Under the pieces are notes generated by a model that worked only from the letters and a program-made list of their open reading frames with translations, searched no databases and was not told where the DNA came from. This document shows, piece by piece, positions 1 through 64,000 of a stretch of 64,000 nt of DNA. The stretch comes from Cypionkella sp. (GTDB lineage Bacteria; Pseudomonadota; Alphaproteobacteria; Rhodobacterales; Rhodobacteraceae). Where the stretch lies: NCBI RefSeq assembly GCF_030652235.1, contig NZ_JAUSBA010000045.1, positions 1-64,000 of the forward strand, in the 5' to 3' direction. How positions within the stretch are numbered: position 1 is the first letter of the stretch; every line of letters begins with the position of its first letter. Both the position numbers and the translations under genes were made by a program.

Positions 1-251
<251 letters not shown>

Positions 252-299
252 TGGTTTAGTCCTTCTGCTTAAGCGTGGCAGGGCGTTCAAACGCCCACC

Positions 300-410
300 G
301 AGCGGCACCTCCCCCTTGACGGGGGAGGTTGGGTGGGGGTGTTGGGAGCCACGATATCGAGGGCAAACCTCCCCCCACCCTGACCCTCCCCGCGAGGGGG
401 AGGGAGTCGA
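300..410. repeat. GC-rich intercistronic inverted-repeat element between smoG and smoK
   Basis: Two strong hairpins lie side by side: ACCTCCCCC / GGGGGAGGT (307-329, 5-nt loop) and CCCTCCCC / GGGGAGGG (384-404). The flanks between them, GGTTGGGTGGGGG and CCTCCCCCCACCC, are themselves roughly inverted. Similar CTCCCCC-rich palindromes are common dispersed repeats in alphaproteobacteria. Its place inside an operon suggests a role in mRNA stability or differential expression, but it may simply be a tolerated repeat. Confidence 0.6.
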
Positions 411-437
411 CTGCGAATTCAGCGGCTAAGGTGTTCA

Positions 438-1268
438 TCATTTCACCGCCCCAAAGGTCAAACCACGCACCAGTTGTTTCTGGCTGAACCAGCCCATGAT
501 CAAAATTGGAGCGATGGCCATGGTCGAGGCCGCCGAAAGTTTTGCGTAAAACAGTCCCTCGGGGGCTGAAAAGCTGGCGATAAACTGCGTCAGGGGTGCG
601 GCATCCGAAGTGGTCAGTTGCAGCGACCAGAACGCCTCATTCCACGACAGGATGACGTTCAACAGCATGGTCGAGGCGATACCGGGCAGCGCCATCGGCG
701 TCAGCACATAGAGGATTTCAGAACTTAGGCTCGCGCCATCCATCCGGGCCGCCTCAAGGATTTCAACAGGGATTTCCTTAAAGTACGTGTACAGCATCCA
801 GATCACAATCGGCAGGTTGATCAAGGTTCCGATGGCAACTAACCCGGTGCGGGTGTCGAGCAGCCCCGTCACCTTGAAGCCCAGATACAGCGGGATCAAC
901 ACGCCGACAGCGGGCATCATCTTGGTCGATAGCATCCACATCAGCAGATCTTTGGTCCTTTTGCCGGGAACGAAGGCCATCGACCAAGCCGCCGGGATTC
1001 CAATGATCAGAGCCAACACGGTGGAGCCGACCGAGATCACCACCGAGTTCATAAAGAACTTGCCGTAGCTGTTCTGGGTCTGCACCGCCTGATAGGCTTC
1101 GGTTGTCCAAGGTGAGGCCAACATCGCGAACGGCGATTTAATCGCATCGCCCTCGGTGTGAAAGCTCATCAGAAAGATCCACAGGATCGGAAAGAAGATC
1201 AGAAAGCCAACCAGCCATGCGCCGATTGTGACGATGACTTTGCTCTTGGTCGTTGTGCTGCGTGCCAT
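438..1268 (-). CDS. smoG: Polyol ABC transporter permease
   Basis: Inner-membrane permease of the MalG type, 276 aa, the normal length for the family. The N-terminus has a basic stretch followed by a membrane segment (GAWLVGFLIFFPILWIFLM), and further hydrophobic segments follow. The cytoplasmic EAA loop (EAARMDGAS, around residue 173) is the docking site for the ATPase subunit. The ATG at 1268 lies 9 bp after the stop of smoF, so the two are co-translated or nearly so. The protein should pair with SmoF and SmoK to import sorbitol, mannitol or a related polyol. The substrate is inferred from the binding protein and gene order. Confidence 0.9.
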   Translation of the reverse strand: MARSTTTKSKVIVTIGAWLVGFLIFFPILWIFLMSFHTEGDAIKSPFAMLASPWTTEAYQAVQTQNSYGKFFMNSVVISVGSTVLALIIGIPAAWSMAFVPGKRTKDLLMWMLSTKMMPAVGVLIPLYLGFKVTGLLDTRTGLVAIGTLINLPIVIWMLYTYFKEIPVEILEAARMDGASLSSEILYVLTPMALPGIASTMLLNVILSWNEAFWSLQLTTSDAAPLTQFIASFSAPEGLFYAKLSAASTMAIAPILIMGWFSQKQLVRGLTFGAVK

Positions 1269-1277
1269 GATTTTTCC

Positions 1278-2150
1278 TCACGCGTCCAGGTTCTTGCCAA
1301 TCATCCGCATCGCGAAGAAGGCAACGATATTGGCCAGAATGACCGCGATAATGCCGCCGGCAGAGCCAGCGCCAACATCGTATTTGACCAGCGACTGCAT
1401 GTAGACGAGGTAGGAAATCGTCGTCGTCGCCGTGCCGGGGCCACCTGCGGTGGTCACATAGATCTCGGCGAACACGGCCAGCAGGAAGATGGTCTGAATC
1501 AAGATCACAACTGTCACGGCGCGGGTCAGATGTGGCACTGTCAGGTAGAAGAACCGGCTCAGCACGCTTGCGCCATCCATCTCGGCGGCCTCTTGCTGCT
1601 CGCCATCCAAGGATTGCAGCGAGGTCAGCAGGATCAGCGTCGCAAACGGCAGCCATTGCCACGCCACGATGCCGATGATCGACAGCAGCGGCGCTTGTGA
1701 CAGAAAATCAAACGGCTGAAACCCCAAACCCTTGGCAATATGAGCAAACATGCCGTTCACCGGGTTCATGAACATGTTCTTCCAGACCAGCGCCGAAACC
1801 GTGGGCATCACGAAAAACGGAGCGATCACCAGCACGCGGACGATGCCTTGGCCCCAAAACGGCATGTTCATCAGCAGGGCCAGCAGGATGCCGCCCACCA
1901 CGGTGATGAACAAAACTCCCAGCACAATCGCCAGCGTGTGCAGAATGGATGCAATAAAGGTGCGGTCGGTCAGGAAGTAGTAATAATTGTCAAATCCGGC
2001 CCAGGTTGTTGGCTTCGGCACCAACAGTTTATAATCCAGAAAACTGAAATAGATCGTGGTGACAAGAGGCACGATCATCCACAGAAACAATAGGACGACC
2101 GACGGCGCGACCATGAAGCGTGCGGCAATACGCGAATGCTGGGTGGCCAT
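1278..2150 (-). CDS. smoF: Polyol ABC transporter permease
   Basis: MalF-type permease of 290 aa. I chose the ATG at 2150 (MATQHSRIAARF) over an upstream in-frame start because a strong purine-rich ribosome site (GGAGGAGG) sits just before it. Hydrophobic segments begin at about residue 15 (FMVAPSVVLLFLWMIVPLV). The EAA loop reads EAAEMDGAS near residue 187. The gene lies between the binding-protein gene smoE (131 bp upstream, with a terminator-like hairpin between) and smoG (9 bp downstream). It forms the heterodimeric membrane channel with SmoG. Confidence 0.9.
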   Translation of the reverse strand: MATQHSRIAARFMVAPSVVLLFLWMIVPLVTTIYFSFLDYKLLVPKPTTWAGFDNYYYFLTDRTFIASILHTLAIVLGVLFITVVGGILLALLMNMPFWGQGIVRVLVIAPFFVMPTVSALVWKNMFMNPVNGMFAHIAKGLGFQPFDFLSQAPLLSIIGIVAWQWLPFATLILLTSLQSLDGEQQEAAEMDGASVLSRFFYLTVPHLTRAVTVVILIQTIFLLAVFAEIYVTTAGGPGTATTTISYLVYMQSLVKYDVGAGSAGGIIAVILANIVAFFAMRMIGKNLDA

Positions 2151-2233
2151 TTTGAACCTCCTCCGTTGCAAAGTTTGGGAAAGGGCGCGGTCGTCTTGAA
2201 GCGACTTGTGCGTCAGTCTGCGCAAGAAGCGCG

Positions 2234-2269
2234 AAAAAGCGGGGCCACCCTTGGGAGATGCAGCCCCGC
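2234..2269 (-). terminator. Attenuating hairpin between smoE and smoF
   Basis: On the minus strand a 7-bp GCGGGGC/GCCCCGC stem (2239-2269, 17-nt loop) is followed directly by five U residues (2238-2234). It looks like an intrinsic terminator inside the operon. Such elements commonly let binding-protein mRNA exceed permease mRNA, either by partial termination or by protecting the 3' end. Confidence 0.65.
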
Positions 2270-2281
2270 CTTCGTCGCTGG

Positions 2282-3592
2282 TTACTTGATGTAACCGGCT
2301 TTGGTCATTTCCGTCGTGGTCAGCTCTTGTGCAGCTGCCAAAGCGTCAGCCGCCGTGGTGGTGCCTGCAAGCGCTGCCGAGAACTGCTGGCCCACTTCGG
2401 TCGCAATGCCCGCAAACTCTGGGATTGCGACGAATTGCACGCCAACATACGGCACCGGATCGACGGTCGGATGCGTCGGATCAGCCGAGTTGATGCTGTC
2501 CAAAGTCATCTTGGCGAACGGCACCTTTTGGTATTCCGCGTTCGCATAAAGCGAGGTGCGGGTTCCCGGAGGCACGTTTGCCCAGCCTTCTTTCGACGCC
2601 ACCAACTCGGTGTATTCTTTGGAGGTAGCCCAAGCAACGAATGCCTTGGCCGCGTCCACTTTAGCCGTGCCAGCCGGAATGGCCAAAGACCATGCCCACA
2701 GCCAGTTGCCGCGCTTGCCCAGACCGTTATCTGGTGCCAAAGCGAAGCCCATTTTGTCAGCCACGGTGCTGTCTTTGCCGGTCACGAACGATGCCGCAAC
2801 GGTGGCATCAATCCACATACCGCAATGACCTTGCTGCGTCAGAGCGAGGTTTTCGTTAAAGCCGTTGTTCGACGCGCCGGGCGGGCCGTAGTCGTTCATC
2901 AGATGCAGATAGAAGGCCAAAGTATCAGCCCAAGGCTTTTGATCGAACTGCGGCTTCCAATCCATATCAAACCACTTGGCGCCGAACGAATTCGACATCG
3001 CGGTCAGGAAGGCCATGTTCTCGCCCCAGCCGGCTTTGCCACGCAGACAAATACCATACTGCTCTTTCGACTTGTCGGTCATCGCAGCGGCCGCTTTGTC
3101 GATGTCAGCCCAAGTTGGCGCGTCTGGCATGGTCAGGCCAGCGGCTTCCATCAGGTCTTTGCGATACATCACCATCGAAGATTCGCCGTAGAACGGGGCC
3201 GCGTAAAGCTGGCCATCCACGGTCAGACCGCCTGCGATAGCGGGCAGCAAGTCGGCTTGATCCCATGCAGCGGGCAGATCGTTCAGCGGGACAAGCCAGC
3301 CAGATTTGCCCCAGATCGGAACTTCGTAGGTGCCAATGGTCAGCACGTCGAACTGACCACCTTTGGTGGCGATGTCGGTGGTGACTTTCTGGCGCAGAAC
3401 GTTTTCTTCCAGCGTGACCCACTCGACTTTGATGTCGGGGTTCTTGGCGTAGAAATCGTCCATCAGCCCTTGCATACGGATCATGTCGCCGTTGTTCACG
3501 GTGGCAACGGTGATCGTGGTTTCGGCCGATGCAAGACCCGCAAGGGTAAGCAGAGCCGTCGCGCCAAGCAGCGCGCGAAGCGTCATGTTCAT
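2282..3592 (-). CDS. smoE: Polyol ABC transporter periplasmic binding protein
   Basis: Family 1 extracellular solute-binding protein of 436 aa. The N-terminus MNMTLRALLGATALLTLAGLASA is a Sec signal peptide with an ASA-type cleavage site, followed by the mature start ETTITVATVNNGDM, which resembles polyol-binding SmoE proteins. The motifs GTYEVPIWGKSGWLVPL and YGESSMVMYRKDL fit the type I fold of sugar and polyol binders. It is the first gene of the transporter operon and lies directly downstream of an operator-like region and the SorC regulator. Mannitol, sorbitol or arabitol are the likely ligands; the exact one cannot be read from sequence. Confidence 0.9.
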   Translation of the reverse strand: MNMTLRALLGATALLTLAGLASAETTITVATVNNGDMIRMQGLMDDFYAKNPDIKVEWVTLEENVLRQKVTTDIATKGGQFDVLTIGTYEVPIWGKSGWLVPLNDLPAAWDQADLLPAIAGGLTVDGQLYAAPFYGESSMVMYRKDLMEAAGLTMPDAPTWADIDKAAAAMTDKSKEQYGICLRGKAGWGENMAFLTAMSNSFGAKWFDMDWKPQFDQKPWADTLAFYLHLMNDYGPPGASNNGFNENLALTQQGHCGMWIDATVAASFVTGKDSTVADKMGFALAPDNGLGKRGNWLWAWSLAIPAGTAKVDAAKAFVAWATSKEYTELVASKEGWANVPPGTRTSLYANAEYQKVPFAKMTLDSINSADPTHPTVDPVPYVGVQFVAIPEFAGIATEVGQQFSAALAGTTTAADALAAAQELTTTEMTKAGYIK

Positions 3593-3614
3593 TGGTATCC
3601 TCCCAGATCAGCGA

Positions 3615-3669
3615 TTGAGCATTTCATCGCTTAGTGAGTAATTGCTCACAAAAAGGTGTAATCCGTCAA
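3615..3669 (-). promoter_or_regulatory. Putative smoE promoter with SorC-type operator
   Basis: In the 105-bp gap before smoE a near-palindrome GTGAGTAATTGCTCAC (3634-3649) is accompanied by a second TTGAGCA half-site at 3615-3621. On the minus strand a TTGACG box (3664-3669) lies at -35 spacing from the palindrome, which would cover a poorly conserved -10. SorC/DeoR-type sugar regulators bind repeated half-sites of this kind, and such a regulator is encoded directly upstream. Regulation is inferred. Confidence 0.5.
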
Positions 3670-3697
3670 GCCCCTTTTTCCGCCGCATCTGCAAAGA

Positions 3698-4654
3698 TTA
3701 TAGGCGGTTTAGCAACGCCCTTGCGGTCGGTTCATCTGTAACCAAGCCATTGATAATACGAGACTTCAATGCGCCCGCAATCGCCGGGACCTTCGATGCA
3801 CCCGCAGCAATTCCGATGGATGGCCTGTCTAACCCCGGCGCGACCCGAACACCGCCTGTGCGTGTGTTGGTGCCAACGTCGAGGTAAATGCCCCTTGAGT
3901 CGAACACCCAACCCGCGACTTCCCCCACCGCCCCTGCCGCCTGCATCTCGTCCAGCTCGGCGCGCGTGACGAATCCGTCCTTCAACAGCGGCGCATCATT
4001 GCTCATCTGCCCCACGCCAACAAAAATCACATCCGCCGCCCGCGCCAGATCGACCACCTTTTTCACCGGACCCAAAGCATGAAACGCCGCGTTTTCCTGC
4101 GGCGTCGGGCTGATCACTGGCACCAGCATCGGGTAGTGCGGCGCGCGCACCTTGTCCGAAATCCGCATCACCACGTCAAAGAATGACGCCGAGCCATCCG
4201 GCGCGATGTTACCGATCAGCGACACCAGACGGTGCTGATCGGCATCCATCGGCGAGACCGCATCGACCATGCCACGCATCGCCCGCCCGGTGCCCAAGCC
4301 AATCACCGAAGGCTCTGGCATCCGCAAGAACCGCTCCAGTTCCGCCGCCGCCGCTGGCCCGATCGCCCGCACCCCGTCGGCCCCCGGCCCAAGACTGGGC
4401 GCCACCCGGCAGCGCAGCAGACCGAAGCGCCGGGTCAGCTCGGCCTCCAGATCCAAGCACGCCCCAATCGGATGGTTCAGCCGCACATGGATCAGCCCTT
4501 CCGCCATCGCCCGGCTGACCAAGCGTTGCGCGCGCTGGCGCGACACCCCCAACTCGGTCGCAATCTGGTCCTGCGTAAGCCCGCCGACGTAATACAACCA
4601 GCCCGCACGGGCAGCTTCATCGTTCAGCGTCGGTTCTGGTTCGGTCCGGCTCAT
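3698..4654 (-). CDS. SorC/DeoR-family sugar-responsive transcriptional regulator
   Basis: Regulator of 318 aa. The N-terminal helix-turn-helix (about residues 18-50, GGLTQDQIATELGVSRQRAQRL) is typical of the SorC group. The rest is the sugar-binding domain related to sugar-phosphate isomerases, including VIGLGTGRAMRGMVD and the C-terminal GIAAGASKVPAIAGALKSRIINGLVTDEPTA signature region, where a sugar-phosphate effector normally binds. Its ATG overlaps the stop of the HAD gene (ATGA), so both are translated together. It lies directly upstream of smoE and is the natural candidate to bind the operator at 3615-3649. The effector is probably a polyol or its phosphate (inference). Confidence 0.9.
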   Translation of the reverse strand: MSRTEPEPTLNDEAARAGWLYYVGGLTQDQIATELGVSRQRAQRLVSRAMAEGLIHVRLNHPIGACLDLEAELTRRFGLLRCRVAPSLGPGADGVRAIGPAAAAELERFLRMPEPSVIGLGTGRAMRGMVDAVSPMDADQHRLVSLIGNIAPDGSASFFDVVMRISDKVRAPHYPMLVPVISPTPQENAAFHALGPVKKVVDLARAADVIFVGVGQMSNDAPLLKDGFVTRAELDEMQAAGAVGEVAGWVFDSRGIYLDVGTNTRTGGVRVAPGLDRPSIGIAAGASKVPAIAGALKSRIINGLVTDEPTARALLNRL

Positions 4655-5319
4655 GTGCGCCCCTTCAGGTCGGGCGCAATGTCGTAGAACGCGGCGAAGG
4701 ATGCAAACCTCAAGTGCGGGCGCGCATCTTCAGGCTCATCCAACGCCCGATCCTTCAGATGACTGCCGCCGGTAAACCGCCACACCACCATGCCCGCGGC
4801 CAGCCCTGCGCGAATACCGGTCAAACTGTCCTCGATCACCAAACAGCGCGCCGGGTCCGCCGCCATCGCACGCGCCGCATATAGGAATAAATCCGGCGCA
4901 GGCTTGCCGCGCGCCACAAGCGTCGAGGTGAACAGCTTTGGCCCTGCCAGGTGCCCCAACCCCACCATGTTCAAAGACCGCGCCGCCCGTATCGGGCTGG
5001 ACGAGGTCGCAATGCAATAGGGCACGCCCATTTGCGCAATCACCTCCGCCACCCCCGGCATGATCTTCAGATCGCGTTCAAACCGCTCTAACAGACGCGC
5101 ACGATACTGCTCCTCAAAATCCGGCGGTAATGTCAGGTTGAACTCCTCACGGATCGTATTCATCACGGTGGGATAGCTGCGCCCCAGAAAATGCCGCGCC
5201 ACATAGGCCAGATCAATCTGCACGCCACGCTCGGCCAAAGCATCAATCAACATCTGCGCCGAGATGATCTCGCTATCAATCAGCACCCCATCACAATCAA
5301 AGATCACCAGATCAAACAT
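4651..5319 (-). CDS. HAD-IA family phosphatase (beta-phosphoglucomutase-like)
   Basis: Haloacid dehalogenase superfamily protein of 222 aa. Motif I is FDCDGVLIDSE near the N-terminus, with both catalytic Asp residues. Motif II is the CIATSSSP serine region, the conserved lysine lies in RGKPAPDLFLYAA, and motif IV is VIEDSLTGI. I use the ATG at 5319, because the codon at 5322 is TTG. The start overlaps the stop of the upstream peptidase gene by one base. Rhodobacter polyol operons often carry a related sugar-phosphate phosphatase, so a hexitol- or pentitol-phosphate substrate is plausible but unproven. Confidence 0.85.
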   Translation of the reverse strand: MFDLVIFDCDGVLIDSEIISAQMLIDALAERGVQIDLAYVARHFLGRSYPTVMNTIREEFNLTLPPDFEEQYRARLLERFERDLKIMPGVAEVIAQMGVPYCIATSSSPIRAARSLNMVGLGHLAGPKLFTSTLVARGKPAPDLFLYAARAMAADPARCLVIEDSLTGIRAGLAAGMVVWRFTGGSHLKDRALDEPEDARPHLRFASFAAFYDIAPDLKGRT

Positions 5320-6392
5320 CAAAACAGCGCAGCCAATCTTGCCGTGTCGATGCCCGGCACTGTTTGCCCTGTGGGTTTGACGCTGGCCACATCCTCGCCC
5401 GCGACAATGGCATTGATCACCGCCTCCTCCACCGCCTGCACGGCCGCCAGATACAGCGGATCAATCGCCTCGCCGTTGATCTCGGTTTTCGTCAGCACCG
5501 CCCCCGCCCGCTGTGGCATCGGGCCGGGGTTCGCCGTGGAAAGCGCCAGAAAAATATCGCCTGAAGAATTGCCGCCCGGAGTGCCGCCGCGCCCAATCCC
5601 CAAAGCCGCCCGCTTCGCCACCTGTTTCAACGACAACCCCGACAGCGGTGCATCGGTGATCAGCACCACGATGATCGAGCCCATTTCCTTCTGCGGCAGC
5701 CCCCGGTCAAACACCCCCTCCGGCATCAACTGGCCAATCGGCTTGCCCAACACCTGAAAATCCGGCCTGCGCCCGTGATTGGCCTGCACCAGACAGCCCA
5801 TCGTGTATCCCTGCCCGCCAATCTCAAACACGCGTGAGGCCGTCCCCGTTCCCGCCTTGAACTGATAGGCAATCATCCCATTGCCGCCGCCAACCGAGCC
5901 TTCGGCAACCGGCCCACCCTTGGCAGCCCACAAAGCCGCCACAGCGTGATCGGAGGTGACATGCAAGGCGTTGATGTCGTTCAGGATACCGTCATAGGTT
6001 TCGGCCACCACTGGCATCGCCCAACCGTGATCTTTGCTGAAAAAATCGACGTAGTGCTCGATCATCCACTGCGTCACTCCATGATGTACCGCCCCCACGC
6101 CGTGGGTGTTGGTGATACACACCGGGCCAATCATATAGCCCGCATCATCAATCCAATGCGTGCCGGTCATCTCGCCATTGCCGTTCAGCGCGTAGTGCCC
6201 CGCCCAAACTGGAACCGGCACGCCCGCATCAGTCCGAGGCCGGATCGCCGTCACCCCGGTGCGCATCTTCAACGCCGGATCGGTCAAGGTGGTAAACCCC
6301 ACCGTCACCCCCGCCACATCGGTGATCGCATTCAACGGGCCAGGGGTGCCCGGAAACGGCAGCCCAAGATCACGCGCACGGGGTTTTCTCAT
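5319..6392 (-). CDS. P1 family peptidase (DmpA-like aminopeptidase/amidase)
   Basis: 357-aa member of the DmpA/BapA family of N-terminal nucleophile hydrolases, which self-cleave and then hydrolyse N-terminal amino acids, beta-peptides or D-amino acid esters and amides. The self-processing and nucleophile region reads GGTPGGNSSGD near residue 270. Conserved blocks NAITDVAGVTVGFTTL and VCITNTHGVGAVHHG are present. No signal peptide is visible, so it probably acts in the cytoplasm. The ATG at 6392 is used, since the codon at 6395 is TTG. It sits 9 bp after the serine hydrolase and overlaps the HAD gene by one base, implying one transcription unit running toward the polyol transporter. The substrate is unknown. 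Confidence 0.9.
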   Translation of the reverse strand: MRKPRARDLGLPFPGTPGPLNAITDVAGVTVGFTTLTDPALKMRTGVTAIRPRTDAGVPVPVWAGHYALNGNGEMTGTHWIDDAGYMIGPVCITNTHGVGAVHHGVTQWMIEHYVDFFSKDHGWAMPVVAETYDGILNDINALHVTSDHAVAALWAAKGGPVAEGSVGGGNGMIAYQFKAGTGTASRVFEIGGQGYTMGCLVQANHGRRPDFQVLGKPIGQLMPEGVFDRGLPQKEMGSIIVVLITDAPLSGLSLKQVAKRAALGIGRGGTPGGNSSGDIFLALSTANPGPMPQRAGAVLTKTEINGEAIDPLYLAAVQAVEEAVINAIVAGEDVASVKPTGQTVPGIDTARLAALF

Positions 6393-6401
6393 CAAAGCCT
6401 C

Positions 6402-7526
6402 CTACTGCAAACCATCAAGCACAGTGTAAACACATTCAACCAACACCTTGCGGCGTGGATCAATCTCGTCATCAAAGCCAAGCATGTGGTTGGTGGTGTA
6501 CCCCATGCCAAACCCCGCCGCCGGATCAGCAAAGCCAAAACAGCCGCCCCAGCCCGAATGGCCAAAACTGCCATCCCGCGCGCCCTGCTGCATCAAACCA
6601 AACCCCGCGCCATAGGCGACCGGAGTTTCCGTCGCCGCATCCATCCCGATACGGCGCAGCTTGGTAGCCTCTGCCAAAGCCCCCGGCGACAGCAGCTTAG
6701 ACGACCCTGAAACCAGATCGCCATAGATCAGCGCCATCGCCTTAGCCGTGGCCTGCCCATTCGCCCCCGGAATTTCCGCCGCCCGCCAGCTGCGCGTGTT
6801 CGGCTCGGTGGGCTGGATCGTCGGATTCTGCCAAGCACTCGGATACTGCCCCGCCAACACCACAGCGATGCCATCCGTCACCCCGTGGCCTTCGATAAGC
6901 TCAGCCACACGCGCCTCCTCCACTTCAGGCAGCCCGACAAACATGTCCGCTCTCAACGGCCCCGCAATCTGATCGCGTAAAAATTCCCCAAACCCCTGCC
7001 CCGAAACCCGCCGCAGCGGTTCCGCCACCAGCACCCCCAACGAAATCGCATGATAGACCGACCGACTGCGCGGCGGCCACAACGGTGCCATCGCAGCCAG
7101 TGCCTGCGCATAGGGTGCCCCCGCATAAAGCCCCGCCAGATCCATCGGCACCGAAAGCCCGTCCAAGCCGCCCTGATGTGACAAAGCCTCACCCACCGTG
7201 ATGTCGCCCTTCCCATTCGCGGCAAACTCTGGCCAATAGCGCGCCATCGGTTGATCGTAATCCACAAGGCCCCGATCCACCAACATCGCCATCGCCACCG
7301 CCGCGATGCCCTTGGTGCAGGACCACACGTTCACCAAAGTATCTTGCTGCCAATCCCGCGTCCCCGCCACATCCGCAGAGCCGCCCCACAACTCGGCCAC
7401 CAAAGCGCCGCGATGCACCACCGAGACCGAGCCACCATGCTGCCCAAGCGCAAAGCAATCGCGGAATGCCTGTCGTAACGGCGCAAACTCTGCCGTCGTG
7501 AAACCGTGAACCTCGACATCCGTCAT
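6402..7526 (-). CDS. Beta-lactamase-fold serine hydrolase (EstB-like)
   Basis: 374-aa serine hydrolase of the class C beta-lactamase/esterase EstB type. The SxxK nucleophile motif is S69-C-T-K72 in NVWSCTKGIAAVAM, and the catalytic tyrosine is expected at SVYHAIS near residue 159. The C-terminal part carries FGHSGWGGCFGFADP, matching the HSGWGG block of this family. There is no signal peptide, which argues for an intracellular esterase or amide hydrolase and against a secreted beta-lactamase. It is the first gene of the minus-strand cluster that continues with the DmpA-like peptidase. Together the two could process an amide or ester compound, but the substrate is unknown. Confidence 0.88.
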   Translation of the reverse strand: MTDVEVHGFTTAEFAPLRQAFRDCFALGQHGGSVSVVHRGALVAELWGGSADVAGTRDWQQDTLVNVWSCTKGIAAVAMAMLVDRGLVDYDQPMARYWPEFAANGKGDITVGEALSHQGGLDGLSVPMDLAGLYAGAPYAQALAAMAPLWPPRSRSVYHAISLGVLVAEPLRRVSGQGFGEFLRDQIAGPLRADMFVGLPEVEEARVAELIEGHGVTDGIAVVLAGQYPSAWQNPTIQPTEPNTRSWRAAEIPGANGQATAKAMALIYGDLVSGSSKLLSPGALAEATKLRRIGMDAATETPVAYGAGFGLMQQGARDGSFGHSGWGGCFGFADPAAGFGMGYTTNHMLGFDDEIDPRRKVLVECVYTVLDGLQ

Positions 7527-7934
7527 CGCAGCACCTTCCCATCTGATATGACGACAGCATAAGCAGACAATCCCGCCCGCGCCACTTCACCCTGCGACCC
7601 GAAATGTCGGTTTCCTCCGGCGATACGTCGAACAATAAAGCCGATTCCCGCACAACCCGCCCATTTTCTGCACTGCAGCATGTCGGATCGCCCATAAACA
7701 CAGCACAGCCGCTTGGGCCCGGCAATTATCGGCGGCTTCCCGCGCAAGATCGTTGCCGCAAACGTCACCCCGGCCTTTGCTGCATCTGCTTGGGTCTACT
7801 CAAGCAAAGGGTGTGCGGCAGCGATTGGTTTGGACGGCCTCGCCACCGCACGATTGCAACAAAAGCTGCCCTCTCAGTATGGACGTTCTTCCCTTGAATG
7901 GAAGCGCCAGAGCGGGCCCAACAGGGGACATAAT
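7527..7934. other. 408-bp divergent intergenic region between serine hydrolase and urtA
   Basis: The gap must hold both the minus-strand promoter of the hydrolase cluster and the plus-strand promoter of urtABCDE. I see a clear ribosome site (AGGGGAC) before urtA but no convincing sigma-54 site (GG-N10-GC) and no recognisable riboswitch. A weak GCTTG/CAAGC stem near 7790-7806 is the only structure I noticed. An in-frame extension of urtA back to 7713 is open but has no codon-level sign of being real. Confidence 0.5.
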
Positions 7935-9221
7935 ATGAAACTGACCAGACGCTCGCTTTTGGCCTCGGGCATCGCCGCAATGGCGCTGCCGCGGATGGCC
8001 TTCGCTGCCGGTGAAACCATCAAGATCGGAGTTCTGCACTCGCTCTCCGGCACGATGGCGATTTCGGAAACCACGCTGAAAGACACCATGCTGATGCTGA
8101 TTGAGGCGCAAAACGCCAAAGGTGGTCTGCTGGGCAAGCAGTTGGAAGCCGTGGTGGTCGATCCCGCTTCCGACTGGCCGCTGTTCGCCGAAAAAGCCCG
8201 CGAACTGCTGACTGTTTCCAAAGTTGACGTGATGTTCGGCTGCTGGACTTCAGTGTCGCGCAAATCCGTGTTGCCGGTGATCGAAGAACTCAACGGACTG
8301 TTGTTCTACCCGGTGCAATACGAAGGCGAGGAATCCTCGAAAAACGTGTTCTACACCGGCGCTGCGCCAAACCAACAGGCGATCCCGGCGGTGGATTACT
8401 ATCTCGAAGAACTCGGCGTGAAAAAATTCGCGCTGCTCGGCACCGACTATGTCTATCCCCGCACCACCAACAACATTCTTGAGGCCTACCTTGTCTCGAA
8501 AGGCATCGCCAAAGAAGATATCTTCGTCAACTACACCCCGTTCGGCCATTCCGATTGGTCGAAAATCGTCGGTGACGTGGTGGCCTTGGGTGCCGATGGT
8601 AAAAAGGTCGGCGTGATTTCCACCATCAACGGCGACGCCAACATCGGCTTTTACAAAGAACTCGCAGCAGCAAGCGTCACGGCCGATAAGCTCCCGGTCT
8701 GCGCGTTTTCGGTTGGCGAAGAAGAACTCGCGGGTCTGGACACCTCGAACCTCGTCGGCCATCTGGCAGCCTGGAACTACTTCATGTCCGCCGATACCCC
8801 GGAAAACAAAGCGTTTATCGAGCAATGGCATGCCTATATCAAAGACGAAAAGCGCCCGACCAACGACCCGATGGAAGCCCATTATATCGGCTTCAACATG
8901 TGGGTTGCAGCGGTCACCGCCGCTGGCACCACCGATGTCGATGCAGTCTCGGATGCAATGATCGGCCAGAAATTCCCAAACCTGACCGGCACCGTGGCCG
9001 AGATGCTGCCGAACCACCACCTGACCAAACCCGTGCTGATCGGCGAAATCCGCGCCGACGGCCAATTCGACATCATCAGTCAAACCGAGCCAGTTCCGGG
9101 CGACGCATGGACCGATTTCCTGCCGGAATCCGCAGTGCTGGAAGCCGATTGGAAAGACCTGAAATGCGGCATGTATAACAAAGAAACTAAAACCTGCGTG
9201 CAGTTGAAGTCGAACTACTGA
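7935..9221 (+). CDS. urtA: Urea ABC transporter substrate-binding protein
   Basis: 428-aa periplasmic binding protein of the UrtA type. The ATG at 7935 is chosen because it is preceded by AGGGGAC and starts a twin-arginine-like signal (MKLTRRSLLASGIAAMALPRMAFA) ending in an AFA cleavage site. The mature protein begins GETIKIGVLHSLSGTMAISE. The blocks LLFYPVQYEGEESSKNVFYTGAAPNQQ and GTDYVYPRTTNNILEAYL are characteristic of urea binders and not of amino-acid binders. First gene of urtABCDE. In other bacteria this operon is switched on by nitrogen limitation; no clear NtrC site was found upstream. Confidence 0.96.
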   Translation: MKLTRRSLLASGIAAMALPRMAFAAGETIKIGVLHSLSGTMAISETTLKDTMLMLIEAQNAKGGLLGKQLEAVVVDPASDWPLFAEKARELLTVSKVDVMFGCWTSVSRKSVLPVIEELNGLLFYPVQYEGEESSKNVFYTGAAPNQQAIPAVDYYLEELGVKKFALLGTDYVYPRTTNNILEAYLVSKGIAKEDIFVNYTPFGHSDWSKIVGDVVALGADGKKVGVISTINGDANIGFYKELAAASVTADKLPVCAFSVGEEELAGLDTSNLVGHLAAWNYFMSADTPENKAFIEQWHAYIKDEKRPTNDPMEAHYIGFNMWVAAVTAAGTTDVDAVSDAMIGQKFPNLTGTVAEMLPNHHLTKPVLIGEIRADGQFDIISQTEPVPGDAWTDFLPESAVLEADWKDLKCGMYNKETKTCVQLKSNY

Positions 9222-9292
9222 TCAAAGCGGAGGGGCCAACAGGCCCCTCCCCTCCTCCCCCAGCGCCCCTGCTGCCAATAGACGGATTACCC

Positions 9293-11224
9293 ATGCGCAT
9301 CCTGCTGGCTTGCCTTCTGGCACTCCTATTCGCCGCCCCGCTGCGCGCCGAAACCGCCGCCGAAATCCTCTCCGCCAATGCCGCTTTGGTCGAGAAAGCC
9401 TCGCGCCAAACCATCGCCCCGGTGATTGACGCCTTGGGCGCCAGCGGCGACCCCACGGCTGCACAAGTGCTCGAAGCATGGGGCAACAAAGCCCTCGGCA
9501 TCCGCAAATCCGACGGCATCTTCTTTCTGATCACCGCTAATGACGGCGGCTACGCCCTGACTGATCTGATCGGTGCTCCGGCAGGCCAAGCCGCCAAATC
9601 CGACATCACCGAGCTGAAACCCAACGCAGGCGTGCGCGGCATGATCGCCACCGCCTTGGTGCAATTCACCCTGTCGGACCCCGACGCACTGAAACGCGCC
9701 GCAGCCTTAGAATCCATCGCCAAAGACCCCAAACCCGAGGCTCTAGCTCCCCTCCGCGCCGCCATCACCAACGAATCCGACGCCAAGCTAAAAGCCCAAA
9801 AACAGCGATTAGAACGCCTGCTCACCCTGCGCTTTGAACCCGACTCCGCCGCCCGCATCAAAGCCATCGACAGCTTCGGCGCAGACCTCGGCCTTGACCT
9901 GCGCGCTGCGCTTAACCCGCTGCTCGCCACCACAAAACTCGCCGCCGCCGAAACGCCCACGACAAACATCGCCCGAGAACTCAAGCCCGGCCGCGACCTG
10001 ACGGAAATCGAAGCCTACGACCTGCTCGTTTCAGCTAACCTAGCCCCCGCCCGCCTGACGATTGAGGCCGCCCGCACCGCCCTGATCGCCAACCTGGTGA
10101 ACGGCGCAGTTGCTGGCGTCCCCCTTGCCGATCTCAACACCCAAGCCGCCCGCGACCGCGCCTACACCGCACTTGAGGCCGCAGGCACAGTCCCGCAAGC
10201 TGCCACCGATGACGAGGCAGCCGCTGCCCTCAAAGCCCACCACTTCTACGATATCTACACCGAGCCTGACGCCGCCGTCACAACCGCCGCCGCGAGCGCT
10301 CTTCAATACATCGGCCACAAAGTCGCAGCCATGCAGGCCGCTGACCTTGCCCTCGACGGCCTTTCCCTCGCCTCGATCTACTTCCTCGCCGCCATCGGCC
10401 TTGCAATCACCTTCGGCGTCATGGGTGTGATCAACATGGCCCACGGCGAGTTCATCACCATGGGCGCCTACACCGGCTACGTCGTGCAACTCTACGTCCC
10501 CAATTACACCGCCTCGATCCTGATCGCGCTGCCGCTGGCTTTCGCCGTCACCTTCGCCGTGGGTGTGACGATGGAGCGCTTAATCATCCGCCACCTCTAC
10601 AAACGGCCCTTGGAAACCCTGCTCGCCACTTTCGGCATCTCGATCGCCCTGCAACAAATCCTGAAAAATGTCTTCGGCACCCAAGCCCGCCCGCTGACCT
10701 CCCCGGCATGGCTCGACGGCGCGCTCAACCTCAATGACGTGGTGTCGATCAGCTACATCCGCATCGCCATCTTCGTCTTGGCCCTGTTGTTCCTCACCTT
10801 CTTCCTTTGGCTGATGAAGCGCACCCGCCTCGGTCTCGAAGTCCGCGCCGTCACCCAAAACCCGACCATGGCCGCAAGCATGGGCATTAACCCCGACCGC
10901 ATCAACATGCTGACCTTCGGCTTAGGTTCCGGCATCGCAGGCATCGCTGGCGTCGCCATTGGCCTGTTCGCCAAAGTCACCTCCGAACTCGGCACCGACT
11001 ACATCGTGCAGTCCTTCATGACCGTCGTGGTCGGCGGCGTCGGCAACATCTGGGGTGCGCTTGCCGGAGCCACGATGATCGGCGGGCTGCAAAAGATGAT
11101 CGAGTTCCTCAACCCCTCGAACACCCTCGCCGCCCAAACCTATATGATCCTGTTCATCATTCTGTTCATCCAATTCCGCCCGAGAGGCATCATCGCCCTC
11201 AAAGGCCGCGCGGCAGGAGATTGA
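9293..11224 (+). CDS. urtB: Urea ABC transporter permease (long form)
   Basis: 643-aa UrtB. A signal peptide (MRILLACLLALLFAAPLRA) is followed by a roughly 310-residue periplasmic helical, HEAT-like region rich in Ala and Lys. The LivH-type permease domain with multiple membrane segments starts near residue 355 (GLSLASIYFLAAIGLAITFGVMGVINMAHGEF). The long N-terminal extension is normal for UrtB and separates it from ordinary branched-chain amino-acid permeases. It lies 71 bp after urtA. With UrtC it forms the membrane channel for urea. Confidence 0.95.
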   Translation: MRILLACLLALLFAAPLRAETAAEILSANAALVEKASRQTIAPVIDALGASGDPTAAQVLEAWGNKALGIRKSDGIFFLITANDGGYALTDLIGAPAGQAAKSDITELKPNAGVRGMIATALVQFTLSDPDALKRAAALESIAKDPKPEALAPLRAAITNESDAKLKAQKQRLERLLTLRFEPDSAARIKAIDSFGADLGLDLRAALNPLLATTKLAAAETPTTNIARELKPGRDLTEIEAYDLLVSANLAPARLTIEAARTALIANLVNGAVAGVPLADLNTQAARDRAYTALEAAGTVPQAATDDEAAAALKAHHFYDIYTEPDAAVTTAAASALQYIGHKVAAMQAADLALDGLSLASIYFLAAIGLAITFGVMGVINMAHGEFITMGAYTGYVVQLYVPNYTASILIALPLAFAVTFAVGVTMERLIIRHLYKRPLETLLATFGISIALQQILKNVFGTQARPLTSPAWLDGALNLNDVVSISYIRIAIFVLALLFLTFFLWLMKRTRLGLEVRAVTQNPTMAASMGINPDRINMLTFGLGSGIAGIAGVAIGLFAKVTSELGTDYIVQSFMTVVVGGVGNIWGALAGATMIGGLQKMIEFLNPSNTLAAQTYMILFIILFIQFRPRGIIALKGRAAGD

Positions 11225-11252
11225 TCATGCCCCCCTCCCTTACCCATTCATC

Positions 11253-11292
11253 TTGGCAAAAATACTCCGGGGGTCCGGGGGCTGGCCCCCGG
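11253..11292 (+). repeat. GC-rich dispersed repeat between urtB and urtC
   Basis: The stretch contains AAATACTCCGGGGGTCCGGGGGCTGGCCCCCGG, a palindromic GC block beside the AAATACTCC word. The same word, or its complement GGAGTATTT/GGATATTT, recurs in the intergenic repeats near 22030, 29170 and 42610. It lies inside the urt operon and may act as an RNA-stability element. Confidence 0.5.
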
Positions 11293-11312
11293 CCTGTGAC
11301 GAAGGATACCCC

Positions 11313-12536
11313 ATGACCCGCTCTTTCCTCATCCGCACCCCGTCGCTCTTGATCTTCATCGCCTGCCTCGCGCTATTCACTATCGGCGTTACCCTCGCCG
11401 CCCACTACGGCCTGATGTCGACCTCCTTCGTGAAAACCCTCGGCAAAACCCTCTGCCTCTGCCTCGCCGCCCTCGCGATGGATTTGATCTGGGGCTACGC
11501 AGGCATCCTGTCCCTCGGTCACATGGCGTTTTTCGCCCTCGGCGGCTACATGATCGGCATGTGGCTGATGTATGCCCGCACCGAGGAAATCGTCGTCGCC
11601 TCGCTGCTAAACTCCGGCCTCCCCGCCACACCCGAGGAAATCCAGCAAGGCATCGCCTCCCAAATCTTCGGCGTCGTCGGCGCGTCCGATCTGCCAACGA
11701 TCTGGAGCTTCGCCCACAGCCTCCCCCTGCAACTCGCCCTAGTAGTAGCCCTCCCCGGCCTCTTGGCCCTGATCTTCGGCTGGCTCGCCTTCCGCAGCCG
11801 CGTGACTGGCGTTTACCTCTCGATCCTGACCCAAGCGATGACCCTCGCTCTCGCGCTCTACCTGTTCCAAAACGACTCTGGCCTGCGCGGCAACAACGGC
11901 CTCTCCGGCCTGCAAAACCTCCCCGGCCTGGATGCCGTCAGCCAAGACAGCATCAGCCTGTGGTTCTTCTGGGCCTCTGCCGCAGCCCTCGCCCTCGCCT
12001 ACCTTACCCTATCTTGGATCGTCTCTGGAAAATTCGGCTCGGTCATCCGCGCCATCCGCGACGATGAGGCCCGCGTGCGCTTTCTTGGCTACTCAGTTGA
12101 GGGCTACAAGCTGTTCGTCTTCACCCTCACCGCCATCATCGTCGCCCTCGCAGGCGCGCTCTACTACCCGCAAGCCGGCATCATCAATCCCGCCGAACTC
12201 GCCCCCATCGCCTCAATTTACCTTGCCGTCTGGGTCGCCATCGGCGGGCGCGGCCGCCTTTATGGCGCGGTCATCGGTGCCGCCGTCGTCTCCCTGCTGT
12301 CAAGCTGGTTCACCGGCGGCCGCGCCCCCTCGATCCCGCTGGGCTTTATGACAATCAACTGGGTGGATTGGTGGCAAGTCCTGCTCGGCGCCGCCTTCGT
12401 CTGCGTCACCCTGTTCGCGCCCAAAGGCATCGGCGGCTTGTTTGACTACTTCACAGGCCTCCACACACCCGACCGCAAAGGCGCTCCCCTCGGTCCCGAC
12501 CAAGGCTCCTTGCAAGAGAAGGAAGCCATTGAATGA
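11313..12536 (+). CDS. urtC: Urea ABC transporter permease
   Basis: 407-aa LivM-type permease. The ATG at 11313 (MTRSFLIRTPSLLIFIACLALFTIG) follows a GAAGGA ribosome site; the upstream in-frame codons lie inside the GC-rich repeat. The family signature DLIWGYAGILSLGHMAFFALGGYMIGMWLMY is present near residue 60, and GLRGNNGLSGLQNLPG typifies UrtC. Its stop overlaps the urtD start. Partner of UrtB in urea uptake. Confidence 0.95.
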   Translation: MTRSFLIRTPSLLIFIACLALFTIGVTLAAHYGLMSTSFVKTLGKTLCLCLAALAMDLIWGYAGILSLGHMAFFALGGYMIGMWLMYARTEEIVVASLLNSGLPATPEEIQQGIASQIFGVVGASDLPTIWSFAHSLPLQLALVVALPGLLALIFGWLAFRSRVTGVYLSILTQAMTLALALYLFQNDSGLRGNNGLSGLQNLPGLDAVSQDSISLWFFWASAAALALAYLTLSWIVSGKFGSVIRAIRDDEARVRFLGYSVEGYKLFVFTLTAIIVALAGALYYPQAGIINPAELAPIASIYLAVWVAIGGRGRLYGAVIGAAVVSLLSSWFTGGRAPSIPLGFMTINWVDWWQVLLGAAFVCVTLFAPKGIGGLFDYFTGLHTPDRKGAPLGPDQGSLQEKEAIE

Positions 12537-13276
12537 GCCAACTTCTCGAAGTCTCCGGCGTCACCGTCAGCTTTGATGGCTTCCGCGCCATCAACAACCT
12601 GACCTTCTCGATTGGCCCCGCCGAACTCCGCGCCATCATCGGCCCCAACGGTGCGGGCAAATCCACCTTCATGGACATCGTGACGGGCAAAACCAAACCC
12701 GATAGCGGCACAGTTACCTTTGGCGAGAAATCCGCCTCTCTCCTGAAACTGTCCGAAGCCAAGATCGCCCGCGCAGGCGTAGGTCGCAAATTCCAACGTC
12801 CGACCGTGTTTGAAGACCAAACCGTCACCGAAAACCTTACCCTCGCCCTGAAAGCCGCCCGCAGCCCGTGGCGCGTGTTGGGCTGGCGCAGCAAACCCGC
12901 CGACCATAGCCGCATCGAAGCCCTCGCGCAGCAAGTCGGCCTCGCCGATCACCTGCCGCGCAAGGCAGGCGAACTCAGCCACGGCCAAAAGCAATGGCTG
13001 GAAATCGCCATGCTGCTGGCGCAAGAACCCCGCCTGCTATTGGTCGATGAACCCGCCGCAGGCATGACGCTGGCCGAGCGCGAAAAGACCACCGAACTGC
13101 TGGTCGATATCGCCAAGACCCGCGCCGTGGTGGTGGTGGAACACGATATGGAATTTGTCCGCCGCCTGAACTGCCGGGTGACGGTGCTGCACGAAGGCTC
13201 GGTTCTGGCCGAAGGCTCACTGGACCATGTGACCAAAAACCAAGACGTGATTGACGTTTATTTAGGGCGCGGATGA
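12533..13276 (+). CDS. urtD: Urea ABC transporter ATP-binding protein
   Basis: 247-aa ATPase. Walker A is GPNGAGKST near residue 38, the signature region is LSHGQKQWLEIAMLL, Walker B is LLLVDEPAAGMT, and the switch histidine lies in VVVEHDMEFV. LSHGQ with AAGMT is the form seen in the LivG/UrtD branch. The start overlaps urtC by 4 bp and the stop overlaps urtE by 4 bp, so translation is coupled. Confidence 0.95.
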   Translation: MSQLLEVSGVTVSFDGFRAINNLTFSIGPAELRAIIGPNGAGKSTFMDIVTGKTKPDSGTVTFGEKSASLLKLSEAKIARAGVGRKFQRPTVFEDQTVTENLTLALKAARSPWRVLGWRSKPADHSRIEALAQQVGLADHLPRKAGELSHGQKQWLEIAMLLAQEPRLLLVDEPAAGMTLAEREKTTELLVDIAKTRAVVVVEHDMEFVRRLNCRVTVLHEGSVLAEGSLDHVTKNQDVIDVYLGRG

Positions 13277-13971
13277 TGATCAAAACAACTGGCCTCACCC
13301 TGCACTACGGCGGCAGCCAAATCCTGCATGGCATCGATTTTGAAGCCAAAGCAGGCGAAGTCACCTGCATCATGGGCACCAATGGCGTCGGCAAAACCAG
13401 CTTCCTGAAAGCTCTCGCAGGCACTCATATACGTTCCGCTGGCACCGTTGAACTCGATGGCGAAACCTTGGGCAAACTCCGCCCACAAGACATGGCCCAG
13501 CGCGGCCTCGCAGTCGTGCCACAAGGCCGGATGATCTTCCCCCTCCTCACCGTCAAAGAAAACCTGGAAACCGCCTTCGCCCTGCTCCCCAAACCCGACC
13601 ACAAAATCCCGGCAGAAATCTATGACCTGTTCCCCGTCCTCCGCGATATGACCGCCCGCCGTGGCGGCGACCTGTCCGGTGGCCAACAACAGCAACTCGC
13701 CATCGCCCGCGCCATGATCATGCGCCCGAAAGTCCTGCTGCTGGACGAGCCGACCGAGGGTATCCAGCCCAACATCATCCAACAAATCGGCCGGGTGATC
13801 GAATACCTGAAAGGCAAAGGCGATATGGCGATCATCCTTGTCGAGCAGTATTTCGACTTCGCCTACAACCTCGCCGACCATTTCTATGTCTTGCGCCGGG
13901 GCTCGGTTGCCAAATCCGGTGCCCGCGCCGATTTCAGCCGCGAAGACCTGCGCGCTGAAGTTTCAATCTAG
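13273..13971 (+). CDS. urtE: Urea ABC transporter ATP-binding protein
   Basis: 232-aa ATPase of the LivF/UrtE type. Walker A is GTNGVGKTS, the signature is LSGGQQQQLAIARAM, Walker B is VLLLDEPTEGIQPNII, and the H-loop sits in ILVEQYFDFAYNLADHFYVL, a block typical of UrtE. There are two adjacent ATG codons at 13273 and 13276; the first overlaps the urtD stop. Last gene of the urea operon; no urease genes follow in this window. Confidence 0.95.
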   Translation: MMIKTTGLTLHYGGSQILHGIDFEAKAGEVTCIMGTNGVGKTSFLKALAGTHIRSAGTVELDGETLGKLRPQDMAQRGLAVVPQGRMIFPLLTVKENLETAFALLPKPDHKIPAEIYDLFPVLRDMTARRGGDLSGGQQQQLAIARAMIMRPKVLLLDEPTEGIQPNIIQQIGRVIEYLKGKGDMAIILVEQYFDFAYNLADHFYVLRRGSVAKSGARADFSREDLRAEVSI

Positions 13972-13974
13972 CCG

Positions 13975-13999
13975 GGAACCAATCCCAACCCCCAGCGTT
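13975..13999 (+). promoter_or_regulatory. EcfG-type (general stress) promoter of the AI-2E transporter operon
   Basis: GGAAC at 13975-13979, 16 bp, then CGTT at 13996-13999. This matches the GGAAC-N16/17-CGTT promoter read by EcfG sigma factors in alphaproteobacteria, and an ecfG gene lies at 58.3-58.9 kb. It begins 3 bp after the urtE stop, and a start site near 14006 would give a leader of about 68 nt. Confidence 0.7.
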
Positions 14000-14073
14000 T
14001 TGCCAACAGGCTTGACAACATGCCCGCCAGCCGCCCCTTTGGGCTTGGCCAATTCTGTTCCAAAGGGGCACTT

Positions 14074-15975
14074 ATGTCTGGGGCTGATCTGACGCCACTT
14101 CCCTCCCATGCTGGCGGTGCCGCCCGCATCACCATCGGCCAGTTGACCGCCGTTGTCGGCGTCGCGGCTGTGCTGTTCGTTGCTCAAGATGTGTTCGTGC
14201 CGCTCGCCATCGCCATGCTGATCACCTTCGCGCTGTCGCCACTTGTCACCACCCTACGCCGTCGCGGCCTGCCCTTGCTGTGGGCGGTGCTGATCGTCGT
14301 CGCTTTGGCGTTCAGCCTGATCGCAGTGTTCTCCTTCGTGGTGGCCAGCCAGTTGGCGCAACTGGCGCAAAATCTGCCGATCTTTCAGGCCAACATCATC
14401 CATAAGGTTGAGGGCTTAAAGTCCACGGGTGGCGAACACGGCCTCGCCTCGCGCCTCTCCGACATGATCGCCGCGATCAACACCGAAATCGGCGCAGCAC
14501 TGCCCACTGGCGTCGATAAGCCAATGCCGGTTGAAGTCATCCAATCCTCCAACGCATTGGCTTTCCTTGAAAATCTGGTTATTCCCCTAATCAGCCCAAT
14601 CGCCACCGTCGGCCTTGTCATAGTCGTGGTGATCTTCATGCTGCTGGAGCGCGAAGCCCTGCGCGACCGCTTTATCAGGCTGGTCGGCACCAATGACCTC
14701 TACCGCACCACACAAGTGCTGGAAGAAGCTGGCGGCCGCGTCGCCAATTACCTGCTGGTGCAACTGCTGGTCAACGTGATCTACGCCATTCCCATCGGCG
14801 TTGGCCTGTATATCATCGGCGTCCCCAACGCCGCCCTCTGGGGCATGCTGACGCTGATCCTGCGCTTTGTGCCTTATATCGGCTCGGTCCTCGCCGCCGC
14901 CTTCCCGCTGTTTCTCGCCTTCGCCGTATCCCCCGACTGGTCCGCCGTGCTGTGGACCGGGGCGCTGTTCGCCAGCATTGAACTCATCACCTCCAACGTC
15001 ATCGAGCCTTGGCTTTACGGTTCGCGCACCGGGGTCAGCCCACTGGCCATCATCGTCGCGGCCATCTTCTGGACCTTCCTCTGGGGCCCCCTCGGCCTGA
15101 TCCTCTCAACCCCGCTCACCGTTTGCTTGGTCGTCTTGGGCCGCCACATCCCGCAATTTGCCCTGTTCGACATCCTGTTCGGCGACGAACCCGTGCTGGC
15201 CCCCCATGCCAAACTCTACCAACGCATGCTGGCAGGCGACGCGATGGAGGCCACCTTTGGCGCGACCGAAGCCCTCGAAGAACTCGATGTGGTGGATTAT
15301 CACCAGACCGCGATGATCCCCGCTTTGCTGCTGGCACAAGACGACAGCGAACGCGGCGTGCTGACCCCCGAACAGCAAGACCGCCTCGCCAAAGTGGCGC
15401 TAGAGGTGGTGAAAGACCTGCAAGCCGAGATGGAGGCCGAGCGCGACGCGCCCGCAGACACCGCGCTGCCCGGTCTGGGCCTGCGGGTGCGGGTGATCGG
15501 CGGGCGGTCCTCGCTGGATGACGTTTCCGCCGCGGTGCTGGCGCAGGTGCTGCAGACCGAAGGTGCGGCCGCGCAGTTCTCACCGCATCTCGATCTTGCC
15601 CCCTCCCGGCTGGCAAGCCTCGATACCGAAAACGCCGATTGCCTGCTGCTGTGCTACCTAGATCCGCGCCCCGCCCGCGCCTCGCTGCTGCACATCCGCC
15701 GCATCAAACGCACCGCGCCGCATCTGCGCGTCGGGGTGGTGATTTTGCAAATGCCCGCCGATCTGGCCGACAGCGCCTCGGGTCTGCGCCATCTGCACGC
15801 GGTGTCCCCGGCAAAGCTAACCGAGGCCGAAGACATCGGTGCCGATTTCGCAGTCACCGGCCTAGAGGCCGCGATGGATGCCATCTGGCTGCGCAAGCCC
15901 CCCAAGCCGATCCCTGATGCCAATAAACCCATGCCGCGCGTGGTCGCCCGCCGCCGCCGCCAGACCACAGCCTAA
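14074..15975 (+). CDS. AI-2E family (PerM-like) membrane transporter with long C-terminal extension
   Basis: 633-aa protein. The ATG at 14074 is preceded by AAAGGGG. An in-frame start at 14020 exists but has no ribosome site. The first 370 or so residues form the AI-2E transporter domain with about eight membrane segments, including LNVIYAIPIGVGLYIIG-like and VLRFVPYIGS-like family blocks. The remaining 260 residues are soluble and rich in Ala, Glu and Leu (from FGDEPVLAPHAKLYQRML on), about doubling the usual family length. The operon continues with a DUF883-like protein and a small membrane protein behind an EcfG-type promoter. This points to an envelope stress role, not quorum-signal export; the transported substrate is unknown. 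Confidence 0.85.
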   Translation: MSGADLTPLPSHAGGAARITIGQLTAVVGVAAVLFVAQDVFVPLAIAMLITFALSPLVTTLRRRGLPLLWAVLIVVALAFSLIAVFSFVVASQLAQLAQNLPIFQANIIHKVEGLKSTGGEHGLASRLSDMIAAINTEIGAALPTGVDKPMPVEVIQSSNALAFLENLVIPLISPIATVGLVIVVVIFMLLEREALRDRFIRLVGTNDLYRTTQVLEEAGGRVANYLLVQLLVNVIYAIPIGVGLYIIGVPNAALWGMLTLILRFVPYIGSVLAAAFPLFLAFAVSPDWSAVLWTGALFASIELITSNVIEPWLYGSRTGVSPLAIIVAAIFWTFLWGPLGLILSTPLTVCLVVLGRHIPQFALFDILFGDEPVLAPHAKLYQRMLAGDAMEATFGATEALEELDVVDYHQTAMIPALLLAQDDSERGVLTPEQQDRLAKVALEVVKDLQAEMEAERDAPADTALPGLGLRVRVIGGRSSLDDVSAAVLAQVLQTEGAAAQFSPHLDLAPSRLASLDTENADCLLLCYLDPRPARASLLHIRRIKRTAPHLRVGVVILQMPADLADSASGLRHLHAVSPAKLTEAEDIGADFAVTGLEAAMDAIWLRKPPKPIPDANKPMPRVVARRRRQTTA

Positions 15976-15984
15976 GAGGACGCC

Positions 15985-16299
15985 ATGTCAAAACCCGATC
16001 CCGATCAAGACCTTGCCCGGCTCGAATCCCAGATCGCCGCGTTGCGTGACGACATCGCGCATATCGTGACAACCTTGGGCGATCTCAGCCAGACCAGCGC
16101 GGAAACCCTCCGCGCCAGCCTCGCCGCCCGTGCTGAGGCTTTGCGGCAAGACGGGGCGGCGCGGCTGGCCGATGTGGGTGGCAGTGCCGAGGCGAAGCTG
16201 GCCGAACTCACCGACCACGCCCGCCGCAATCCGTGGCAAGCGCTGGCCGTGGCAGGCGGCATCGGCCTACTACTGGGTCTGCTGTGGGGACGTCGCTAA
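15985..16299 (+). CDS. DUF883-like (ElaB/YqjD type) membrane-anchored protein
   Basis: 104-aa protein. Residues 1-80 are a predicted amphipathic or coiled helix (LARLESQIAALRDDIAHIVTTL). The C-terminus is NPWQALAVAGGIGLLLGLLWGRR, the single tail anchor with a glycine-rich centre and closing basic residues that defines the ElaB/YqjD/DUF883 group. YqjD-type proteins of E. coli associate with ribosomes at the inner membrane in stationary phase. The gene lies 9 bp after the AI-2E transporter gene and abuts the next gene directly. Predicted to be stress-induced through the EcfG-type promoter at 13975. Confidence 0.8.
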   Translation: MSKPDPDQDLARLESQIAALRDDIAHIVTTLGDLSQTSAETLRASLAARAEALRQDGAARLADVGGSAEAKLAELTDHARRNPWQALAVAGGIGLLLGLLWGRR

Positions 16300-16695
16300 A
16301 TGCTGGCCCTCATCAGCCTCGCCGCACGCCTTGCGCTGGCCCACGCCGCACGCCGCATGGCCCAAGCCTCTGCCCTGTTCGCCGCCGCCGTGGTCTTTGC
16401 CATTATCGCGCTGATCGGCTTTGCCGCCGCGCTGTGGATATGGCTGGCGCATCTGCTTGGCCCGATCCAAGCGGCTTTGCTGGTCGGAGGCTGTGGCGTT
16501 GTGCTGGCGCTGATCTTCGCCCTGCTGGCGCGCGCCAAATTCCGCACCGCCAGCCCGCTGCAATCGCCAGCAGCCCAAGCCCTGCTGGCCGAGCTGAAAT
16601 CCCACAACGCTGAGGCCAGCCTGTTCACCTTGCTTGGCCCAGCCTTGGGTGCCGCGCTGCTGGGGATGTTTCTGGGTGGGAAGCCGAAGGAATAG
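16300..16695 (+). CDS. Small membrane protein, phage-holin-like family (DUF1469 type)
   Basis: 131-aa protein whose ATG follows the previous stop immediately. Two long hydrophobic segments (AASALFAAAVVFAIIALIGFAAALWIWLA-like, around residues 24-50, and AALLVGGCGVVLALIFALLA, about 58-78) are followed by a soluble stretch and a short C-terminal hydrophobic glycine-rich end (GPALGAALLGMFLGG). This arrangement with a DUF883 partner resembles the yqjD-yqjE-yqjK cluster of enterobacteria. It is a predicted inner-membrane protein with no established function. Confidence 0.65.
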   Translation: MLALISLAARLALAHAARRMAQASALFAAAVVFAIIALIGFAAALWIWLAHLLGPIQAALLVGGCGVVLALIFALLARAKFRTASPLQSPAAQALLAELKSHNAEASLFTLLGPALGAALLGMFLGGKPKE

Positions 16696-16715
16696 CACGT
16701 TAGGCATAGGAACCC

Positions 16716-16903
16716 GAACCGATAGAAAACTCTGCGGGGCAGAGTTTTCCGGTTCGTTGCTCACAAGGCGGAACGCCGTTGAGCAAGGGGTGTCGTGCAA
16801 CAAACTGGCACGGGAAATCGGGGCGCGCCTGACTGGGCTGGCGCGGAAACGCGCCTGCCGAGGGCAGGCAGGCGCGGCCCGATTTGTTTTCGAACAAATC
16901 GGG
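16716..16903. repeat. Array of consecutive hairpins between convergent operons
   Basis: Four stem-loops follow one another. First, GAACCG plus GAAAACTCTGC pair with GCAGAGTTTTC plus CGGTTC (16716-16755). Second, TTGCTCA/TGAGCAA encloses GGCG/CGCC (16757-16786). Third, GGCGCG-GAAA-CGCGCC (16840-16855). Fourth, CCCGATTTGTT-TTCG-AACAAATCGGG (16878-16903). A 17-nt arm at 16815-16831 is also the near-perfect complement (one mismatch) of 16869-16885, competing with the fourth hairpin. Termination for both converging operons is one possible role. Confidence 0.7.
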
Positions 16904-16911
16904 CAGACCCC

Positions 16912-18003
16912 TTAAACCGCCAGCGACACCTTGCCCATCGGATGCGAGCAACAGGCCAAGATATAGCCCTCGGCAATATCGTCATCCGAGATACCGCCGT
17001 TGTGCACCATATGCACATCGCCGGAAAGCTTCTTCACCTTACAGGTCCCGCACAGCCCGAACGTGCAGCCCGACGGGATGTTCAGCCCCGACCGCTTTGC
17101 AACAGCCAATACCGTATCCGTCTCATCACAAGCCGCAACCACACCGCTATCCGCAAAGGTGATTTCAGCCACCGCCCCATCAACCGGAGAGATATCATCC
17201 AGCACTGGCGCTTCAGCCTCGGTCAAAACCGCCAGCCCAAAGCTTTCCTGATGATAGCGCGCCATGTCATAGCCAAGGCTCTGCAACATCTCGCGCACCG
17301 CCTGCATGAACGGCTCTGGCCCGCAGCAGAACACTTCGCGCTCCAGATAATCCGGCGCCATCAGCCCCAGCATGATCTGGCTCAAGCGCCCCCGGAACCC
17401 CGGCCAAGCCCGGAACGGATCAGATTCCTCAACCGTGAAACGCAACTGTAACCCCGGCACGCGGTTGGAAAACTGCTCCAACCGCTCGCGGAAAATGATC
17501 TCAGACGGGCGACGGGCGGCATGCACGAACACGATGTCCGGCATCTGCCCCGAATCCCACGCCCAAGTCGTCATCGACATCATCGGCGTGATGCCCGACC
17601 CAGCCGAGATCATCAGATATTTCTGCGCCGGATGGCGGTGAAAGCTGAAAATCCCTGCCGGCCCAAATGCCTTGATCTGCATCCCCGGCTTCAGATGATC
17701 CAACATCCAGCGCGTGCCGATAGACGTGCTTTGCGCCTTCACCGTGATCGAAATCGACAACGGCCGCGAGGGCGAGGACGAAATCGTATAGGTCCGCTGC
17801 ACATTGCCCTTGGCCCCCTTCTTCGGGTCCACGGGCAGATCTAACGTGATAAACTGCCCCGGCTGGTAATCAAACCAAGCCCCGTTCGGCGCGCGAAAGG
17901 TGAAACTGGCGGTGTCGTCATTCTCTGGCACCACCATCGCACATTCCAGCATCTGGCTGTCATTCCACGGTGCGACTTCCCAGTTCAGGCTTTTCTTCGC
18001 CAT
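16912..18003 (-). CDS. gbcB: Glycine betaine monooxygenase, reductase subunit
   Basis: 363-aa flavo-iron-sulfur reductase that passes electrons from NAD(P)H to the Rieske oxygenase GbcA. It has an FAD domain with RTYTISSSPSRP, an NAD-binding part (KYLMISAGSGITPMMSM and the late FCCGPEPFMQAV block), and a C-terminal plant-type 2Fe-2S ferredoxin domain with CTFGLCGTCKV and the distal cysteines in YILACCSHP. The ATG at 18003 lies 3 bp after the gbcA stop. The domain order FAD-NAD-ferredoxin and the pairing with GbcA support the assignment. Carnitine or stachydrine monooxygenase reductases are related alternatives. Confidence 0.88.
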   Translation of the reverse strand: MAKKSLNWEVAPWNDSQMLECAMVVPENDDTASFTFRAPNGAWFDYQPGQFITLDLPVDPKKGAKGNVQRTYTISSSPSRPLSISITVKAQSTSIGTRWMLDHLKPGMQIKAFGPAGIFSFHRHPAQKYLMISAGSGITPMMSMTTWAWDSGQMPDIVFVHAARRPSEIIFRERLEQFSNRVPGLQLRFTVEESDPFRAWPGFRGRLSQIMLGLMAPDYLEREVFCCGPEPFMQAVREMLQSLGYDMARYHQESFGLAVLTEAEAPVLDDISPVDGAVAEITFADSGVVAACDETDTVLAVAKRSGLNIPSGCTFGLCGTCKVKKLSGDVHMVHNGGISDDDIAEGYILACCSHPMGKVSLAV

Positions 18004-18006
18004 GAT

Positions 18007-19245
18007 CTACTCCGCCGCCAGCGCGGGTTTGGGCGCCGTCCGCGCGGTCATCGTGTTGCAATACCAATCGACAAACTGAATCACGCCTTCTTCTTGAATC
18101 GTCGAATAGGGGCCAGGCTCATAGGCAGGCGACAGAATACCCTTCTGGTTTTCTTCCACCACCTGACGATCCTCGTCATTGGTGTGCATCCACACGTCGG
18201 TCAGGCGGGCCAGATCATAATCCACACCCTCAACCGCATCCTTATGCACCAGCCAAGTCGTCGTCACCTGCGTTTGGGTGGCGGAAATCGGCAGCACCCG
18301 GAAGGTGATCGCATGATCGCCAAGGAAGTGGTTCCAAGTGTTCGGATAGTGGTAAAACAGCAAACTGCCCGCATCATTGAACGGCATCGTTCCCAAGCGC
18401 TTGGCCACCGCCGCCTTGGTGTCCATCGTGTAGCTTTCGGCGTTGTTCAACAACGGCACCCGCGCCAACCGCCACTGCATCGCCGCATCATGAGTGAACC
18501 GAGACGGCAACCCCGCCGCCTCACACCGCGTCCAATGCGCCAAAATCTCGGGGCTGGCCTCATTCGGCCCATTCATCGCACCGATCTTCGGATTGTCCGA
18601 GAACGTCCGGCACAACGACGGATGCGCACCGCCACAATGATAACACTCGCGGTTGTTCTCGATCACCAGCTTCCAGTTGCCGTTCTCGACGATGGTCGAA
18701 GAAAACGCCACTTTGGCATCCTTCAGACCCGACGGTGCCAGATACTTCATCGCGGTCTTGGCCAATTCCGCAATCGGGGGCGGCACCTGTGCAAGGCAGA
18801 TAAACACCATGCCGCCCAGATCGACGCAATGCAGCTTCTTCAAACCATGCTCGGCCGGGTTAAACCCCTCCTGCATATCCCGCGCATATTGCAACTTTCC
18901 GTCCAGATCATAGGTCCACTGGTGATACGGACAGACCAGCTTCGGCCCCGAACCCGTCTCTTTGGCGCACAACCTTTGCCCGCGATGCCGACACACGTTG
19001 TGAAACGCCCGGATCATGCCATCATTGCCGCGCGTCAACACCACCGGATAGGCGCCGACCTGCAGGGTCATAAACGCCCCGGCCCTCGGCAAGCCTGCGG
19101 CAGGGGTGGCAAACAACCACTCGCGGTAAAAGATCTGCGCCAGATCGGCGTTGTAAACGCCCTCATCGCAATAAAGCGCATGGCTCAGAGCATAATCCTT
19201 GCGGCGAGCGCCCAATTCAGCGTGGATTTCGGCGGGGTTCAACAT
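18007..19245 (-). CDS. gbcA: Glycine betaine monooxygenase, Rieske oxygenase subunit
   Basis: 412-aa Rieske non-heme iron oxygenase that demethylates glycine betaine to dimethylglycine with release of formaldehyde. The ATG at 19245 (MLNPAEIHAELG) follows a GAGGT ribosome site; an upstream in-frame start would lie in the riboswitch leader. Rieske cluster ligands are C85 and H87 (CRHRG) and C105 and H108 (CPYHQW). The mononuclear iron ligands fall in NNRECYHCGGAH (H203, H208). The block TTWLVHKDAVEGVDYDLARL is close to Pseudomonas GbcA as I recall it, which favours betaine over carnitine or aromatic substrates. It is the first gene after a cobalamin riboswitch. Confidence 0.9.
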   Translation of the reverse strand: MLNPAEIHAELGARRKDYALSHALYCDEGVYNADLAQIFYREWLFATPAAGLPRAGAFMTLQVGAYPVVLTRGNDGMIRAFHNVCRHRGQRLCAKETGSGPKLVCPYHQWTYDLDGKLQYARDMQEGFNPAEHGLKKLHCVDLGGMVFICLAQVPPPIAELAKTAMKYLAPSGLKDAKVAFSSTIVENGNWKLVIENNRECYHCGGAHPSLCRTFSDNPKIGAMNGPNEASPEILAHWTRCEAAGLPSRFTHDAAMQWRLARVPLLNNAESYTMDTKAAVAKRLGTMPFNDAGSLLFYHYPNTWNHFLGDHAITFRVLPISATQTQVTTTWLVHKDAVEGVDYDLARLTDVWMHTNDEDRQVVEENQKGILSPAYEPGPYSTIQEEGVIQFVDWYCNTMTARTAPKPALAAE

Positions 19246-19326
19246 CTGGCACCTCGTAGGTCCACGCCTCCCGCGGGGACAGTTGCATTGGCTGACCGGA
19301 GCATTCCGGCCGGGCTGGTCGTCTCG

Positions 19327-19505
19327 GTGCAAGGCTGGTTTCCGGGCTGCGAAACTGGGCCAAACCGCCCCGCCGTGACACCTTCCCAGAGTATAAACCC
19401 CAGTGGCCTCCTGTCACAGCTTAAGTTTCCTCACCGTTGCGGGGGCAGCGCCGGCATTGCACCGGCTTCCCAATTCTCCATCCTTGCGAATGACACCTTG
19501 CAAAG
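19327..19505 (-). promoter_or_regulatory. Cobalamin (B12) riboswitch upstream of gbcAB
   Basis: Read on the minus strand, the segment contains the conserved cobalamin aptamer parts in order. They are a P1 5' strand TTTGCAAGG (19504-19496), GGGAAgCCGGTGcAAtgCCGGcGCtGCCCCCGCaACGGTGAgg in pieces across about 19470-19432, and the B12 box AGCCCGGAAACCAGCC (19348-19333), which fits the consensus AGYCMGGAGACCKGCC with minor change. The 3' CCTTGCA (19334-19328) closes P1. An expression platform of about 80 nt separates it from gbcA, with a CCGGA/TCCGG hairpin near 19295-19310 and the GAGGT ribosome site near 19252. Confidence 0.9.
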
Positions 19506-19651
19506 CTCATAAATCACGGCCCCGCGTGTCGCGATAGCTTATTTGCGACCCCTGCCGATACGCCAAAGACGCCGCATGTTTTCACCGCGGATGCCAAGCC
19601 CAAGCGCCCGATTCGCAGGCAGCCCGCAGATGATCAAACCCGGAAACGACA

Positions 19652-19679
19652 AAGGCCCAACCGTTTCCGGTCGGGCCTT
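19652..19679 (-). terminator. Intrinsic terminator of tRNA-Lys
   Basis: On the minus strand a 12-bp stem (AAGGCCCGACCG / CGGTTGGGCCTT, one G-U pair) with a GAAA loop is followed by a U-containing run (TGTCGTTT). It begins about 10 nt after the tRNA 3' end. Confidence 0.75.
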
Positions 19680-19688
19680 AAGTTGTGG

Positions 19689-19764
19689 TGGTGAGCCGGA
19701 CGGGACTCGAACCTGTGACCCGCTGATTAAAAGTCAGCTGCTCTACCAACTGAGCTACCGGCCC
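19689..19764 (-). tRNA. tRNA-Lys (anticodon UUU), CCA encoded
   Basis: 76 nt including an encoded CCA. The acceptor stem GGGCCGG/CCGGCTC has one G-U pair. The D-arm contains TAGCTCAGTTGGTAGAGC. The anticodon stem-loop CTGACTTTTAATCAG places TTT as the anticodon, and the T-arm is CACAGGTTCGAGTCCCGTC with the universal GGTTCGA. It is transcribed away from dapF, and its terminator follows at 19652. Confidence 0.97.
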
Positions 19765-19860
19765 ACAACTGTTGCGCTGATTAGGTTGCGGGCCGGATGG
19801 GGTCAAGAGACAAAACGCGAGCCTCTGGCAAAAAGCTGCGCTGCGGCGTATATGCAGGCC

Positions 19861-20709
19861 ATGGAAAACGCCGTGAACAGCCCGAAAACCCCAAGTGCCA
19901 TTGCCTTCATGAAGATGCATGGCGCAGGAAATGATTTTGTGATCATCGACTCGCGGGGCCGCGAGGCTGTGGTCACGAAAGAATTGGCGCAAGCCTTGGG
20001 CGACCGTCACCGTGGCACCGGCTTTGACCAACTGGCCGAGATCAGCGATTCGCAAACCGCCGATTTCGCTTTGGATTTCTGGAACAGCGACGGCAGCCGC
20101 GCAGGCGCCTGCGGCAACGCCACCCGCTGCGTCTCCGATTACATGATGAATGAACTTGGCCGCGACGCCCTCACCCTGACCACCGAGCGCGGCCTCCTCC
20201 ACGCGATCCGCCTCGCCGATGGCCGCGTCTCGGTCAATATGGGGTCCCCCCAACTAGACTGGTCAGAAATCCCGCTGTCGCACGCGGTTGACACCCTAAA
20301 CCTGCCCCTTCCCGGCAATCCCGCCGCCGTGGGCATGGGCAACCCGCATTGCGTGTTCTTCGTCAAAGACGCCGAGGCGATCAACCTGACCATCGAAGGC
20401 CCCGGCACCGAGCATCACGAACTTTTCCCGCAGCGAACCAACGTCGAATTCGCCCATCTGATCGCCCCCGACTATCTGCGGGTGCGGGTATGGGAGCGTG
20501 GCGCAGGCATCACCCTCGCCTGTGGCTCTGGCACCTGCGCAACCGTGGTTGCAGCTCATCTGCGCGGCCTCACCGGGCGCTCTGTAACGGTCGAGGCTGA
20601 CGGCGGCACCCTGCACGTCGATTGGCGCGAGGATGGCGTCTGGCTGACCGGCCCCACAGCCCATATCTTCAACGGCACCCTCACCCCCGCCTTTCTGGCA
20701 GCCCTATGA
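19861..20709 (+). CDS. dapF: Diaminopimelate epimerase
   Basis: Converts LL- to meso-diaminopimelate for lysine and peptidoglycan synthesis. With the ATG at 19861 it is 282 aa; the ATG at 19909 ([10 protein letters not shown]) is an alternative that would match shorter homologues. Both active-site cysteines are present: C84 in GACGNATRC and C221 in [10 protein letters not shown]. Its stop overlaps the mtaB start by 4 bp. Confidence 0.95.
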
Positions 20710-21959
20710 ACGCCCCGATCTTCGCCACCCTCGGCTGCCGCCTGAATGCCTATGAAACTGAGGCGATGAAAGAACTCGCCGCCGCCGCAGGCATCGAGGG
20801 TGCCGTGGTGATCAACACCTGCGCCGTAACCGCCGAGGCCGTGCGCAAAGCCAAACAGGAAATCCGCAAACTCGCCCGCGAAAACCCCGGCGCACAGATC
20901 ATCGTCACCGGCTGCGCCGCCCAGACCGAGCCCGAAACCTTCGCCGCCATGGCCGAAGTCACCAAGGTCATAGGCAATACCGAGAAGATGCAGGCGGCAA
21001 CGTGGCAAAGCCTGAAAGCCCCCGACCTGATTGGCATCACCGAAAAAGTGCAAGTCGACGACATCATGTCGGTGAAAGAAACTGCAGGCCACCTGATCGA
21101 CGGCTTTGGCCGCCACCGCGCCTATGTCCAAGTGCAAAACGGCTGCGACCACCGCTGTACCTTCTGCATCATCCCCTACGGTCGCGGCAATTCGCGTTCC
21201 GTCCCCGCTGGCGTGGTGATCGAACAGATCAAACGCTTGGTCGATAAAGGCTTCAACGAAGTCGTCCTGACCGGAGTCGATCTCACCTCATGGGGTGCAG
21301 ACCTGCCCGCCACCCCGCGCTTGGGCGATCTGGTGATGCGTATCCTGCGCCTTGTCCCAGACCTTCCCCGCCTGCGGATCTCCTCCATCGACAGCATCGA
21401 AGCCGATGACGCCCTGATGGGGGCCATCGCCACCGAGCGCCGCCTGATGCCCCACCTGCACCTGTCGCTTCAAGCAGGCGACGACATGATCCTGAAACGC
21501 ATGAAGCGCCGCCACCTGCGCGACGACGCCATCCGCTTCTGCGAAGATGCCAAAAAACTCCGCCCCGACATGATCTTCGGTGCCGACATCATCGCAGGCT
21601 TCCCGACTGAAACCGAAGATATGTTCACCAACTCGCTGAAACTGGTTCAGGATTGCAACCTCACCTTCCTGCACGTCTTCCCATTCAGCCCCCGCAAAGG
21701 CACCCCCGCCGCCCGCATGCCGCAACTGCAAGGCCCCGAGATCAAAGCCCGGGCCGCCCGCCTCCGCGCCGCAGGCGATCTAACCCTATCCCGCCACCTC
21801 ACCGCCCAAGTAGGCCTGACCCACCGCATCCTGCTGGAAGGCCCCCGCCTGGGCCGCACCGAACAATTCACCGAAGTCAGCTTTGAAGCGGATCAACCCG
21901 AAGGCCAAATCCTTACCGCCACCATTCGTGGGGTGACGGGGAAGCGTTTGTTGGCCTAA
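20706..21959 (+). CDS. mtaB: tRNA N6-threonylcarbamoyladenosine(37) methylthiotransferase
   Basis: 417-aa radical-SAM methylthiotransferase that converts t6A37 to ms2t6A in ANN-decoding tRNAs, a set that includes tRNA-Lys(UUU) encoded just upstream. The N-terminal domain ligates one 4Fe-4S cluster through C11 ([10 protein letters not shown]), C39 and C70. The radical-SAM cluster is C147, C151 and C154 ([17 protein letters not shown]). The C-terminal part corresponds to the TRAM region. The N-terminal GCRLNAYET form distinguishes MtaB from MiaB and RimO. Translationally coupled to dapF. Confidence 0.92.
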
Positions 21960-21965
21960 GCGCAC

Positions 21966-21984
21966 GGTGGGTTGAAAACCCACC
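21966..21984. repeat. GGTGGGTT/AACCCACC hairpin after mtaB
   Basis: Perfect 8-bp stem with a 3-nt loop directly after the mtaB stop, inside the frequent bacterial intergenic word GTAGGGTGGGTTTTCAACCC (minus strand). It may help terminate or stabilise the dapF-mtaB transcript, but no U-run follows. Confidence 0.5.
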
Positions 21985-22027
21985 CTACGCCCTTCCTGAC
22001 AAGCCGCTTGCGCCGCGGATGTTGTAA

Positions 22028-22120
22028 GCCTCCGGCGGGGATATTTGAGCAGAGAGGATGACCAAAGAGTTCTCCCTGCTCTAACAATTTCACATTGGCC
22101 TAAATATCCCCGCCCGAGGC
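22028..22120. repeat. Dispersed GC-rich inverted repeat (GGGGATATTT family)
   Basis: The left arm CCTCCGGCGGGGATATTT (22029-22046) and the right arm AAATATCCCCGCCCGAGG (about 22102-22119) are imperfect complements. The spacer carries GAGCAGAGAGGATGACCAAAG, which recurs near 42628. The lead-in TTCACATTGGCCTAAATA before the right arm recurs exactly near 29159. The element sits in the 270-bp convergent gap between mtaB and the FAD oxidoreductase. Confidence 0.7.
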
Positions 22121-22229
22121 TTCCCCAGTCGCTGCAAACGCCGCGCCAAAAGTAAACGAAAAGTTAAGGACCACCATCTAACCACTTGATTTCAGATAAA
22201 TAGAACCTCTGTTCACGCGGGGACACCCC

Positions 22230-23255
22230 TCAAATTCGAAACCCCTCCGGAATCATGTCTCGCCCCTCCAGCACCAAATCCACCATCACTTCGGCCACTT
22301 TCGGCGCCATCCCAAACCCAATCTTAAACCCGCCATTAGCAACAAAATGCCCCGCCCGTCCCGGCCAAGCCCCTAATAAAGGCGCCCGAGTCTTTGCCCG
22401 AGGCCGCACCCCCGCCCATCTCTCCACCACCTCCGCCCCCGCCAGCACTGCCAAAGCCGCCACCGCCCGCGCGTGCAACGCCTCGACCTGATGATCCACC
22501 CCCAGATCATCCCAGACCACCTCAGACGTAGACCCCACCGCCACCGTTCCATCGACATGTGGCACCACATGCAGCCCATCGACAAACAACTGGGGCAACC
22601 CCTGCGCCGGGTAGCGCAGCGAAATCGCCTGTCCCTTCACACCACCGCCGACAACCCGCCCCAAATCCAAGCCCAAAGCCTCCAGCCCCGCCACCCCCGT
22701 CGCCCAGACAACAGGCCCAACCTCCGCAGCCTCCCCGACCACAACCTCCCCCCCCGCGCCCTCAATCGCCGCGACCAGCGCAGCGCAGCCCATCCGGGGA
22801 TGCAACCGCGCGCTCAAATTATCCTCCACCAACCACCCCGACGGGCTAACGGGCTCCCACGCCGCCCCCGTCGCAGGAACCACCCGCCACTCAGCCGCCC
22901 CCCGCCACAAAACTTCCGCCGCCTCCCCCCGCGCCCGCGCCAATTCGACCGCCGCCTGATCCACCAGAGGCTGCAATCGCCCAACCCGGCCGTAGCCGGA
23001 AACCAACCCCGACGCCGCCTCCACCGCCCTCCACCAGCCCGCCGCCATCAACAAACTGTCCAACTGAAACGCCTTCTTCACATTCCAGTTCTCCGGCACA
23101 TGCGGGCTCAGCGCGCCCACTACGCCACCCGAAGACCCCGCCCCCACCGCCACAGCCTCGATCACCCGCACCACCGCCCCCCGCCGTGCGGCTTCCCAAG
23201 CCACCGACAGCCCGAAAACCCCCGCACCGCGCACCGTCAGATCAACCCTTGCCAT
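22230..23255 (-). CDS. FAD-dependent oxidoreductase, probable stand-alone MnmC oxidase-type protein
   Basis: 341-aa protein of the D-amino acid oxidase fold. The dinucleotide-binding motif VRGAGVFGLSVAWEAARRG is at the N-terminus, followed by an acidic residue ending the second strand (VRVIEAV). The C-terminus has FVANGGFKIGFGMAPKVAEVMVDLV, typical of DAO-family enzymes. It is divergently transcribed from mnmD with only 40 bp between the start codons. In enterobacteria these two activities are fused as MnmC, whose FAD domain makes nm5U from cmnm5U in tRNA wobble position 34. That role is inferred from context; a glycine or D-amino acid oxidase role is possible. Codon usage is unusually rich in Gly, Val and Ala. 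Confidence 0.75.
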   Translation of the reverse strand: MARVDLTVRGAGVFGLSVAWEAARRGAVVRVIEAVAVGAGSSGGVVGALSPHVPENWNVKKAFQLDSLLMAAGWWRAVEAASGLVSGYGRVGRLQPLVDQAAVELARARGEAAEVLWRGAAEWRVVPATGAAWEPVSPSGWLVEDNLSARLHPRMGCAALVAAIEGAGGEVVVGEAAEVGPVVWATGVAGLEALGLDLGRVVGGGVKGQAISLRYPAQGLPQLFVDGLHVVPHVDGTVAVGSTSEVVWDDLGVDHQVEALHARAVAALAVLAGAEVVERWAGVRPRAKTRAPLLGAWPGRAGHFVANGGFKIGFGMAPKVAEVMVDLVLEGRDMIPEGFRI

Positions 23256-23295
23256 TCCGCCCTGCCTTGCCCATGGTCCGCCCGATCAAGGGCAT

Positions 23296-23961
23296 ATGAC
23301 AATGACCACTCCCTCACAATCAGCCCTGACGTGGCAAGACGGCGCAATCCCGGTCTCGACCCGCTTCGACGACCCGTATTTCTCCAAAAACGATGGCCTG
23401 TCCGAGACTCGCCATGTATTTCTGCAAGGCAACGACCTGCCCGCCCGGCTGACCCCCGGCTTTCACGTAGCTGAACTCGGCTTTGGCACCGGACTGAACC
23501 TGCTCGCCCTGTCGCTGATCACAAAAACCCCCACACGCTTCACCAGCTTTGAAGCCTTCCCTCTCGCCACCGCCGACATTGCCCGCGCCCTTGAGCACTT
23601 CCCCGAGGCCCGCGCAATAGCCGACCCTTTCCTCTCCGCCTGGAGCCTTGGCCAGACCCGCTTCCAACTCGGCCCCATCACCGCAGAAATCATTCTCGGC
23701 GACGCCCGAGAAACTCTCGCCGCATGGCCCCACAAAGCCGACGCATGGTTTCTCGATGGCTTTTCGCCTGCGAAAAACCCTGAACTCTGGTCGCCCGAAA
23801 TCCTGACCGAAGTCGCCCGCCACACCGCCCCGCAAGGCACCTTCGCCACCTACACCGCCGCAGGCCATGTCCGCCGCGCCTTGCAAGACGCAGGCTTCCA
23901 AGTGGAACGCCGCCCCGGCCATGGCAGCAAAAAACACATGTCCGCAGGAACCCTAAGATGA
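23296..23961 (+). CDS. mnmD: tRNA 5-methylaminomethyl-2-thiouridine methyltransferase
   Basis: 221-aa SAM-dependent methyltransferase equivalent to the N-terminal half of MnmC, making mnm5(s2)U34 from nm5(s2)U34. The SAM-binding motif is VAELGFGTGLNLLAL. The DUF752/MnmD signature AWFLDGFSPAKNPELWSPE and the ending VERRPGHGSKKHMSAGTLR are intact. The ATG at 23296 follows AAGGG. Its stop overlaps the next gene by 4 bp. Confidence 0.9.
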   Translation: MTMTTPSQSALTWQDGAIPVSTRFDDPYFSKNDGLSETRHVFLQGNDLPARLTPGFHVAELGFGTGLNLLALSLITKTPTRFTSFEAFPLATADIARALEHFPEARAIADPFLSAWSLGQTRFQLGPITAEIILGDARETLAAWPHKADAWFLDGFSPAKNPELWSPEILTEVARHTAPQGTFATYTAAGHVRRALQDAGFQVERRPGHGSKKHMSAGTLR

Positions 23962-24827
23962 ACAACCGCAAAGGCATCCTGCTGATGATCGCCGCCATCG
24001 CGGCCTTCGCCGTGCAAGACGCGTTGTCCCGCTTGCTCGCGGGCAACTACAACACGCTGATGGTGGTGATGATCCGCTATTGGGTGTTTGCCGCCTTCGT
24101 GATCACCCTTGCCTTGCGCCGCCCCGAGGGCATCCGCGCCGCGCTGCGCAGCCGCCGCCCCGCAGCCCAAGCCCTCCGCGCCACGCTGCTGGTGGTGGAA
24201 ATCTGCGTCATGGTCTATGCCTACACCCTGATCGGCCTGATCAACGCCCATGCGGTCTTTGCCGTGTGCCCGCTGATCGTCGTCGCCCTCTCTGGCCCGA
24301 TCCTTGGCGAGAAGCTCACTTGGCAACGCTGGGCCACCGTCGGCGTCGGCCTGATCGGCGTGTTGATCATCCTGCGCCCCGGCCAAGGCGTGTTCTCTTG
24401 GGCCGCGCTGCTCCCCCTCATCACCGCACTGTTCTTCGCCGCCTACAGTGTGCTGACCCGCCTCACCGCACGGGATGAGGCGTTTTTCCCCAGCTTTTTC
24501 TGGCCCGCTTTCTTGGGAGCTATCATGATGACCGCTCTCGGCCTGCCGCAGTGGCAACAGATCGAGGCCCAAGACTGGCCGATCTTCGCCACTTATGCCA
24601 CGATTTCCATCCTGTCGAACTGGCTGTTGCAAAAAACCTACCAAGTCGCCGAGGCCTCTGCCGTGCAACCCTTCGCCTATCTGCATTTCGTGTTCATCGC
24701 CTTGCTTGGCATCACCTTCTTTGACGAAGAACTCGCTCTTCCGGTGCTGATCGGCGCGGGCCTCATCATCGCGGCAGGCATCTATTCGCTGTGGCAGACC
24801 CGGTCGGCCCCTAAGGTATCCCTATGA
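23958..24827 (+). CDS. DMT-superfamily (EamA) transporter, first of a tandem pair
   Basis: 289-aa inner-membrane protein with ten predicted membrane segments in two EamA repeats. The second EamA block ends VAEASAVQPFAYLHFVFIALLGITFFDEEL, the usual signature. The start overlaps mnmD and the stop overlaps the following paralogue, so the three are one unit. The residues NTLMVVMIRYWVFAAFVITLALRRPEGIRAA recur in nearly the same form in the next gene, showing a tandem duplication. Substrate unknown; exporters of metabolites or amino acids are common in this family. Confidence 0.88.
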   Translation: MNNRKGILLMIAAIAAFAVQDALSRLLAGNYNTLMVVMIRYWVFAAFVITLALRRPEGIRAALRSRRPAAQALRATLLVVEICVMVYAYTLIGLINAHAVFAVCPLIVVALSGPILGEKLTWQRWATVGVGLIGVLIILRPGQGVFSWAALLPLITALFFAAYSVLTRLTARDEAFFPSFFWPAFLGAIMMTALGLPQWQQIEAQDWPIFATYATISILSNWLLQKTYQVAEASAVQPFAYLHFVFIALLGITFFDEELALPVLIGAGLIIAAGIYSLWQTRSAPKVSL

Positions 24828-25711
24828 AAACCGAACAGAACCTGAAACTTGGCATCTGGCTGATGGTGGCCAGCGCGGTGGTGTTCGCGCTACAAGACGG
24901 CATCTCGCGGCATTTGGGCGGCTCTTACAACGTCTATATGGTGGTGATGATCCGGTTCTGGGTGTTCGCCACCTTCGTCGTAGCCCTCGCCGCCCGCAGC
25001 CCCGGTGGGATCCGTGCCGCCACCCGTACCCGCTTTGCCCCCCAGCAAATCACCCGAGGCGTGATCTTGGTGGCTGAGGTCTGCGCCATGGTCTTCGCCT
25101 TCATCAATCTGGGCCTGATCCAAAGCCACGCGGTCTTCGCCTGCTATCCCTTGCTGGTCGCCGCCCTCTCTGGCCCGGTGCTGGGTGAGAAAGTCGGCTG
25201 GCGGCGCTGGACCGCCATCGCCATCGGCTTTGTCGGCGTGCTGATCATTCTAGAGCCCGGCTTTGCCGTGTTTTCACCTTGGGCGCTGATCCCCTTCATC
25301 AGCGCCTTCATGTTCGCGCTTTACGCCCTGCTCACCCGCTTTGTCGCCCGCAAAGACCCGGCCTCAGTGTCATTCTTCTGGACAGGCGTGATCGGAGCCG
25401 CCGCGATAACCCCGATTGGCCTATGGCACTGGCAACCGATGCTGCTGCAAGATTGGATCTGGATGGGCGCCCTCTGCTGCACCGCGATCATCGGCCACTG
25501 GCTGCTGATCAAAGCCTATGCCGTGGCCGAGGCCTCCGCAGTGCAACCCTTCGCCTATCTGCAACTGATGTTCATCGCCCTGCTCGGAGTGTTCCTGTTC
25601 GGAGAAACCCTCCGCCCCAATGTGGCCATCGGAGCCTGCGTCGTCGTCGCCGCCGGCCTGTTCACCCTCTGGCGGCAACGGGTGAAACACCAAGAACCGC
25701 CGCAGATTTAA
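24824..25711 (+). CDS. DMT-superfamily (EamA) transporter, second of a tandem pair
   Basis: 295-aa paralogue of the preceding protein, starting at the overlapping ATGA. It shares MVVMIRFWVFATFVVALAARSPGGIRAA and VAEASAVQPFAYLQLMFIALLGVFLFGE with its neighbour. The two may act singly or as a heterodimer; tandem coupled EamA genes are compatible with either. Substrate unknown. The unit ends in a 460-bp gap that opens with a GC-rich palindrome. Confidence 0.88.
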   Translation: MKTEQNLKLGIWLMVASAVVFALQDGISRHLGGSYNVYMVVMIRFWVFATFVVALAARSPGGIRAATRTRFAPQQITRGVILVAEVCAMVFAFINLGLIQSHAVFACYPLLVAALSGPVLGEKVGWRRWTAIAIGFVGVLIILEPGFAVFSPWALIPFISAFMFALYALLTRFVARKDPASVSFFWTGVIGAAAITPIGLWHWQPMLLQDWIWMGALCCTAIIGHWLLIKAYAVAEASAVQPFAYLQLMFIALLGVFLFGETLRPNVAIGACVVVAAGLFTLWRQRVKHQEPPQI

Positions 25712-26171
25712 AGCGACGCCCCCCCAAACCCACGCCGCCCCGGACCTGATCCGGGGCCTCAAACTTGCGCAACACAAGGTCGCGCCCAATCTCGGGAGGA
25801 CGCGCCAACAGAGGTTCTAACCGGTTTATCCCTCACCCCCCCGGAATTTCCGCTGGCACAGTCCCAATAGCGCCCTCCTAGCGAGAGTTCGGGCGGGGTT
25901 TATTTTTGAATTCGGACAAAAAGGTTTATAAGGTGCGCTCCGGGCTATACCAGACGTGACGATGTGCCTAAAATTGAGTTTCTGGCGTTAGCTTCGCTGA
26001 AGGTTCAACATGTGCACCTAATTCGCGCAGATGGTTAACAACCTCCAACACCTCACAAACCACCCCAATCATATGGCCCCTTCCCATACCAAAAATGGCC
26101 GCTTTCCGGGTCGTTAGCCTTTCGTAAATCGGCCAATGAACAAAGCGATCTCAACCACTAGGAACTGCCAC
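25712..26171. other. 460-bp gap between EamA pair and lytic transglycosylase
   Basis: The gap starts with the palindrome CCCCGGACCTGATCCGGGG (25738-25756), a shortened relative of the long palindrome at 37761. Around 25871-25911 a CGCCC/GGGCG stem followed by TTTATTTTT could terminate the plus-strand unit. The remaining 250 bp are less GC-rich than the neighbouring genes, with short words such as AACCGGTT and GTTAACAAC, but no ORF, tRNA or known RNA motif that I recognise. A small RNA is possible but unsupported. Confidence 0.45.
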
Positions 26172-28124
26172 CTACCGCCCCGTCAATTCCGCCGAAATCC
26201 GCACTGGCCCCACCACGCCTTTTAACTTAGCGCGGTAGATCACCACCCCCTCCGCCACCCGCATCACATAGGTGCGGGTCTCGCCAAACGGGATTATTTC
26301 AACCCAATCCACCACATCGACGCTATCGTTGCGCGGATCACCAAACTGCTCAATCCATTTGGCTGGCCGCCCCGGCCCGGCATTATAGCCCGAGGCGATC
26401 AGCGCCACCGCTGGCCCGAATTTCTCAATCATATGGCTTAGATAAATCGACCCCATCCGCACATTGAACGGCGGATCGCTGATCAACCGCCCCGCAGATG
26501 AAGTCTCCCCCAGCCCCTTCGCCACATGCTCTGCCGTCGCAGGCATCACCTGCATCAATCCTCGCGCCCCCGCCCTGCTTTGCGCCGACGGATCAAACTC
26601 ACTCTCACGCCGCGAAATAGACAACGCCAAGGCACGGCTAACCGCCAGCCCATTCGGCACCATCGCAGGCACCGGATAATAGGCACGCGGCAAGATCACC
26701 CCGCGCTCTGCCGCCTGCTTGGCCACCAGCAAAGCGATATGCGGCTCATCCATCCGCAACGCCAAATCTGCAAGCTGTTCCAAGCCCTTAGCATCCAAAC
26801 CTTCCGCCACTTGCAGGAAAAACCGTTTCGCCAAAGTCCGATCGCCAGCCTCAGCCAACGCCATCCCCGCCGCCAAGACCGAACTGCCCGCAAACCCCGA
26901 AGTCCGCCAGCCGGGCGTCGCCTCTCCCACATTCACCAGCGCAGGGTCCAGCGGCAGACCAATCTTCTCTGACGCGAGCATCCCATAATAAGCCGTCTGA
27001 TTGCGCGCCGCCCGCGCATAGGCCGCATCCGCCCCGGCGTGATCGCCCTTGGCTTCCAACGCCCGGCCCATCCAATATTCCGCCCGCGCGACGGAAATCG
27101 GAGTCGCCACAGCTTCCTTTAAATGCTTGAAATGCTTGATCGCCACATCCGGCTCACCCAGCTTCCGCAAAGCTATGAAGCCCGAGAGAAACTCCAGATC
27201 AACATAATCATTGCCCTTGCTCATCTGATGGTTCGCCGCCACCCGCAGCGCCAGCTTCGGCTCGCCCTGCCGCAGCAAGACCCGCGCCAAATCCGCCCGT
27301 CGTTTGCCCCATGCCTCAGGATCGCCCAAGCCTGCGGCCGTCTTGCTGCGCTCAAGGATCAGCGTCGCGGCATCGTCATAGCGATCCGCCCGCATCCGGT
27401 AATCAAACCGCGCAAACGCCAACCCCGGATCACCCAGTACCGCCTTCGGCACCGCCTCGACCAGATCCACCGCAGCCGCACTGTCCGCCTGCAACGCCAT
27501 CCGCGCCCGCGCCAAAGCCTGCCAGTCTTTTGAGACCCGCGGCAGCATCCGATCGGCCTCAGCCTTGCGCCCGCCGTCCCACAGGATCCGGTCCAGCCGT
27601 ACCTCATGCGCCACCGCCAAGGGTGCTCCCATGATGGCCAGCATCGCGGTCTCATCCGCCGCCTCAAACTTCAGCGTGGTCCAAGCCCGAAACGCCTCGG
27701 CTTCGGCATCACCAGACCGCCCCAAGGCGACCAAAGCCGTGACCAACGCCACCGCCCCCGCCCCGGTCTTAGGCCCCCCCGCCCCAAAATACGCCACCAC
27801 CCGCGCCGGATCGGTAGAGCGCGCCACCGCGACCTCCCCCTTTTCGCGCAACAGCGGCAGCCCCGGCCAATCCGGGCGGCGCGCGATAAATCCCTCGTAA
27901 TCCCCCATGCGGCCCTGACCGTCGCGCAGCCATTGCCATAAGATCACATCGCCGCCGATCGCCCCCGCCCCCTGCGCCGCCGTGAGTGCAGCAGGCCAAT
28001 CCTTGGCCTCCGCCGCTTTCAACGCGACCGTAAAGGACGCGGCCTGATCGGCCCGCGCTATAGGAGACATCACCAGTGAAACGCCGATTATGACCGCTTT
28101 TGCGATCTTGCTTATTCTGCTCAT
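26172..28124 (-). CDS. slt: Soluble lytic murein transglycosylase
   Basis: 650-aa periplasmic enzyme that cleaves peptidoglycan glycan strands to anhydro-muropeptides. The ATG at 28124 begins a signal peptide (MSRISKIAKAVIIGVSLVMSPIARADQ); the open frame extends further upstream but without signal or family sequence. Residues 30 to about 480 are a TPR-like superhelical domain. The SLT catalytic domain is at the C-terminus with ISRRESEFDPSAQSRAGARGLMQVMP (catalytic Glu near residue 506) and the later ALIASGYNAGPGRP. Length and domain order match Slt70-like enzymes. Divergent from dapA. Confidence 0.92.
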   Translation of the reverse strand: MSRISKIAKAVIIGVSLVMSPIARADQAASFTVALKAAEAKDWPAALTAAQGAGAIGGDVILWQWLRDGQGRMGDYEGFIARRPDWPGLPLLREKGEVAVARSTDPARVVAYFGAGGPKTGAGAVALVTALVALGRSGDAEAEAFRAWTTLKFEAADETAMLAIMGAPLAVAHEVRLDRILWDGGRKAEADRMLPRVSKDWQALARARMALQADSAAAVDLVEAVPKAVLGDPGLAFARFDYRMRADRYDDAATLILERSKTAAGLGDPEAWGKRRADLARVLLRQGEPKLALRVAANHQMSKGNDYVDLEFLSGFIALRKLGEPDVAIKHFKHLKEAVATPISVARAEYWMGRALEAKGDHAGADAAYARAARNQTAYYGMLASEKIGLPLDPALVNVGEATPGWRTSGFAGSSVLAAGMALAEAGDRTLAKRFFLQVAEGLDAKGLEQLADLALRMDEPHIALLVAKQAAERGVILPRAYYPVPAMVPNGLAVSRALALSISRRESEFDPSAQSRAGARGLMQVMPATAEHVAKGLGETSSAGRLISDPPFNVRMGSIYLSHMIEKFGPAVALIASGYNAGPGRPAKWIEQFGDPRNDSVDVVDWVEIIPFGETRTYVMRVAEGVVIYRAKLKGVVGPVRISAELTGR

Positions 28125-28281
28125 CCGCCTATTTTGCCCCAACCCCCGGATTCTAACAACCCAAAACCCCGTGAACCCGGCAAATCGCCGCCCATACTTG
28201 GCAAAACGCCGATCCCCGGTTAGGTAGGCAACGCTTACACAATAGCGATTCCAGATCGCCCTTCCAGAGGAGACGCGCACC

Positions 28282-29154
28282 ATGATCACAGGGTCCATTC
28301 CCGCACTGGTTACGCCGTTCAAGAACGGTGACCTCGATCTGGTGACGCTGAAGAAGCTGGTCGAGTGGCATATCGCCGAAGGCTCCACGGGCTTGGTTCC
28401 GGTCGGCACCACCGGCGAAAGCCCGACGCTTTCCCATGAGGAACACCAGAAAGTCATCGAAGTGGTGGTTCAAACCGCCGCTGGTCGCGTGCCGGTGATC
28501 GCAGGGGCGGGCTCAAACAACACCTCGGAAGGCATCTCGCTGATCCGCTTCGCCGAGAAAGTCGGCGCGGATGCAGCCCTGGTGGTGACGCCCTATTACA
28601 ACCGCCCGACCCAAGCCGGGCTGGTGGCGCATTTTACCGCTTTGCATGATGCGTGCCAACTGCCGATCATCATCTACAACATTCCCGGCCGCTCGGTTGT
28701 CGATATGTCGCCCGACACGATGGGCACATTGGCAAAGCTGCCGCGCATCATCGGCGTGAAAGACGCCACCGGCAAGATCGAGCGCGTCTCGATGCAGCGC
28801 GCCACCTGTGGTGCCGATTTCATCCAGCTTTCAGGCAATGACGACACCGCCTTGGGCTTCAACGCCCACGGCGGCACGGGCTGCATCAGCGTGACGGCCA
28901 ACGTCGCCCCCCGTCTGTGTGCAGAATTCCAGGCCGCCACCCTCGCAGGCGACTACACCAAAGCCCTTGCTTACCAAGACAAACTGATGCCGCTGCATGA
29001 GGCGATTTTCCTTGAGCCCGGTCTGGTCGGCGCAAAATACGGCCTGTCGCTGCTCGGCCTTTGTGCCGAAGATGTCCGCCTGCCGCTGGTCAGCCTGACC
29101 GACCCCACCAAAGCCCGCATCAAAGCCGCGATGCAGCACGCGGGCCTGATCTAA
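28282..29154 (+). CDS. dapA: 4-hydroxy-tetrahydrodipicolinate synthase
   Basis: 290-aa aldolase-family enzyme condensing pyruvate with aspartate semialdehyde, the first committed step of DAP/lysine synthesis. Conserved features are [14 protein letters not shown] (substrate threonines near 44-45), YYNRPTQAG with the catalytic tyrosine, and [14 protein letters not shown] with the Schiff-base lysine near residue 161. The ATG at 28282 follows GAGGAGACG. Not linked to dapF, which lies 8 kb away. Confidence 0.95.
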
Positions 29155-29157
29155 CGC

Positions 29158-29229
29158 TTTCACATTGGCCTAAATACTCCCGCCGGAGGCTCCTGAGGCC
29201 AGCCTCGGATGCCTCCGGCGGGAGTATTT
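29158..29229. repeat. Dispersed inverted repeat with 19-bp perfect arms
   Basis: AAATACTCCCGCCGGAGGC (29172-29190) and its exact complement (29211-29229) enclose a 20-nt spacer that itself contains a GAGG/CCTC hairpin. The lead-in TTCACATTGGCCTAAATA is shared with the repeat near 22090. Placed 4 bp after the dapA stop and followed by CAAAAAG, it probably also serves as the dapA terminator. Confidence 0.75.
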
Positions 29230-29258
29230 CAAAAAGAGCAATTCAGCAGAAAGCCCCA

Positions 29259-30119
29259 ATGACCCCCAACCTGCGCGGCAGCCTTTACATGACCGCTGCG
29301 ATGGCGGGCTTCGCGGCAGAAGATGCATTCCTGAAGGCCGCCAGCCAGTCCATTCCGGTGGGCGAGGCGATTTTGATCATGGGGCTGATCGGCATTGCGG
29401 TGTTCTCAGCCCTCGCGATGCGCGCAGGCAATCCACCCATTCCGCGTGCGATGTTCACTGGCACGATGGCGCTGCGTTCAGGCTTTGAGATCACCGGGCG
29501 GCTGTTCTATGCCCTTGCCATTGCCCTGACCCCGATTTCGCTCGCCTCGGCGATCCTGCAAGCCACACCGCTCGTGGTGGTTCTGGGCGCGGCCGTGATC
29601 TTTGGCGAAACCGTCGGGCTGAAGCGCTGGCTGCTGATCGTGCTCGGCTTCATCGGCGTGCTCATCATCCTGCGCCCCGGTCTTGACGGCTTCTCGGCAC
29701 TTTCCCTGCTGGCGCTCGTCGCCATGCTGGGCTTTGCAGGCCGCGATCTTGCCACGCGGGCAGCACCCCCGGCACTGTCGAACGCCCAACTCGGCGTCAC
29801 CGGGTTCATCATGCTAACCCTTTCCGGCGTGATCATCACCGCCGTCACCGGCAAAGCCGTCCTGCCCAACCCGCCAACCCTGGGCCTGATCGCCGGAGCC
29901 GCCACTTTCGGTATCGCCGCTTATGCCGCGCTCACCACCGCCATGCGCTGCGGCGAGATCGCCGTGGTCACACCGTTCCGCTACACCCGGCTGCTGTTTG
30001 CGATGATCCTTGGCATCACGGTGTTTGGCGAGCGCCCCGATGCCGCCACCCTCACCGGCGCTGCGATCATCGTGGCATGCGGCGTGATCATCCTTGGCCA
30101 GACCCGCCGCCGCGCCTAA
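29259..30119 (+). CDS. DMT-superfamily (EamA) transporter
   Basis: 286-aa inner-membrane protein with about ten membrane segments in two EamA repeats. The ATG at 29259 (MTPNLRGSLYMTAAMAGFAAEDAFLKAAS) lies just after the inverted repeat; the longer open frame upstream overlaps dapA in another frame and is not credible. Characteristic blocks are ASAILQATPLVVVLGAAVIFGE and VVTPFRYTRLLFAMILGITVFGERPD. It is not a close copy of the tandem EamA pair at 24-25.7 kb. Substrate unknown. Confidence 0.87.
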   Translation: MTPNLRGSLYMTAAMAGFAAEDAFLKAASQSIPVGEAILIMGLIGIAVFSALAMRAGNPPIPRAMFTGTMALRSGFEITGRLFYALAIALTPISLASAILQATPLVVVLGAAVIFGETVGLKRWLLIVLGFIGVLIILRPGLDGFSALSLLALVAMLGFAGRDLATRAAPPALSNAQLGVTGFIMLTLSGVIITAVTGKAVLPNPPTLGLIAGAATFGIAAYAALTTAMRCGEIAVVTPFRYTRLLFAMILGITVFGERPDAATLTGAAIIVACGVIILGQTRRRA

Positions 30120-30173
30120 TTTCAGCGCGCCCGACTGGACTCTGCCAAAGCGAACCCCTATTTCCAGCATATT

Positions 30174-30659
30174 ATGGTAGAAAAATCAGACCCAAACTCT
30201 AAACTGATCGCCGAAAATCGGCGCGCCCGCTTCGATTTTGCCATCGAATGGGATTTGGAGGCTGGCATCATGCTGCACGGCTCCGAGGTGAAATCCCTGC
30301 GCAAGGGCGGCTCGAATATCGCCGAAAGCTATGCCTCGGTTGAAGGTGGCGAGTTGTGGCTGATCAACGGCTACATTGCGCCCTATCTGCAAGCTGTGAT
30401 GTTCCCGCATGATGAGCGCCGCCGCCGTAAGCTACTGGTAAACAAAAAGGAATTGTCGCGCCTGTGGAACGCCGTCGGCCGCGAAGGCATGACCATCGTG
30501 CCGTTGAAAATGTATTTCAACGAGCGCGGCATGGTGAAGCTGAAGCTTGGCGTCGCAAAGGGCAAAAAGCAGGCCGACAAGCGCGCGACCTCAGCCAAGC
30601 GCGATTGGGATCGGCAGAAATCACGCATTATGAAAGAAGGCATGAAGGCTAAGCTTTAG
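30174..30659 (+). CDS. smpB: SsrA (tmRNA)-binding protein
   Basis: 161-aa partner of tmRNA in trans-translation, rescuing stalled ribosomes. Family blocks are [39 protein letters not shown] and [14 protein letters not shown], followed by the basic tail [19 protein letters not shown]. The start at 30174 lacks a strong ribosome site but matches the conserved N-terminal length. No tmRNA gene was found in the window. Confidence 0.95.
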
Positions 30660-30797
30660 CATTCTGCTGAAAACATTGCCTAAATGCCTAGATTCTGGCA
30701 TAACTTCCCTTATCCGGTCCTAGACCTCCGGGTCCAGAAATGGCCGGGAAATGTCACGCTCCAACGGCGGGCATCAAGTAGGGAAGGAAGAAGTATC

Positions 30798-31091
30798 ATG
30801 GATATGAACTTTATCATCCAGCTGATCGCGGGTGCTTTGGGCGGCAACGCGGCAGGTGCGGTGCTGAAAAACCTGAATCTCGGAACTTTGGGCAACTCGA
30901 TCGTCGGGATTCTCGGCGGCGGTCTGGGCGGCCAGATTCTTGCCATGGTGGGTGGCGCAGGGGCAACTGTGGCGGCCACGGGGGGCACCGATATGGCTGC
31001 GATCATCACCTCGGTGGTTTCAGGCGGCGTGGGTGGTGGTGTGCTGGTGGCGATTGTCGGCGCGGTCAAGAACGCGATGGCGAAAAGCTAA
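30798..31091 (+). CDS. Small glycine-rich membrane protein of unknown function
   Basis: 97-aa hydrophobic protein starting at the ATG after a GGAAGGAAG ribosome site. It is almost entirely Gly, Ala, Val, Leu and Ile, with GxxxG-like spacing (GALGGNAAGAVLKN, GILGGGLGGQIL, GGVGGGVLVAIVGAVK), suggesting two or three membrane helices that pack by glycine zippers. It has one lysine-containing polar end (AMAKS). It stands alone between smpB and the sulfurtransferase. I do not recognise a named family. Confidence 0.7.
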   Translation: MDMNFIIQLIAGALGGNAAGAVLKNLNLGTLGNSIVGILGGGLGGQILAMVGGAGATVAATGGTDMAAIITSVVSGGVGGGVLVAIVGAVKNAMAKS

Positions 31092-31200
31092 TATTCTTGC
31101 GCGGGCGTGCCATTGCGCGCCCGCGCTCTCTTGTTTGACAGCCTGCTTGGGTTTAACTGCAGCAACATCCCCGCCGAAATCCCGCAGCCCGAGGCCCCAG

Positions 31201-32085
31201 ATGACCCCATCCCCCGCCGATGATCCGAAAACCCTGGTCAGCACCGCTTGGCTGGCCGCGCACCGCGCCGACCCTGATTTGCGGCTGATCGACGCCAGCT
31301 GGTATTTGCCCGACTCAGGCCGCAGCGCGAAGGCCGAGTATCAGACCACCCATATCCCCGGCGCGCGATTCTTCGACATTGATGAGATCACCGATCACCG
31401 TTCTGCTCTGCCGCACATGGCGCCGCCGCCCGAGAAATTCATCTCGCGCCTGCGCGCCATGGGCATCGGCGACGGCCATCAGGTGGTGATTTATGACGGC
31501 TCCGGGCTGTTCTCTGCCGCCCGCGTCTGGTGGACCTTCCGCCTGATGGGCAAAACCGATGTCGCCGTGCTGGACGGTGGCCTGCCGAAATGGCGCGCCG
31601 AGGGGCGTGAGATCGAAGACATGCCCCCCATCGTGCGCGACCGCCACATGACCGTCTCCCGCCAGAACCATCTGGTGAAAGATGTCACCCAAGTGGCCCA
31701 CGCCGCCAAACTGGGCGAGGCCGAGATTATCGACGCCCGTGGCGCGCCCCGCTTCAAGGGCGAAATCCCCGAGCCCCGCCCCGGCCTGCGCGCGGGCCAT
31801 ATTCCGGGGGCAAAAAATGTGCCCTACAGCACGCTTCTAAACCCCGATGGCACGATGAAATCCCCCGAAGCCCTGCGCGCGGTGTTCGAGGCCGCAGGGG
31901 TGAACCTCGCCAAACCCGCGATCACCTCTTGCGGCTCAGGCGTGACGGCGGCGATCCTCAGCCTTGCGCTGGAACGCATCGGCCACCGCAACCATGCGCT
32001 CTACGATGGCTCTTGGGCCGAATGGGGCATGTATGACGACCTTGCGGTCGAAAAAGGACCTGCGGGCGTAGGCCTGCAAACTTAG
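31201..32085 (+). CDS. sseA: 3-mercaptopyruvate sulfurtransferase
   Basis: 294-aa tandem rhodanese protein. The N-terminal inactive rhodanese domain includes IDASWYLPDSGRSAKAEYQTTHIPGARFFDID. The C-terminal domain carries the active-site loop C-G-S-G-V-T at about residue 244. The CGSGVTA loop is the mercaptopyruvate type, unlike the thiosulfate-type CRKGVT. It starts at 31201 and is followed 8 bp after its stop by an aromatic/aspartate aminotransferase. That partner could supply 3-mercaptopyruvate by transaminating cysteine (inference). Confidence 0.9.
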   Translation: MTPSPADDPKTLVSTAWLAAHRADPDLRLIDASWYLPDSGRSAKAEYQTTHIPGARFFDIDEITDHRSALPHMAPPPEKFISRLRAMGIGDGHQVVIYDGSGLFSAARVWWTFRLMGKTDVAVLDGGLPKWRAEGREIEDMPPIVRDRHMTVSRQNHLVKDVTQVAHAAKLGEAEIIDARGAPRFKGEIPEPRPGLRAGHIPGAKNVPYSTLLNPDGTMKSPEALRAVFEAAGVNLAKPAITSCGSGVTAAILSLALERIGHRNHALYDGSWAEWGMYDDLAVEKGPAGVGLQT

Positions 32086-32093
32086 GATAAGCG

Positions 32094-33272
32094 ATGTTAG
32101 AGACCCTAAACCCGCAGCCGCAGGACAAAATCCTGCAACTGATCCAGCTGTATAAAGACGATCCCCGCGACACCAAGATTGACCTTGGCGTCGGCGTCTA
32201 CAAAGACGCCACGGGTCTGACCCCGGTGATGCGCGCGGTCAAAGCCGCCGAGAAAAAGCTGTGGGAGGTGGAGACCACCAAGACCTACACCGGCCTTGCA
32301 GGCGAGCCCGCCTATAATGCCGCCATGGTCAAATTGATCCTCGGTGATGGCTACACCGACTGCGCCGCGTCGGTGGCCACCCCCGGCGGCACCGGGGCAA
32401 TCCGTCAGGCGCTGGAACTGATCAAACTGGCCTTGCCAACCGCGACCGTCTGGCTGTCCAACCCAACTTGGCCGAACCATCCGTCGATCATCAAATACCT
32501 CGGCATGAAGATGGCCGAGTACCGCTATTTTGATGCCGCCACCCGTGGCATCGACTTTGCGGGCTTGATGGAAGATTTGGCAAAAGTGCAAGCAGGCGAC
32601 GCTGTGCTGCTGCACGGCTGCTGCCACAACCCAACGGGGGCGAACCTGAACGCCGATCAATGGGCCGAGGTCGCGAAACTACTGCTGGCAAAGGGCGCTA
32701 TCCCCTTCGTTGACCTCGCCTACCAAGGCTTCGGCGACGGGCTGGAGCAAGACGCCGCCGCCACAAGGATGATCGCCCAGACCTTCCCCGAAGTGCTGAT
32801 CGCCGCCTCATGTAGCAAAAATTTCGGCATCTACCGCGAACGCACGGGCATCCTGATCGCCCTAGGCGACCCAGCCCGCCGCGCTGTGACACAAGGCAAT
32901 CTCGCCTTCCTGAACCGGCAAAACTACAGCTTCCCGCCCGATCACGGTGCGCGGCTGGTGACGATGATCTTGGAAGATGACGCTTTGCGCGCCGACTGGA
33001 AAGCGGAGCTGGAAGAAGTCCGCCTCAACATGCTGACCCTGCGCCAAAGCCTCGCGGATGAACTGCGCCGCGCCACCAACTCGGATCGGTTTGATTTCGT
33101 CGCCTTCCATCGCGGCATGTTCAGCCGCCTTGGGTTGACCGAAGCGCAGGTCAACACCCTGCGCGATCAGCACGGCATCTATATGGTTGGCGACAGCCGT
33201 ATCAACATCGCGGGTTTGAACGCCAAAACCGTGCCTATCCTCGCCAAAGCCATCGCCCAACTCACCGCGTAA
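32094..33272 (+). CDS. Aromatic/aspartate class I aminotransferase
   Basis: 392-aa PLP enzyme of the AspC/TyrB subgroup Ia. Key features are GVGVYKDATGLTPVMRAVKAAEK near the N-terminus, the NPTG-type cofactor motif CCHNPTGANL, YQGFGDGLEQDA, and the Schiff-base lysine K242 in SCSKNFGIYRERTG. TyrB-type enzymes interconvert aspartate, tyrosine and phenylalanine with 2-oxo acids and can accept cysteine. Downstream lies a bidirectional terminator. Confidence 0.9.
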   Translation: MLETLNPQPQDKILQLIQLYKDDPRDTKIDLGVGVYKDATGLTPVMRAVKAAEKKLWEVETTKTYTGLAGEPAYNAAMVKLILGDGYTDCAASVATPGGTGAIRQALELIKLALPTATVWLSNPTWPNHPSIIKYLGMKMAEYRYFDAATRGIDFAGLMEDLAKVQAGDAVLLHGCCHNPTGANLNADQWAEVAKLLLAKGAIPFVDLAYQGFGDGLEQDAAATRMIAQTFPEVLIAASCSKNFGIYRERTGILIALGDPARRAVTQGNLAFLNRQNYSFPPDHGARLVTMILEDDALRADWKAELEEVRLNMLTLRQSLADELRRATNSDRFDFVAFHRGMFSRLGLTEAQVNTLRDQHGIYMVGDSRINIAGLNAKTVPILAKAIAQLTA

Positions 33273-33318
33273 CCGGAAAATCCAATTTTCCGTACATGAT
33301 TTTCGGCTTCGAAATGAA

Positions 33319-33352
33319 AACGGCCCGCAGGGGGAGGATCCTGCGGGCCGTT
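33319..33352. terminator. Bidirectional terminator between aminotransferase and amtB
   Basis: A 12-bp perfect stem AACGGCCCGCAG / CTGCGGGCCGTT with a 10-nt loop is followed by TCTTCTATC on the plus strand and TTTTCATTT on the minus strand. It lies between the convergent aminotransferase and amtB genes and can serve both. Confidence 0.85.
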
Positions 33353-33398
33353 CTTCTATCAACCCCCTTCGGGGAGGAACCGCCGGCGGTTGCCGTTC

Positions 33399-34751
33399 TT
33401 AGCCGTGATAAGCCGCTTCGCCATGCGCGGCCAAATCAAGGCCCTGACGCTCGGTATCCGCATCCACGCGCAGACCGATGGTCATGTCGATCAGCTTGTA
33501 GATGATGAACGAGATCACGCCGGACCACACCAGAGTGATCGCAACCGCTTCGATCTGGATCAAGACCTGTGCGCCGATGGAATAGTCGTCACCTTTGACG
33601 CCACCCAACGAACCCGCCGAGAACACCCCGGTGAGCACCGCACCGATGATCCCGCCGACGCCGTGGATGCCAAACACGTCCAAGCTGTCGTCATACTGGA
33701 ACTTGTTCTTCACCACGGTGACGAAGAAATAGCAGCCCAGCACTGCAAGCACGCCCAGTGCAATCGCGCCCATCGGGCCCACCGTGCCACAAGCCGGGGT
33801 GATTGCGACCAGACCGGCCACCATACCCGAAGCCGCACCCAGCATCGACGCTTTTCCGCGCTGAATGCCTTCCAACAACGACCAAGCCAGCGTCGCCGCA
33901 GCGGTGGCCACAAAGGTGTTGATCATCGCCAGCGTCGCACCGCCATTGGCTTCCAGATTTGAGCCCACGTTGAAGCCAAACCAGCCAAACCACAGCATCG
34001 ACGCGCCGATCATCGTCATCACCATCGAATGCGGTGCCATGTTTTCTTTGCCATAGCCAACCCGCTTGCCGATCACAAGGCAACCAACCAAAGCCGCGAT
34101 GCCTGCGTTGATATGCACAACCGTGCCGCCCGCAAAGTCAATCGCACCCATCACAAACAACAGGCCGGACGCATCCCAAACCATGTGCGCGATCGGAAAG
34201 TACACAAAGGTCACCCACAAAGCGCAGAACGCCAGCACGGCGGTGAACTTCACCCGCTCGGCAAAGGCGCCGATGATCAGGCCGGGGGTGATTGCGGCGA
34301 AGGTCATCTGGAAGGCGATGAACACGTATTCCGGAATAACATACCCCGCCGAGAACGTGGCTGACATGCTTTCCGCCGTGACACCCGACAAGAACACCTT
34401 GCCGAAACCACCCCAATAGGGCGAGGTGCCGCCGCCGAAGGTCACCGAATAGCCGTACAGCACCCAGATCACCATCACCATGCAGGCGATCAGCGTGGTC
34501 TGCATCAGGATCGACAGCATGTTCTTGCTGCGCACCAAGCCGCCATAAAACAACGCAAGGCCGGGGATCGTCATGAACAGCACCAACGCGGTCGAGGTCA
34601 TCATCCACGACACATCGCCCTTGTCCATCACTGGGGCTGCGGCAACAGCCACCGCCTCAATCACCGGCGCCGTGGCATCCGTTGCAGTCTGCGCCAAAGC
34701 GGGCAAGGCCGCCATGATCGCCGCTGCGCTCAGTCCTAATTTCTTCAGCAT
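33399..34751 (-). CDS. amtB: Ammonium transporter
   Basis: 450-aa channel with a signal-like first segment (MLKKLGLSAAAIMAALPALAQ, cleavage at LAQ) followed by eleven predicted membrane helices. The ATG at 34751 is used; the upstream extension overlaps the glnK end. Family blocks are GGLVRSKNMLSILMQ, the conserved FAGGTVVHINAGIAALV with the pore histidine, and DVFGIHGVGGIIGAVLTGVF with the second pore histidine. It follows glnK by 13 bp, the normal regulatory pairing, in which unmodified GlnK blocks the channel. Confidence 0.95.
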   Translation of the reverse strand: MLKKLGLSAAAIMAALPALAQTATDATAPVIEAVAVAAAPVMDKGDVSWMMTSTALVLFMTIPGLALFYGGLVRSKNMLSILMQTTLIACMVMVIWVLYGYSVTFGGGTSPYWGGFGKVFLSGVTAESMSATFSAGYVIPEYVFIAFQMTFAAITPGLIIGAFAERVKFTAVLAFCALWVTFVYFPIAHMVWDASGLLFVMGAIDFAGGTVVHINAGIAALVGCLVIGKRVGYGKENMAPHSMVMTMIGASMLWFGWFGFNVGSNLEANGGATLAMINTFVATAAATLAWSLLEGIQRGKASMLGAASGMVAGLVAITPACGTVGPMGAIALGVLAVLGCYFFVTVVKNKFQYDDSLDVFGIHGVGGIIGAVLTGVFSAGSLGGVKGDDYSIGAQVLIQIEAVAITLVWSGVISFIIYKLIDMTIGLRVDADTERQGLDLAAHGEAAYHG

Positions 34752-34764
34752 GTTCTGTCCCCTC

Positions 34765-35103
34765 TCACAGCGCATCGTCATCGACATCGCCGGTGCGCAC
34801 CCGCAGGGCGCTTTCCACATTCAACACGAAAATCTTGCCGTCGCCGATCTTGCCGGTGCGGGCGGTCTTGGTGATCGCTTCCACCACCGCATCGGCCAGC
34901 GCATCGGTCACTACGATTTCCAGCCGCATTTTCGGCACGAAGTTCACCGCATATTCTGCACCGCGGTAGATTTCGGTATGGCCCGACTGCATGCCGAAAC
35001 CCTTGATTTCTGTCACCATCATCCCCTGCACGCCGATCGCGGTCAGCGCTTCGCGGACCTCGTCCAGCTTGTAGGGCTTGATGGCAGCTATGATCATTTT
35101 CAC
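34765..35103 (-). CDS. glnK: Nitrogen regulatory protein P-II
   Basis: 112-aa PII signal protein. The start is a GTG at 35103 (giving MKMIIAAIKPYKLDEVREAL, the family N-terminus) with an AAAGGGG ribosome site. The internal ATG at 35097 would remove two residues. The T-loop carries the uridylylated tyrosine in GHTEIYRGAEYAVNFVPK. TGKIGDGKIFVLNVE is the second signature. It senses ATP/ADP and 2-oxoglutarate and gates AmtB. Upstream at 35104-35110 the half palindrome GGTGCACC recalls NtrC-type sites, but I see no clear sigma-54 promoter. Confidence 0.95.
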   Translation of the reverse strand: MKMIIAAIKPYKLDEVREALTAIGVQGMMVTEIKGFGMQSGHTEIYRGAEYAVNFVPKMRLEIVVTDALADAVVEAITKTARTGKIGDGKIFVLNVESALRVRTGDVDDDAL

Positions 35104-35355
35104 GGTGCACCCCTTTGTTTCCCAAGGCCCTTAAAGGCCCTCACCCGTGATCAGGCGGCCTTCGCACCTGCAGCACAAGTTTCAGATGGCGTAAAAATTG
35201 GGCGCAAGGGGCGATTGCCTAAAATTTAATCCCTCACCCCTGCCTGCGATGTAAATTTAAGCGGCAAGGAACCGCGAATCGGCAGCGCCGCCGCTTCGCA
35301 TTTCCGGGTGAACCGAGTAGACTGGCAAAAACCGCTTAAAAAGGCAAAATCAGGC

Positions 35356-37572
35356 ATGGCGACATCGGGCAAAGGCGGCAAATCGCTGGTGGCAGACCGG
35401 CGGTACATCGCGCAGAAAGCGGCGACCACAGGCGGGCGCGGCACCCCGCCGCCGCGCAAACCAGCGCCACGCAAGGCAGCCCCCGAGCGTTCAGGCAATC
35501 TGCTGACCCGCTTCATCTTGGGCATCTGGCGGATCATCTGGGGCACATTCTGGCGGGTTGGCGCGGTCTGCGGCATGGTGCTGGCGGGCATCGTGTTCTA
35601 CTTCTACCAGCAACTTCCCCCGGTGAACGCGCTGCTCGACGATCGGGCCAAGGGCTCGGTCACGCTGCTGGATCGCAACGATACCGTGTTTGCATGGCGC
35701 GGAGAAACCTTCGGCGGTCAGATCACCGCTGACACCGTCTCGCCCCATCTGCTGCACGCCGTGATCGCGACCGAGGACAAGCGGTTTTACCAGCATTTCG
35801 GCGTGAGTCCGCGCGGCATCGCCAGCGCGATCAGCATCAACTTGGCCGCTGGCCGTGGTCCGTTGGAGGGCAATGGCGGCTCGACCATCACACAACAGGT
35901 GGCCAAACTGCTCTGCCTCGGCGTGCCCTATGACCCCAAGCAGTGGAAATCTGAGGCCGACTATGAAGCAGACTGTCGCGGCGGTGGCGTAAAACGCAAG
36001 CTGAAAGAAATCCCTTATGCCCTTGCGATGGAATCAAAATACTCCAAATCCGAAATCCTGACGATCTACTTCAACCGCGTCTACTTAGGTGCTGGCGCGC
36101 GGGGCTTTGAGGCCGCAGCCCAGCGGTATTTCGGCACCTCTGCCAATGACCTGACCCCGGCCCAAGCCGCAATGCTGGCGGGTTTGTTGAAAGCGCCATC
36201 GAAATACGCCCCCACCAATAACCTCAAACGCGCGCAAGACCGTGCCAATGTCATCATCGACCTGATGTTGGAACAAGACTATCTCACCACCGAAGAAGCC
36301 GCCGAGGCCCATGCGCACCCGGCACAGCTTTCTGACGCGGCGCAGACCAAATCCGGCGGTTTCTTCGCCGATTGGGTGATGGAATCCGCACCTGATTTCC
36401 TGACCTCGACCACCACCGAAGACGTGATCATGCGCACCACGCTGGATCAAAAGCTGCAAAAGGATGCCGAAGACGCCCTCGCATGGGTGTTTGACAACAA
36501 GGTCGCCAAAGGCTCGAAAGCCCAAGCCGCGATTGTGGTGATGAGCGCGGACGGCGCCGTGCGCGCCATGGTCGGCGGCCGCAAAACCGAAAACGCAGGC
36601 GCCTTCAACCGCGCGACACAGGCCCTGCGCCAGACCGGGTCCTCGTTCAAACCCTTCGTCTATGCAGCCGCACTTGATCTCGGCTGGTCACCTTCGGATT
36701 ATGTAGAAGACGCGCCGCTAACCCTGAATATCCCCGGCTCTGGCGCTTGGACGCCTGACAACTATGACAAAAAATTCAAAGGCTTGATCACCCTGACCCA
36801 AGCCTTGGAAGAAAGCCGTAACATCCCCGCCGTCCGCGTCTCAGAGGTGGTCGGGCGTGAGGCGGTCGCAAGGGTCGCCAAAGGCTTTGGCATCCTGAAC
36901 GACATCGCCCCCGGTCCGGCGCTGGCGCTCGGGGCCTCGGAATCCACCCTGATTGAGATGACAGGCGCTTATGCCGGTATCCTGAACGGCGGCTCTTCGG
37001 TGACGCCTTATGGCCTTGTCGAACTTAAACTGAAAGGCGAAGCAGACAGCCTGATGGGCGCAGGCGGCGGTATTGGCGAGCGGGTGATTTCAGAAAACGC
37101 CGCCAAACTGCTTACCTTCATGATGTCCAAAGTTGTCGAAAGCGGCACCGGCACCAAGGCCCGCCTTGAGGGCCGCCCCGCCGCGGGCAAAACCGGCACC
37201 ACCTCTGCTGCGCGCGATGCGTGGTTCATCGGCTTCACCGCCGATTATGTCACCGGCGTCTGGATCGGCTATGATGACAACACGCCCTTGAAAGGTGTCA
37301 CCGGCGGCGGCCTACCCGCTGAAATCTGGCACGAGGTGATGACGCGCGTTGAAGATGGCGTGCCCGTCACCGAACTGCCGCTGATCGTGCCCGAATACCG
37401 CAAGCCACCAAATGCTGGCAATGCCTCGAACCAGCCGGTGGATCCGAACGCTGAATTCCCGCAAGATCCCGCGATGCAGCAACAACCTGCGGAACCCTCG
37501 GTGCCGCTGATGAATCCCAGCGATGATCAGGTCGAGGCTTTGCTGAAAGACATCCTGAAAAGCGGGAATTAA
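35356..37572 (+). CDS. Penicillin-binding protein 1A (bifunctional transglycosylase/transpeptidase)
   Basis: 738-aa inner-membrane enzyme. A basic, Pro-rich cytoplasmic N-terminus precedes a membrane helix near residues 65-88 (GAVCGMVLAGIVFYFYQQL). The GT51 domain has ATEDKRFYQHFGV (catalytic Glu near residue 138) and NGGSTITQQVAK. The transpeptidase domain has the SxxK serine in TGSSFKPF near residue 430 and the KTGTT box near 612. The C-terminal tail is Pro/Gln-rich. I chose the ATG at 35356; an in-frame ATG at 35308 would add 16 residues. It builds and cross-links peptidoglycan. Confidence 0.93.
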   Translation: MATSGKGGKSLVADRRYIAQKAATTGGRGTPPPRKPAPRKAAPERSGNLLTRFILGIWRIIWGTFWRVGAVCGMVLAGIVFYFYQQLPPVNALLDDRAKGSVTLLDRNDTVFAWRGETFGGQITADTVSPHLLHAVIATEDKRFYQHFGVSPRGIASAISINLAAGRGPLEGNGGSTITQQVAKLLCLGVPYDPKQWKSEADYEADCRGGGVKRKLKEIPYALAMESKYSKSEILTIYFNRVYLGAGARGFEAAAQRYFGTSANDLTPAQAAMLAGLLKAPSKYAPTNNLKRAQDRANVIIDLMLEQDYLTTEEAAEAHAHPAQLSDAAQTKSGGFFADWVMESAPDFLTSTTTEDVIMRTTLDQKLQKDAEDALAWVFDNKVAKGSKAQAAIVVMSADGAVRAMVGGRKTENAGAFNRATQALRQTGSSFKPFVYAAALDLGWSPSDYVEDAPLTLNIPGSGAWTPDNYDKKFKGLITLTQALEESRNIPAVRVSEVVGREAVARVAKGFGILNDIAPGPALALGASESTLIEMTGAYAGILNGGSSVTPYGLVELKLKGEADSLMGAGGGIGERVISENAAKLLTFMMSKVVESGTGTKARLEGRPAAGKTGTTSAARDAWFIGFTADYVTGVWIGYDDNTPLKGVTGGGLPAEIWHEVMTRVEDGVPVTELPLIVPEYRKPPNAGNASNQPVDPNAEFPQDPAMQQQPAEPSVPLMNPSDDQVEALLKDILKSGN

Positions 37573-37760
37573 AGCATTGCCGCTTTCTGACACGTGAGCT
37601 GGGCCGCAAAAATCATTCCCCGCGGGGAATGACTTGTGTTTTCGGCGACATTTTACAGTATTTTCCACAACATGTTGTGGTTGTGTGGCTGCGCGTTTTC
37701 CCTCGACTTGGCAGATCAGACTGTGGCCTGCTGAAAGACAGGTTGAAAAATGGCCATGAA

Positions 37761-37805
37761 CCATCCCACGCCGCCCCGGATCAAGTCCGGGGCGGCGTGG
37801 GATGG
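37761..37805. repeat. Perfect 45-nt palindrome (20-bp arms)
   Basis: The arm CCATCCCACGCCGCCCCGGA (37761-37780) and its exact complement (37786-37805) enclose the 5-nt loop TCAAG. The core CCCCGGATCAAGTCCGGGG is a frequent dispersed palindrome in alphaproteobacteria. A shorter relative lies at 25738-25756. It sits between the convergent PBP1A and mlaC genes. Confidence 0.8.
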
Positions 37806-37844
37806 TTGGGCGGGTAAAAGCATCAAACGATGGCAGCGCAATGA

Positions 37845-37876
37845 AAAGAGCGCCCTCGACAACCGGGGCGCTCTTT
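37845..37876. terminator. Bidirectional terminator between PBP1A and mlaC
   Basis: An 11-bp stem AAAGAGCGCCC / GGGCGCTCTTT with a 10-nt loop is followed by ATTCTTTGC on the plus strand and TTCATTGC on the minus strand. It lies 23 bp past the mlaC stop. Confidence 0.75.
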
Positions 37877-37898
37877 ATTCTTTGCAAAAACTATCCGA

Positions 37899-38510
37899 TC
37901 AGGTGGTTTTCAGAGCAGCGGTCAGTTTGTCGACATCACCGCCGCGCTTGTCCAGCATCGCGCCAATCTCAGTGCGCTCGGACGCCAGCATGTTCACACC
38001 TTCGATGATGATGTTGAAGAACAGATTACGGCCCGATTTATCCGAGACATGCCAACGCAGATCGAATGGCGCTTGCCCCTTCAGATGGGCGACCGAGATC
38101 ACCTCGTAATAGCTTTTGATCGGGCGCGCGTCAGTGACTTCAATCGAGCCGCCAATGAACTCGCGGAAGCGCGCGCCATATTTGCGGCTGATATAGCCCT
38201 GAAACGCTTTGGTGAAGCTGGCCATCTGCGCGGCAGAAGCCTTTTTGGCAGCCACGCCCAAAGCCGAGCGGGCAATCGTCGGAACGTCAGCGTAACGGCT
38301 GAATATCCGCTCAAAATCGCCATACATCGCAGTCTGCGATTTACCGCTGGCGATCGTGGTGTTGATCTCAGCCACCGCTTTGCCGATCATGTCCTTGGCA
38401 TCACCCACCGTCAAAGCCAGCGACGGCAGCGGCAAAGCCAGCGCCACCGAACCCAAGGCAAAGCCAGCCGCAAAGCGGCGACGCGACATCATGGAATGGT
38501 TACTGTGCAT
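37899..38510 (-). CDS. mlaC: MlaC-like phospholipid-binding periplasmic protein
   Basis: 203-aa periplasmic carrier of the Mla (Ttg2D) system that shuttles phospholipids between the outer-membrane MlaA complex and the inner-membrane MlaFEDB transporter. The ATG at 38510 follows GAGGATCCCT. The N-terminus has a twin-arginine-like motif (MMSRRRFAAGFALGSVALALPLPSLA). Family blocks are YADVPTIARSALG, FQGYISRKYGARFREFIGG and the closing FFNIIIEGVNMLASERTEIGAML. It overlaps the mlaA end by 11 bp. The mlaFED genes are not in this window. Confidence 0.9.
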   Translation of the reverse strand: MHSNHSMMSRRRFAAGFALGSVALALPLPSLALTVGDAKDMIGKAVAEINTTIASGKSQTAMYGDFERIFSRYADVPTIARSALGVAAKKASAAQMASFTKAFQGYISRKYGARFREFIGGSIEVTDARPIKSYYEVISVAHLKGQAPFDLRWHVSDKSGRNLFFNIIIEGVNMLASERTEIGAMLDKRGGDVDKLTAALKTT

Positions 38511-39258
38511 AGGGATCCTCAAAGCTGTCATCCGTTGGGGCTTGTCCCAGCGTGTAGTGTCGGTTTTGCAGATACAGCAGGCGGGCCTGCGCATAGGGGT
38601 CTGCACTGTCATATAGGATCGAATCCACCGTATCGCTATGGCGCGCGCGTGATCCAATCTTATCAATCACCTTTGCGCCCGTCACATAGTCACTTTCCGG
38701 TGATTTGATCAGGAATCGCAGCGGATTGATCGCATAATCCACCGCGATGCCGACGGTGTCACGCGCGGTCGACGGGCCAAGGATCGGCAACATCTGATAA
38801 TTGCCCTCGGCCACACCCCAGACATACAGCGTCTCGCCAAAGTCGGTTTCCTGCGCAGGCAGTCCCAAAGCCGTCGAGGGGTCAAACAACCCACCGATCC
38901 CCGCCGTGGTGTTCACACCAAACCGCAAGGTATTGCGTGCCGCCCGCATCAACCGGCCTTGCAGCACGTTGTTCACAATATCGCCGGGGGTATCCAAGTT
39001 TGCCGCGAAATTGTGCACTCCGGTCAGAATAGGCCCACGCCCGCTGCCCGCCACACCCGAAATCGGCTGCAACACCGCCTTATCGACCCCAACGTTGAAC
39101 GCGAACACCTTGCGATTGAACGCCTCACCAGGATCACCGACCTCACTCGAAACCGGCGCTTTGGCACAGCCCGCCACCGCGAGCGTTAATGCAATCCCAA
39201 CACAACCAGCGCTAAATCGGCTGATTGTTTTAGAAAGAGATGGAATCACTTGCGCCAT
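38500..39258 (-). CDS. mlaA: MlaA (VacJ) outer-membrane lipoprotein
   Basis: 252-aa lipoprotein of the Mla lipid-asymmetry pathway. The ATG at 39258 begins a signal with the lipobox LAVAGC, so lipidation at Cys27 or nearby is expected. VacJ family blocks are DPGEAFNRKVFAFNVGVDKAVLQPIS, RGPILTGVHNFAANLDTPGDIVNNVLQG and TDFGETLYVWGVAEGNYQMLPILGPSTARDTVG. The C-terminal tail (QAPTDDSFEDPYAQ) is acidic. It forms a two-gene unit with mlaC. Confidence 0.92.
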   Translation of the reverse strand: MAQVIPSLSKTISRFSAGCVGIALTLAVAGCAKAPVSSEVGDPGEAFNRKVFAFNVGVDKAVLQPISGVAGSGRGPILTGVHNFAANLDTPGDIVNNVLQGRLMRAARNTLRFGVNTTAGIGGLFDPSTALGLPAQETDFGETLYVWGVAEGNYQMLPILGPSTARDTVGIAVDYAINPLRFLIKSPESDYVTGAKVIDKIGSRARHSDTVDSILYDSADPYAQARLLYLQNRHYTLGQAPTDDSFEDPYAQ

Positions 39259-39453
39259 ACTTCTACATTCCCGCCGAGGTTCACGCGTCACACATAGATT
39301 TTGCTACTGAAAGACAAGCGATAAGCGGCCCGGCGATTTAAGACAACGGCCAAACGTGGCCAAGGGGTGACGCTGGATGATTTCCGCCGAACCTTTTGGC
39401 AATAAAAACAGGCTGCGGCACAAAACAGGCAGCGGGCAGAAACGGAGATGGCG

Positions 39454-41190
39454 ATGAGCCAAACAGACAACCGTCGTGGCGAAGCAGAGCTTCGCGCGGC
39501 ACGGGCAGATCAACGTGGCCTATTATGGGCCGTCGCTTTGTTCTCGGTCTTCGCAAACGCCCTGCAACTTACCGGCTCGCTTTACATGCTACAGGTCTAC
39601 GACCGTGTGCTGGGGTCGCGCTCTGTGGCCACCCTTGTCGCGCTTTCGGTGCTGGTGACCTTCCTGTTCCTCGCCCTTGGCATCCTTGACAACGTCCGCG
39701 CCCGCGTCATGGCCCGCATTGGCGCCAAAATGCAGGATCGCTTGGATCGCCGGGTGTTCTCCGCCGCGATGCGCCGCCTGACCCTGCAACCGAACGAGCC
39801 CACCGCCATCGCCGCCCAGCGCGATCTTGAGGCAATCCAGCGGCTTTGGGCCTCGCCTGTCCTGCTCGCCCTGTTCGACCTGCCGTTCATGCCGCTGTTT
39901 TTCATCGCGATTTACATTTTTCACCCCTATCTGTTCCTGCTTTCGCTTGTCGGCGGCATCATCTTGGTGATCGTCACCATCCTGAACCAACGCCTCACCC
40001 TTGCGCCCCTGACCCGCACCAACAACCTTACCCTCGGGGCCGAGCGGATGTCCGACCTGATCAAGGGCGAATCTGAAACCGTGCAAGCCTTGGGCATGAC
40101 CACCGCCACCTTTGATCGCTGGCAAAAAGCCCGCGGCGCGGCGCTCGCCGCCAGCATCAAGGCGGGTGACCTTGCGGGCAGCTTCGGCGGCATCAGCAAA
40201 ACCTTCCGCGTCTTCCTGCAATCGGCGATGCTGGGCCTTGGCGCATACCTTGTGCTGCAAGGCGAGCTTTCCTCGGGTGCGATGATCGCAGGCTCCATCC
40301 TAATGGGCCGCGCTTTGTCGCCGATCGAACAAGTCATCGGTCAATGGGCCATCATCACCCGCGCGCAGGAAGCCAACCGCCGCCTGTCCGACCTGTTGAC
40401 CAAAATGCCCGAAGAACCGCCGCGCACCGCTTTGCCGCACCCTAAGGCCATTCTCGAAGCACAAAACCTCACCGTCATTCCGCCGGGCGAACAACAAGCC
40501 GTGCTGCGCGCCATCAACTTCCGGCTGGAACCCGGCCAAGCCCTTGGCGTGATCGGCCCGTCAGGCGCCGGCAAATCCACCCTCGCCCGCGCGTTGATTG
40601 GCGTGTGGAAGCCCGCAGGCGGCAAAGTCCGCCTCGATGGCGCAACGCTGGATCAATACGACCCCGACATCCTTGGCAGCTACATCGGCTACCTGCCGCA
40701 GCGCATCACTCTGTTTGACGGCACGATTGCCGAGAACATCGCCCGCCTGCAAGACCACGCCGATGCCGCCAAAATCGTCGATGCCGCCAAACGCGCCGCC
40801 GCGCATGAGATGATCATCAAACTGCCCGAGGGCTACGACACCCGCATCAGCCAGATCGGCGGTCGGCTGTCTGGTGGCCAAATCCAACGCATCGGCCTAG
40901 CGCGTGCTTTGTACAACAACCCGGTGATCCTTGTGCTGGACGAGCCGAACTCGAACCTCGACAATGACGGCACCGTGGCATTGAACACCGCGATCCGCAC
41001 CACCAAAGAGGCAGGCGGTGCGGTGCTGATCATGGCCCACCGCCCCGCTGCCATTCAGGAATGTGAACTGCTTTTGGTGCTGGAAGACGGCATGCGCCGC
41101 GCCTTCGGCCCCCGCGATGCCGTGCTGCGTGAAATGGTGAAAAACCACAGCCAGATCACCCAAGCGACAGCACCCGGAGGCGTATCATGA
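39454..41190 (+). CDS. Type I secretion system ABC transporter (PrtD/AprD-like)
   Basis: 578-aa permease-ATPase fusion. The ATG at 39454 (MSQTDNRRG) has a GGAG ribosome site at proper spacing; the ATG at 39448 is too close. Membrane segments lie in residues 25-300 (ALFSVFANALQLTGSLYMLQVYDRVLGSRS is the PrtD-type opening). The ATPase domain has Walker A GPSGAGKST near residue 367, the signature LSGGQIQRIGLARAL and Walker B ILVLDEPNSNLD. No N-terminal peptidase C39 domain is present, so it resembles exporters of RTX proteases and lipases. Coupled to the membrane fusion protein gene; no RTX substrate lies nearby. Confidence 0.9.
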   Translation: MSQTDNRRGEAELRAARADQRGLLWAVALFSVFANALQLTGSLYMLQVYDRVLGSRSVATLVALSVLVTFLFLALGILDNVRARVMARIGAKMQDRLDRRVFSAAMRRLTLQPNEPTAIAAQRDLEAIQRLWASPVLLALFDLPFMPLFFIAIYIFHPYLFLLSLVGGIILVIVTILNQRLTLAPLTRTNNLTLGAERMSDLIKGESETVQALGMTTATFDRWQKARGAALAASIKAGDLAGSFGGISKTFRVFLQSAMLGLGAYLVLQGELSSGAMIAGSILMGRALSPIEQVIGQWAIITRAQEANRRLSDLLTKMPEEPPRTALPHPKAILEAQNLTVIPPGEQQAVLRAINFRLEPGQALGVIGPSGAGKSTLARALIGVWKPAGGKVRLDGATLDQYDPDILGSYIGYLPQRITLFDGTIAENIARLQDHADAAKIVDAAKRAAAHEMIIKLPEGYDTRISQIGGRLSGGQIQRIGLARALYNNPVILVLDEPNSNLDNDGTVALNTAIRTTKEAGGAVLIMAHRPAAIQECELLLVLEDGMRRAFGPRDAVLREMVKNHSQITQATAPGGVS

Positions 41191-42557
41191 CCCACCTTCC
41201 CGCTGAACGCCCGCATGGCACAGAATTGCAAAAAATCGACGCGAAAAACCCGCCCTCCAGCCTCGCCCCGGCTTGGTCCGCCCGCCGCCCGGTGATCATC
41301 GGTCTGACCACCGTGGCGCTGTTGGTGTTCGGCTTTGGTGGCTGGTCACTGACCACCGAAATCGACGGTGCCATCGTCGCCAATGGCCAGCTAGAGGTTG
41401 AAAAGAACAAACAGATCGTCAACCACCCCGATGGCGGCGTGGTCGCCGAAATCGCGGTGAAAGAGGCGCAAGCCGTGAAAGCGGGCGATCTTCTGATCCG
41501 CCTCGACGGCAGCCTCCTGCAATCCGAACTCGCCATCGTCGAAGGTCAGTTGTTTGAAATGCTGGCGCGCAAAGCCCGTCTGGAAGCCGAGCGTGACGAC
41601 AAAGACGCGCCCAGCTTTGCGGGTGAAATCTTCGAACTTGCCAAAACCCGCGCCGATGTCGCCGAGCAGATCGAAGGCCAGCGCAACCTGTTTTTCGCCC
41701 GCAAAGAAAGCCTCGCGCGGCAAGGCGATCAATTGGTCAAGCGCGGCGGTCAAATCGCCTCGCAGATCGAAGGCATCAATGCCCAGATTGACGCGTTGAA
41801 ACAACAGCTTGCCCTGATCGAACAAGAACTGATCGCGCAGCAAACCCTGCTTGACAAGGGCCTCGCGCAATCCAGCCGCGTGCTGGAATTGCAGCGCAAC
41901 AAGGCTTCGCTGCAAGGCAGCATGGGTGAGTTGATCGCCTCCAAAGCCCAAGCCGAAGGCCGGGGCACCGAAATTGATCTGGAAGTGTTGCGCTTGGCCG
42001 CCGTGCGCCGCGAAGAAGCCAGCACCCAGCTGCGCGACTTAGGCCCACAAGCGCTGGAACTGGTCGAACGCCGCCGCGCTTTGATCGAACGCATCGCCCG
42101 GTTGGACATTCGCGCCCCGGTGTCGGGTCTGGTTTTGGGCCTGCAGGTCACTTCGCCGCGCTCGGTTCTGCGCGCAGCGGAACCCGTGCTTTACATCATC
42201 CCGCAAGACCGCCCCTTGGTGATCACCGCGCAAATCCAGCCTATTCACATCGACGAAGTCCATGTCGGCCAACGCGTGCGATTGGCTTTCCCGGCGTTTT
42301 CGGCCCGCACCACGCCCGAAATTTTCGGCCATGTCGCCACGATCTCGGCGGATGCTTTGATCGATCAGCGCACCCAAGCCGGCTATTTCCGCGCCGAGAT
42401 CCTGCTGGATGCCGGTGAGCTGGCCAAGCTGAAAACCCAAACCCTGCTGCCCGGCATGCCGGTAGAAGCCTTTATCGAAACCGGCGCGCGCTCGCCGATG
42501 AGCTACCTTTTGAAGCCGTTCACCGATTACTTCAAACTGGCGTTCCGCGAGGGCTGA
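41187..42557 (+). CDS. HlyD-family membrane fusion protein of type I secretion
   Basis: 456-aa periplasmic adaptor. It has a short cytoplasmic N-terminus, a membrane helix near residues 38-58 (IIGLTTVALLVFGFGGWSL), and a lipoyl-like half (ATNGQ-type IVANGQLEVEKNKQIVNHPDGGVVAEI). A long alpha-helical hairpin rich in Ala, Gln, Glu and Lys covers about residues 115-290. The beta-barrel part has RAPVSGLVLGLQV and the C-terminal MPVEAFIETGARSPMSYLLKPFTDYF typical of PrtE/HlyD. The start overlaps the ABC gene by 4 bp. An outer-membrane TolC must be encoded elsewhere. Confidence 0.92.
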   Translation: MTHLPAERPHGTELQKIDAKNPPSSLAPAWSARRPVIIGLTTVALLVFGFGGWSLTTEIDGAIVANGQLEVEKNKQIVNHPDGGVVAEIAVKEAQAVKAGDLLIRLDGSLLQSELAIVEGQLFEMLARKARLEAERDDKDAPSFAGEIFELAKTRADVAEQIEGQRNLFFARKESLARQGDQLVKRGGQIASQIEGINAQIDALKQQLALIEQELIAQQTLLDKGLAQSSRVLELQRNKASLQGSMGELIASKAQAEGRGTEIDLEVLRLAAVRREEASTQLRDLGPQALELVERRRALIERIARLDIRAPVSGLVLGLQVTSPRSVLRAAEPVLYIIPQDRPLVITAQIQPIHIDEVHVGQRVRLAFPAFSARTTPEIFGHVATISADALIDQRTQAGYFRAEILLDAGELAKLKTQTLLPGMPVEAFIETGARSPMSYLLKPFTDYFKLAFREG

Positions 42558-42589
42558 GTTATTGCAAGCTGTCGCTGTGCTGCATCAAA

Positions 42590-42722
42590 GCCGGGGGTTT
42601 CACACCCCCGGACCCCGGTGGGATATTTGAGCACAGAGGATGACCGAAAGACTGGGATTTGCGCTGAATATACGGTAAATCGTTAAAGATCCCTTAACGG
42701 CACCATATCAACGCATTGATAT
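42590..42722. repeat. Dispersed repeat plus small AT-rich hairpins before ridA
   Basis: GGGGGTTTCACACCCCC (about 42594-42610) is followed by CCGGTGGGATATTTGAGCACAGAGGATGACCGAAAG, a second copy of the GGATATTTGAGCA-GAGGATGACC word seen near 22040. Next come CGTTAA/TTAACG (42681-42699) and ATATCAA-CGCA-TTGATAT (42705-42722), two small AT-rich inverted repeats of unknown role. Confidence 0.6.
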
Positions 42723-42737
42723 AAAACACATAAAAAA

Positions 42738-42754
42738 GGTCCCGAGTTGGGACC
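42738..42754 (-). terminator. Terminator-like hairpin facing the minus strand, without an obvious gene
   Basis: On the minus strand GGTCCC-AACTC-GGGACC (42754-42738) is followed by TTTTTTA. All genes around it run on the plus strand, so it would end a transcript coming from the antisense side of the ridA start region. Confidence 0.45.
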
Positions 42755-42818
42755 AAGCAAGCCTTGCCCCCGCCCCCGCCCACAGGTAGCCTGCCGCAAA
42801 ACCCGTCAGGAGCCGAAA

Positions 42819-43280
42819 ATGTCCAGCATCGAATCCCGCCTCGCCGAGCTTAACGTCACCCTCCCCGACGCCCCCGCCCCGGCTGCGAACTATGTCCCCT
42901 TCGTGCAGGTCGGAAACCTCGTCCATATCTCGGGCCAGATCAGCCAAACTTCGGCTGGCCTGATCAAAGGCAAACTTGGCGCCGATGTGACGGTTGAGGC
43001 TGGGGCCGAAGCCGCCAAAGCCTGCGCGATCTCGCTGCTGGCGCAGCTGAAGAAAGCCTGCGGCGGCGATCTTTCCCGCGTCGTCCGGGCGGTGAAACTG
43101 GTCGGCTTCGTCAACTCCACCGCCGATTTCACCGACCAACCCAAGGTGATCAACGGCGCATCCGATTTCCTCGTCGCAGCCTTGGGTGACGCAGGCCGCC
43201 ACGCCCGCTCCGCCGTTTCAGCCGCCTCGCTCCCCTTCGGCGTCGCGGTGGAAATCGAAGGCATCTTCGAGATCAACTGA
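42819..43280 (+). CDS. RidA family protein
   Basis: 153-aa member of the YjgF/YER057c/UK114 (RidA) group, many of which hydrolyse reactive 2-aminoacrylate and related enamines or imines. The ATG at 42819 gives MSSIESRLAELNVTLPDAPAPAANYVPFVQVGNLVHISGQIS, the N-terminus of the longer RidA branch. HARSAVSAASLPFGVAVEIEGIFEI is the expected closing block, with the conserved Arg before SAV. This longer branch often lacks proven deaminase activity, so the function remains open. The gene touches the next start (TGATG). Confidence 0.9.
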   Translation: MSSIESRLAELNVTLPDAPAPAANYVPFVQVGNLVHISGQISQTSAGLIKGKLGADVTVEAGAEAAKACAISLLAQLKKACGGDLSRVVRAVKLVGFVNSTADFTDQPKVINGASDFLVAALGDAGRHARSAVSAASLPFGVAVEIEGIFEIN

Positions 43281-44050
43281 TGCGCGTCCCCCTGCCTGCG
43301 GCCTTCCTGACCGCCCCCCTCGCTCACCGCGCCTATCATGACCGTGGTTTGGGTCGCCCCGAGAATTCTCGCGGCGCGATCATGGCTGCGATCACGGCAG
43401 GCTACGGCATCGAGATTGATCTGCAACTCTCCAGCGATGGGGTCGCACTGGTGTTCCATGATGAGGCGCTGGATCGCCTCACCACCCGCACCGGCCTGAT
43501 CAAACACCACACCGCCGCCGAACTTACCCAGATCAAACTGCGCGACAGCGAAGAAACCATCCCGACCCTAGCCGAAATCCTCGCCCTTGTCGCAGGCCGC
43601 ACCACCCTGCTGATCGAGATCAAAGACCAGACCGACACCATGTCCGACACTGATGGCCGACTTGAGGCTGCAACTGCCGTGCAGCTTGCACCCTACCAAG
43701 GCCCCGCAGCCGTGATGTCGTTCAACCCGCATTCCATCGCCCATATCGCCCGCCTCGCGCCACAAATCCCGCGCGGCCTGACCACCTCGGCCTATGATCC
43801 CACCGACTGGGCACCCCTCGCCCCCGCAACCTGCGACCGCCTGCGCGACATCCCCGATTACGACCGTACCCTCTCCAGCTTCATCAGCCACCAAGCTGCC
43901 GACCTGAGCCGCCCCCGCGTGGCTGAGCTAAAATCCCAAGGTGCCGCAATTTTATGCTGGACGATCCGCAGCCCCGCGGCTGAGGCCGAAGCCCGCAAAA
44001 TCGCGCAGAATATCACCTTTGAAACCTACGCCGCCGCCCTGCCCGCTTGA
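43280..44050 (+). CDS. Glycerophosphodiester phosphodiesterase
   Basis: 256-aa cytoplasmic GDPD-fold enzyme releasing glycerol-3-phosphate from glycerophosphodiesters. Catalytic and metal-binding positions are HRAYHDRGLGRPENS near residue 16, GIEIDLQLSSDGVALVFHDEALDRLT (Glu-x-Asp and the second His), and LLIEIKDQ. No signal peptide is present. The start overlaps the ridA stop. Confidence 0.92.
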   Translation: MRVPLPAAFLTAPLAHRAYHDRGLGRPENSRGAIMAAITAGYGIEIDLQLSSDGVALVFHDEALDRLTTRTGLIKHHTAAELTQIKLRDSEETIPTLAEILALVAGRTTLLIEIKDQTDTMSDTDGRLEAATAVQLAPYQGPAAVMSFNPHSIAHIARLAPQIPRGLTTSAYDPTDWAPLAPATCDRLRDIPDYDRTLSSFISHQAADLSRPRVAELKSQGAAILCWTIRSPAAEAEARKIAQNITFETYAAALPA

Positions 44051-44142
44051 CGAAATCGACCCCCAACCCATCTTCTCAGCAGCAGAAATACCCATCGGGT
44101 CTGGGGGCAAACGGTCCCCATCCTTAGCGTGAACACAGGCGA

Positions 44143-45291
44143 ATGATGCAAGCAGAGCTTCTCAACGGCATGTCTGACGTGACGGCGGCAGAGTGGGATG
44201 CGCTCGCCTGCCCCGAACCCGGTCGCCCGCTTGACCCTTTCACCACCCATCGGTTTTTATCCGCGCTGGATCGCTCGCATTCCACCGGCAAAGGCACCGG
44301 CTGGCAACCGCGCCCGCTGATCCTGCGCGATCAAGCCCCCGTCGCCGCGCTGCCGCTTTACGTCAAGTCCCACAGTCAGGGTGAGTACATCTTCGATCAC
44401 GGTTGGGCGCAGGCACTGGAACGCGCCGGCGGCAGCTATTACCCGAAACTGCAAGCCGCCGTGCCGTTTACCCCCGCCTCTGGCCGACGGTTTCTGGGCG
44501 ATCCGGCCCTGCGCGAGACCTTGCTGGAAACCGCCATCGGCATCACCGATCAAAACAATCTATCCTCCCTGCACATCACCTTCTGTACGCCGGATGAGGC
44601 GGAGTCTCTGGCGGGCAAGCACGGCATGCTGCACCGGATCACCCAACAGTTTCATTGGGAAAATCGTGGTTACGCGGGCTTCGATGATTTCCTCGCCGAT
44701 CTCTCCAGCCGCAAGCGCAAGATGATCCGCAAGGAACGCGAAACCGCCCGCGCCAGCGGTCTGGCCATCCGCAGCCTGACCGGAGATCAGATCGAACCCA
44801 AGCATTGGGATGCGTTCTGGATTTTCTACCAAGACACTGGCAGCCGCAAATGGGGCACGCCCTATCTAACCCGCGCGTTTTTCGATGAAATCCAAGCCAA
44901 CATGCGCGACGATGTGCTGCTGGTGCTGGCCTTTAACGGCGAAACCCCGGTCGCTGGGGCGCTGAACTTCATTGGTCGTGACACGCTGTATGGCCGCTAT
45001 TGGGGCTGCACCGAAGACCACCCCTGTCTGCATTTTGAACTTTGTTACTACCAAGCCATCGACTGGGCGATCAGCCACGGCCTATCGCGGGTAGAGGCGG
45101 GCGCGCAGGGCGAACATAAACTGGCGCGCGGCTATCTGCCGATGCCGGTGCATTCGCTGCACTATATTGCGGATCGGTCTTTCCGTGATGCCGTGGCGCG
45201 GTATCTTGTGGAAGAACGCCGCGCGGTGGACGAGGAAATTGAAGTGCTGACCGCTTACGGCCCGTTCCGCCGGGTAAACTCGGAAGATTGA
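44143..45291 (+). CDS. FemAB/GNAT-like protein (DUF482 family)
   Basis: 382-aa protein of the COG3146/DUF482 (FemAB-like) group of the acyltransferase superfamily. Family blocks are [31 protein letters not shown]-type [59 protein letters not shown] and [15 protein letters not shown]. Two adjacent ATG codons (44143 and 44146) are possible starts. The family is conserved in proteobacteria; its chemistry is not established. Confidence 0.88.
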
Positions 45292-45304
45292 AAGGAAAAG
45301 CACC

Positions 45305-45670
45305 ATGGCTGAACTCTTAAGCACCGAAGACCGCGTCGCTTTGCCCGCTTTGGGTGAAACCGGATGGGGGGCGGTTCCAGACCGCGATGCGATCCGCAAG
45401 GTATGGAAATTCAAGAACTTTTCTGAAGCTTGGGGTTTTATGACCCGCGCTGCTTTGGCGGCAGAAAAGCTGAACCATCACCCGGAATGGTCAAACAAAT
45501 ACAACATCGTCGATGTCACGCTTGTCACCCATGACTGCAAGGGTCTGTCAGCTTTGGATATCACCTTGGCCAAGCAGATGGACAAAATTGCCGGCGAAGC
45601 AGAGGTGGTTCACAATCATTCCGAGCCGATTTCCTGCCTGTGCGAAACCCACGCAAACCGGATCGTATAG
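45305..45670 (+). CDS. 4a-hydroxytetrahydrobiopterin dehydratase with C-terminal His/Cys tail
   Basis: 121-aa PCD/DCoH protein, dehydrating 4a-carbinolamine pterins. The catalytic signature EKLNHHPEW (54-62) with the following [13 protein letters not shown] and GLSALD is intact. The family usually ends near the present residue 97 (MDKIAG). Here about 24 more residues follow, with H103, H105, C111, C113 and H116 spaced like a metal site. No phenylalanine hydroxylase lies nearby. The gene is 13 bp after the FemAB-like gene. PCD proteins without hydroxylase partners often act in molybdopterin metabolism, so that role is possible. Confidence 0.9.
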
Positions 45671-45674
45671 AGTT

Positions 45675-45714
45675 TGTGACTTTGCATTCACGTCAATACG
45701 AATGCAAAGTCACA
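45675..45714. terminator. Perfect 15-bp hairpin between convergent genes
   Basis: TGTGACTTTGCATTC (45675-45689) and its exact complement (45700-45714) enclose a 10-nt loop. It lies 4 bp after the pterin dehydratase stop and just before the end of the convergent peroxiredoxin gene. Unlike other terminators here the stem is AT-rich and no U-run follows, so it could be an operator or stability element. Confidence 0.55.
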
Positions 45715-45721
45715 TATCATA

Positions 45722-46210
45722 TCAGATTGCCGCCAACATTGCTTCGCCGCCGGAGATATCGCATTGACCGGCATTTTCTTCGGCGTGCAGCACCTTCACC
45801 ACACCATCAACTGCATACAAAGCGTAACGCTTGGAGCGGTCAAAAAAGCCAATGGCGGGCACCGAAAACTCCATGCCAATCGCTTTGGTGAAGCCCGCAT
45901 CAACATCACCGGCCATGGTGATCCCTGCGGCATTAGCCCCGGTCGAATCACCCCAAGCCTTCATCACAAACGCATCGTTGACCGAGAGACAGATCACCTC
46001 ATCCACACCTTTGGCCGCCAATTTTTCCTTGGTGCGGATGAAACTGGGCACATGTGCTGTGGTGCAGGTGCCGGTGTACGCGCCGGGAAGCCCGAAGATC
46101 ACCACGTTGCGCCCGGCCAGCCTTGACGCCAGTGACACCGCCTCCGGCCCATTTCCGCCCATAACTTGCACAGAAACATCCGGCAGTTTGGTCCCAACAG
46201 AAATCGTCAT
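45722..46210 (-). CDS. Peroxiredoxin (Prx5 type)
   Basis: 162-aa atypical 2-Cys peroxiredoxin of the Prx5/glutaredoxin-linked group, reducing hydroperoxides. The peroxidatic cysteine is C49 in PGAYTGTCTTAHVPSF. A second cysteine near residue 150 (NAGQCDISGG) matches the resolving cysteine of Prx5. It is divergently transcribed from a ferredoxin-reductase-like gene with 78 bp between starts, possibly sharing regulation. Confidence 0.92.
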   Translation of the reverse strand: MTISVGTKLPDVSVQVMGGNGPEAVSLASRLAGRNVVIFGLPGAYTGTCTTAHVPSFIRTKEKLAAKGVDEVICLSVNDAFVMKAWGDSTGANAAGITMAGDVDAGFTKAIGMEFSVPAIGFFDRSKRYALYAVDGVVKVLHAEENAGQCDISGGEAMLAAI

Positions 46211-46288
46211 AATCTATCCCTCTCGCGTTGCGTTACCTGTCCTGCCGGATATAGGGTCCGCGCGAACATTCGACCAGAGGGAGCGCAC

Positions 46289-47497
46289 ATGACGGACGTC
46301 GTTGTAATCGGGGCCGGACAGGCCGGGGCCGCCTTGGTGGCCAAACTGCGCGCATTAGGGCATCAGGGCAGCATCACTTTGATCGGGGATGAAACCGCAC
46401 CACCCTATCAGCGCCCGCCTTTGTCGAAGGCCTATCTGCTGGGCGAGATGGAGGAAGAACGCCTGTGGCTGCGTGGCCCGGATTTCTACACCGAACACAA
46501 CATCACCTTGAAATTAGGTGATAAAGTCTCGGCGATTGAACCGATCACCCGCAAGGTGATGATCGGCAATGATGTGATCTCCTATGACGAGTTGGTGCTG
46601 ACCACCGGATCCTATCCGCGGCGTTTGCCCAGCAATATCGGCGGCGATCTGGCCGGAATTTACACCGTGCGCAGTCTGGCGGACGTGGATGCGATGAAGC
46701 CCGAATTCGCAGCCGGACGGCGTTTGGTGGTGATTGGCGGCGGCTATATTGGGCTTGAAGCGGCAGCGGTTGGCGCGAAACTTGGCCTTGATGTGACCGT
46801 GGTCGAGATGGCACCGCGAATCCTGCAACGGGTGGCGGCACCGGAAACCAGCGATTATTTCCGGGCTTTGCATACCGCACATGGGGTGAAAGTGCTTGAA
46901 TCCACCGGATTGGAGAAGATTTTGGGCGAAGACCGCGTCTCGGGCGTGCGGCTGAGCGATGGCACGGAACTCCCCGCCGATTTCATCATCGCGGGTGTTG
47001 GGATTCTTCCCGGCTCGGGGCTAGCGGAAGCAGCAGGTCTGGCGATTGAGAACGGCATCAAAACCGATGAATTCGGCCGCACCTCGGACCCGCATATCTG
47101 GTCAGCGGGCGATTGCGCCAGCTTTCCACACAAGGGAGGTCGTTGGCGGCTGGAATCGGTGGGCAACGCGATCCATCAGGCCGAAACCGTGGCCGAAAAC
47201 ATCATGGGCGCGGGCGTGGTTTATGAAGCCCAACCATGGTTTTGGTCGGATCAATACGATTGCAAACTGCAGATTGCGGGCCTGAATGTCGGCTATGACA
47301 ACATCGTCACGCGTGGGCCGGATGGCGACTGCGTCAGCTTCTGGTATTTTCAGGGCGATACTCTGCTTGCTGTCGATGCGATGAACGATCCGCGCGCTTA
47401 TATGGTGGGCAAGCGATTGATCGAGAGCGGGAAATCGCCATCTAAGGCGGCAATAGAAAACCCTGCAACCGAACTGAAAGCCCTCCTGAAAGCATGA
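46289..47497 (+). CDS. FAD-dependent ferredoxin reductase-like oxidoreductase
   Basis: 402-aa flavoprotein of the putidaredoxin/rhodocoxin reductase type. The FAD motif VVVIGAGQAGAALVAKLR is at the N-terminus, PPYQRPPLSKAYLLGE is a family block, the NAD motif is VVIGGGYIGLEAAAVG near residue 150, and the second FAD motif SAGDCASFP lies near 274. The C-terminal reductase domain contains PWFWSDQYDCKLQIAGL. The ATG at 46289 follows AGAGGGAG. It passes electrons from NAD(P)H to a ferredoxin; its partner is not encoded nearby. Its stop overlaps rsmD by 4 bp. Confidence 0.9.
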   Translation: MTDVVVIGAGQAGAALVAKLRALGHQGSITLIGDETAPPYQRPPLSKAYLLGEMEEERLWLRGPDFYTEHNITLKLGDKVSAIEPITRKVMIGNDVISYDELVLTTGSYPRRLPSNIGGDLAGIYTVRSLADVDAMKPEFAAGRRLVVIGGGYIGLEAAAVGAKLGLDVTVVEMAPRILQRVAAPETSDYFRALHTAHGVKVLESTGLEKILGEDRVSGVRLSDGTELPADFIIAGVGILPGSGLAEAAGLAIENGIKTDEFGRTSDPHIWSAGDCASFPHKGGRWRLESVGNAIHQAETVAENIMGAGVVYEAQPWFWSDQYDCKLQIAGLNVGYDNIVTRGPDGDCVSFWYFQGDTLLAVDAMNDPRAYMVGKRLIESGKSPSKAAIENPATELKALLKA

Positions 47498-48051
47498 GAA
47501 TCATCGGCGGCAGCGCGCGGGGCCTGCATCTGACTCGGGTGGGGGTCGGTGACGCACAAGCGCATCTGCGCCCCACCTCAGACCGCGTGCGCGAGTCGAT
47601 TTTCAACCTGCTGATCAATGGTGGTTATGGCAATCCGTTGCAAAATGCCCGCGTGCTGGACGTGTTTGCGGGTACCGGCGCGCTGGGGCTAGAGGCGCTG
47701 TCGCGGGGGGCATCCTCGGCGACATTTCTCGAAAACGGGGCGGCGGCTGCCCCCCTGCTAAAGCGCAACATCGCGCTGATGCGGACGGAAGATCGCTGTG
47801 AAATCCTGCGCCGCGATGCCACCAAGCCCGGCCTGAACCCCGGCGCGGCTTTTGAGGTGATTTTCCTTGACCCACCCTATGGCAAGGCGATGGGAGAGTT
47901 GGCATTAACCGCCCTGACTCTATGGCTCGCCCCAGAAGCCCTTGTTATCTGGGAGGAAAGCACCAAGCCCGTCCCTCCTGCCGGATTTGAATTCCTGGAT
48001 CAACGCAAATACGGCGACACCCTTGTCACTATCTTGAAAGCCCCGGCATGA
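47494..48051 (+). CDS. rsmD: 16S rRNA (guanine966-N2)-methyltransferase
   Basis: 185-aa SAM-dependent methyltransferase. The N-terminal block MRIIGGSARGLHL with RPTSDRVRESIFNLL, motif I VLDVFAGTGALGLEALSRGA and the catalytic DPPYGK motif near residue 126 are diagnostic. It overlaps the reductase gene and the following HAD gene by 4 bp on each side, forming a coupled three-gene unit. Confidence 0.95.
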   Translation: MRIIGGSARGLHLTRVGVGDAQAHLRPTSDRVRESIFNLLINGGYGNPLQNARVLDVFAGTGALGLEALSRGASSATFLENGAAAAPLLKRNIALMRTEDRCEILRRDATKPGLNPGAAFEVIFLDPPYGKAMGELALTALTLWLAPEALVIWEESTKPVPPAGFEFLDQRKYGDTLVTILKAPA

Positions 48052-48686
48052 CCCCCAAAGCGGTGATTTTCGACTGTGACGGCGTGGTCGTTGACAGTGA
48101 ACCGATGCTGTTTGATCTGCTGTCTGCCGACCTTGCGCGGCACGGTTTGCCAATGCCGGTCGCAACCCTGCATCACATCTTCCTTGGCATGACCCTGCAA
48201 GGCCTGCGCGAGAAAGCCAATGTGATGGGCGCAAAGCTGCCCGCCGATTGGTGCGACGTTTTCTACACCCGGCTTTATGCGCAACTGCGGCTGGGCACGC
48301 CGCTGGTGCCGGGGATTTTGGCCGTGCTGGATGCGCTGGACGCGGCGGGGATTCCCTATGCGATGGGCTCGAATGGGTCAGCGGAAAAGATGCAGATCAC
48401 CTTGGGGCAGCACGGATTGATCGCGCGCTTTAAGGGGTTGTTTTCGGGGCAAACTTTGGGAAAACCCAAGCCCGCGCCCGACCTATACCTGCATGCCGCA
48501 GTGGCTTTAGGCGTTGATCCCAGCGACTGCGTTGTGATCGAAGACAGCCCAACCGGGGCGCGTGCGGCCCAAGCCGCCGGGATGCGCTGCATGGGCTACG
48601 CGCCGGATGGCAACGCGGCACTGGCCACAGTGGGGGCCGTGCTTTTCAACGATATGAAAGACTTACCCGTCTTGCTGGGGCTTTAA
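48048..48686 (+). CDS. HAD-IA family hydrolase
   Basis: 212-aa haloacid dehalogenase superfamily phosphatase. Motif I is IFDCDGVVVDSEPML, motif II is the AMGSNGSAEKM serine region, the conserved lysine is in GKPKPAPDLYLHAA and motif IV is VIEDSPTGARAA. It is related to but clearly distinct from the HAD gene at 4651-5319. The substrate is unknown. Coupled to rsmD by a 4-bp overlap. Confidence 0.9.
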   Translation: MTPKAVIFDCDGVVVDSEPMLFDLLSADLARHGLPMPVATLHHIFLGMTLQGLREKANVMGAKLPADWCDVFYTRLYAQLRLGTPLVPGILAVLDALDAAGIPYAMGSNGSAEKMQITLGQHGLIARFKGLFSGQTLGKPKPAPDLYLHAAVALGVDPSDCVVIEDSPTGARAAQAAGMRCMGYAPDGNAALATVGAVLFNDMKDLPVLLGL

Positions 48687-48694
48687 TCCGGCGA

Positions 48695-49504
48695 TCAACC
48701 CCAAGTCGGGTGAAACTTGCCTGCCGGGGACAAAGTGAAAATCTCGCATCCCGTCGCGGTCACCCCAACCGAATGTTCAAACTGCGCCGACAAAGATTTG
48801 TCACGCGTCACCGCCGTCCAGTCATCGGCCAGCACTTTGGTTTCGGGGCGGCCCAGATTAACCATCGGCTCAATGGTGAAAATCATGCCTTCCTCCAGCA
48901 CCGCCCCGCTGCCCGGACGCCCGTAATGCAGCACATTCGGCGGCGCGTGGAACACCCGACCCAGCCCATGGCCACAGAAATCGCGCACCACCGACATGCG
49001 GTTCAGTTCGACAAAGCTTTGAATCGCATAGCCAATATCGCCAAAGGTATTGCCCGGCTTCACCGCCGCGATGCCCCGCATCAGCGACTCGTGGGTGATC
49101 TCAATCAGCCGTTCAGCTTTGCGCGGAACTGCGCCTGCGACATACATTCGGCTGGTATCGCCGAACCAACCGTCAACGATCACCGTGACATCAACGTTCA
49201 GAATATCGCCATCCGCCAACACCTTAGCGCCCGGAATGCCGTGGCAGACCACATGATTGACGCTGATGCAGGAGGCATGCTGATAGCCTTTGTAGCCGAT
49301 CGTCGCGGAAATCACCCCACGGCGCTCAATCTCCTCGCGGATGAAATCGTCAATAATCGCCGTCGTCGCACCCGGCTTGACATATTCTGCAACCATATCA
49401 AGAATTTCAGCGGCGCATCGGCCAGCCGCGTGCATGCCTGCGAAATCCGCATCTTCATAGATGCGGATGCCATTCTTGGTGACGCGACCACGGATATCTT
49501 CCAC
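48695..49504 (-). CDS. map: Methionine aminopeptidase, type I
   Basis: 269-aa metalloprotease removing the initiator methionine. It starts at a GTG (49504) with a well-spaced GGAGG ribosome site and no better ATG nearby. Metal ligands are recognisable in DILNVDVTVIVDGWFGDTSRM (two Asp), DFCGHGLGRVFHAPP (His), FTIEPMV (Glu) and SAQFEHSVGVT (Glu). It is convergent with the HAD gene and divergent from the CinA-like gene. Confidence 0.95.
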   Translation of the reverse strand: MEDIRGRVTKNGIRIYEDADFAGMHAAGRCAAEILDMVAEYVKPGATTAIIDDFIREEIERRGVISATIGYKGYQHASCISVNHVVCHGIPGAKVLADGDILNVDVTVIVDGWFGDTSRMYVAGAVPRKAERLIEITHESLMRGIAAVKPGNTFGDIGYAIQSFVELNRMSVVRDFCGHGLGRVFHAPPNVLHYGRPGSGAVLEEGMIFTIEPMVNLGRPETKVLADDWTAVTRDKSLSAQFEHSVGVTATGCEIFTLSPAGKFHPTWG

Positions 49505-49680
49505 GGGTAATCCTCCAGTTTGGCCCTAAATAGGCGATGCACGGCGGTTTTGCCAGAGGTGGAGTGCGCGGCATTGGCCCGCGTGGCCGATCTGTGAAGG
49601 TCCCCAATCTGTGAAGACAGCCCTCTGGCCTGTTGCCCCAGCTTTGGCCTATGGTTCCGCATGAAAGAAGGAGCGCCCAC

Positions 49681-50400
49681 ATGCCCAACCCCACAGCCGC
49701 GATGCTGGTGATCGGCGATGAAATTCTGTCGGGCCGCACCCGCGATTCCAACCTGCATCACATCGCCTGCGAGCTGACCAAGCACGGCATCACTCTGGCC
49801 GAAGCGCGGGTGGTGGCGGATGATCATGCCGAGATCGTGGCTGCGGTGAACGCGTTGCGCGGCAAATATGACCATCTGTTCACATCGGGCGGCATTGGTC
49901 CAACGCATGACGACATCACCGCCGATGCCGTTGCAGCCGCGTTTCAGACCCCGATCAGCCACCGCGACGATGCGATGGCGCTGATGTCTGCGCATTATGA
50001 ACGCCAAGGCCTGCCGTTCAACGAGGCGCGGCAGCGCATGGCGCGGATCCCCGACGGCGCGGTGCTGATCGAAAATCCGGTCTCGATTGCGCCAGGCTTC
50101 ACGCTGCAAAACGTGCATGTGATGGCCGGGGTGCCAAAGATATTCGAATCCATGCTGGCCTCGGTTCTGCCCACCCTCACCGGCGGCCCGCCACTGCTAA
50201 GCCAAAACCTGCGAGTCTTGCGTGGTGAGGGCGAAATTGCCGCCGATTTCGGCGCTTTGGCTGCCGCATTTCCCGATTTGTCGATGGGCTCATATCCCTT
50301 CACCCAGAACGGCGCGTATGGCACCAATTTGGTGATCCGGGGCACCGATCCCGGCCGGGTCAGCGCCGCGATGCTGCGGTTGACGGAGTTGTTTGGATGA
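49681..50400 (+). CDS. CinA-like molybdopterin-binding domain protein
   Basis: 239-aa protein equivalent to the N-terminal domain of CinA (MoeA/MogA-like fold). Blocks are AMLVIGDEILSGRTRDSNLHHIACEL, DHLFTSGGIGPTHDDITADAVA (the TSGGIGPTHDD nucleotide/pterin motif) and NVHVMAGVPKIFESML. The C-terminal NMN amidohydrolase domain of full CinA is absent, as is common in Rhodobacteraceae. In longer homologues this domain hydrolyses ADP-ribose or NAD derivatives. The following GNAT gene overlaps by 4 bp. Confidence 0.88.
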   Translation: MPNPTAAMLVIGDEILSGRTRDSNLHHIACELTKHGITLAEARVVADDHAEIVAAVNALRGKYDHLFTSGGIGPTHDDITADAVAAAFQTPISHRDDAMALMSAHYERQGLPFNEARQRMARIPDGAVLIENPVSIAPGFTLQNVHVMAGVPKIFESMLASVLPTLTGGPPLLSQNLRVLRGEGEIAADFGALAAAFPDLSMGSYPFTQNGAYGTNLVIRGTDPGRVSAAMLRLTELFG

Positions 50401-51104
50401 CGCCTGAGTTGCTTTTGGCGGTGATGGAAGCCACTTGGGGGCCAGCCTCTGCCACGCGGCAGGGGCCATGGACCATTCGCAACGGCTTGGGCGGCGGCAA
50501 ACGCGTCTCTGCCGCCACAGCCGAGGGCGATTGGCAAGACACCGATATTTCGCAGGCCGAAACCGCGATGGCGGCACTGGATCAACCCGCGCTGTTTTTG
50601 ATCCGCGACGGCGATGGCTTGCTTGATCAGGCGTTGATGGCACGCGGCTATCGCATCGTTGATCCGGTGGTGGCCTATGCGGCCCCGCTTGCGACGTTGC
50701 CGCAGGCACCCGATGCTATAACCACTTTTCCGCATTGGCCGCCGATGGCGATTGCCGCTGATCTGTGGGCCGAGGGCGGCATTGGCCCGGCGCGACTGGC
50801 GGTGATGGAAAGGGTGCAGGGTCCGAAAACCACCATCCTTGCCCGCGCACAGGATCGCGCAGCCGGTACCGCGTTTGTGGCGATCCATGACAATATCGCC
50901 ATGCTGCACGCGTTAGAGGTCACGCCCAGCCAACGTCGGCAGGGTTCCGCGCACAACATCTTGCGGGCAGCGGCGGCTTGGGCGCAAAATAATGGAGCAG
51001 ATACGCTGTCTTTGGTGGTGACCGTCGCCAATGACCCGGCCCGCAGGCTTTATGCTTCCTTGGGGATGCAGGCTGTGGGACAGTATCACTATCGACAGAA
51101 ATGA
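50397..51104 (+). CDS. GNAT-family N-acetyltransferase
   Basis: 235-aa acetyltransferase. The acetyl-CoA binding region is LEVTPSQRRQGSAHNILRAAAAWAQ near residue 175, a standard Q/RxxGxG/A motif, followed by LSLVVTVANDPARRLYASLGMQAVGQYHY, the conserved C-terminal GNAT block. The N-terminal 110 residues are a divergent second half, so it may be a two-lobed enzyme. Substrate unknown. Translationally coupled to the CinA-like gene. Confidence 0.82.
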   Translation: MTPELLLAVMEATWGPASATRQGPWTIRNGLGGGKRVSAATAEGDWQDTDISQAETAMAALDQPALFLIRDGDGLLDQALMARGYRIVDPVVAYAAPLATLPQAPDAITTFPHWPPMAIAADLWAEGGIGPARLAVMERVQGPKTTILARAQDRAAGTAFVAIHDNIAMLHALEVTPSQRRQGSAHNILRAAAAWAQNNGADTLSLVVTVANDPARRLYASLGMQAVGQYHYRQK

Positions 51105-51124
51105 GCCCAGCTGAGGCCAGACCT

Positions 51125-52108
51125 ATGAAAACGTACCCACGCCGAGTGGCGTTTTGCCTTGCCGCCGTCCTATCAGCCACATCGACACAGGCGGCACCGC
51201 TGTTAAACCTGCAATTCCCCGGCCCCTCCGAGACAACCTTGCAACGCACAGAGGCTTTAGCCTCGTTCCGCCTTGCCGTGGGGCCCTATCAAAGCGGTGC
51301 GATTGCCACCGAACTGACCGAAGGCAACCTAGATCAAACCGCGTGGCGTATCGCCGTGCCGGGGGCTTCGACGTTGGAGCTGATCCAGACCCTGCGCGCG
51401 CAGATCGCGGCGGCGGGCTTCAAGGTGGTCTTTGAATGTGAGACCGAAGCCTGCGGCGGCTATGATTTTCGCTATGGCACCGAGGTGGCGGCCGAACCTG
51501 ACATGCATGTCGATCTGGGCGATTTTCGCTATCTGGCGGCGGAACGCGGCGGGCAACACGGCAAAGAATACCTCGGCCTGATGGTCAGCAAATCGCCCGA
51601 AAACGGCTTTGTGCAACTGACCCGGATTGGCGGCGCGGCGGTGGCGCAACTGGCAACCTCGACCAAATCGACCGAACTACCGAAGCCCGCCACCTTCGCG
51701 CTGAAACCCACCGCGCCCGAAACCAGCCCCGATCTGGCCAAAACACTCGATCTTGGCCAGTCGCTGGTGCTGGAGGATCTGGTGTTCGCCTCGGGGTCAT
51801 CTACGCTCGCCGACGGCACTTATGCGTCGCTTACCGCACTGGCGGGTTGGTTGCAGGCCAATCCGACCAAAGGTGTCATGCTGGTCGGTCATACCGATGC
51901 TTCGGGCGGGCTTGCCAGCAACATCGCACTGTCGAAAAAACGCGCGGCCAGCGTGCGGCAAAACCTGATCGCGCAATATGGCGTAGCGGCGGGCCAAGTC
52001 AGCGCCAATGGCGTCGGCCCGCTTGCGCCGCGATCCAGCAACCTGAGCCCCGAGGGCCAGCAACAAAACCGAAGGGTCGAGGTGGTGCTCACCTCGACCC
52101 CAGAGTAA
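51125..52108 (+). CDS. OmpA-family envelope protein
   Basis: 327-aa protein. The ATG at 51125 (MKTYPRRVAFCLAAVLSATSTQAAP) gives a clean Sec signal with a GAGG ribosome site; the ATG at 51101 overlaps the GNAT stop but would bury the signal. The middle 180 residues show no repeat or named domain to my eye. The C-terminal OmpA/MotB domain has LEDLVFASGSSTL, MLVGHTDASGGLASNIALSKKRAASV, GVGPLAPRSSN and QQNRRVEVVL, the peptidoglycan-binding pattern. The lack of a beta-barrel pattern suggests a periplasmic anchor protein. Confidence 0.85.
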   Translation: MKTYPRRVAFCLAAVLSATSTQAAPLLNLQFPGPSETTLQRTEALASFRLAVGPYQSGAIATELTEGNLDQTAWRIAVPGASTLELIQTLRAQIAAAGFKVVFECETEACGGYDFRYGTEVAAEPDMHVDLGDFRYLAAERGGQHGKEYLGLMVSKSPENGFVQLTRIGGAAVAQLATSTKSTELPKPATFALKPTAPETSPDLAKTLDLGQSLVLEDLVFASGSSTLADGTYASLTALAGWLQANPTKGVMLVGHTDASGGLASNIALSKKRAASVRQNLIAQYGVAAGQVSANGVGPLAPRSSNLSPEGQQQNRRVEVVLTSTPE

Positions 52109-52153
52109 CCATCGCACCATTTACAAACCTGTGTTGGCGCTTGAAGCCGGATC

Positions 52154-53059
52154 TCACCAGATATCCGGACCCTTATCCAGATAGCGGCGCGCCAGGAAGT
52201 CGATGAAAGCGCGTACTTTCGGCTGAGTGAAGCGCCCCGGCGGATAGACCGCATAGATGCCAAGGGTTTCCACCGGCAGGCCGGGAATGGCTTCTTCGAC
52301 CTGACCGTTTTTCATCGCATCGGCGTACAGAAAGCTGGGCAGATAAGCGATGCCCAGCCCGGAAATCGCCGCATTCAGCAGGCTTTGGCCATCGTTCACC
52401 GTCAGCCATCCCGCCGTGCGCACTTGCCGCTTTTCACCCGAGGGGGCGCTGACTTTCCACACATTGCCGTTGGCTTGGTTGGAATAATGCAGCAGCTTGT
52501 GATCGTTCAGATCGTCAATTTTCAACGGTCGGCCATATTTCTGGAAATACGACGGGCTGCCGATCATGCGTTTCGTGGTGTCGGTCAGCTTGCGGGCGCG
52601 CAGACTGCTGTCCTCTAGGTCGCCAACCCGAATGGCCATATCAAAGCCCTCAGAAATCAGCTCCACATAGCGGTTGTTCAGCACCATGTTGACGGTAATG
52701 TCAGGGTATTCCAGCAGGAAATCCCCCAAAATCGGCGACAGCAAGTTGACGCCAAAATCCGTGGCAACCGAGATCCGCAGCAGGCCCGAAGGTGCCGATT
52801 GCATCGAGGTCACCAAAGCATCGGCCTCGCCCGCATCGTTCAAAACCCGCCGGGCGCGGTCGTAATAAGCCAGGCCGATCTCTGTTGGAGAGACACGGCG
52901 GGTGGTGCGGTTCAGAAGCCGCGCACCAAGGCGGGCCTCCAGCGCAGAGACGTGTTTCGAAACGGCAGATTTCGAAATCCCCATCTTCTTTGCAGCATCA
53001 GTAAAGCCGCCTTGGTCTACGACCGTGGCAAAAGCTTCCATTTCAGTGAGTCGGTCCAT
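52154..53059 (-). CDS. LysR-family transcriptional regulator
   Basis: 301-aa regulator. The ATG at 53059 (MDRLTEMEAFATVVDQGGF) is the family start. The winged helix-turn-helix is residues 5-65 (FTDAAKKMGISKSAVSKHVSALEARLGARLLNRTTRRV), and the effector domain follows. It belongs to the CrgA/DmlR-like group by the GLLRISVATDFG and PDITVNMVLNNRYVELISEGFDMAIRVG blocks. No divergently paired target gene is present, since the next gene is on the same strand. Confidence 0.92.
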   Translation of the reverse strand: MDRLTEMEAFATVVDQGGFTDAAKKMGISKSAVSKHVSALEARLGARLLNRTTRRVSPTEIGLAYYDRARRVLNDAGEADALVTSMQSAPSGLLRISVATDFGVNLLSPILGDFLLEYPDITVNMVLNNRYVELISEGFDMAIRVGDLEDSSLRARKLTDTTKRMIGSPSYFQKYGRPLKIDDLNDHKLLHYSNQANGNVWKVSAPSGEKRQVRTAGWLTVNDGQSLLNAAISGLGIAYLPSFLYADAMKNGQVEEAIPGLPVETLGIYAVYPPGRFTQPKVRAFIDFLARRYLDKGPDIW

Positions 53060-53213
53060 TGTTTTCCCCAAGCGAGCAGAGTGGGCAGATGTGACCTGAT
53101 TGATCGCCAAATCGGGCAGGATCGGGGCGCACTTGCGTTCTATCCGGGGTATTACTGCGCATCGTTGATGGAGAGGAAACAGCGGAACAAGGGATTGACA
53201 GCGTTAAGCTGCC

Positions 53214-54299
53214 TTAATTCTCAAACTGTAGCCGCGAAATGACTCCGCCATTGGGCGCATTGAACAGGCTCAACTTGCCCGACAACTGCAAGGCAAACTG
53301 CCGCGCAATGCTGATCCCTAGGCTTTTCGAGGTTTCCACATCAAAGCCCTCGGGCACGCCTTTGCCAGAATCATGCACATCTAGCGTCACCAGATGCGTT
53401 TCGGTCTCGGTCGGTTCTTGCGACAGTAAGATCGTTATCACCACCGTCTCTGAGGCGCTGTCCTGCGCTGCCGTACTATGCTCTGCCGCATTCATCAGAA
53501 ACTCGCTGACGATCAACCCCAGCGGAATCGCCTTTTCATGCGCTACCTGCACCGGTGTTAGCTGAAATTTCAGCGTTACATTTGCCCCCGCACCAGCCGA
53601 ATCGATGGTGTCGGCGGCCATATCGCGGATGAAATCCGCCACAGCAACCGATTGAAGGTTCGGTGAATGCAGTCGCCGTTGCAGCCGCGCGATCGTATCA
53701 ATCCGCACCTGCGCCACCGAGAGCACCTGCTTGGCCGCGGCATCGCTGGTCTGCCCCGCCTGAAGCCGCAACAGCGCCGCCACCGTCGCCAGATTATTCG
53801 ACACCCGATGCTGCAATTCTGAAAACATCAGCGCACTGGATGTTGCCAGATCAGCGCTACGCTGTTGTGCCGCCCTTAGCCGCAGCAATGCCTGCTTCAC
53901 CGCACTGATCAGCAAAATCTCGGTCAGCACAACCAACGCGTAAAACCCCATCGCCACCGCAGATGCGCCGTTCAGGCTGAGGCTCTCGACAGGAGCGATA
54001 AAGAAATAGCGCGCGGCCAAACCACTGGCCACCGCCACCACGACCCCGGCCCGCACCGAAGCGAAAGCCGAACTCAGCAACACCGCTGGAAAGAAGGTCA
54101 GAAACGGAAAGCCGGGTGGCAGCATCGGATCAGAGATAAAACGAATATACAAAGCCAGTGCAAAAGCGCTGCCCGAGAAAACAATCTCATACCACAGGCT
54201 GCGCTTGGCCAGCGTCATCTCGGTGACCCGCGCCAACATACCCTGCGGCGCATCGCCTTGGGTCGGCCAAACCTGTGAGGGGGTTTCGATCAAATCCAT
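53214..54299 (-). CDS. Membrane sensor histidine kinase (HisKA_2 type)
   Basis: 361-aa kinase. Residues 35-130 hold three or four membrane segments of the DUF4118 type (PGFPFLTFFPAVLLSSAFASVRAGVVVAVASGLAARYFFI). The phosphorylation box is FSELQHRVSNNLATVAALLRLQA near residue 160, the HisKA_2 form used by kinases that feed PhyR. The ATPase domain has IPLGLIVSEFLMNAAEHS (N-box), VHDSGKGVPEGF and SLGISIARQFALQLSGKL. It lies 5 kb from the PhyR locus, so a role as a second stress-response input is plausible. Confidence 0.88.
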   Translation of the reverse strand: MDLIETPSQVWPTQGDAPQGMLARVTEMTLAKRSLWYEIVFSGSAFALALYIRFISDPMLPPGFPFLTFFPAVLLSSAFASVRAGVVVAVASGLAARYFFIAPVESLSLNGASAVAMGFYALVVLTEILLISAVKQALLRLRAAQQRSADLATSSALMFSELQHRVSNNLATVAALLRLQAGQTSDAAAKQVLSVAQVRIDTIARLQRRLHSPNLQSVAVADFIRDMAADTIDSAGAGANVTLKFQLTPVQVAHEKAIPLGLIVSEFLMNAAEHSTAAQDSASETVVITILLSQEPTETETHLVTLDVHDSGKGVPEGFDVETSKSLGISIARQFALQLSGKLSLFNAPNGGVISRLQFEN

Positions 54300-54402
54300 T
54301 GCCCGATTACCTCGTATCTACCGCCGCGTCACATACGCGTCCTGCCGCATAAATGGGATAAAATCTGCCACTTGAAAATACCCTATATTTGCTTTGGAAA
54401 CG

Positions 54403-54414
54403 GTTCACGTGAAC
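54403..54414. promoter_or_regulatory. Perfect 12-bp palindrome GTTCACGTGAAC
   Basis: A perfect palindrome lies 104 bp upstream of the sensor kinase start and about 60 bp from the terminator of the DUF1328 gene. Its length and symmetry suit a dimeric regulator. No matching copy was noticed elsewhere in the window. Confidence 0.4.
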
Positions 54415-54475
54415 TGTTGGCGGAGTCATGTGTGCAGGCCACACTTCGCTGAAATACTCTGAAATACGCAAAAAA

Positions 54476-54500
54476 AGACCGCAGGGCGAACCTGCGGTCT
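54476..54500 (-). terminator. Terminator of the DUF1328 gene
   Basis: On the minus strand a 10-bp stem AGACCGCAGG / CCTGCGGTCT with a 5-nt loop is followed by T6 (complement of 54475-54470). It lies about 45 bp after the DUF1328 stop. Confidence 0.88.
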
Positions 54501-54546
54501 GAGGTGGCCTTCAGGGAGAAGAAGGCAGGGAGGGTCGGAAACCCCG

Positions 54547-54720
54547 TCAGAGTCGCGATTTGCCGTTCAACAGCCGCGCAATCAGCGAAATCACGAACAA
54601 GGCAATGAAGATGAAGAACAGGATCTTAGCGATACCGGCAGAGGTGCCTGCGATGCCACCAAAGCCCAAAGCGGCTGCAATCAATGCGACGACAAGGAAA
54701 GTCAGGGCCCAGCTCAGCAT
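54547..54720 (-). CDS. DUF1328 small membrane protein (YtjA-like)
   Basis: 57-aa protein with two hydrophobic segments ([50 protein letters not shown]), ending NGKSRL. This is the full, canonical length and sequence pattern of the DUF1328/YtjA family. The ATG at 54720 follows an AGGAGAA ribosome site. Family members are frequently stress- or stationary-phase-induced; an EcfG-like promoter lies upstream at 54800-54824. Confidence 0.9.
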
Positions 54721-54799
54721 GGTGTTTCTCCTGTAAGATTTGGCAGCTCTACAATTAAACGGCACGTTGCAGGGACTGTCGTGGATATCATGGTGAACC

Positions 54800-54824
54800 A
54801 ACCCGCGCCGCAGCTTCTGGTTCC
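54800..54824 (-). promoter_or_regulatory. Probable EcfG-type promoter of the DUF1328 gene
   Basis: On the minus strand GGAAC (54824-54820), 16 bp, then GGTT (54803-54800). One base of the CGTT -10 differs. A start near 54793 would give a leader of about 73 nt. Confidence 0.5.
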
Positions 54825-54887
54825 CGGCTGGCTTACGATCCCGCAAAATGGACAAACTGCAGCATTTTCATCTGACCGATTTTTTCG

Positions 54888-54913
54888 GGAACCAAGCTCA
54901 GGCCACCTGCGTT
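54888..54913 (+). promoter_or_regulatory. EcfG-type promoter upstream of the DUF883-like gene
   Basis: GGAAC at 54888-54892, 17 bp, then CGTT at 54910-54913, a full match to the alphaproteobacterial EcfG consensus. It would read into the 55081/55650 pair with a leader of about 160 nt. Confidence 0.65.
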
Positions 54914-55080
54914 GTTCCGGCAGAGATGCGATGACGGCACAGCTATGGGTTTCGCGCCCAGACCTGAGCCAACCCGTATCCCGGCGGCAGGGCTGGTCTT
55001 GCTGCTGAGATTTAAAACTGGATCTGCTGCCTGACAATCTGGGGCCTCCAGACGCCCGGCCGCTATGAGACAAAGGACAG

Positions 55081-55611
55081 ATGATGAACGCGAACACCCT
55101 GAAAGACACCGTCTCGCACGCAAAAAACGCCGCAGATGAGGCTGTCGACAATGCGACCGATAAAGTATCGCAGATGAGCCGCAAGGCGCGCGACACGGCG
55201 ACCGAGGCTTTGAATGACACGAAAGACCTTGGCCAAACCGCCGCGCGCAAGCTGAAAGCGCAGGCCGCCGAGGCTGCCGCCGCTGCCGAAGATCGTCTGG
55301 ATGATCTCAGCGATGCAGCGCAATCGGGTCTTCGTTCGGCCAAATCCAAGCTGTCGGATGGCAGTGATCGCCTGGCCAAGGCGCTGCATGATGCGGCGGA
55401 TGGCACACGGGCCGCGTCGGGCCGAGTGGTTGAGGCTGTGACGGATGCAGCCGATCATCTGCGCGCAGGCTCGATCAGCGATCTGGTCACCAGCACCAAA
55501 GCTTACGCGCGCCGTCATCCCGGCACCGTCGTCGCTGGGGCAGCGGTGCTTGGCTTTGCGTTCGCGCATTTGATCCAATCGCAGGCCCGCAATCGCAACC
55601 GCCGCGGATGA
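55081..55611 (+). CDS. Ala/Asp-rich helical stress protein with C-terminal membrane anchor
   Basis: 176-aa protein. Residues 1-140 are an almost uninterrupted amphipathic helix of 11-mer-like character rich in Ala, Asp and Lys (DTVSHAKNAADEAVDNATDKVSQM), resembling LEA/apolipoprotein-like proteins. The C-terminus YARRHPGTVVAGAAVLGFAFAHLIQ is the DUF883/YqjD-type anchor, followed by basic residues. A GGACAG ribosome site precedes two consecutive ATG codons. It forms a likely operon with the 55650 gene behind an EcfG-type promoter. The function is inferred only as envelope-linked stress protection. Confidence 0.75.
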   Translation: MMNANTLKDTVSHAKNAADEAVDNATDKVSQMSRKARDTATEALNDTKDLGQTAARKLKAQAAEAAAAAEDRLDDLSDAAQSGLRSAKSKLSDGSDRLAKALHDAADGTRAASGRVVEAVTDAADHLRAGSISDLVTSTKAYARRHPGTVVAGAAVLGFAFAHLIQSQARNRNRRG

Positions 55612-55649
55612 GTCCGCACAGAATAGGCCCAACGAAATAGGAGAGCCTG

Positions 55650-56453
55650 ATGCGAATGGACAATCTTGAACCCGACCTGATCGAGCGCCAGCTTCAGAAA
55701 GATCGCGCGGCGCTGAAAGCCTCGCTGACAGCCCTTGGCGATCGTTTCACCTCGCAAGGCATTGGCGGTGATCTGCTGACCCATGCGCAAACGCTTGGCA
55801 ATGTCGCCCGCGCCAACCCGGTGCTTGTCTCGGTGGCTGGGGCGGGTCTGGCATGGTATCTGCTGCGCCGCACCCCTGCCGCCCCCGAGACGGATGGCCT
55901 CAGTGGCACCGCTTATGAAGCGCAATCCCGGTGGGAAGACGAAGGCGGCCCGACCCAACCACTGGAAGATGACGATTTCGACTGGATTGCCGAGGCCGAA
56001 GCTTTGCGCGCGCAAGCCAATGTCAGCCTGCATGGGCTAGAGGCGCTGGCACTGGATGGTCTTGAATACGCCAAACAGCGTGCCGCCGTGATGGCCGATC
56101 TGGCGCGTGATGTGCGCAAAGCCATGCGAAGGGGCTTGGATCAACTGTCAACCGCCGCACAAGATCGTATTCTGGCAGCGCGCGAAGCGGCCTATGAGGC
56201 GCAACTTTCCGTGCGCACCTCGACCGCAAAGGCGATCAACGATCACCCGTTTGCCATCACTGGCGCCGCTTTGGCGCTGGGGGTCGCAGTTTCGGCGGCC
56301 TTCTTACGTCGCCCAGCGCAAGACCGCAAACTGGCGCAAGAACGCGACCGGTTGCTGGAAGAAACCCGGCGTCTGCTTGCGCATGAACGCCGCCGCGCCA
56401 ACGATGCGATGGACATTCTGGCCGGAAGCCGCAGCCTGCGTAACTCCTCGTAG
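55650..56453 (+). CDS. DUF3618-like membrane-associated protein
   Basis: 267-aa protein. The N-terminus (LEPDLIERQLQKDRAALKASLTALGDRF) resembles the DUF3618 helix, followed by a first hydrophobic segment (NPVLVSVAGAGLAWYLLRRT, about residues 55-75), an acidic linker, a helical central region, and a second hydrophobic segment (HPFAITGAALALGVAVSAAFLRRP, about 200-223). A coiled tail rich in Arg and Glu ends the protein. It lies 38 bp after the LEA-like gene and is followed by a strong terminator. The function is unknown; context suggests a stress-induced envelope protein. Confidence 0.7.
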   Translation: MRMDNLEPDLIERQLQKDRAALKASLTALGDRFTSQGIGGDLLTHAQTLGNVARANPVLVSVAGAGLAWYLLRRTPAAPETDGLSGTAYEAQSRWEDEGGPTQPLEDDDFDWIAEAEALRAQANVSLHGLEALALDGLEYAKQRAAVMADLARDVRKAMRRGLDQLSTAAQDRILAAREAAYEAQLSVRTSTAKAINDHPFAITGAALALGVAVSAAFLRRPAQDRKLAQERDRLLEETRRLLAHERRRANDAMDILAGSRSLRNSS

Positions 56454-56483
56454 CGCAGGTTGAGCCTTTCAGGCCCGAAAAGG

Positions 56484-56517
56484 CGTCGCTGTCGCAAGAC
56501 AGCGACGTTTCTTTTTG
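56484..56517 (+). terminator. Terminator of the 55081-56453 operon
   Basis: A 10-bp perfect stem CGTCGCTGTC / GACAGCGACG with a GCAA tetraloop is followed by TTTCTTTTTG. It is about 30 bp after the stop of the DUF3618-like gene and before the convergent kinase gene. Confidence 0.92.
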
Positions 56518-56539
56518 TCAGCCGTCAACGGAGCAAAGC

Positions 56540-58279
56540 CTAAGGCTCAAAGCCTTCGCGGATCGGAAAATCCACCGTCACATCCACCGCTTCCGGTGTG
56601 TTGGCGACACTCACCGCCCCACCAATCTGCTGGGCAAAACCGCGCACCAACTGGGTACCAATCGCGGTAGGCGTTGGTTGATCCGAGGCAGCCGTGCCCA
56701 AACTCGCCGGACCTTTGATATGCAGCCGCGCCTTTTGCTCACCGTCTAGCAGCCGCAGCGACACCTCAACCTGCCCCACCTGCGTCTCACTCGCGGGCAT
56801 CCCGGCCAGCAATTCGGTCAACAACAGCGCAAGCGGCACAGCCTGATCCGGGATCAGTTGAATCGGCTCAAAATCTGTGGCGATCTGTGGCTTCTTGCTG
56901 CTTTGCTTGCCCATACCGCTGATCTGCCGGATCACCCCGGAAAACAGAGAGTCCATCTGGACGTCTTTCTGCCCGGCGGTCTCATACAGCCCCATATGCA
57001 CCGTCGCCAACGCCATCACCCGGTCATGCAGCCCTTCCAGAATACTGCGCACTGCGTCAGATTTCTCCTGCCGGATGTGAATCCGCATGATCGAAGCGAT
57101 CAGCTGCAAACTGTTGCCGGTGCGGTGATGCACCTCGCGCAGCAGAATTTCCTTTTGCCGCAGCATGTTTTCCAGCTCGGCTTCATCATGCAGGATAGTC
57201 TCGGTCAAAACCGCATAGGACCGCCCAAGTTCGATGATCTCCGCCGGGCTGCCCGACAGATCCAGCGCCACCCGCTTGCGATCCCCGCCCGCAAATGCGG
57301 TCATAGCGCTGCCCAAATGCCGCATGTGGCGCGCCACCAACGTCTCGGCACCCAGCAGGGCCACACACATCGCCGCCAGCCACATCAACAGCGGAAACAC
57401 ATAGGGGCTGATGTTATAGCCCAGCACGACCACGCTTTCGGCTTGGCTCCATGACCCCAGCACAAACAACCCTTCGGCCATCTGCACCACCGAGAAAATC
57501 CGCGGCTCGCCGCCCACCGTACGCGCCATGAACGTCTGCGCCCCGCCTTCGGCCAGATCCTTCAGCGTTTTATCAAGCGGCACACTGAAAGGCGCACTCG
57601 TCAGCCCGACAGACGAGGTCAGCACCGTGCCATCACTATCAAAGGTCAGCAGTGCCAACGGGTCACGCGGGCTGGCATCCGCCACCAAAATTCCAACATC
57701 CTCAAGCGCCTTATGCGGCATCGACGCCGAAATAAACCCAATCCGCGCGCCAGTGCCATCATAGACCGGATGCGACACCCCCAGCACCGAAACCCCCGAA
57801 ACCGGCCCCTTCGGGTTGACCGAAAAGCCAGGGTGATCCAGCTTGACCACCTGTTGAAACCGCGGATTGGTGGAGAAATCAAAGTCTTTCATGGTCGAGG
57901 CGCAGGTCATTTTGCCTGACAGCGGCACATAGCCCACCAAGGACAGCGCAGGCTGTTGCGCCGCCACCGCCGCCATCAGACGTCGACAGGCGGCAGTATC
58001 GGCCAGAACCGGCCCCACACTCTGCGCCAAAGTCGCCACCATCACCTGAGTCGATTGGATCAGCCGGATTTCCGGCGCCGCCGCCCGGGTGGTTTCATCC
58101 ATAACCGCCATATTGGCCCGCTGTTCGGATTCGCTGTTGGCGGCCTGCGATTGCACCAGACCCAAAAACCCCAGCGGCAGCATCGCCACCGCCGCCATCA
58201 ACGCCAAGCGCGCGCCAAGCCGTTGATAAAACGGCGGGCGCGCGTCAGAACACCGCGGTAGTGTGGCGGGGTCTGTCAT
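56540..58279 (-). CDS. General stress response sensor histidine kinase (HisKA_2 type)
   Basis: 579-aa membrane kinase. A first membrane helix (LALMAAVAMLPLGFLGLVQS, about 25-45) and a second near residue 280-305 (YVFPLLMWLAAMCVALLGAE) enclose a periplasmic Cache-like sensor domain of about 230 residues. A HAMP-like linker leads to the phosphorylation box LLREVHHRTGNSLQLIASIMRIHIRQ near residue 385. The C-terminal ATPase domain is degenerate in places (LALLLTELLAG replaces the usual N-box Asn), so kinase activity needs checking. Its ATG overlaps the ecfG stop by 4 bp, so it is co-transcribed with nepR-ecfG and likely controls PhyR phosphorylation. Confidence 0.88.
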   Translation of the reverse strand: MTDPATLPRCSDARPPFYQRLGARLALMAAVAMLPLGFLGLVQSQAANSESEQRANMAVMDETTRAAAPEIRLIQSTQVMVATLAQSVGPVLADTAACRRLMAAVAAQQPALSLVGYVPLSGKMTCASTMKDFDFSTNPRFQQVVKLDHPGFSVNPKGPVSGVSVLGVSHPVYDGTGARIGFISASMPHKALEDVGILVADASPRDPLALLTFDSDGTVLTSSVGLTSAPFSVPLDKTLKDLAEGGAQTFMARTVGGEPRIFSVVQMAEGLFVLGSWSQAESVVVLGYNISPYVFPLLMWLAAMCVALLGAETLVARHMRHLGSAMTAFAGGDRKRVALDLSGSPAEIIELGRSYAVLTETILHDEAELENMLRQKEILLREVHHRTGNSLQLIASIMRIHIRQEKSDAVRSILEGLHDRVMALATVHMGLYETAGQKDVQMDSLFSGVIRQISGMGKQSSKKPQIATDFEPIQLIPDQAVPLALLLTELLAGMPASETQVGQVEVSLRLLDGEQKARLHIKGPASLGTAASDQPTPTAIGTQLVRGFAQQIGGAVSVANTPEAVDVTVDFPIREGFEP

Positions 58280-58851
58280 TCCATCGCGGCCGCAGCCCGC
58301 CCGATCACCGCATCGGTCACGGCATCAATCCCCGAGAACATGCCCTCGCCCTCTGCCAGACCCAGCAAATGCGCCAACCGCTTGCGCGCTCGGCTGGCAC
58401 GGCTTTTCACCGTGCCCGCCGCCACACCCATCATCGCGGCGGCTTCGTCTGTGGTAAACCCCGAGGCCCCGACCAGAATCAACACCTCACGGTGTTCATC
58501 CGACAACGCATCAAAAGCGCGCAAGAAATCGGTGAATGCCATGCGCCCGTCGTGGTCAGGCTTGACGCTAAGGGTGGCGGCATGGACACCATCCGGGTCG
58601 GCAACCTCGCGACGGGATTTGCGCAAGGACGAATAATAGGTGTTGCGCAGGATGGTGAACAACCATGCCTGCAAATTGCTGCCGCGCTGGAATTTGTCGA
58701 TACCGGCCCAAGCCTTCAGAATGGTTTCCTGCACCAAATCGTCCGCCGCCGTCACATTGCGCGTCAGGCTGATCGCAAAGGCCCGCAAGGGGCGCAGATG
58801 CTCGACCAACTGGTCGCGTGGGTCAATATCCGCGGCCACAGCGAGGTTCAT
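58276..58851 (-). CDS. ecfG: General stress response ECF sigma factor
   Basis: 191-aa sigma factor of the EcfG (ECF15) group. Region 2 is LRAFAISLTRNVTAADDLVQETILKAWAGIDKF with NLQAWLFTILRNTYYSSLRK. Region 4 is FDALSDEHREVLILVGASGFTTDEAAAMMGVAAGTVKSRASRARKRL. It is held inactive by NepR, encoded directly upstream with a 4-bp overlap, and is released when phosphorylated PhyR takes NepR away. It should read the GGAAC-N16/17-CGTT promoters listed elsewhere in this table. Confidence 0.95.
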   Translation of the reverse strand: MNLAVAADIDPRDQLVEHLRPLRAFAISLTRNVTAADDLVQETILKAWAGIDKFQRGSNLQAWLFTILRNTYYSSLRKSRREVADPDGVHAATLSVKPDHDGRMAFTDFLRAFDALSDEHREVLILVGASGFTTDEAAAMMGVAAGTVKSRASRARKRLAHLLGLAEGEGMFSGIDAVTDAVIGRAAAAME

Positions 58852-59030
58852 CTCTGCACCTCGTCCCGCAGTGCCTCTTTGTCTTTCAACTGCTGCAACA
58901 ACAGCTTAAAGCGGTCCGGCACCTCTTCAACCAGAGCCGACTGGTACACCCGCTTAAGGTTTTCTTCGATTTGAGCCTTGATCTGATCCACTTGACCATC
59001 CTGCTCAGGTTTCGATCCCTGATTTCGCAT
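58848..59030 (-). CDS. nepR: Anti-sigma factor NepR
   Basis: 60-aa protein binding EcfG. The core IEENLKRVYQSALVEEVPDRFKLLLQQL is the diagnostic NepR helix pair. The ATG at 59030 is preceded by AGGAAA; a GTG at 59051 is open but lies in the promoter palindrome. The stop overlaps the ecfG start by 4 bp, giving balanced synthesis of sigma and anti-sigma factor. Confidence 0.93.
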   Translation of the reverse strand: MRNQGSKPEQDGQVDQIKAQIEENLKRVYQSALVEEVPDRFKLLLQQLKDKEALRDEVQR

Positions 59031-59055
59031 TTTTACAATTTCCTGTACCACTCAG

Positions 59056-59080
59056 GGAACCAAACGCGCGGCCATGCGTT
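59056..59080 (+). promoter_or_regulatory. EcfG promoter of phyR
   Basis: GGAAC (59056-59060), 16 bp, CGTT (59077-59080). It lies inside the perfect inverted repeat 59055-59067 / 59076-59088, so the opposite strand carries an identical promoter for nepR. Start site expected near 59087, giving a leader of about 28 nt. Confidence 0.85.
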
Positions 59081-59087
59081 TGGTTCC
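59063..59087 (-). promoter_or_regulatory. EcfG promoter of nepR-ecfG
   Basis: On the minus strand GGAAC (59087-59083), 16 bp, CGTT (59066-59063), the mirror image of the phyR promoter. The start is expected near 59056, about 26 nt before the nepR ATG. This gives EcfG positive autoregulation. Confidence 0.85.
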
Positions 59088-59114
59088 CAAGAAAATACAT
59101 GAGGGAATAAAAAA

Positions 59115-59936
59115 ATGAACACTGACGCCAGCGCAAATCTTTCCGATCTGGTCGCCCTGCATTTGCCAAGCCTGCGCCGCTATGCGCGCGCTTTGACAGG
59201 CAATCAAACCAGCGGCGATCAGTATGCATTGGCCGCTTTGGAGACAGTTTTGGCTGAACCTGCCCTGATTGCAAATGCAAGCGATGCCAAAGTGGCGCTG
59301 TTCAACGTGTTCCACATGGTTTGGGCCAGTTCCGGCGCACCTGTAGCACAAGCCGACAGCCGCCTGTCTGCGGCAGCCCAAGCACATATGGCCGAATTGA
59401 CCCCGAACAGCCGCGAGGCGTTGTTGCTGCATTTCATTGAAGTCTTCAGCTTGGACCAAATCGGCGCGATCATGCAAATCGATGCCGAAGAAGCCCAAGG
59501 CCTGATCACGCGCGCCCTGCATGAGATGACCGGCACCGTCAGCGGCCGCGTTATGGTGATCGAGGATGAAGCCATCATCGCGATGGACATCATCGCCATC
59601 GTCGAGGCGATGGGCCACCAGATCACTGGCGTTGCCCGCACGCGCAAAGAAGCCGTGGCTTTGGCGAAAGCGGATATGCCCGACCTGATCCTCGCCGATA
59701 TCCACTTGGCCGATGCCTCCTCTGGCATCGACGCGGTGAACGAAATCCTTGGCGGGTTTGAGCAGATCCCGGTGATCTTCATCACCGCCTTCCCCGAACG
59801 CCTACTGACCGGGCACCGTCCCGAGCCTGCGTTCTTGATCAACAAACCCTACACCGAAGAACAGGTGCGCTCGGCGGTCAGTCAGGCAATGTTCTTCGCC
59901 TCGACCGAAACTCTGATGACCAAGGAAAACGCCTGA
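59115..59936 (+). CDS. phyR: General stress response anti-anti-sigma response regulator PhyR
   Basis: 273-aa protein. The N-terminal sigma-like domain (about residues 8-138) mimics EcfG (LHLPSLRRYARALTGNQTSGDQYA and FSLDQIGAIMQIDAEEAQGLITRAL). The C-terminal receiver domain has the acidic pair VIEDEAIIAMD near 150, the phosphorylated aspartate D195 in LILADIHLADASSGIDAV, and the conserved threonine and lysine in FITAFPE and INKPY. When phosphorylated it binds NepR and frees EcfG. Divergent from nepR through a shared palindromic promoter. Confidence 0.96.
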   Translation: MNTDASANLSDLVALHLPSLRRYARALTGNQTSGDQYALAALETVLAEPALIANASDAKVALFNVFHMVWASSGAPVAQADSRLSAAAQAHMAELTPNSREALLLHFIEVFSLDQIGAIMQIDAEEAQGLITRALHEMTGTVSGRVMVIEDEAIIAMDIIAIVEAMGHQITGVARTRKEAVALAKADMPDLILADIHLADASSGIDAVNEILGGFEQIPVIFITAFPERLLTGHRPEPAFLINKPYTEEQVRSAVSQAMFFASTETLMTKENA

Positions 59937-59952
59937 TCCTCACCTGACTCTG

Positions 59953-59985
59953 AAGGCCGCCACGATACGTCGTAGCGGCCTTTTT
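59953..59985 (+). terminator. Terminator of phyR
   Basis: An 8-bp outer stem AAGGCCGC / GCGGCCTT with an inner ACG/CGT pairing is followed by TTT. It lies 17 bp after the phyR stop, between phyR and the convergent fkbM-type gene. Confidence 0.85.
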
Positions 59986-59987
59986 GG

Positions 59988-60755
59988 TTACCCCAAAGGC
60001 CCCAGCAACACATTGCGGTTCATCTTGAAAAACCGCCCCTCGACCAGCACACCGTAACCCAGCCCCGCCGCCCAAGCGGTCAGCGCGTCATTGTTTTTAT
60101 GATCGACCTCCAGAAAAATCGGCGGACGCGAGGCGGCGATGCTGTGCTCAAAGCCGCGCAGCACCTCCATTTCCATCCCTTCCACATCCACCTTCAGAAA
60201 ATCAATCCGCGCGCCATCCAGCAGCGCATCGCCCGAGGCCATGCTGATCTTCCCTTCGTCCGACGCCACCAGCCGCGTCGCCCCCAGATTTTTCTCGCGC
60301 GCCTCAAGACTCATCGAAGGCGCATCGCTGCGGTCAGATAAGCCATAGCCCAGCGTCGACAGGTTCACCTGATCCAGCACGCCATTCAGGATCATATTTG
60401 ACAGGAACAATTCATAAGCCACCGGGTTCGGTTCAAACGGGATGCTCACCGAGGCCCCCAGAAGCTTCAGCGCATAGATCGAATGGTTGCCAATATTCGC
60501 CCCCGCATCGCAAAACACCCCACCGCGCGGGAAATGCTGCGCGATCAGCTTCAGCTCTTCCGGCTCATAAAACCGCCCCTTGGCGTGGCGCGCCTGAATC
60601 CGGTCCTTGCGATCAGCCACGGTGAAGAAAATAGGCTCACCGTCATAGACCGAGCGCGTCACCTGCGTGCGGCGCGGATTGGTGAAGATATCGGGGCTTG
60701 CGATCATCGCCAAAGCCGTCGCAGACAGATGAGCGGGCGGGCGGGTCATGTCCAT
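59988..60755 (-). CDS. FkbM-family methyltransferase
   Basis: 255-aa SAM-dependent methyltransferase. Motif I is VFCDAGANIGNHSIYAL near residue 83, followed by the PFEPNPVAYELFLSNMILNG block and IDFLKVDVEGMEMEVLRGFE, the FkbM signature. I start at the ATG at 60755 (MDMTRPP); the ATG at 60749 is possible and the codon at 60761 is TTG. FkbM enzymes O-methylate sugars or polyketides. With no glycan cluster nearby the substrate is unknown. Confidence 0.88.
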   Translation of the reverse strand: MDMTRPPAHLSATALAMIASPDIFTNPRRTQVTRSVYDGEPIFFTVADRKDRIQARHAKGRFYEPEELKLIAQHFPRGGVFCDAGANIGNHSIYALKLLGASVSIPFEPNPVAYELFLSNMILNGVLDQVNLSTLGYGLSDRSDAPSMSLEAREKNLGATRLVASDEGKISMASGDALLDGARIDFLKVDVEGMEMEVLRGFEHSIAASRPPIFLEVDHKNNDALTAWAAGLGYGVLVEGRFFKMNRNVLLGPLG

Positions 60756-60996
60756 GGCCAAGGGTCCATTCGGTCAAAGCGGGCAATCGTTGCGGCCAGC
60801 ATCACCCGCAGCGCGCCAAGCGTCAACGGCCCGCGACGCTCCAGTAGATTTGCTGTTCCCTTTCGCAGCCCTTTACCCTATAGGCCTGCGGTACATGCGT
60901 GTGAGCCCGCTCTAGGCAGAATCATCCCTTCATCTCTGAGGGGGCCTTGGGGCTTTTGCGCGACATAATTAAGTTGACCCCAAGGATACCATACCG

Positions 60997-61272
60997 ATGG
61001 CAAACACTGCCCAGTCCAAAAAACGCGCACGCCAAGCTGATGCCCGTCAAGACATCAACAAAGCCCGCCGCTCGCGCATCCGCACCTTCCTGCGCAAAGT
61101 TGAAGAAGCGCTGGCTTCCGGCAACCAAGACGCCGCCGCTCTGGCGCTGAAAAACGCTCAGCCTGAACTGGCGCGTGGCGTCTCCAAGGGTGTCATGCAC
61201 AAGAACACCGTGTCGCGCAAAATCTCGCGTTTGGCCTCGCGCGTCAAAGCGCTGGCAACGCCGGCTGCGTAA
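60997..61272 (+). CDS. rpsT: 30S ribosomal protein S20
   Basis: 91-aa basic ribosomal protein with the family opening [19 protein letters not shown] and core [16 protein letters not shown] strong terminator follows. Its place directly upstream of dnaA is typical of Rhodobacteraceae and related orders. Confidence 0.96.
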
Positions 61273-61908
61273 GTCGCGCGGCTGACCAGCCAAGCTGACC
61301 CGACGTCACGATAGGGCGCGCGCCGAAAGGCCGCGCCCTATCGCATTTTCACACAGAAACCCCGACACAGAATCGGTCACCCCCGCTGTCCAGATTTTCG
61401 AAAACACAAGCAGCTTGCCGATTCCAACTGCAGATTTTCCAACCATTCCGCCCGCAGCGTTGCCGAATTGCAAGCTCCGGGAGATTCGCGAAAGCAAACT
61501 CCTGTCAAGCAACAAGATCGGTTGCGGGGGCCTGCGGCGGCTTGCTAACTTGACCAAGCGATTCACTTCGTCTGGGGGACATGACGCCGTCAAAGTAGAA
61601 CAATCAGGGGCGCAGCTGCCAAGCCAAGCGTACAACAACCTGAAATTATCCTTTGTCGTCCGAATGTTACACTGCTTGCGCCGAGATTCGGCCATCAGAG
61701 ACATAAAACACCGCCACCGGGTCACCCGGTTGCGGCTGTCACAATTTTGTCCCCGCCACCGGGCCGGGACACTCAAGCAGGCATGGTGTTTCACCTGCCG
61801 AACCTGAGTGTTTTTCCGGGGGAAACAGTCGTGCTGAACCGCGTGGGTACGTGGGACAACTAGAAAGCGCCATCGGGTCTCCGAAAGGCGCTTGGGGAAG
61901 ACAAGACA
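61273..61908. other. 636-bp rpsT-dnaA intergenic region
   Basis: After the rpsT terminator there are about 560 bp before dnaA. I searched for DnaA boxes (TTATNCACA and close variants) on both strands and found none; TTATCCTTT near 61647 is the nearest. Small GC hairpins such as CCGGGT/ACCCGG (61716-61730) lie in the probable dnaA leader. A 437-codon minus-strand frame spans this gap and dnaA but has no family sequence. The gap most likely holds the dnaA promoter and its control sites. Confidence 0.5.
61310..61342 (+). terminator. Terminator of rpsT
   Basis: An 11-bp perfect stem GATAGGGCGCG / CGCGCCCTATC with an 11-nt loop containing CGAAAGG is followed by GCATTTTC. It is 38 bp after the rpsT stop. 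Confidence 0.85.
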
Positions 61909-63282
61909 ATGACGCAAGAGGCCTGGGGCAAGGTACGTGAGACGCTGGCAAAGCGGATCGGCAAGAACAATTTCACCAGTTGGATCGAGCCCTTGCGCTG
62001 GGCTGGTCTGATCAATGGCATCGCACGGTTCGAAGTGCCGACAACGTTTTTCGGCGACTGGGTGTCGCGCAACTATTCCGATCATATCCTTGGCTTGCTG
62101 AACGCCGAAGGCCATGCCGCAGGTCGGACCGAGTTTTTCGTGCCGGTGCAAGCGCAGGCCGCCAATGCGCCCGCGGCCCCGCTGGCCGCCGACAGACCCG
62201 CCCGCGCGGTCAAGCCCAGCCGTTACCGCTCGGATGATGAACTTCCGGGTGCGACCTTGGACAGCCGCTTTACCTTCGACAGCTTCGTTGTCGGCAAGCC
62301 AAATGAGTTGGCCCATGCCGCTGCCCGCCGCGTTGCCGAAGGGGGTCCGGTCACCTTCAACCCGTTGTTCCTCTATGGCGGCGTCGGTTTGGGTAAAACC
62401 CACCTGATGCACGCCATTGCGCATGAATTGCAATCGCGTCAGCCGCAACTGCGCGTGCTGTATCTCTCGGCCGAGCAATTTATGTATCGCTTCGTGCAGG
62501 CCCTGCGTGACAAACAGATCATGGATTTCAAAGAGCTGTTCCGCTCGGTTGACGTGCTGATGGTCGATGATGTGCAGTTTATCGCGGGCAAGGATTCGAC
62601 CCAAGAAGAATTCTTCCACACTTTCAACGCCTTGATTGATCAGAACAAACAGATCGTGATTTCAGCAGACCGCGCGCCGGGCGAAATCAAAGATCTGGAA
62701 GACCGCATCAAATCCCGCCTGCAATGCGGTTTGGTGGTGGACCTTCACCCCACAGATTACGAACTTCGCCTCGGCATCCTGCAACAAAAGGCCGAGTATT
62801 ACCGCCAGCAATACAAAGGCTTGGCGATCTCAACCGGGGTGCTGGAATTCCTTGCCCACCGCATCACCACCAACGTCCGCGTGCTGGAAGGCGCTTTGAC
62901 CCGCCTGTTCGCCTTCGCCTCATTGGTGGGCCGCGAGATCACGCTGGAACTGGCACAAGATTGCCTCGCCGACATCCTGCGCGCCTCGGATCGCAAGCTG
63001 ACCATCGAAGAAATCCAGCGCAAGGTTGCCGAGCATTACAACATCCGCCTGTCGGATATGATCGGCCCGAAACGCCTGCGCAACATCGCACGGCCGCGTC
63101 AGGTGGCGATGTATTTCGCCAAGCAATTGACCTCGCGCAGCCTGCCGGAAATTGGGCGCCGCTTTGGCGGCCGCGATCACACCACGATCATGCACGGCGT
63201 GCGTAAAATCGAAGAACTGATGACCACCGATTCGCAGCTTTCCGACGATCTGCAACTGTTGCGGCGTCAGTTGCAGACCTAA
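61909..63282 (+). CDS. dnaA: Chromosomal replication initiator protein DnaA
   Basis: 457-aa AAA+ initiator. Domain I is residues 1-75 (WGKVRETLAKRIGKNNFTSWIEPLRW), domain II is a short Ala/Pro-rich linker, and domain III has Walker A GGVGLGKTH near 156 with Walker B VLMVDDVQFIAGK. Domain IV has the DnaA-box-binding signature FGGRDHTTIMHGVRKIEEL near 418. The ATG at 61909 follows the end of the structured leader. Followed 121 bp later by dnaN. Confidence 0.97.
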   Translation: MTQEAWGKVRETLAKRIGKNNFTSWIEPLRWAGLINGIARFEVPTTFFGDWVSRNYSDHILGLLNAEGHAAGRTEFFVPVQAQAANAPAAPLAADRPARAVKPSRYRSDDELPGATLDSRFTFDSFVVGKPNELAHAAARRVAEGGPVTFNPLFLYGGVGLGKTHLMHAIAHELQSRQPQLRVLYLSAEQFMYRFVQALRDKQIMDFKELFRSVDVLMVDDVQFIAGKDSTQEEFFHTFNALIDQNKQIVISADRAPGEIKDLEDRIKSRLQCGLVVDLHPTDYELRLGILQQKAEYYRQQYKGLAISTGVLEFLAHRITTNVRVLEGALTRLFAFASLVGREITLELAQDCLADILRASDRKLTIEEIQRKVAEHYNIRLSDMIGPKRLRNIARPRQVAMYFAKQLTSRSLPEIGRRFGGRDHTTIMHGVRKIEELMTTDSQLSDDLQLLRRQLQT

Positions 63283-63403
63283 TCGAGGATCGCAGGCTTG
63301 ACGGCCTGCATATTCAACCGCAAAGTCCCGAAAATGCTTGTGAACCGGCCAAAACCGGGTAGTTTTGGCGTCCCTGCAAAGGGGCGTCGCCAAGGGGAAC
63401 GAA

Positions 63404-64000
63404 ATGAAGATCAGCATCGAACGCGCAACTCTGCTTAAGGCGCTGGCACAAGCGCAATCGGTGGTCGAGCGCCGCAACACCATTCCGATCCTCGCCAACG
63501 TGCTGATTGAAGCCGAGGGCGATACGGTGTCGTTCCGCGCCACCGATCTGGATATCGAAGTGGTTGACCGCGCGCCTGCGATGGTCGAACGCGCCGGGGC
63601 CACCACGGTTTCGGCGGTGATGCTGCACGAGATCATCCGCAAGCTGCCCGATGGCGCTTTGGTGGCTTTGACCGAAGACGCAGCCACCGGCCGTCTGACC
63701 ATTGCCGCAGGCCGTTCCACTTTCAGCCTTGCCACCCTACCGCGCGAAGATTTCCCGGTGATGGCGACCTCGGAATATTCTTCGAATTTCTCGGCCCCGG
63801 CCCCGGTGCTGCGCCGCCTGTTCGACAAGGCGAAGTTTGCGATTTCCACCGAGGAAACCCGCTACTACCTGAACGGCGTCTACATGCATGTCTCGACCGG
63901 CGATGTCGGCGCCGTCCTGCGTTGTGTTGCGACCGATGGCCACCGCCTGGCCCGCATCGACGCCCCGCTGCCCGAAGGTGCGCAGGGCATGCCCGGCGTG
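63404..64000 (+). CDS. dnaN: DNA polymerase III sliding clamp subunit beta (5' part only)
   Basis: The first 199 codons are in the window, read from the ATG at 63404 with an AAGGGGAACGAA ribosome site. The translation starts MKISIERATLLKALAQAQSV, followed by VERRNTIPILANVLIE, ATDLDIEVVDRAPA and ATDGHRLARIDA, all conserved in beta clamps. The frame stays open to the right edge. Domain 1 and most of domain 2 are present. Confidence 0.96.
   Translation, partial: MKISIERATLLKALAQAQSVVERRNTIPILANVLIEAEGDTVSFRATDLDIEVVDRAPAMVERAGATTVSAVMLHEIIRKLPDGALVALTEDAATGRLTIAAGRSTFSLATLPREDFPVMATSEYSSNFSAPAPVLRRLFDKAKFAISTEETRYYLNGVYMHVSTGDVGAVLRCVATDGHRLARIDAPLPEGAQGMPGV

Follow-up and report, generated by a model that had tools for sequence, protein, structure and literature searches.

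The phyR and nepR genes of this Rhodobacteraceae genome face away from a shared palindrome, which raises the question of whether that palindrome is an element in its own right or two promoters facing each other and, in the latter case, what their overlap would mean for the general stress response. The window is the whole stretch of Cypionkella DNA that was analyzed (64 kb). Its phyR gene (59115-59936, plus strand; PF22029, NF006623) encodes an anti-anti-sigma response regulator with sigma-like and receiver domains. On the minus strand are nepR (58848-59030), encoding a 60-amino-acid anti-sigma factor (PF18557, 1.4e-13), and ecfG (58276-58851), which shares 4 bp with the end of nepR and whose product is the general stress response ECF sigma factor. 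These domain matches agree with the gene assignments made in an earlier sequence-only reading of the window. A HisKA_2/HWE-type, PhyK-like sensor kinase gene (56540-58279, minus strand; 151.5 bits, with an NCBIfam cut-off of 750) overlaps ecfG by 4 bp and, judging by this overlap, probably closes the minus-strand operon. A phyR gene divergent from nepR-ecfG, with an HWE/HisKA2 kinase, is the arrangement of the alphaproteobacterial general stress response locus. Excerpts of published accounts (PMC4814048, PMC8103513) describe nepR-ecfG and phyR as typically divergent and both EcfG driven, which resembles the present locus in genes, orientation, promoter consensus, and autoregulatory logic.

The palindrome, GGGAACCAAACGC-GCGGCCAT-GCGTTTGGTTCCC as read directly from the window, occupies 59055-59088 in the 84-bp gap between nepR-ecfG and phyR; its 13-bp arms are 100% complementary and flank an 8-bp spacer. 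It contains an EcfG-type promoter for each direction, both kept in relatives. The promoter toward phyR (59056-59080, plus strand) has its -35 element, GGAAC, at 59056-59060 and its -10 element, CGTT, at 59077-59080, and the promoter toward nepR-ecfG (59063-59087, minus strand) has its -35 at 59083-59087 and its -10 at 59063-59066, with a 16-bp spacer in each case. From left to right, the order is -35 (phyR), -10 (nepR), -10 (phyR), -35 (nepR), all interdigitated within 32 bp. Each -35 sits 2 bp beyond the -10 of the opposing promoter; 59063-59080 is common to both and makes up 18 bp of each 25-bp promoter, and the two -10 elements remain separate, 10 bp apart. Both strands match the EcfG (ECF15) consensus exactly: according to excerpts of the literature, it consists of a GGAAC -35 and a CGTT (or C/GGTT) -10 separated by 16-17 bp (PMC3892343, PMC7083833, PMC4814048). 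The matches also lie close upstream of regulon genes, one before phyR and the other before nepR-ecfG. No sigma-70 promoter was found in a search of the phyR-nepR gap. With transcription starts placed 7 nt past each -10, the predicted phyR start is at about 59087 (in the region 59081-59114, plus strand; about 28 nt to the ATG) and the predicted nepR start at about 59056 (in 59031-59062, minus strand; about 25 nt to the ATG), that is, about 31 bp apart. Putative purine-rich ribosome sites are GAGGGA (59101-59106) for phyR and AGGAAAT (59044-59038) for nepR. The sequence-only reading had claimed the 34-bp palindrome with these arms and spacer, GGAAC-N16-CGTT on both strands, and a -35 just past the -10 of the other promoter, all of which are borne out at the positions above. 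Its interpretation of them as two overlapping mirror-image EcfG-type promoters is supported, with the register kept in relatives.

The palindrome and the mirrored pair in register are not due to chance. Perfect inverted repeats with arms of at least 13 bp and loops of at most 12 bp number 4 in the window, this palindrome among them, versus a mean of 0.07 per 64 kb across 15 dinucleotide shuffles, none of which contained the mirrored composite. A lone GGAAC-N16/17-CGTT match is uninformative, because the genome has 54 of them, fewer than the 104 and 131 matches of the reversed control pattern. Among these 54, the phyR-nepR gap is the sole place where matches on the two strands overlap. The other perfect inverted repeats are at 33319-33352 (13-bp arms; its end is T-rich, and it looks like a terminator), 37759-37807 (22-bp arms), and 45675-45714 (15-bp arms). 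Elsewhere in the same genome, on contig C3 (L002, about position 1501), the ATG of a frame resembling a small membrane protein lies about 36 bp past the end of an EcfG-like GGAAC-N17-CGTT; this frame is a possible regulon member.

Conservation was evaluated in the family by surveying the upstream regions of 156 phyR loci, mostly one per genus. PhyR was detected at E <= 1e-40 in 162 of 345 Rhodobacteraceae genomes drawn evenly from 344 genera, so the system is often absent from the family; 14 of these 162 genomes, with weaker matches, were left out of the survey. In the genus of the window, a full-length PhyR match was present in only 5 of 15 genomes (completeness, 75-100%). A divergent nepR or ecfG match was present at 152 of the 156 loci. 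Counted over both strands, 18 of the 18 consensus letters were matched at 74 loci, 17 at 45, and 16 at 23. Among these 142 loci, the offset between the mirrored promoters was 6 in 25, 7 in 103, 8 in 10, and 2 in 4. A mirrored EcfG pair with an offset of 6-8 and at least 16 letters was therefore present at 138 of the 156 loci, and shuffled controls, which keep only single-base composition, reach 16 letters in 0.8%. Five of the 18 loci failing this loose rule have the right offset but 15 letters. Pairs with an offset of 2 (4 loci in the family and 16 in the class with at least 16 letters) were excluded from the nested count, as they mostly reflect the AAC contained in GGAAC. At the 138 nested loci, which were selected at 16 letters or more, the -35 GGAAC is kept in 137 for each direction and the -10 CGTT in 104 (phyR) and 92 (nepR). 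The spacer of each promoter may be 16 or 17 bp long without a change in the register. Twelve further family loci, some from genera already sampled, were fetched later, and 11 of them are nested, so the promoters recur at orthologous places. The sequence-only reading had proposed an alignment of related phyR-nepR gaps as one test that could overturn it; the overlapping register turned out to be conserved.

A stricter rule, requiring GGAAC-N17/18-GTT on both strands and recording d, the distance between the two -35 starts, was also applied. Interdigitated pairs with d of 26-29 were found at 123 of the 156 loci (7 at 26, 78 at 27, 37 at 28, and 1 at 29); the rest comprised 3 with d = 22, 1 separate pair, 11 with only a phyR-ward match, 14 with only a nepR-ward match, and 4 with neither. 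At the separate locus, L061, the second match lies 187 bp off, toward nepR, whereas the best-scoring pair has offset 6. One-sided relatives are what would be expected if only one direction were a real promoter and the opposite match were accidental, a reading to which we give very little credence because conservation in the family is about the same for the two directions and losses hit either side.

Named family loci, a set that partly repeats genomes of the 156 and is not independent of it, gave 60 of 80 nested (50 of 65 distinct loci after removal of 15 exact duplicates), with 20 of the 80 failing the strict rule. Nested examples include Thioclava, Rhodobacter maris, Pseudooceanicola nanhaiensis, Roseovarius tolerans, Sulfitobacter aestuariivivens, and Marivita cryptomonadis. 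Among the 34 named loci listed, 25 are nested, and the nine that are not belong to Xinfangfangia, Rubellimicrobium (two), Rhodovulum, Paracoccus (three), Alloyangia pacifica, and Rhodosalinus halophilus. Family loci on plasmids (eight records fetched) are nested in five cases (Dinoroseobacter shibae, Gemmobacter fulvus, G. aquarius, Roseobacter ponti, and Roseicitreum antarcticum) and not in Ketogulonicigenium vulgare (one -10 letter off), Roseobacter litoralis, and strain S2214. The failing loci, including those of Paracoccus (P. chinensis, P. salipaludis, P. isoporae, L242, and L256), R. litoralis, and strain S2214, indicate that the block can be lost. Five Paracoccus loci (L234, L235, L242, L248, and L256) are without a nested block by the strict rule and mainly retain the nepR-ward match; the sequences suggest a possible lineage loss. 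In Rhodobacteraceae bacterium S2214 (L369), the region reads GGAACAATAC...GTATTGTTCC, with 27 bp between the -35 starts and CGTT gone; by eye, both -10 elements seem to have changed in concert.

Whether selection acts on the palindrome or on the promoters was evaluated from the letters that the consensus leaves free. In the main class, with 16-bp spacers on both sides (82 distinct sites), both free letters were symmetric at 25 sites, versus 27.3 expected without strata and 28.9-29.2 within GC strata. This lack of symmetric co-variation rules out the palindrome as the conserved unit for this class. The most plausible reading of the perfect 13-bp arms in the window is therefore a face-to-face pair of promoters, each close to consensus. 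The sequence-only reading had presented the overlap as palindromic and as potentially conserved in that form: the fixed promoter register was retained in relatives, and the palindrome itself was not, in the main class. It is mostly a by-product of paired promoters in a fixed register. The 44 sites with 17-bp spacers on both sides differ, with 23 symmetric versus 16.8-18.2 expected within GC strata (p, 0.01-0.04); without strata, 11.7 were expected, so the excess shrinks but remains after stratification. Symmetric co-variation in the 28-bp class appeared significant in a first test, made with no GC strata. The weak signal in the 17/17 subset, like the perfect symmetry in the window, would fit a binding site for a dimeric regulator, with the promoter match secondary. 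We regard such a site as highly improbable given the main-class counts and an inner spacer that is almost uninformative across sites, and because it would leave the exact EcfG matches of the two strands to coincidence. Even less probable, to the point of being negligible, is a terminator or other RNA structure. If transcribed, a 66-nt stretch has a strong predicted fold (-27.8 kcal/mol, z of -4.6), but no T-run is present on either flank; the palindrome is not the sole terminator-like site found nearby, and it lies upstream of both predicted starts; and the main-class free letters vary without preserving pairing.

Promoter geometry outside the family was classified by the same rule at 65 phyR loci of the class that belong to other families, leaving out five loci of family f1 (L289, L291, L295, L297, and L319). 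No match was found at 26 loci, a match on one side at 21, and matches on both sides at 18. The two-sided loci comprised 14 separate pairs and 4 pairs with d = 22, one locus (L303) having both kinds; with L303 counted as back to back, 15 of the 18 have back-to-back pairs. L311 and L348 are included in this count although they have no divergent nepR or ecfG match. In 10 of the 15, from seven families, a distance of 11-14 bp separates the -35 starts (13 bp in 7 of them), with 6-9 bp between the -35 elements, and the usual form is AACG-N16-GTTCC-N8-GGAAC-N16-CGTT. The rsiA1/rsiB1 pair of Sinorhizobium meliloti is likewise back to back (-35 starts 10 bp apart, with 5 bp between the -35 elements), and one Shinella and one Sphingomonas locus have a match on one side only. 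Several back-to-back pairs (L317, L320, L308, and others) show a near-constant 8-bp gap between the -35 elements, often with an A/T tract just downstream of each. The overlap is thus a trait of the lineage, since two-sided loci outside the family mostly have the back-to-back form. The back-to-back form may be the ancestral state; a search of the order for a nearer outgroup gave solely Rhodobacteraceae among the genomes listed. A third form occurs in one genus of family f37 (L325, L327, and L328), as GGAACC...GGTTCC with d = 22; tentatively, each hexamer would serve as a -35 in one direction and as a -10 (GGTT) in the other. This even tighter form may have arisen independently. Among the d = 22 pairs, only these three loci resemble a genuine form of this kind. 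Pairs with d = 22 also occur at three Rhodobacteraceae loci (L122, L128, and L170).

The exact geometry belongs to the phyR-nepR gap rather than to EcfG promoters generally. Of the 345 family genomes, 56 carry the strict composite (GGAAC-NN-AACG-N9..12-CGTT-NN-GTTCC), at one place in each, whereas the reversed-pattern control gave 0 in every row. The phyR set contains 57 strict loci, or 54 after subtraction of three same-genus genomes outside the 345-genome sample, and in the remaining two genomes (L187 and L203), the composite also precedes phyR; hence, it always does. Nor does a lack of space force the overlap, because the nested form persists in gaps of 230-248 bp. By estimated gap length, available for 140 of the 156 family loci, nesting is no rarer in long gaps than in short ones: 26 of 33 loci are nested at 30-90 bp, 51 of 64 at 90-110 bp, 24 of 33 at 110-140 bp, and all 10 at 140 bp or more. 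The block lies in a 248-bp gap in R. antarcticum and in a 136-bp gap in D. shibae.

These distributions bear on a simpler account, in which both EcfG promoters are functional and overlap by history: an ancestral indel would have brought them together, and purifying selection on each would have followed, with exclusion conferring no benefit. The narrow range of offsets (6-8) fits one ancestral event, and common descent plus constraint on each promoter could hold the register with no advantage of overlap. Moreover, exclusion matters little at low promoter activity, both in an excerpted study of Escherichia coli (PMC12825309) and in the low-sigma rows of the toy model described below. On the other hand, the overlap is kept at the 138 loci, mostly from separate genera, including some in gaps of 140-248 bp that would allow drift, and no back-to-back divergent nepR/phyR locus occurs among the 156 family loci and the 65 distinct named loci. 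The family pairs off the 26-29 register have d = 22 (L122 and L128) or d = 159-187 with the second match far inside the nepR side (L061, L242, L248, and L256; L232 duplicates L061), and L170, with d values of 22 and -119, has no divergent nepR or ecfG match. We consider purely historical overlap unlikely.

The reading that we favor, and regard as likely, is that two mutually exclusive, autoregulated EcfG promoters form one bidirectional block that sets the ratio of PhyR to NepR-EcfG. Use of both directions here, exclusion of one polymerase by another, and ratio locking as the reason for conservation are what we infer. Under stress, phosphorylated PhyR would free EcfG from NepR, as in the known pathway. 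EcfG-RNA polymerase would then bind the block in either orientation, never in both simultaneously, and feed back on phyR in one direction and on nepR-ecfG in the other. With both directions competing for one site and one pool of holoenzyme, the relative strength of the two promoters would dictate the phyR to nepR-ecfG transcript ratio, which would hold steady at any level of active EcfG. Separate promoters would drift to their own ceilings on saturation. In a toy model that lacks feedback and uses assumed rates, with a single seed for each setting, a set ratio of 2 was held at 1.97-2.0 by the shared site at the highest sigma level, versus 1.11-1.42 for independent sites. A locked ratio of PhyR to sigma/anti-sigma, as the sequence-only reading had proposed, is thus reasonable to expect from the model. 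Its suggestion of stochastic switching gained no support: Fano factors of the shared site were near 1 (0.85-1.04), with weak correlations (0.04 to -0.11), so that in this no-feedback model, exclusion alone yields no switching.

Excerpts of published work bear on this scheme. In Rhizobium etli without EcfG1, fusions revealed severely reduced phyR expression and almost abolished ecfG1 expression (PMC3892343), and rsiA1 and rsiB1 of S. meliloti are rpoE2 dependent, with mapped starts (PMC3616915). Co-regulation probably maintains the stoichiometry needed by the partner switch (PMC4814048). In bidirectional sigma-70 promoters of E. coli, one polymerase is accommodated at once, with interference when activity is high, and at the promoter studied, constrained transcription was less noisy (PMC12825309). 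In Rhodobacter sphaeroides under membrane stress, ecfG mRNA rises and phyR mRNA does not (PMC5830050), which argues against tight coupling in that species. Rather more doubtful than the bidirectional block itself is a further proposal, which we hold only tentatively: Rhodobacteraceae would have turned a back-to-back EcfG pair inside out to produce an exclusive, symmetric ratio clamp. This clamp would keep PhyR : NepR-EcfG constant over the whole stress range even as the three increase together, and would thereby prevent positive feedback from shifting the threshold of the partner switch.

The block has relatives among known systems. Published accounts of the divergent locus have, in the excerpts available, two promoters and no mention of overlap; here, the pair is inside out and interdigitated. 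The back-to-back EcfG pairs of S. meliloti and the seven other families (which may include that of S. meliloti itself) involve the same promoters and genes with near-fixed spacing, but their -35 elements are adjacent and face away and their core promoters do not overlap. The bidirectional promoters of Warman and Grainger (PMC12825309, seen in excerpt) are likewise short, pseudo-symmetric blocks serving either orientation on both strands with overlapping polymerase sites. Binding in one direction blocks the other in those promoters; here, exclusion is expected from the overlap. They share a symmetric sigma-70 -10 and have starts mostly 18 bp apart, with 10 and 23 bp also common, unlike the present block, which has its own -35 and -10 for each direction, an ECF sigma factor, and predicted starts about 31 bp apart. 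Among the matches listed in a search of the open literature, as excerpted, no description of overlap between the two EcfG promoters was found; the subscription literature may differ. The divergent locus and bidirectional promoters are therefore known, and what is apparently new is a bidirectional promoter of the ECF type that is fully interdigitated and is conserved within one family, the geometry being different elsewhere.

Such a promoter would extend bidirectional promoters, described in the excerpted work for a shared sigma-70 -10, to an ECF sigma factor with a full -35/-10 pair on each strand. A partner switch is governed by the relative amounts of antagonist, anti-sigma factor, and sigma factor. 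The contrast between the interdigitated form of Rhodobacteraceae and the back-to-back form of S. meliloti and others makes the idea testable by a swap of the approximately 35-bp block and, if the idea is true, promoter geometry that fixes this ratio would be a simple, portable design rule.
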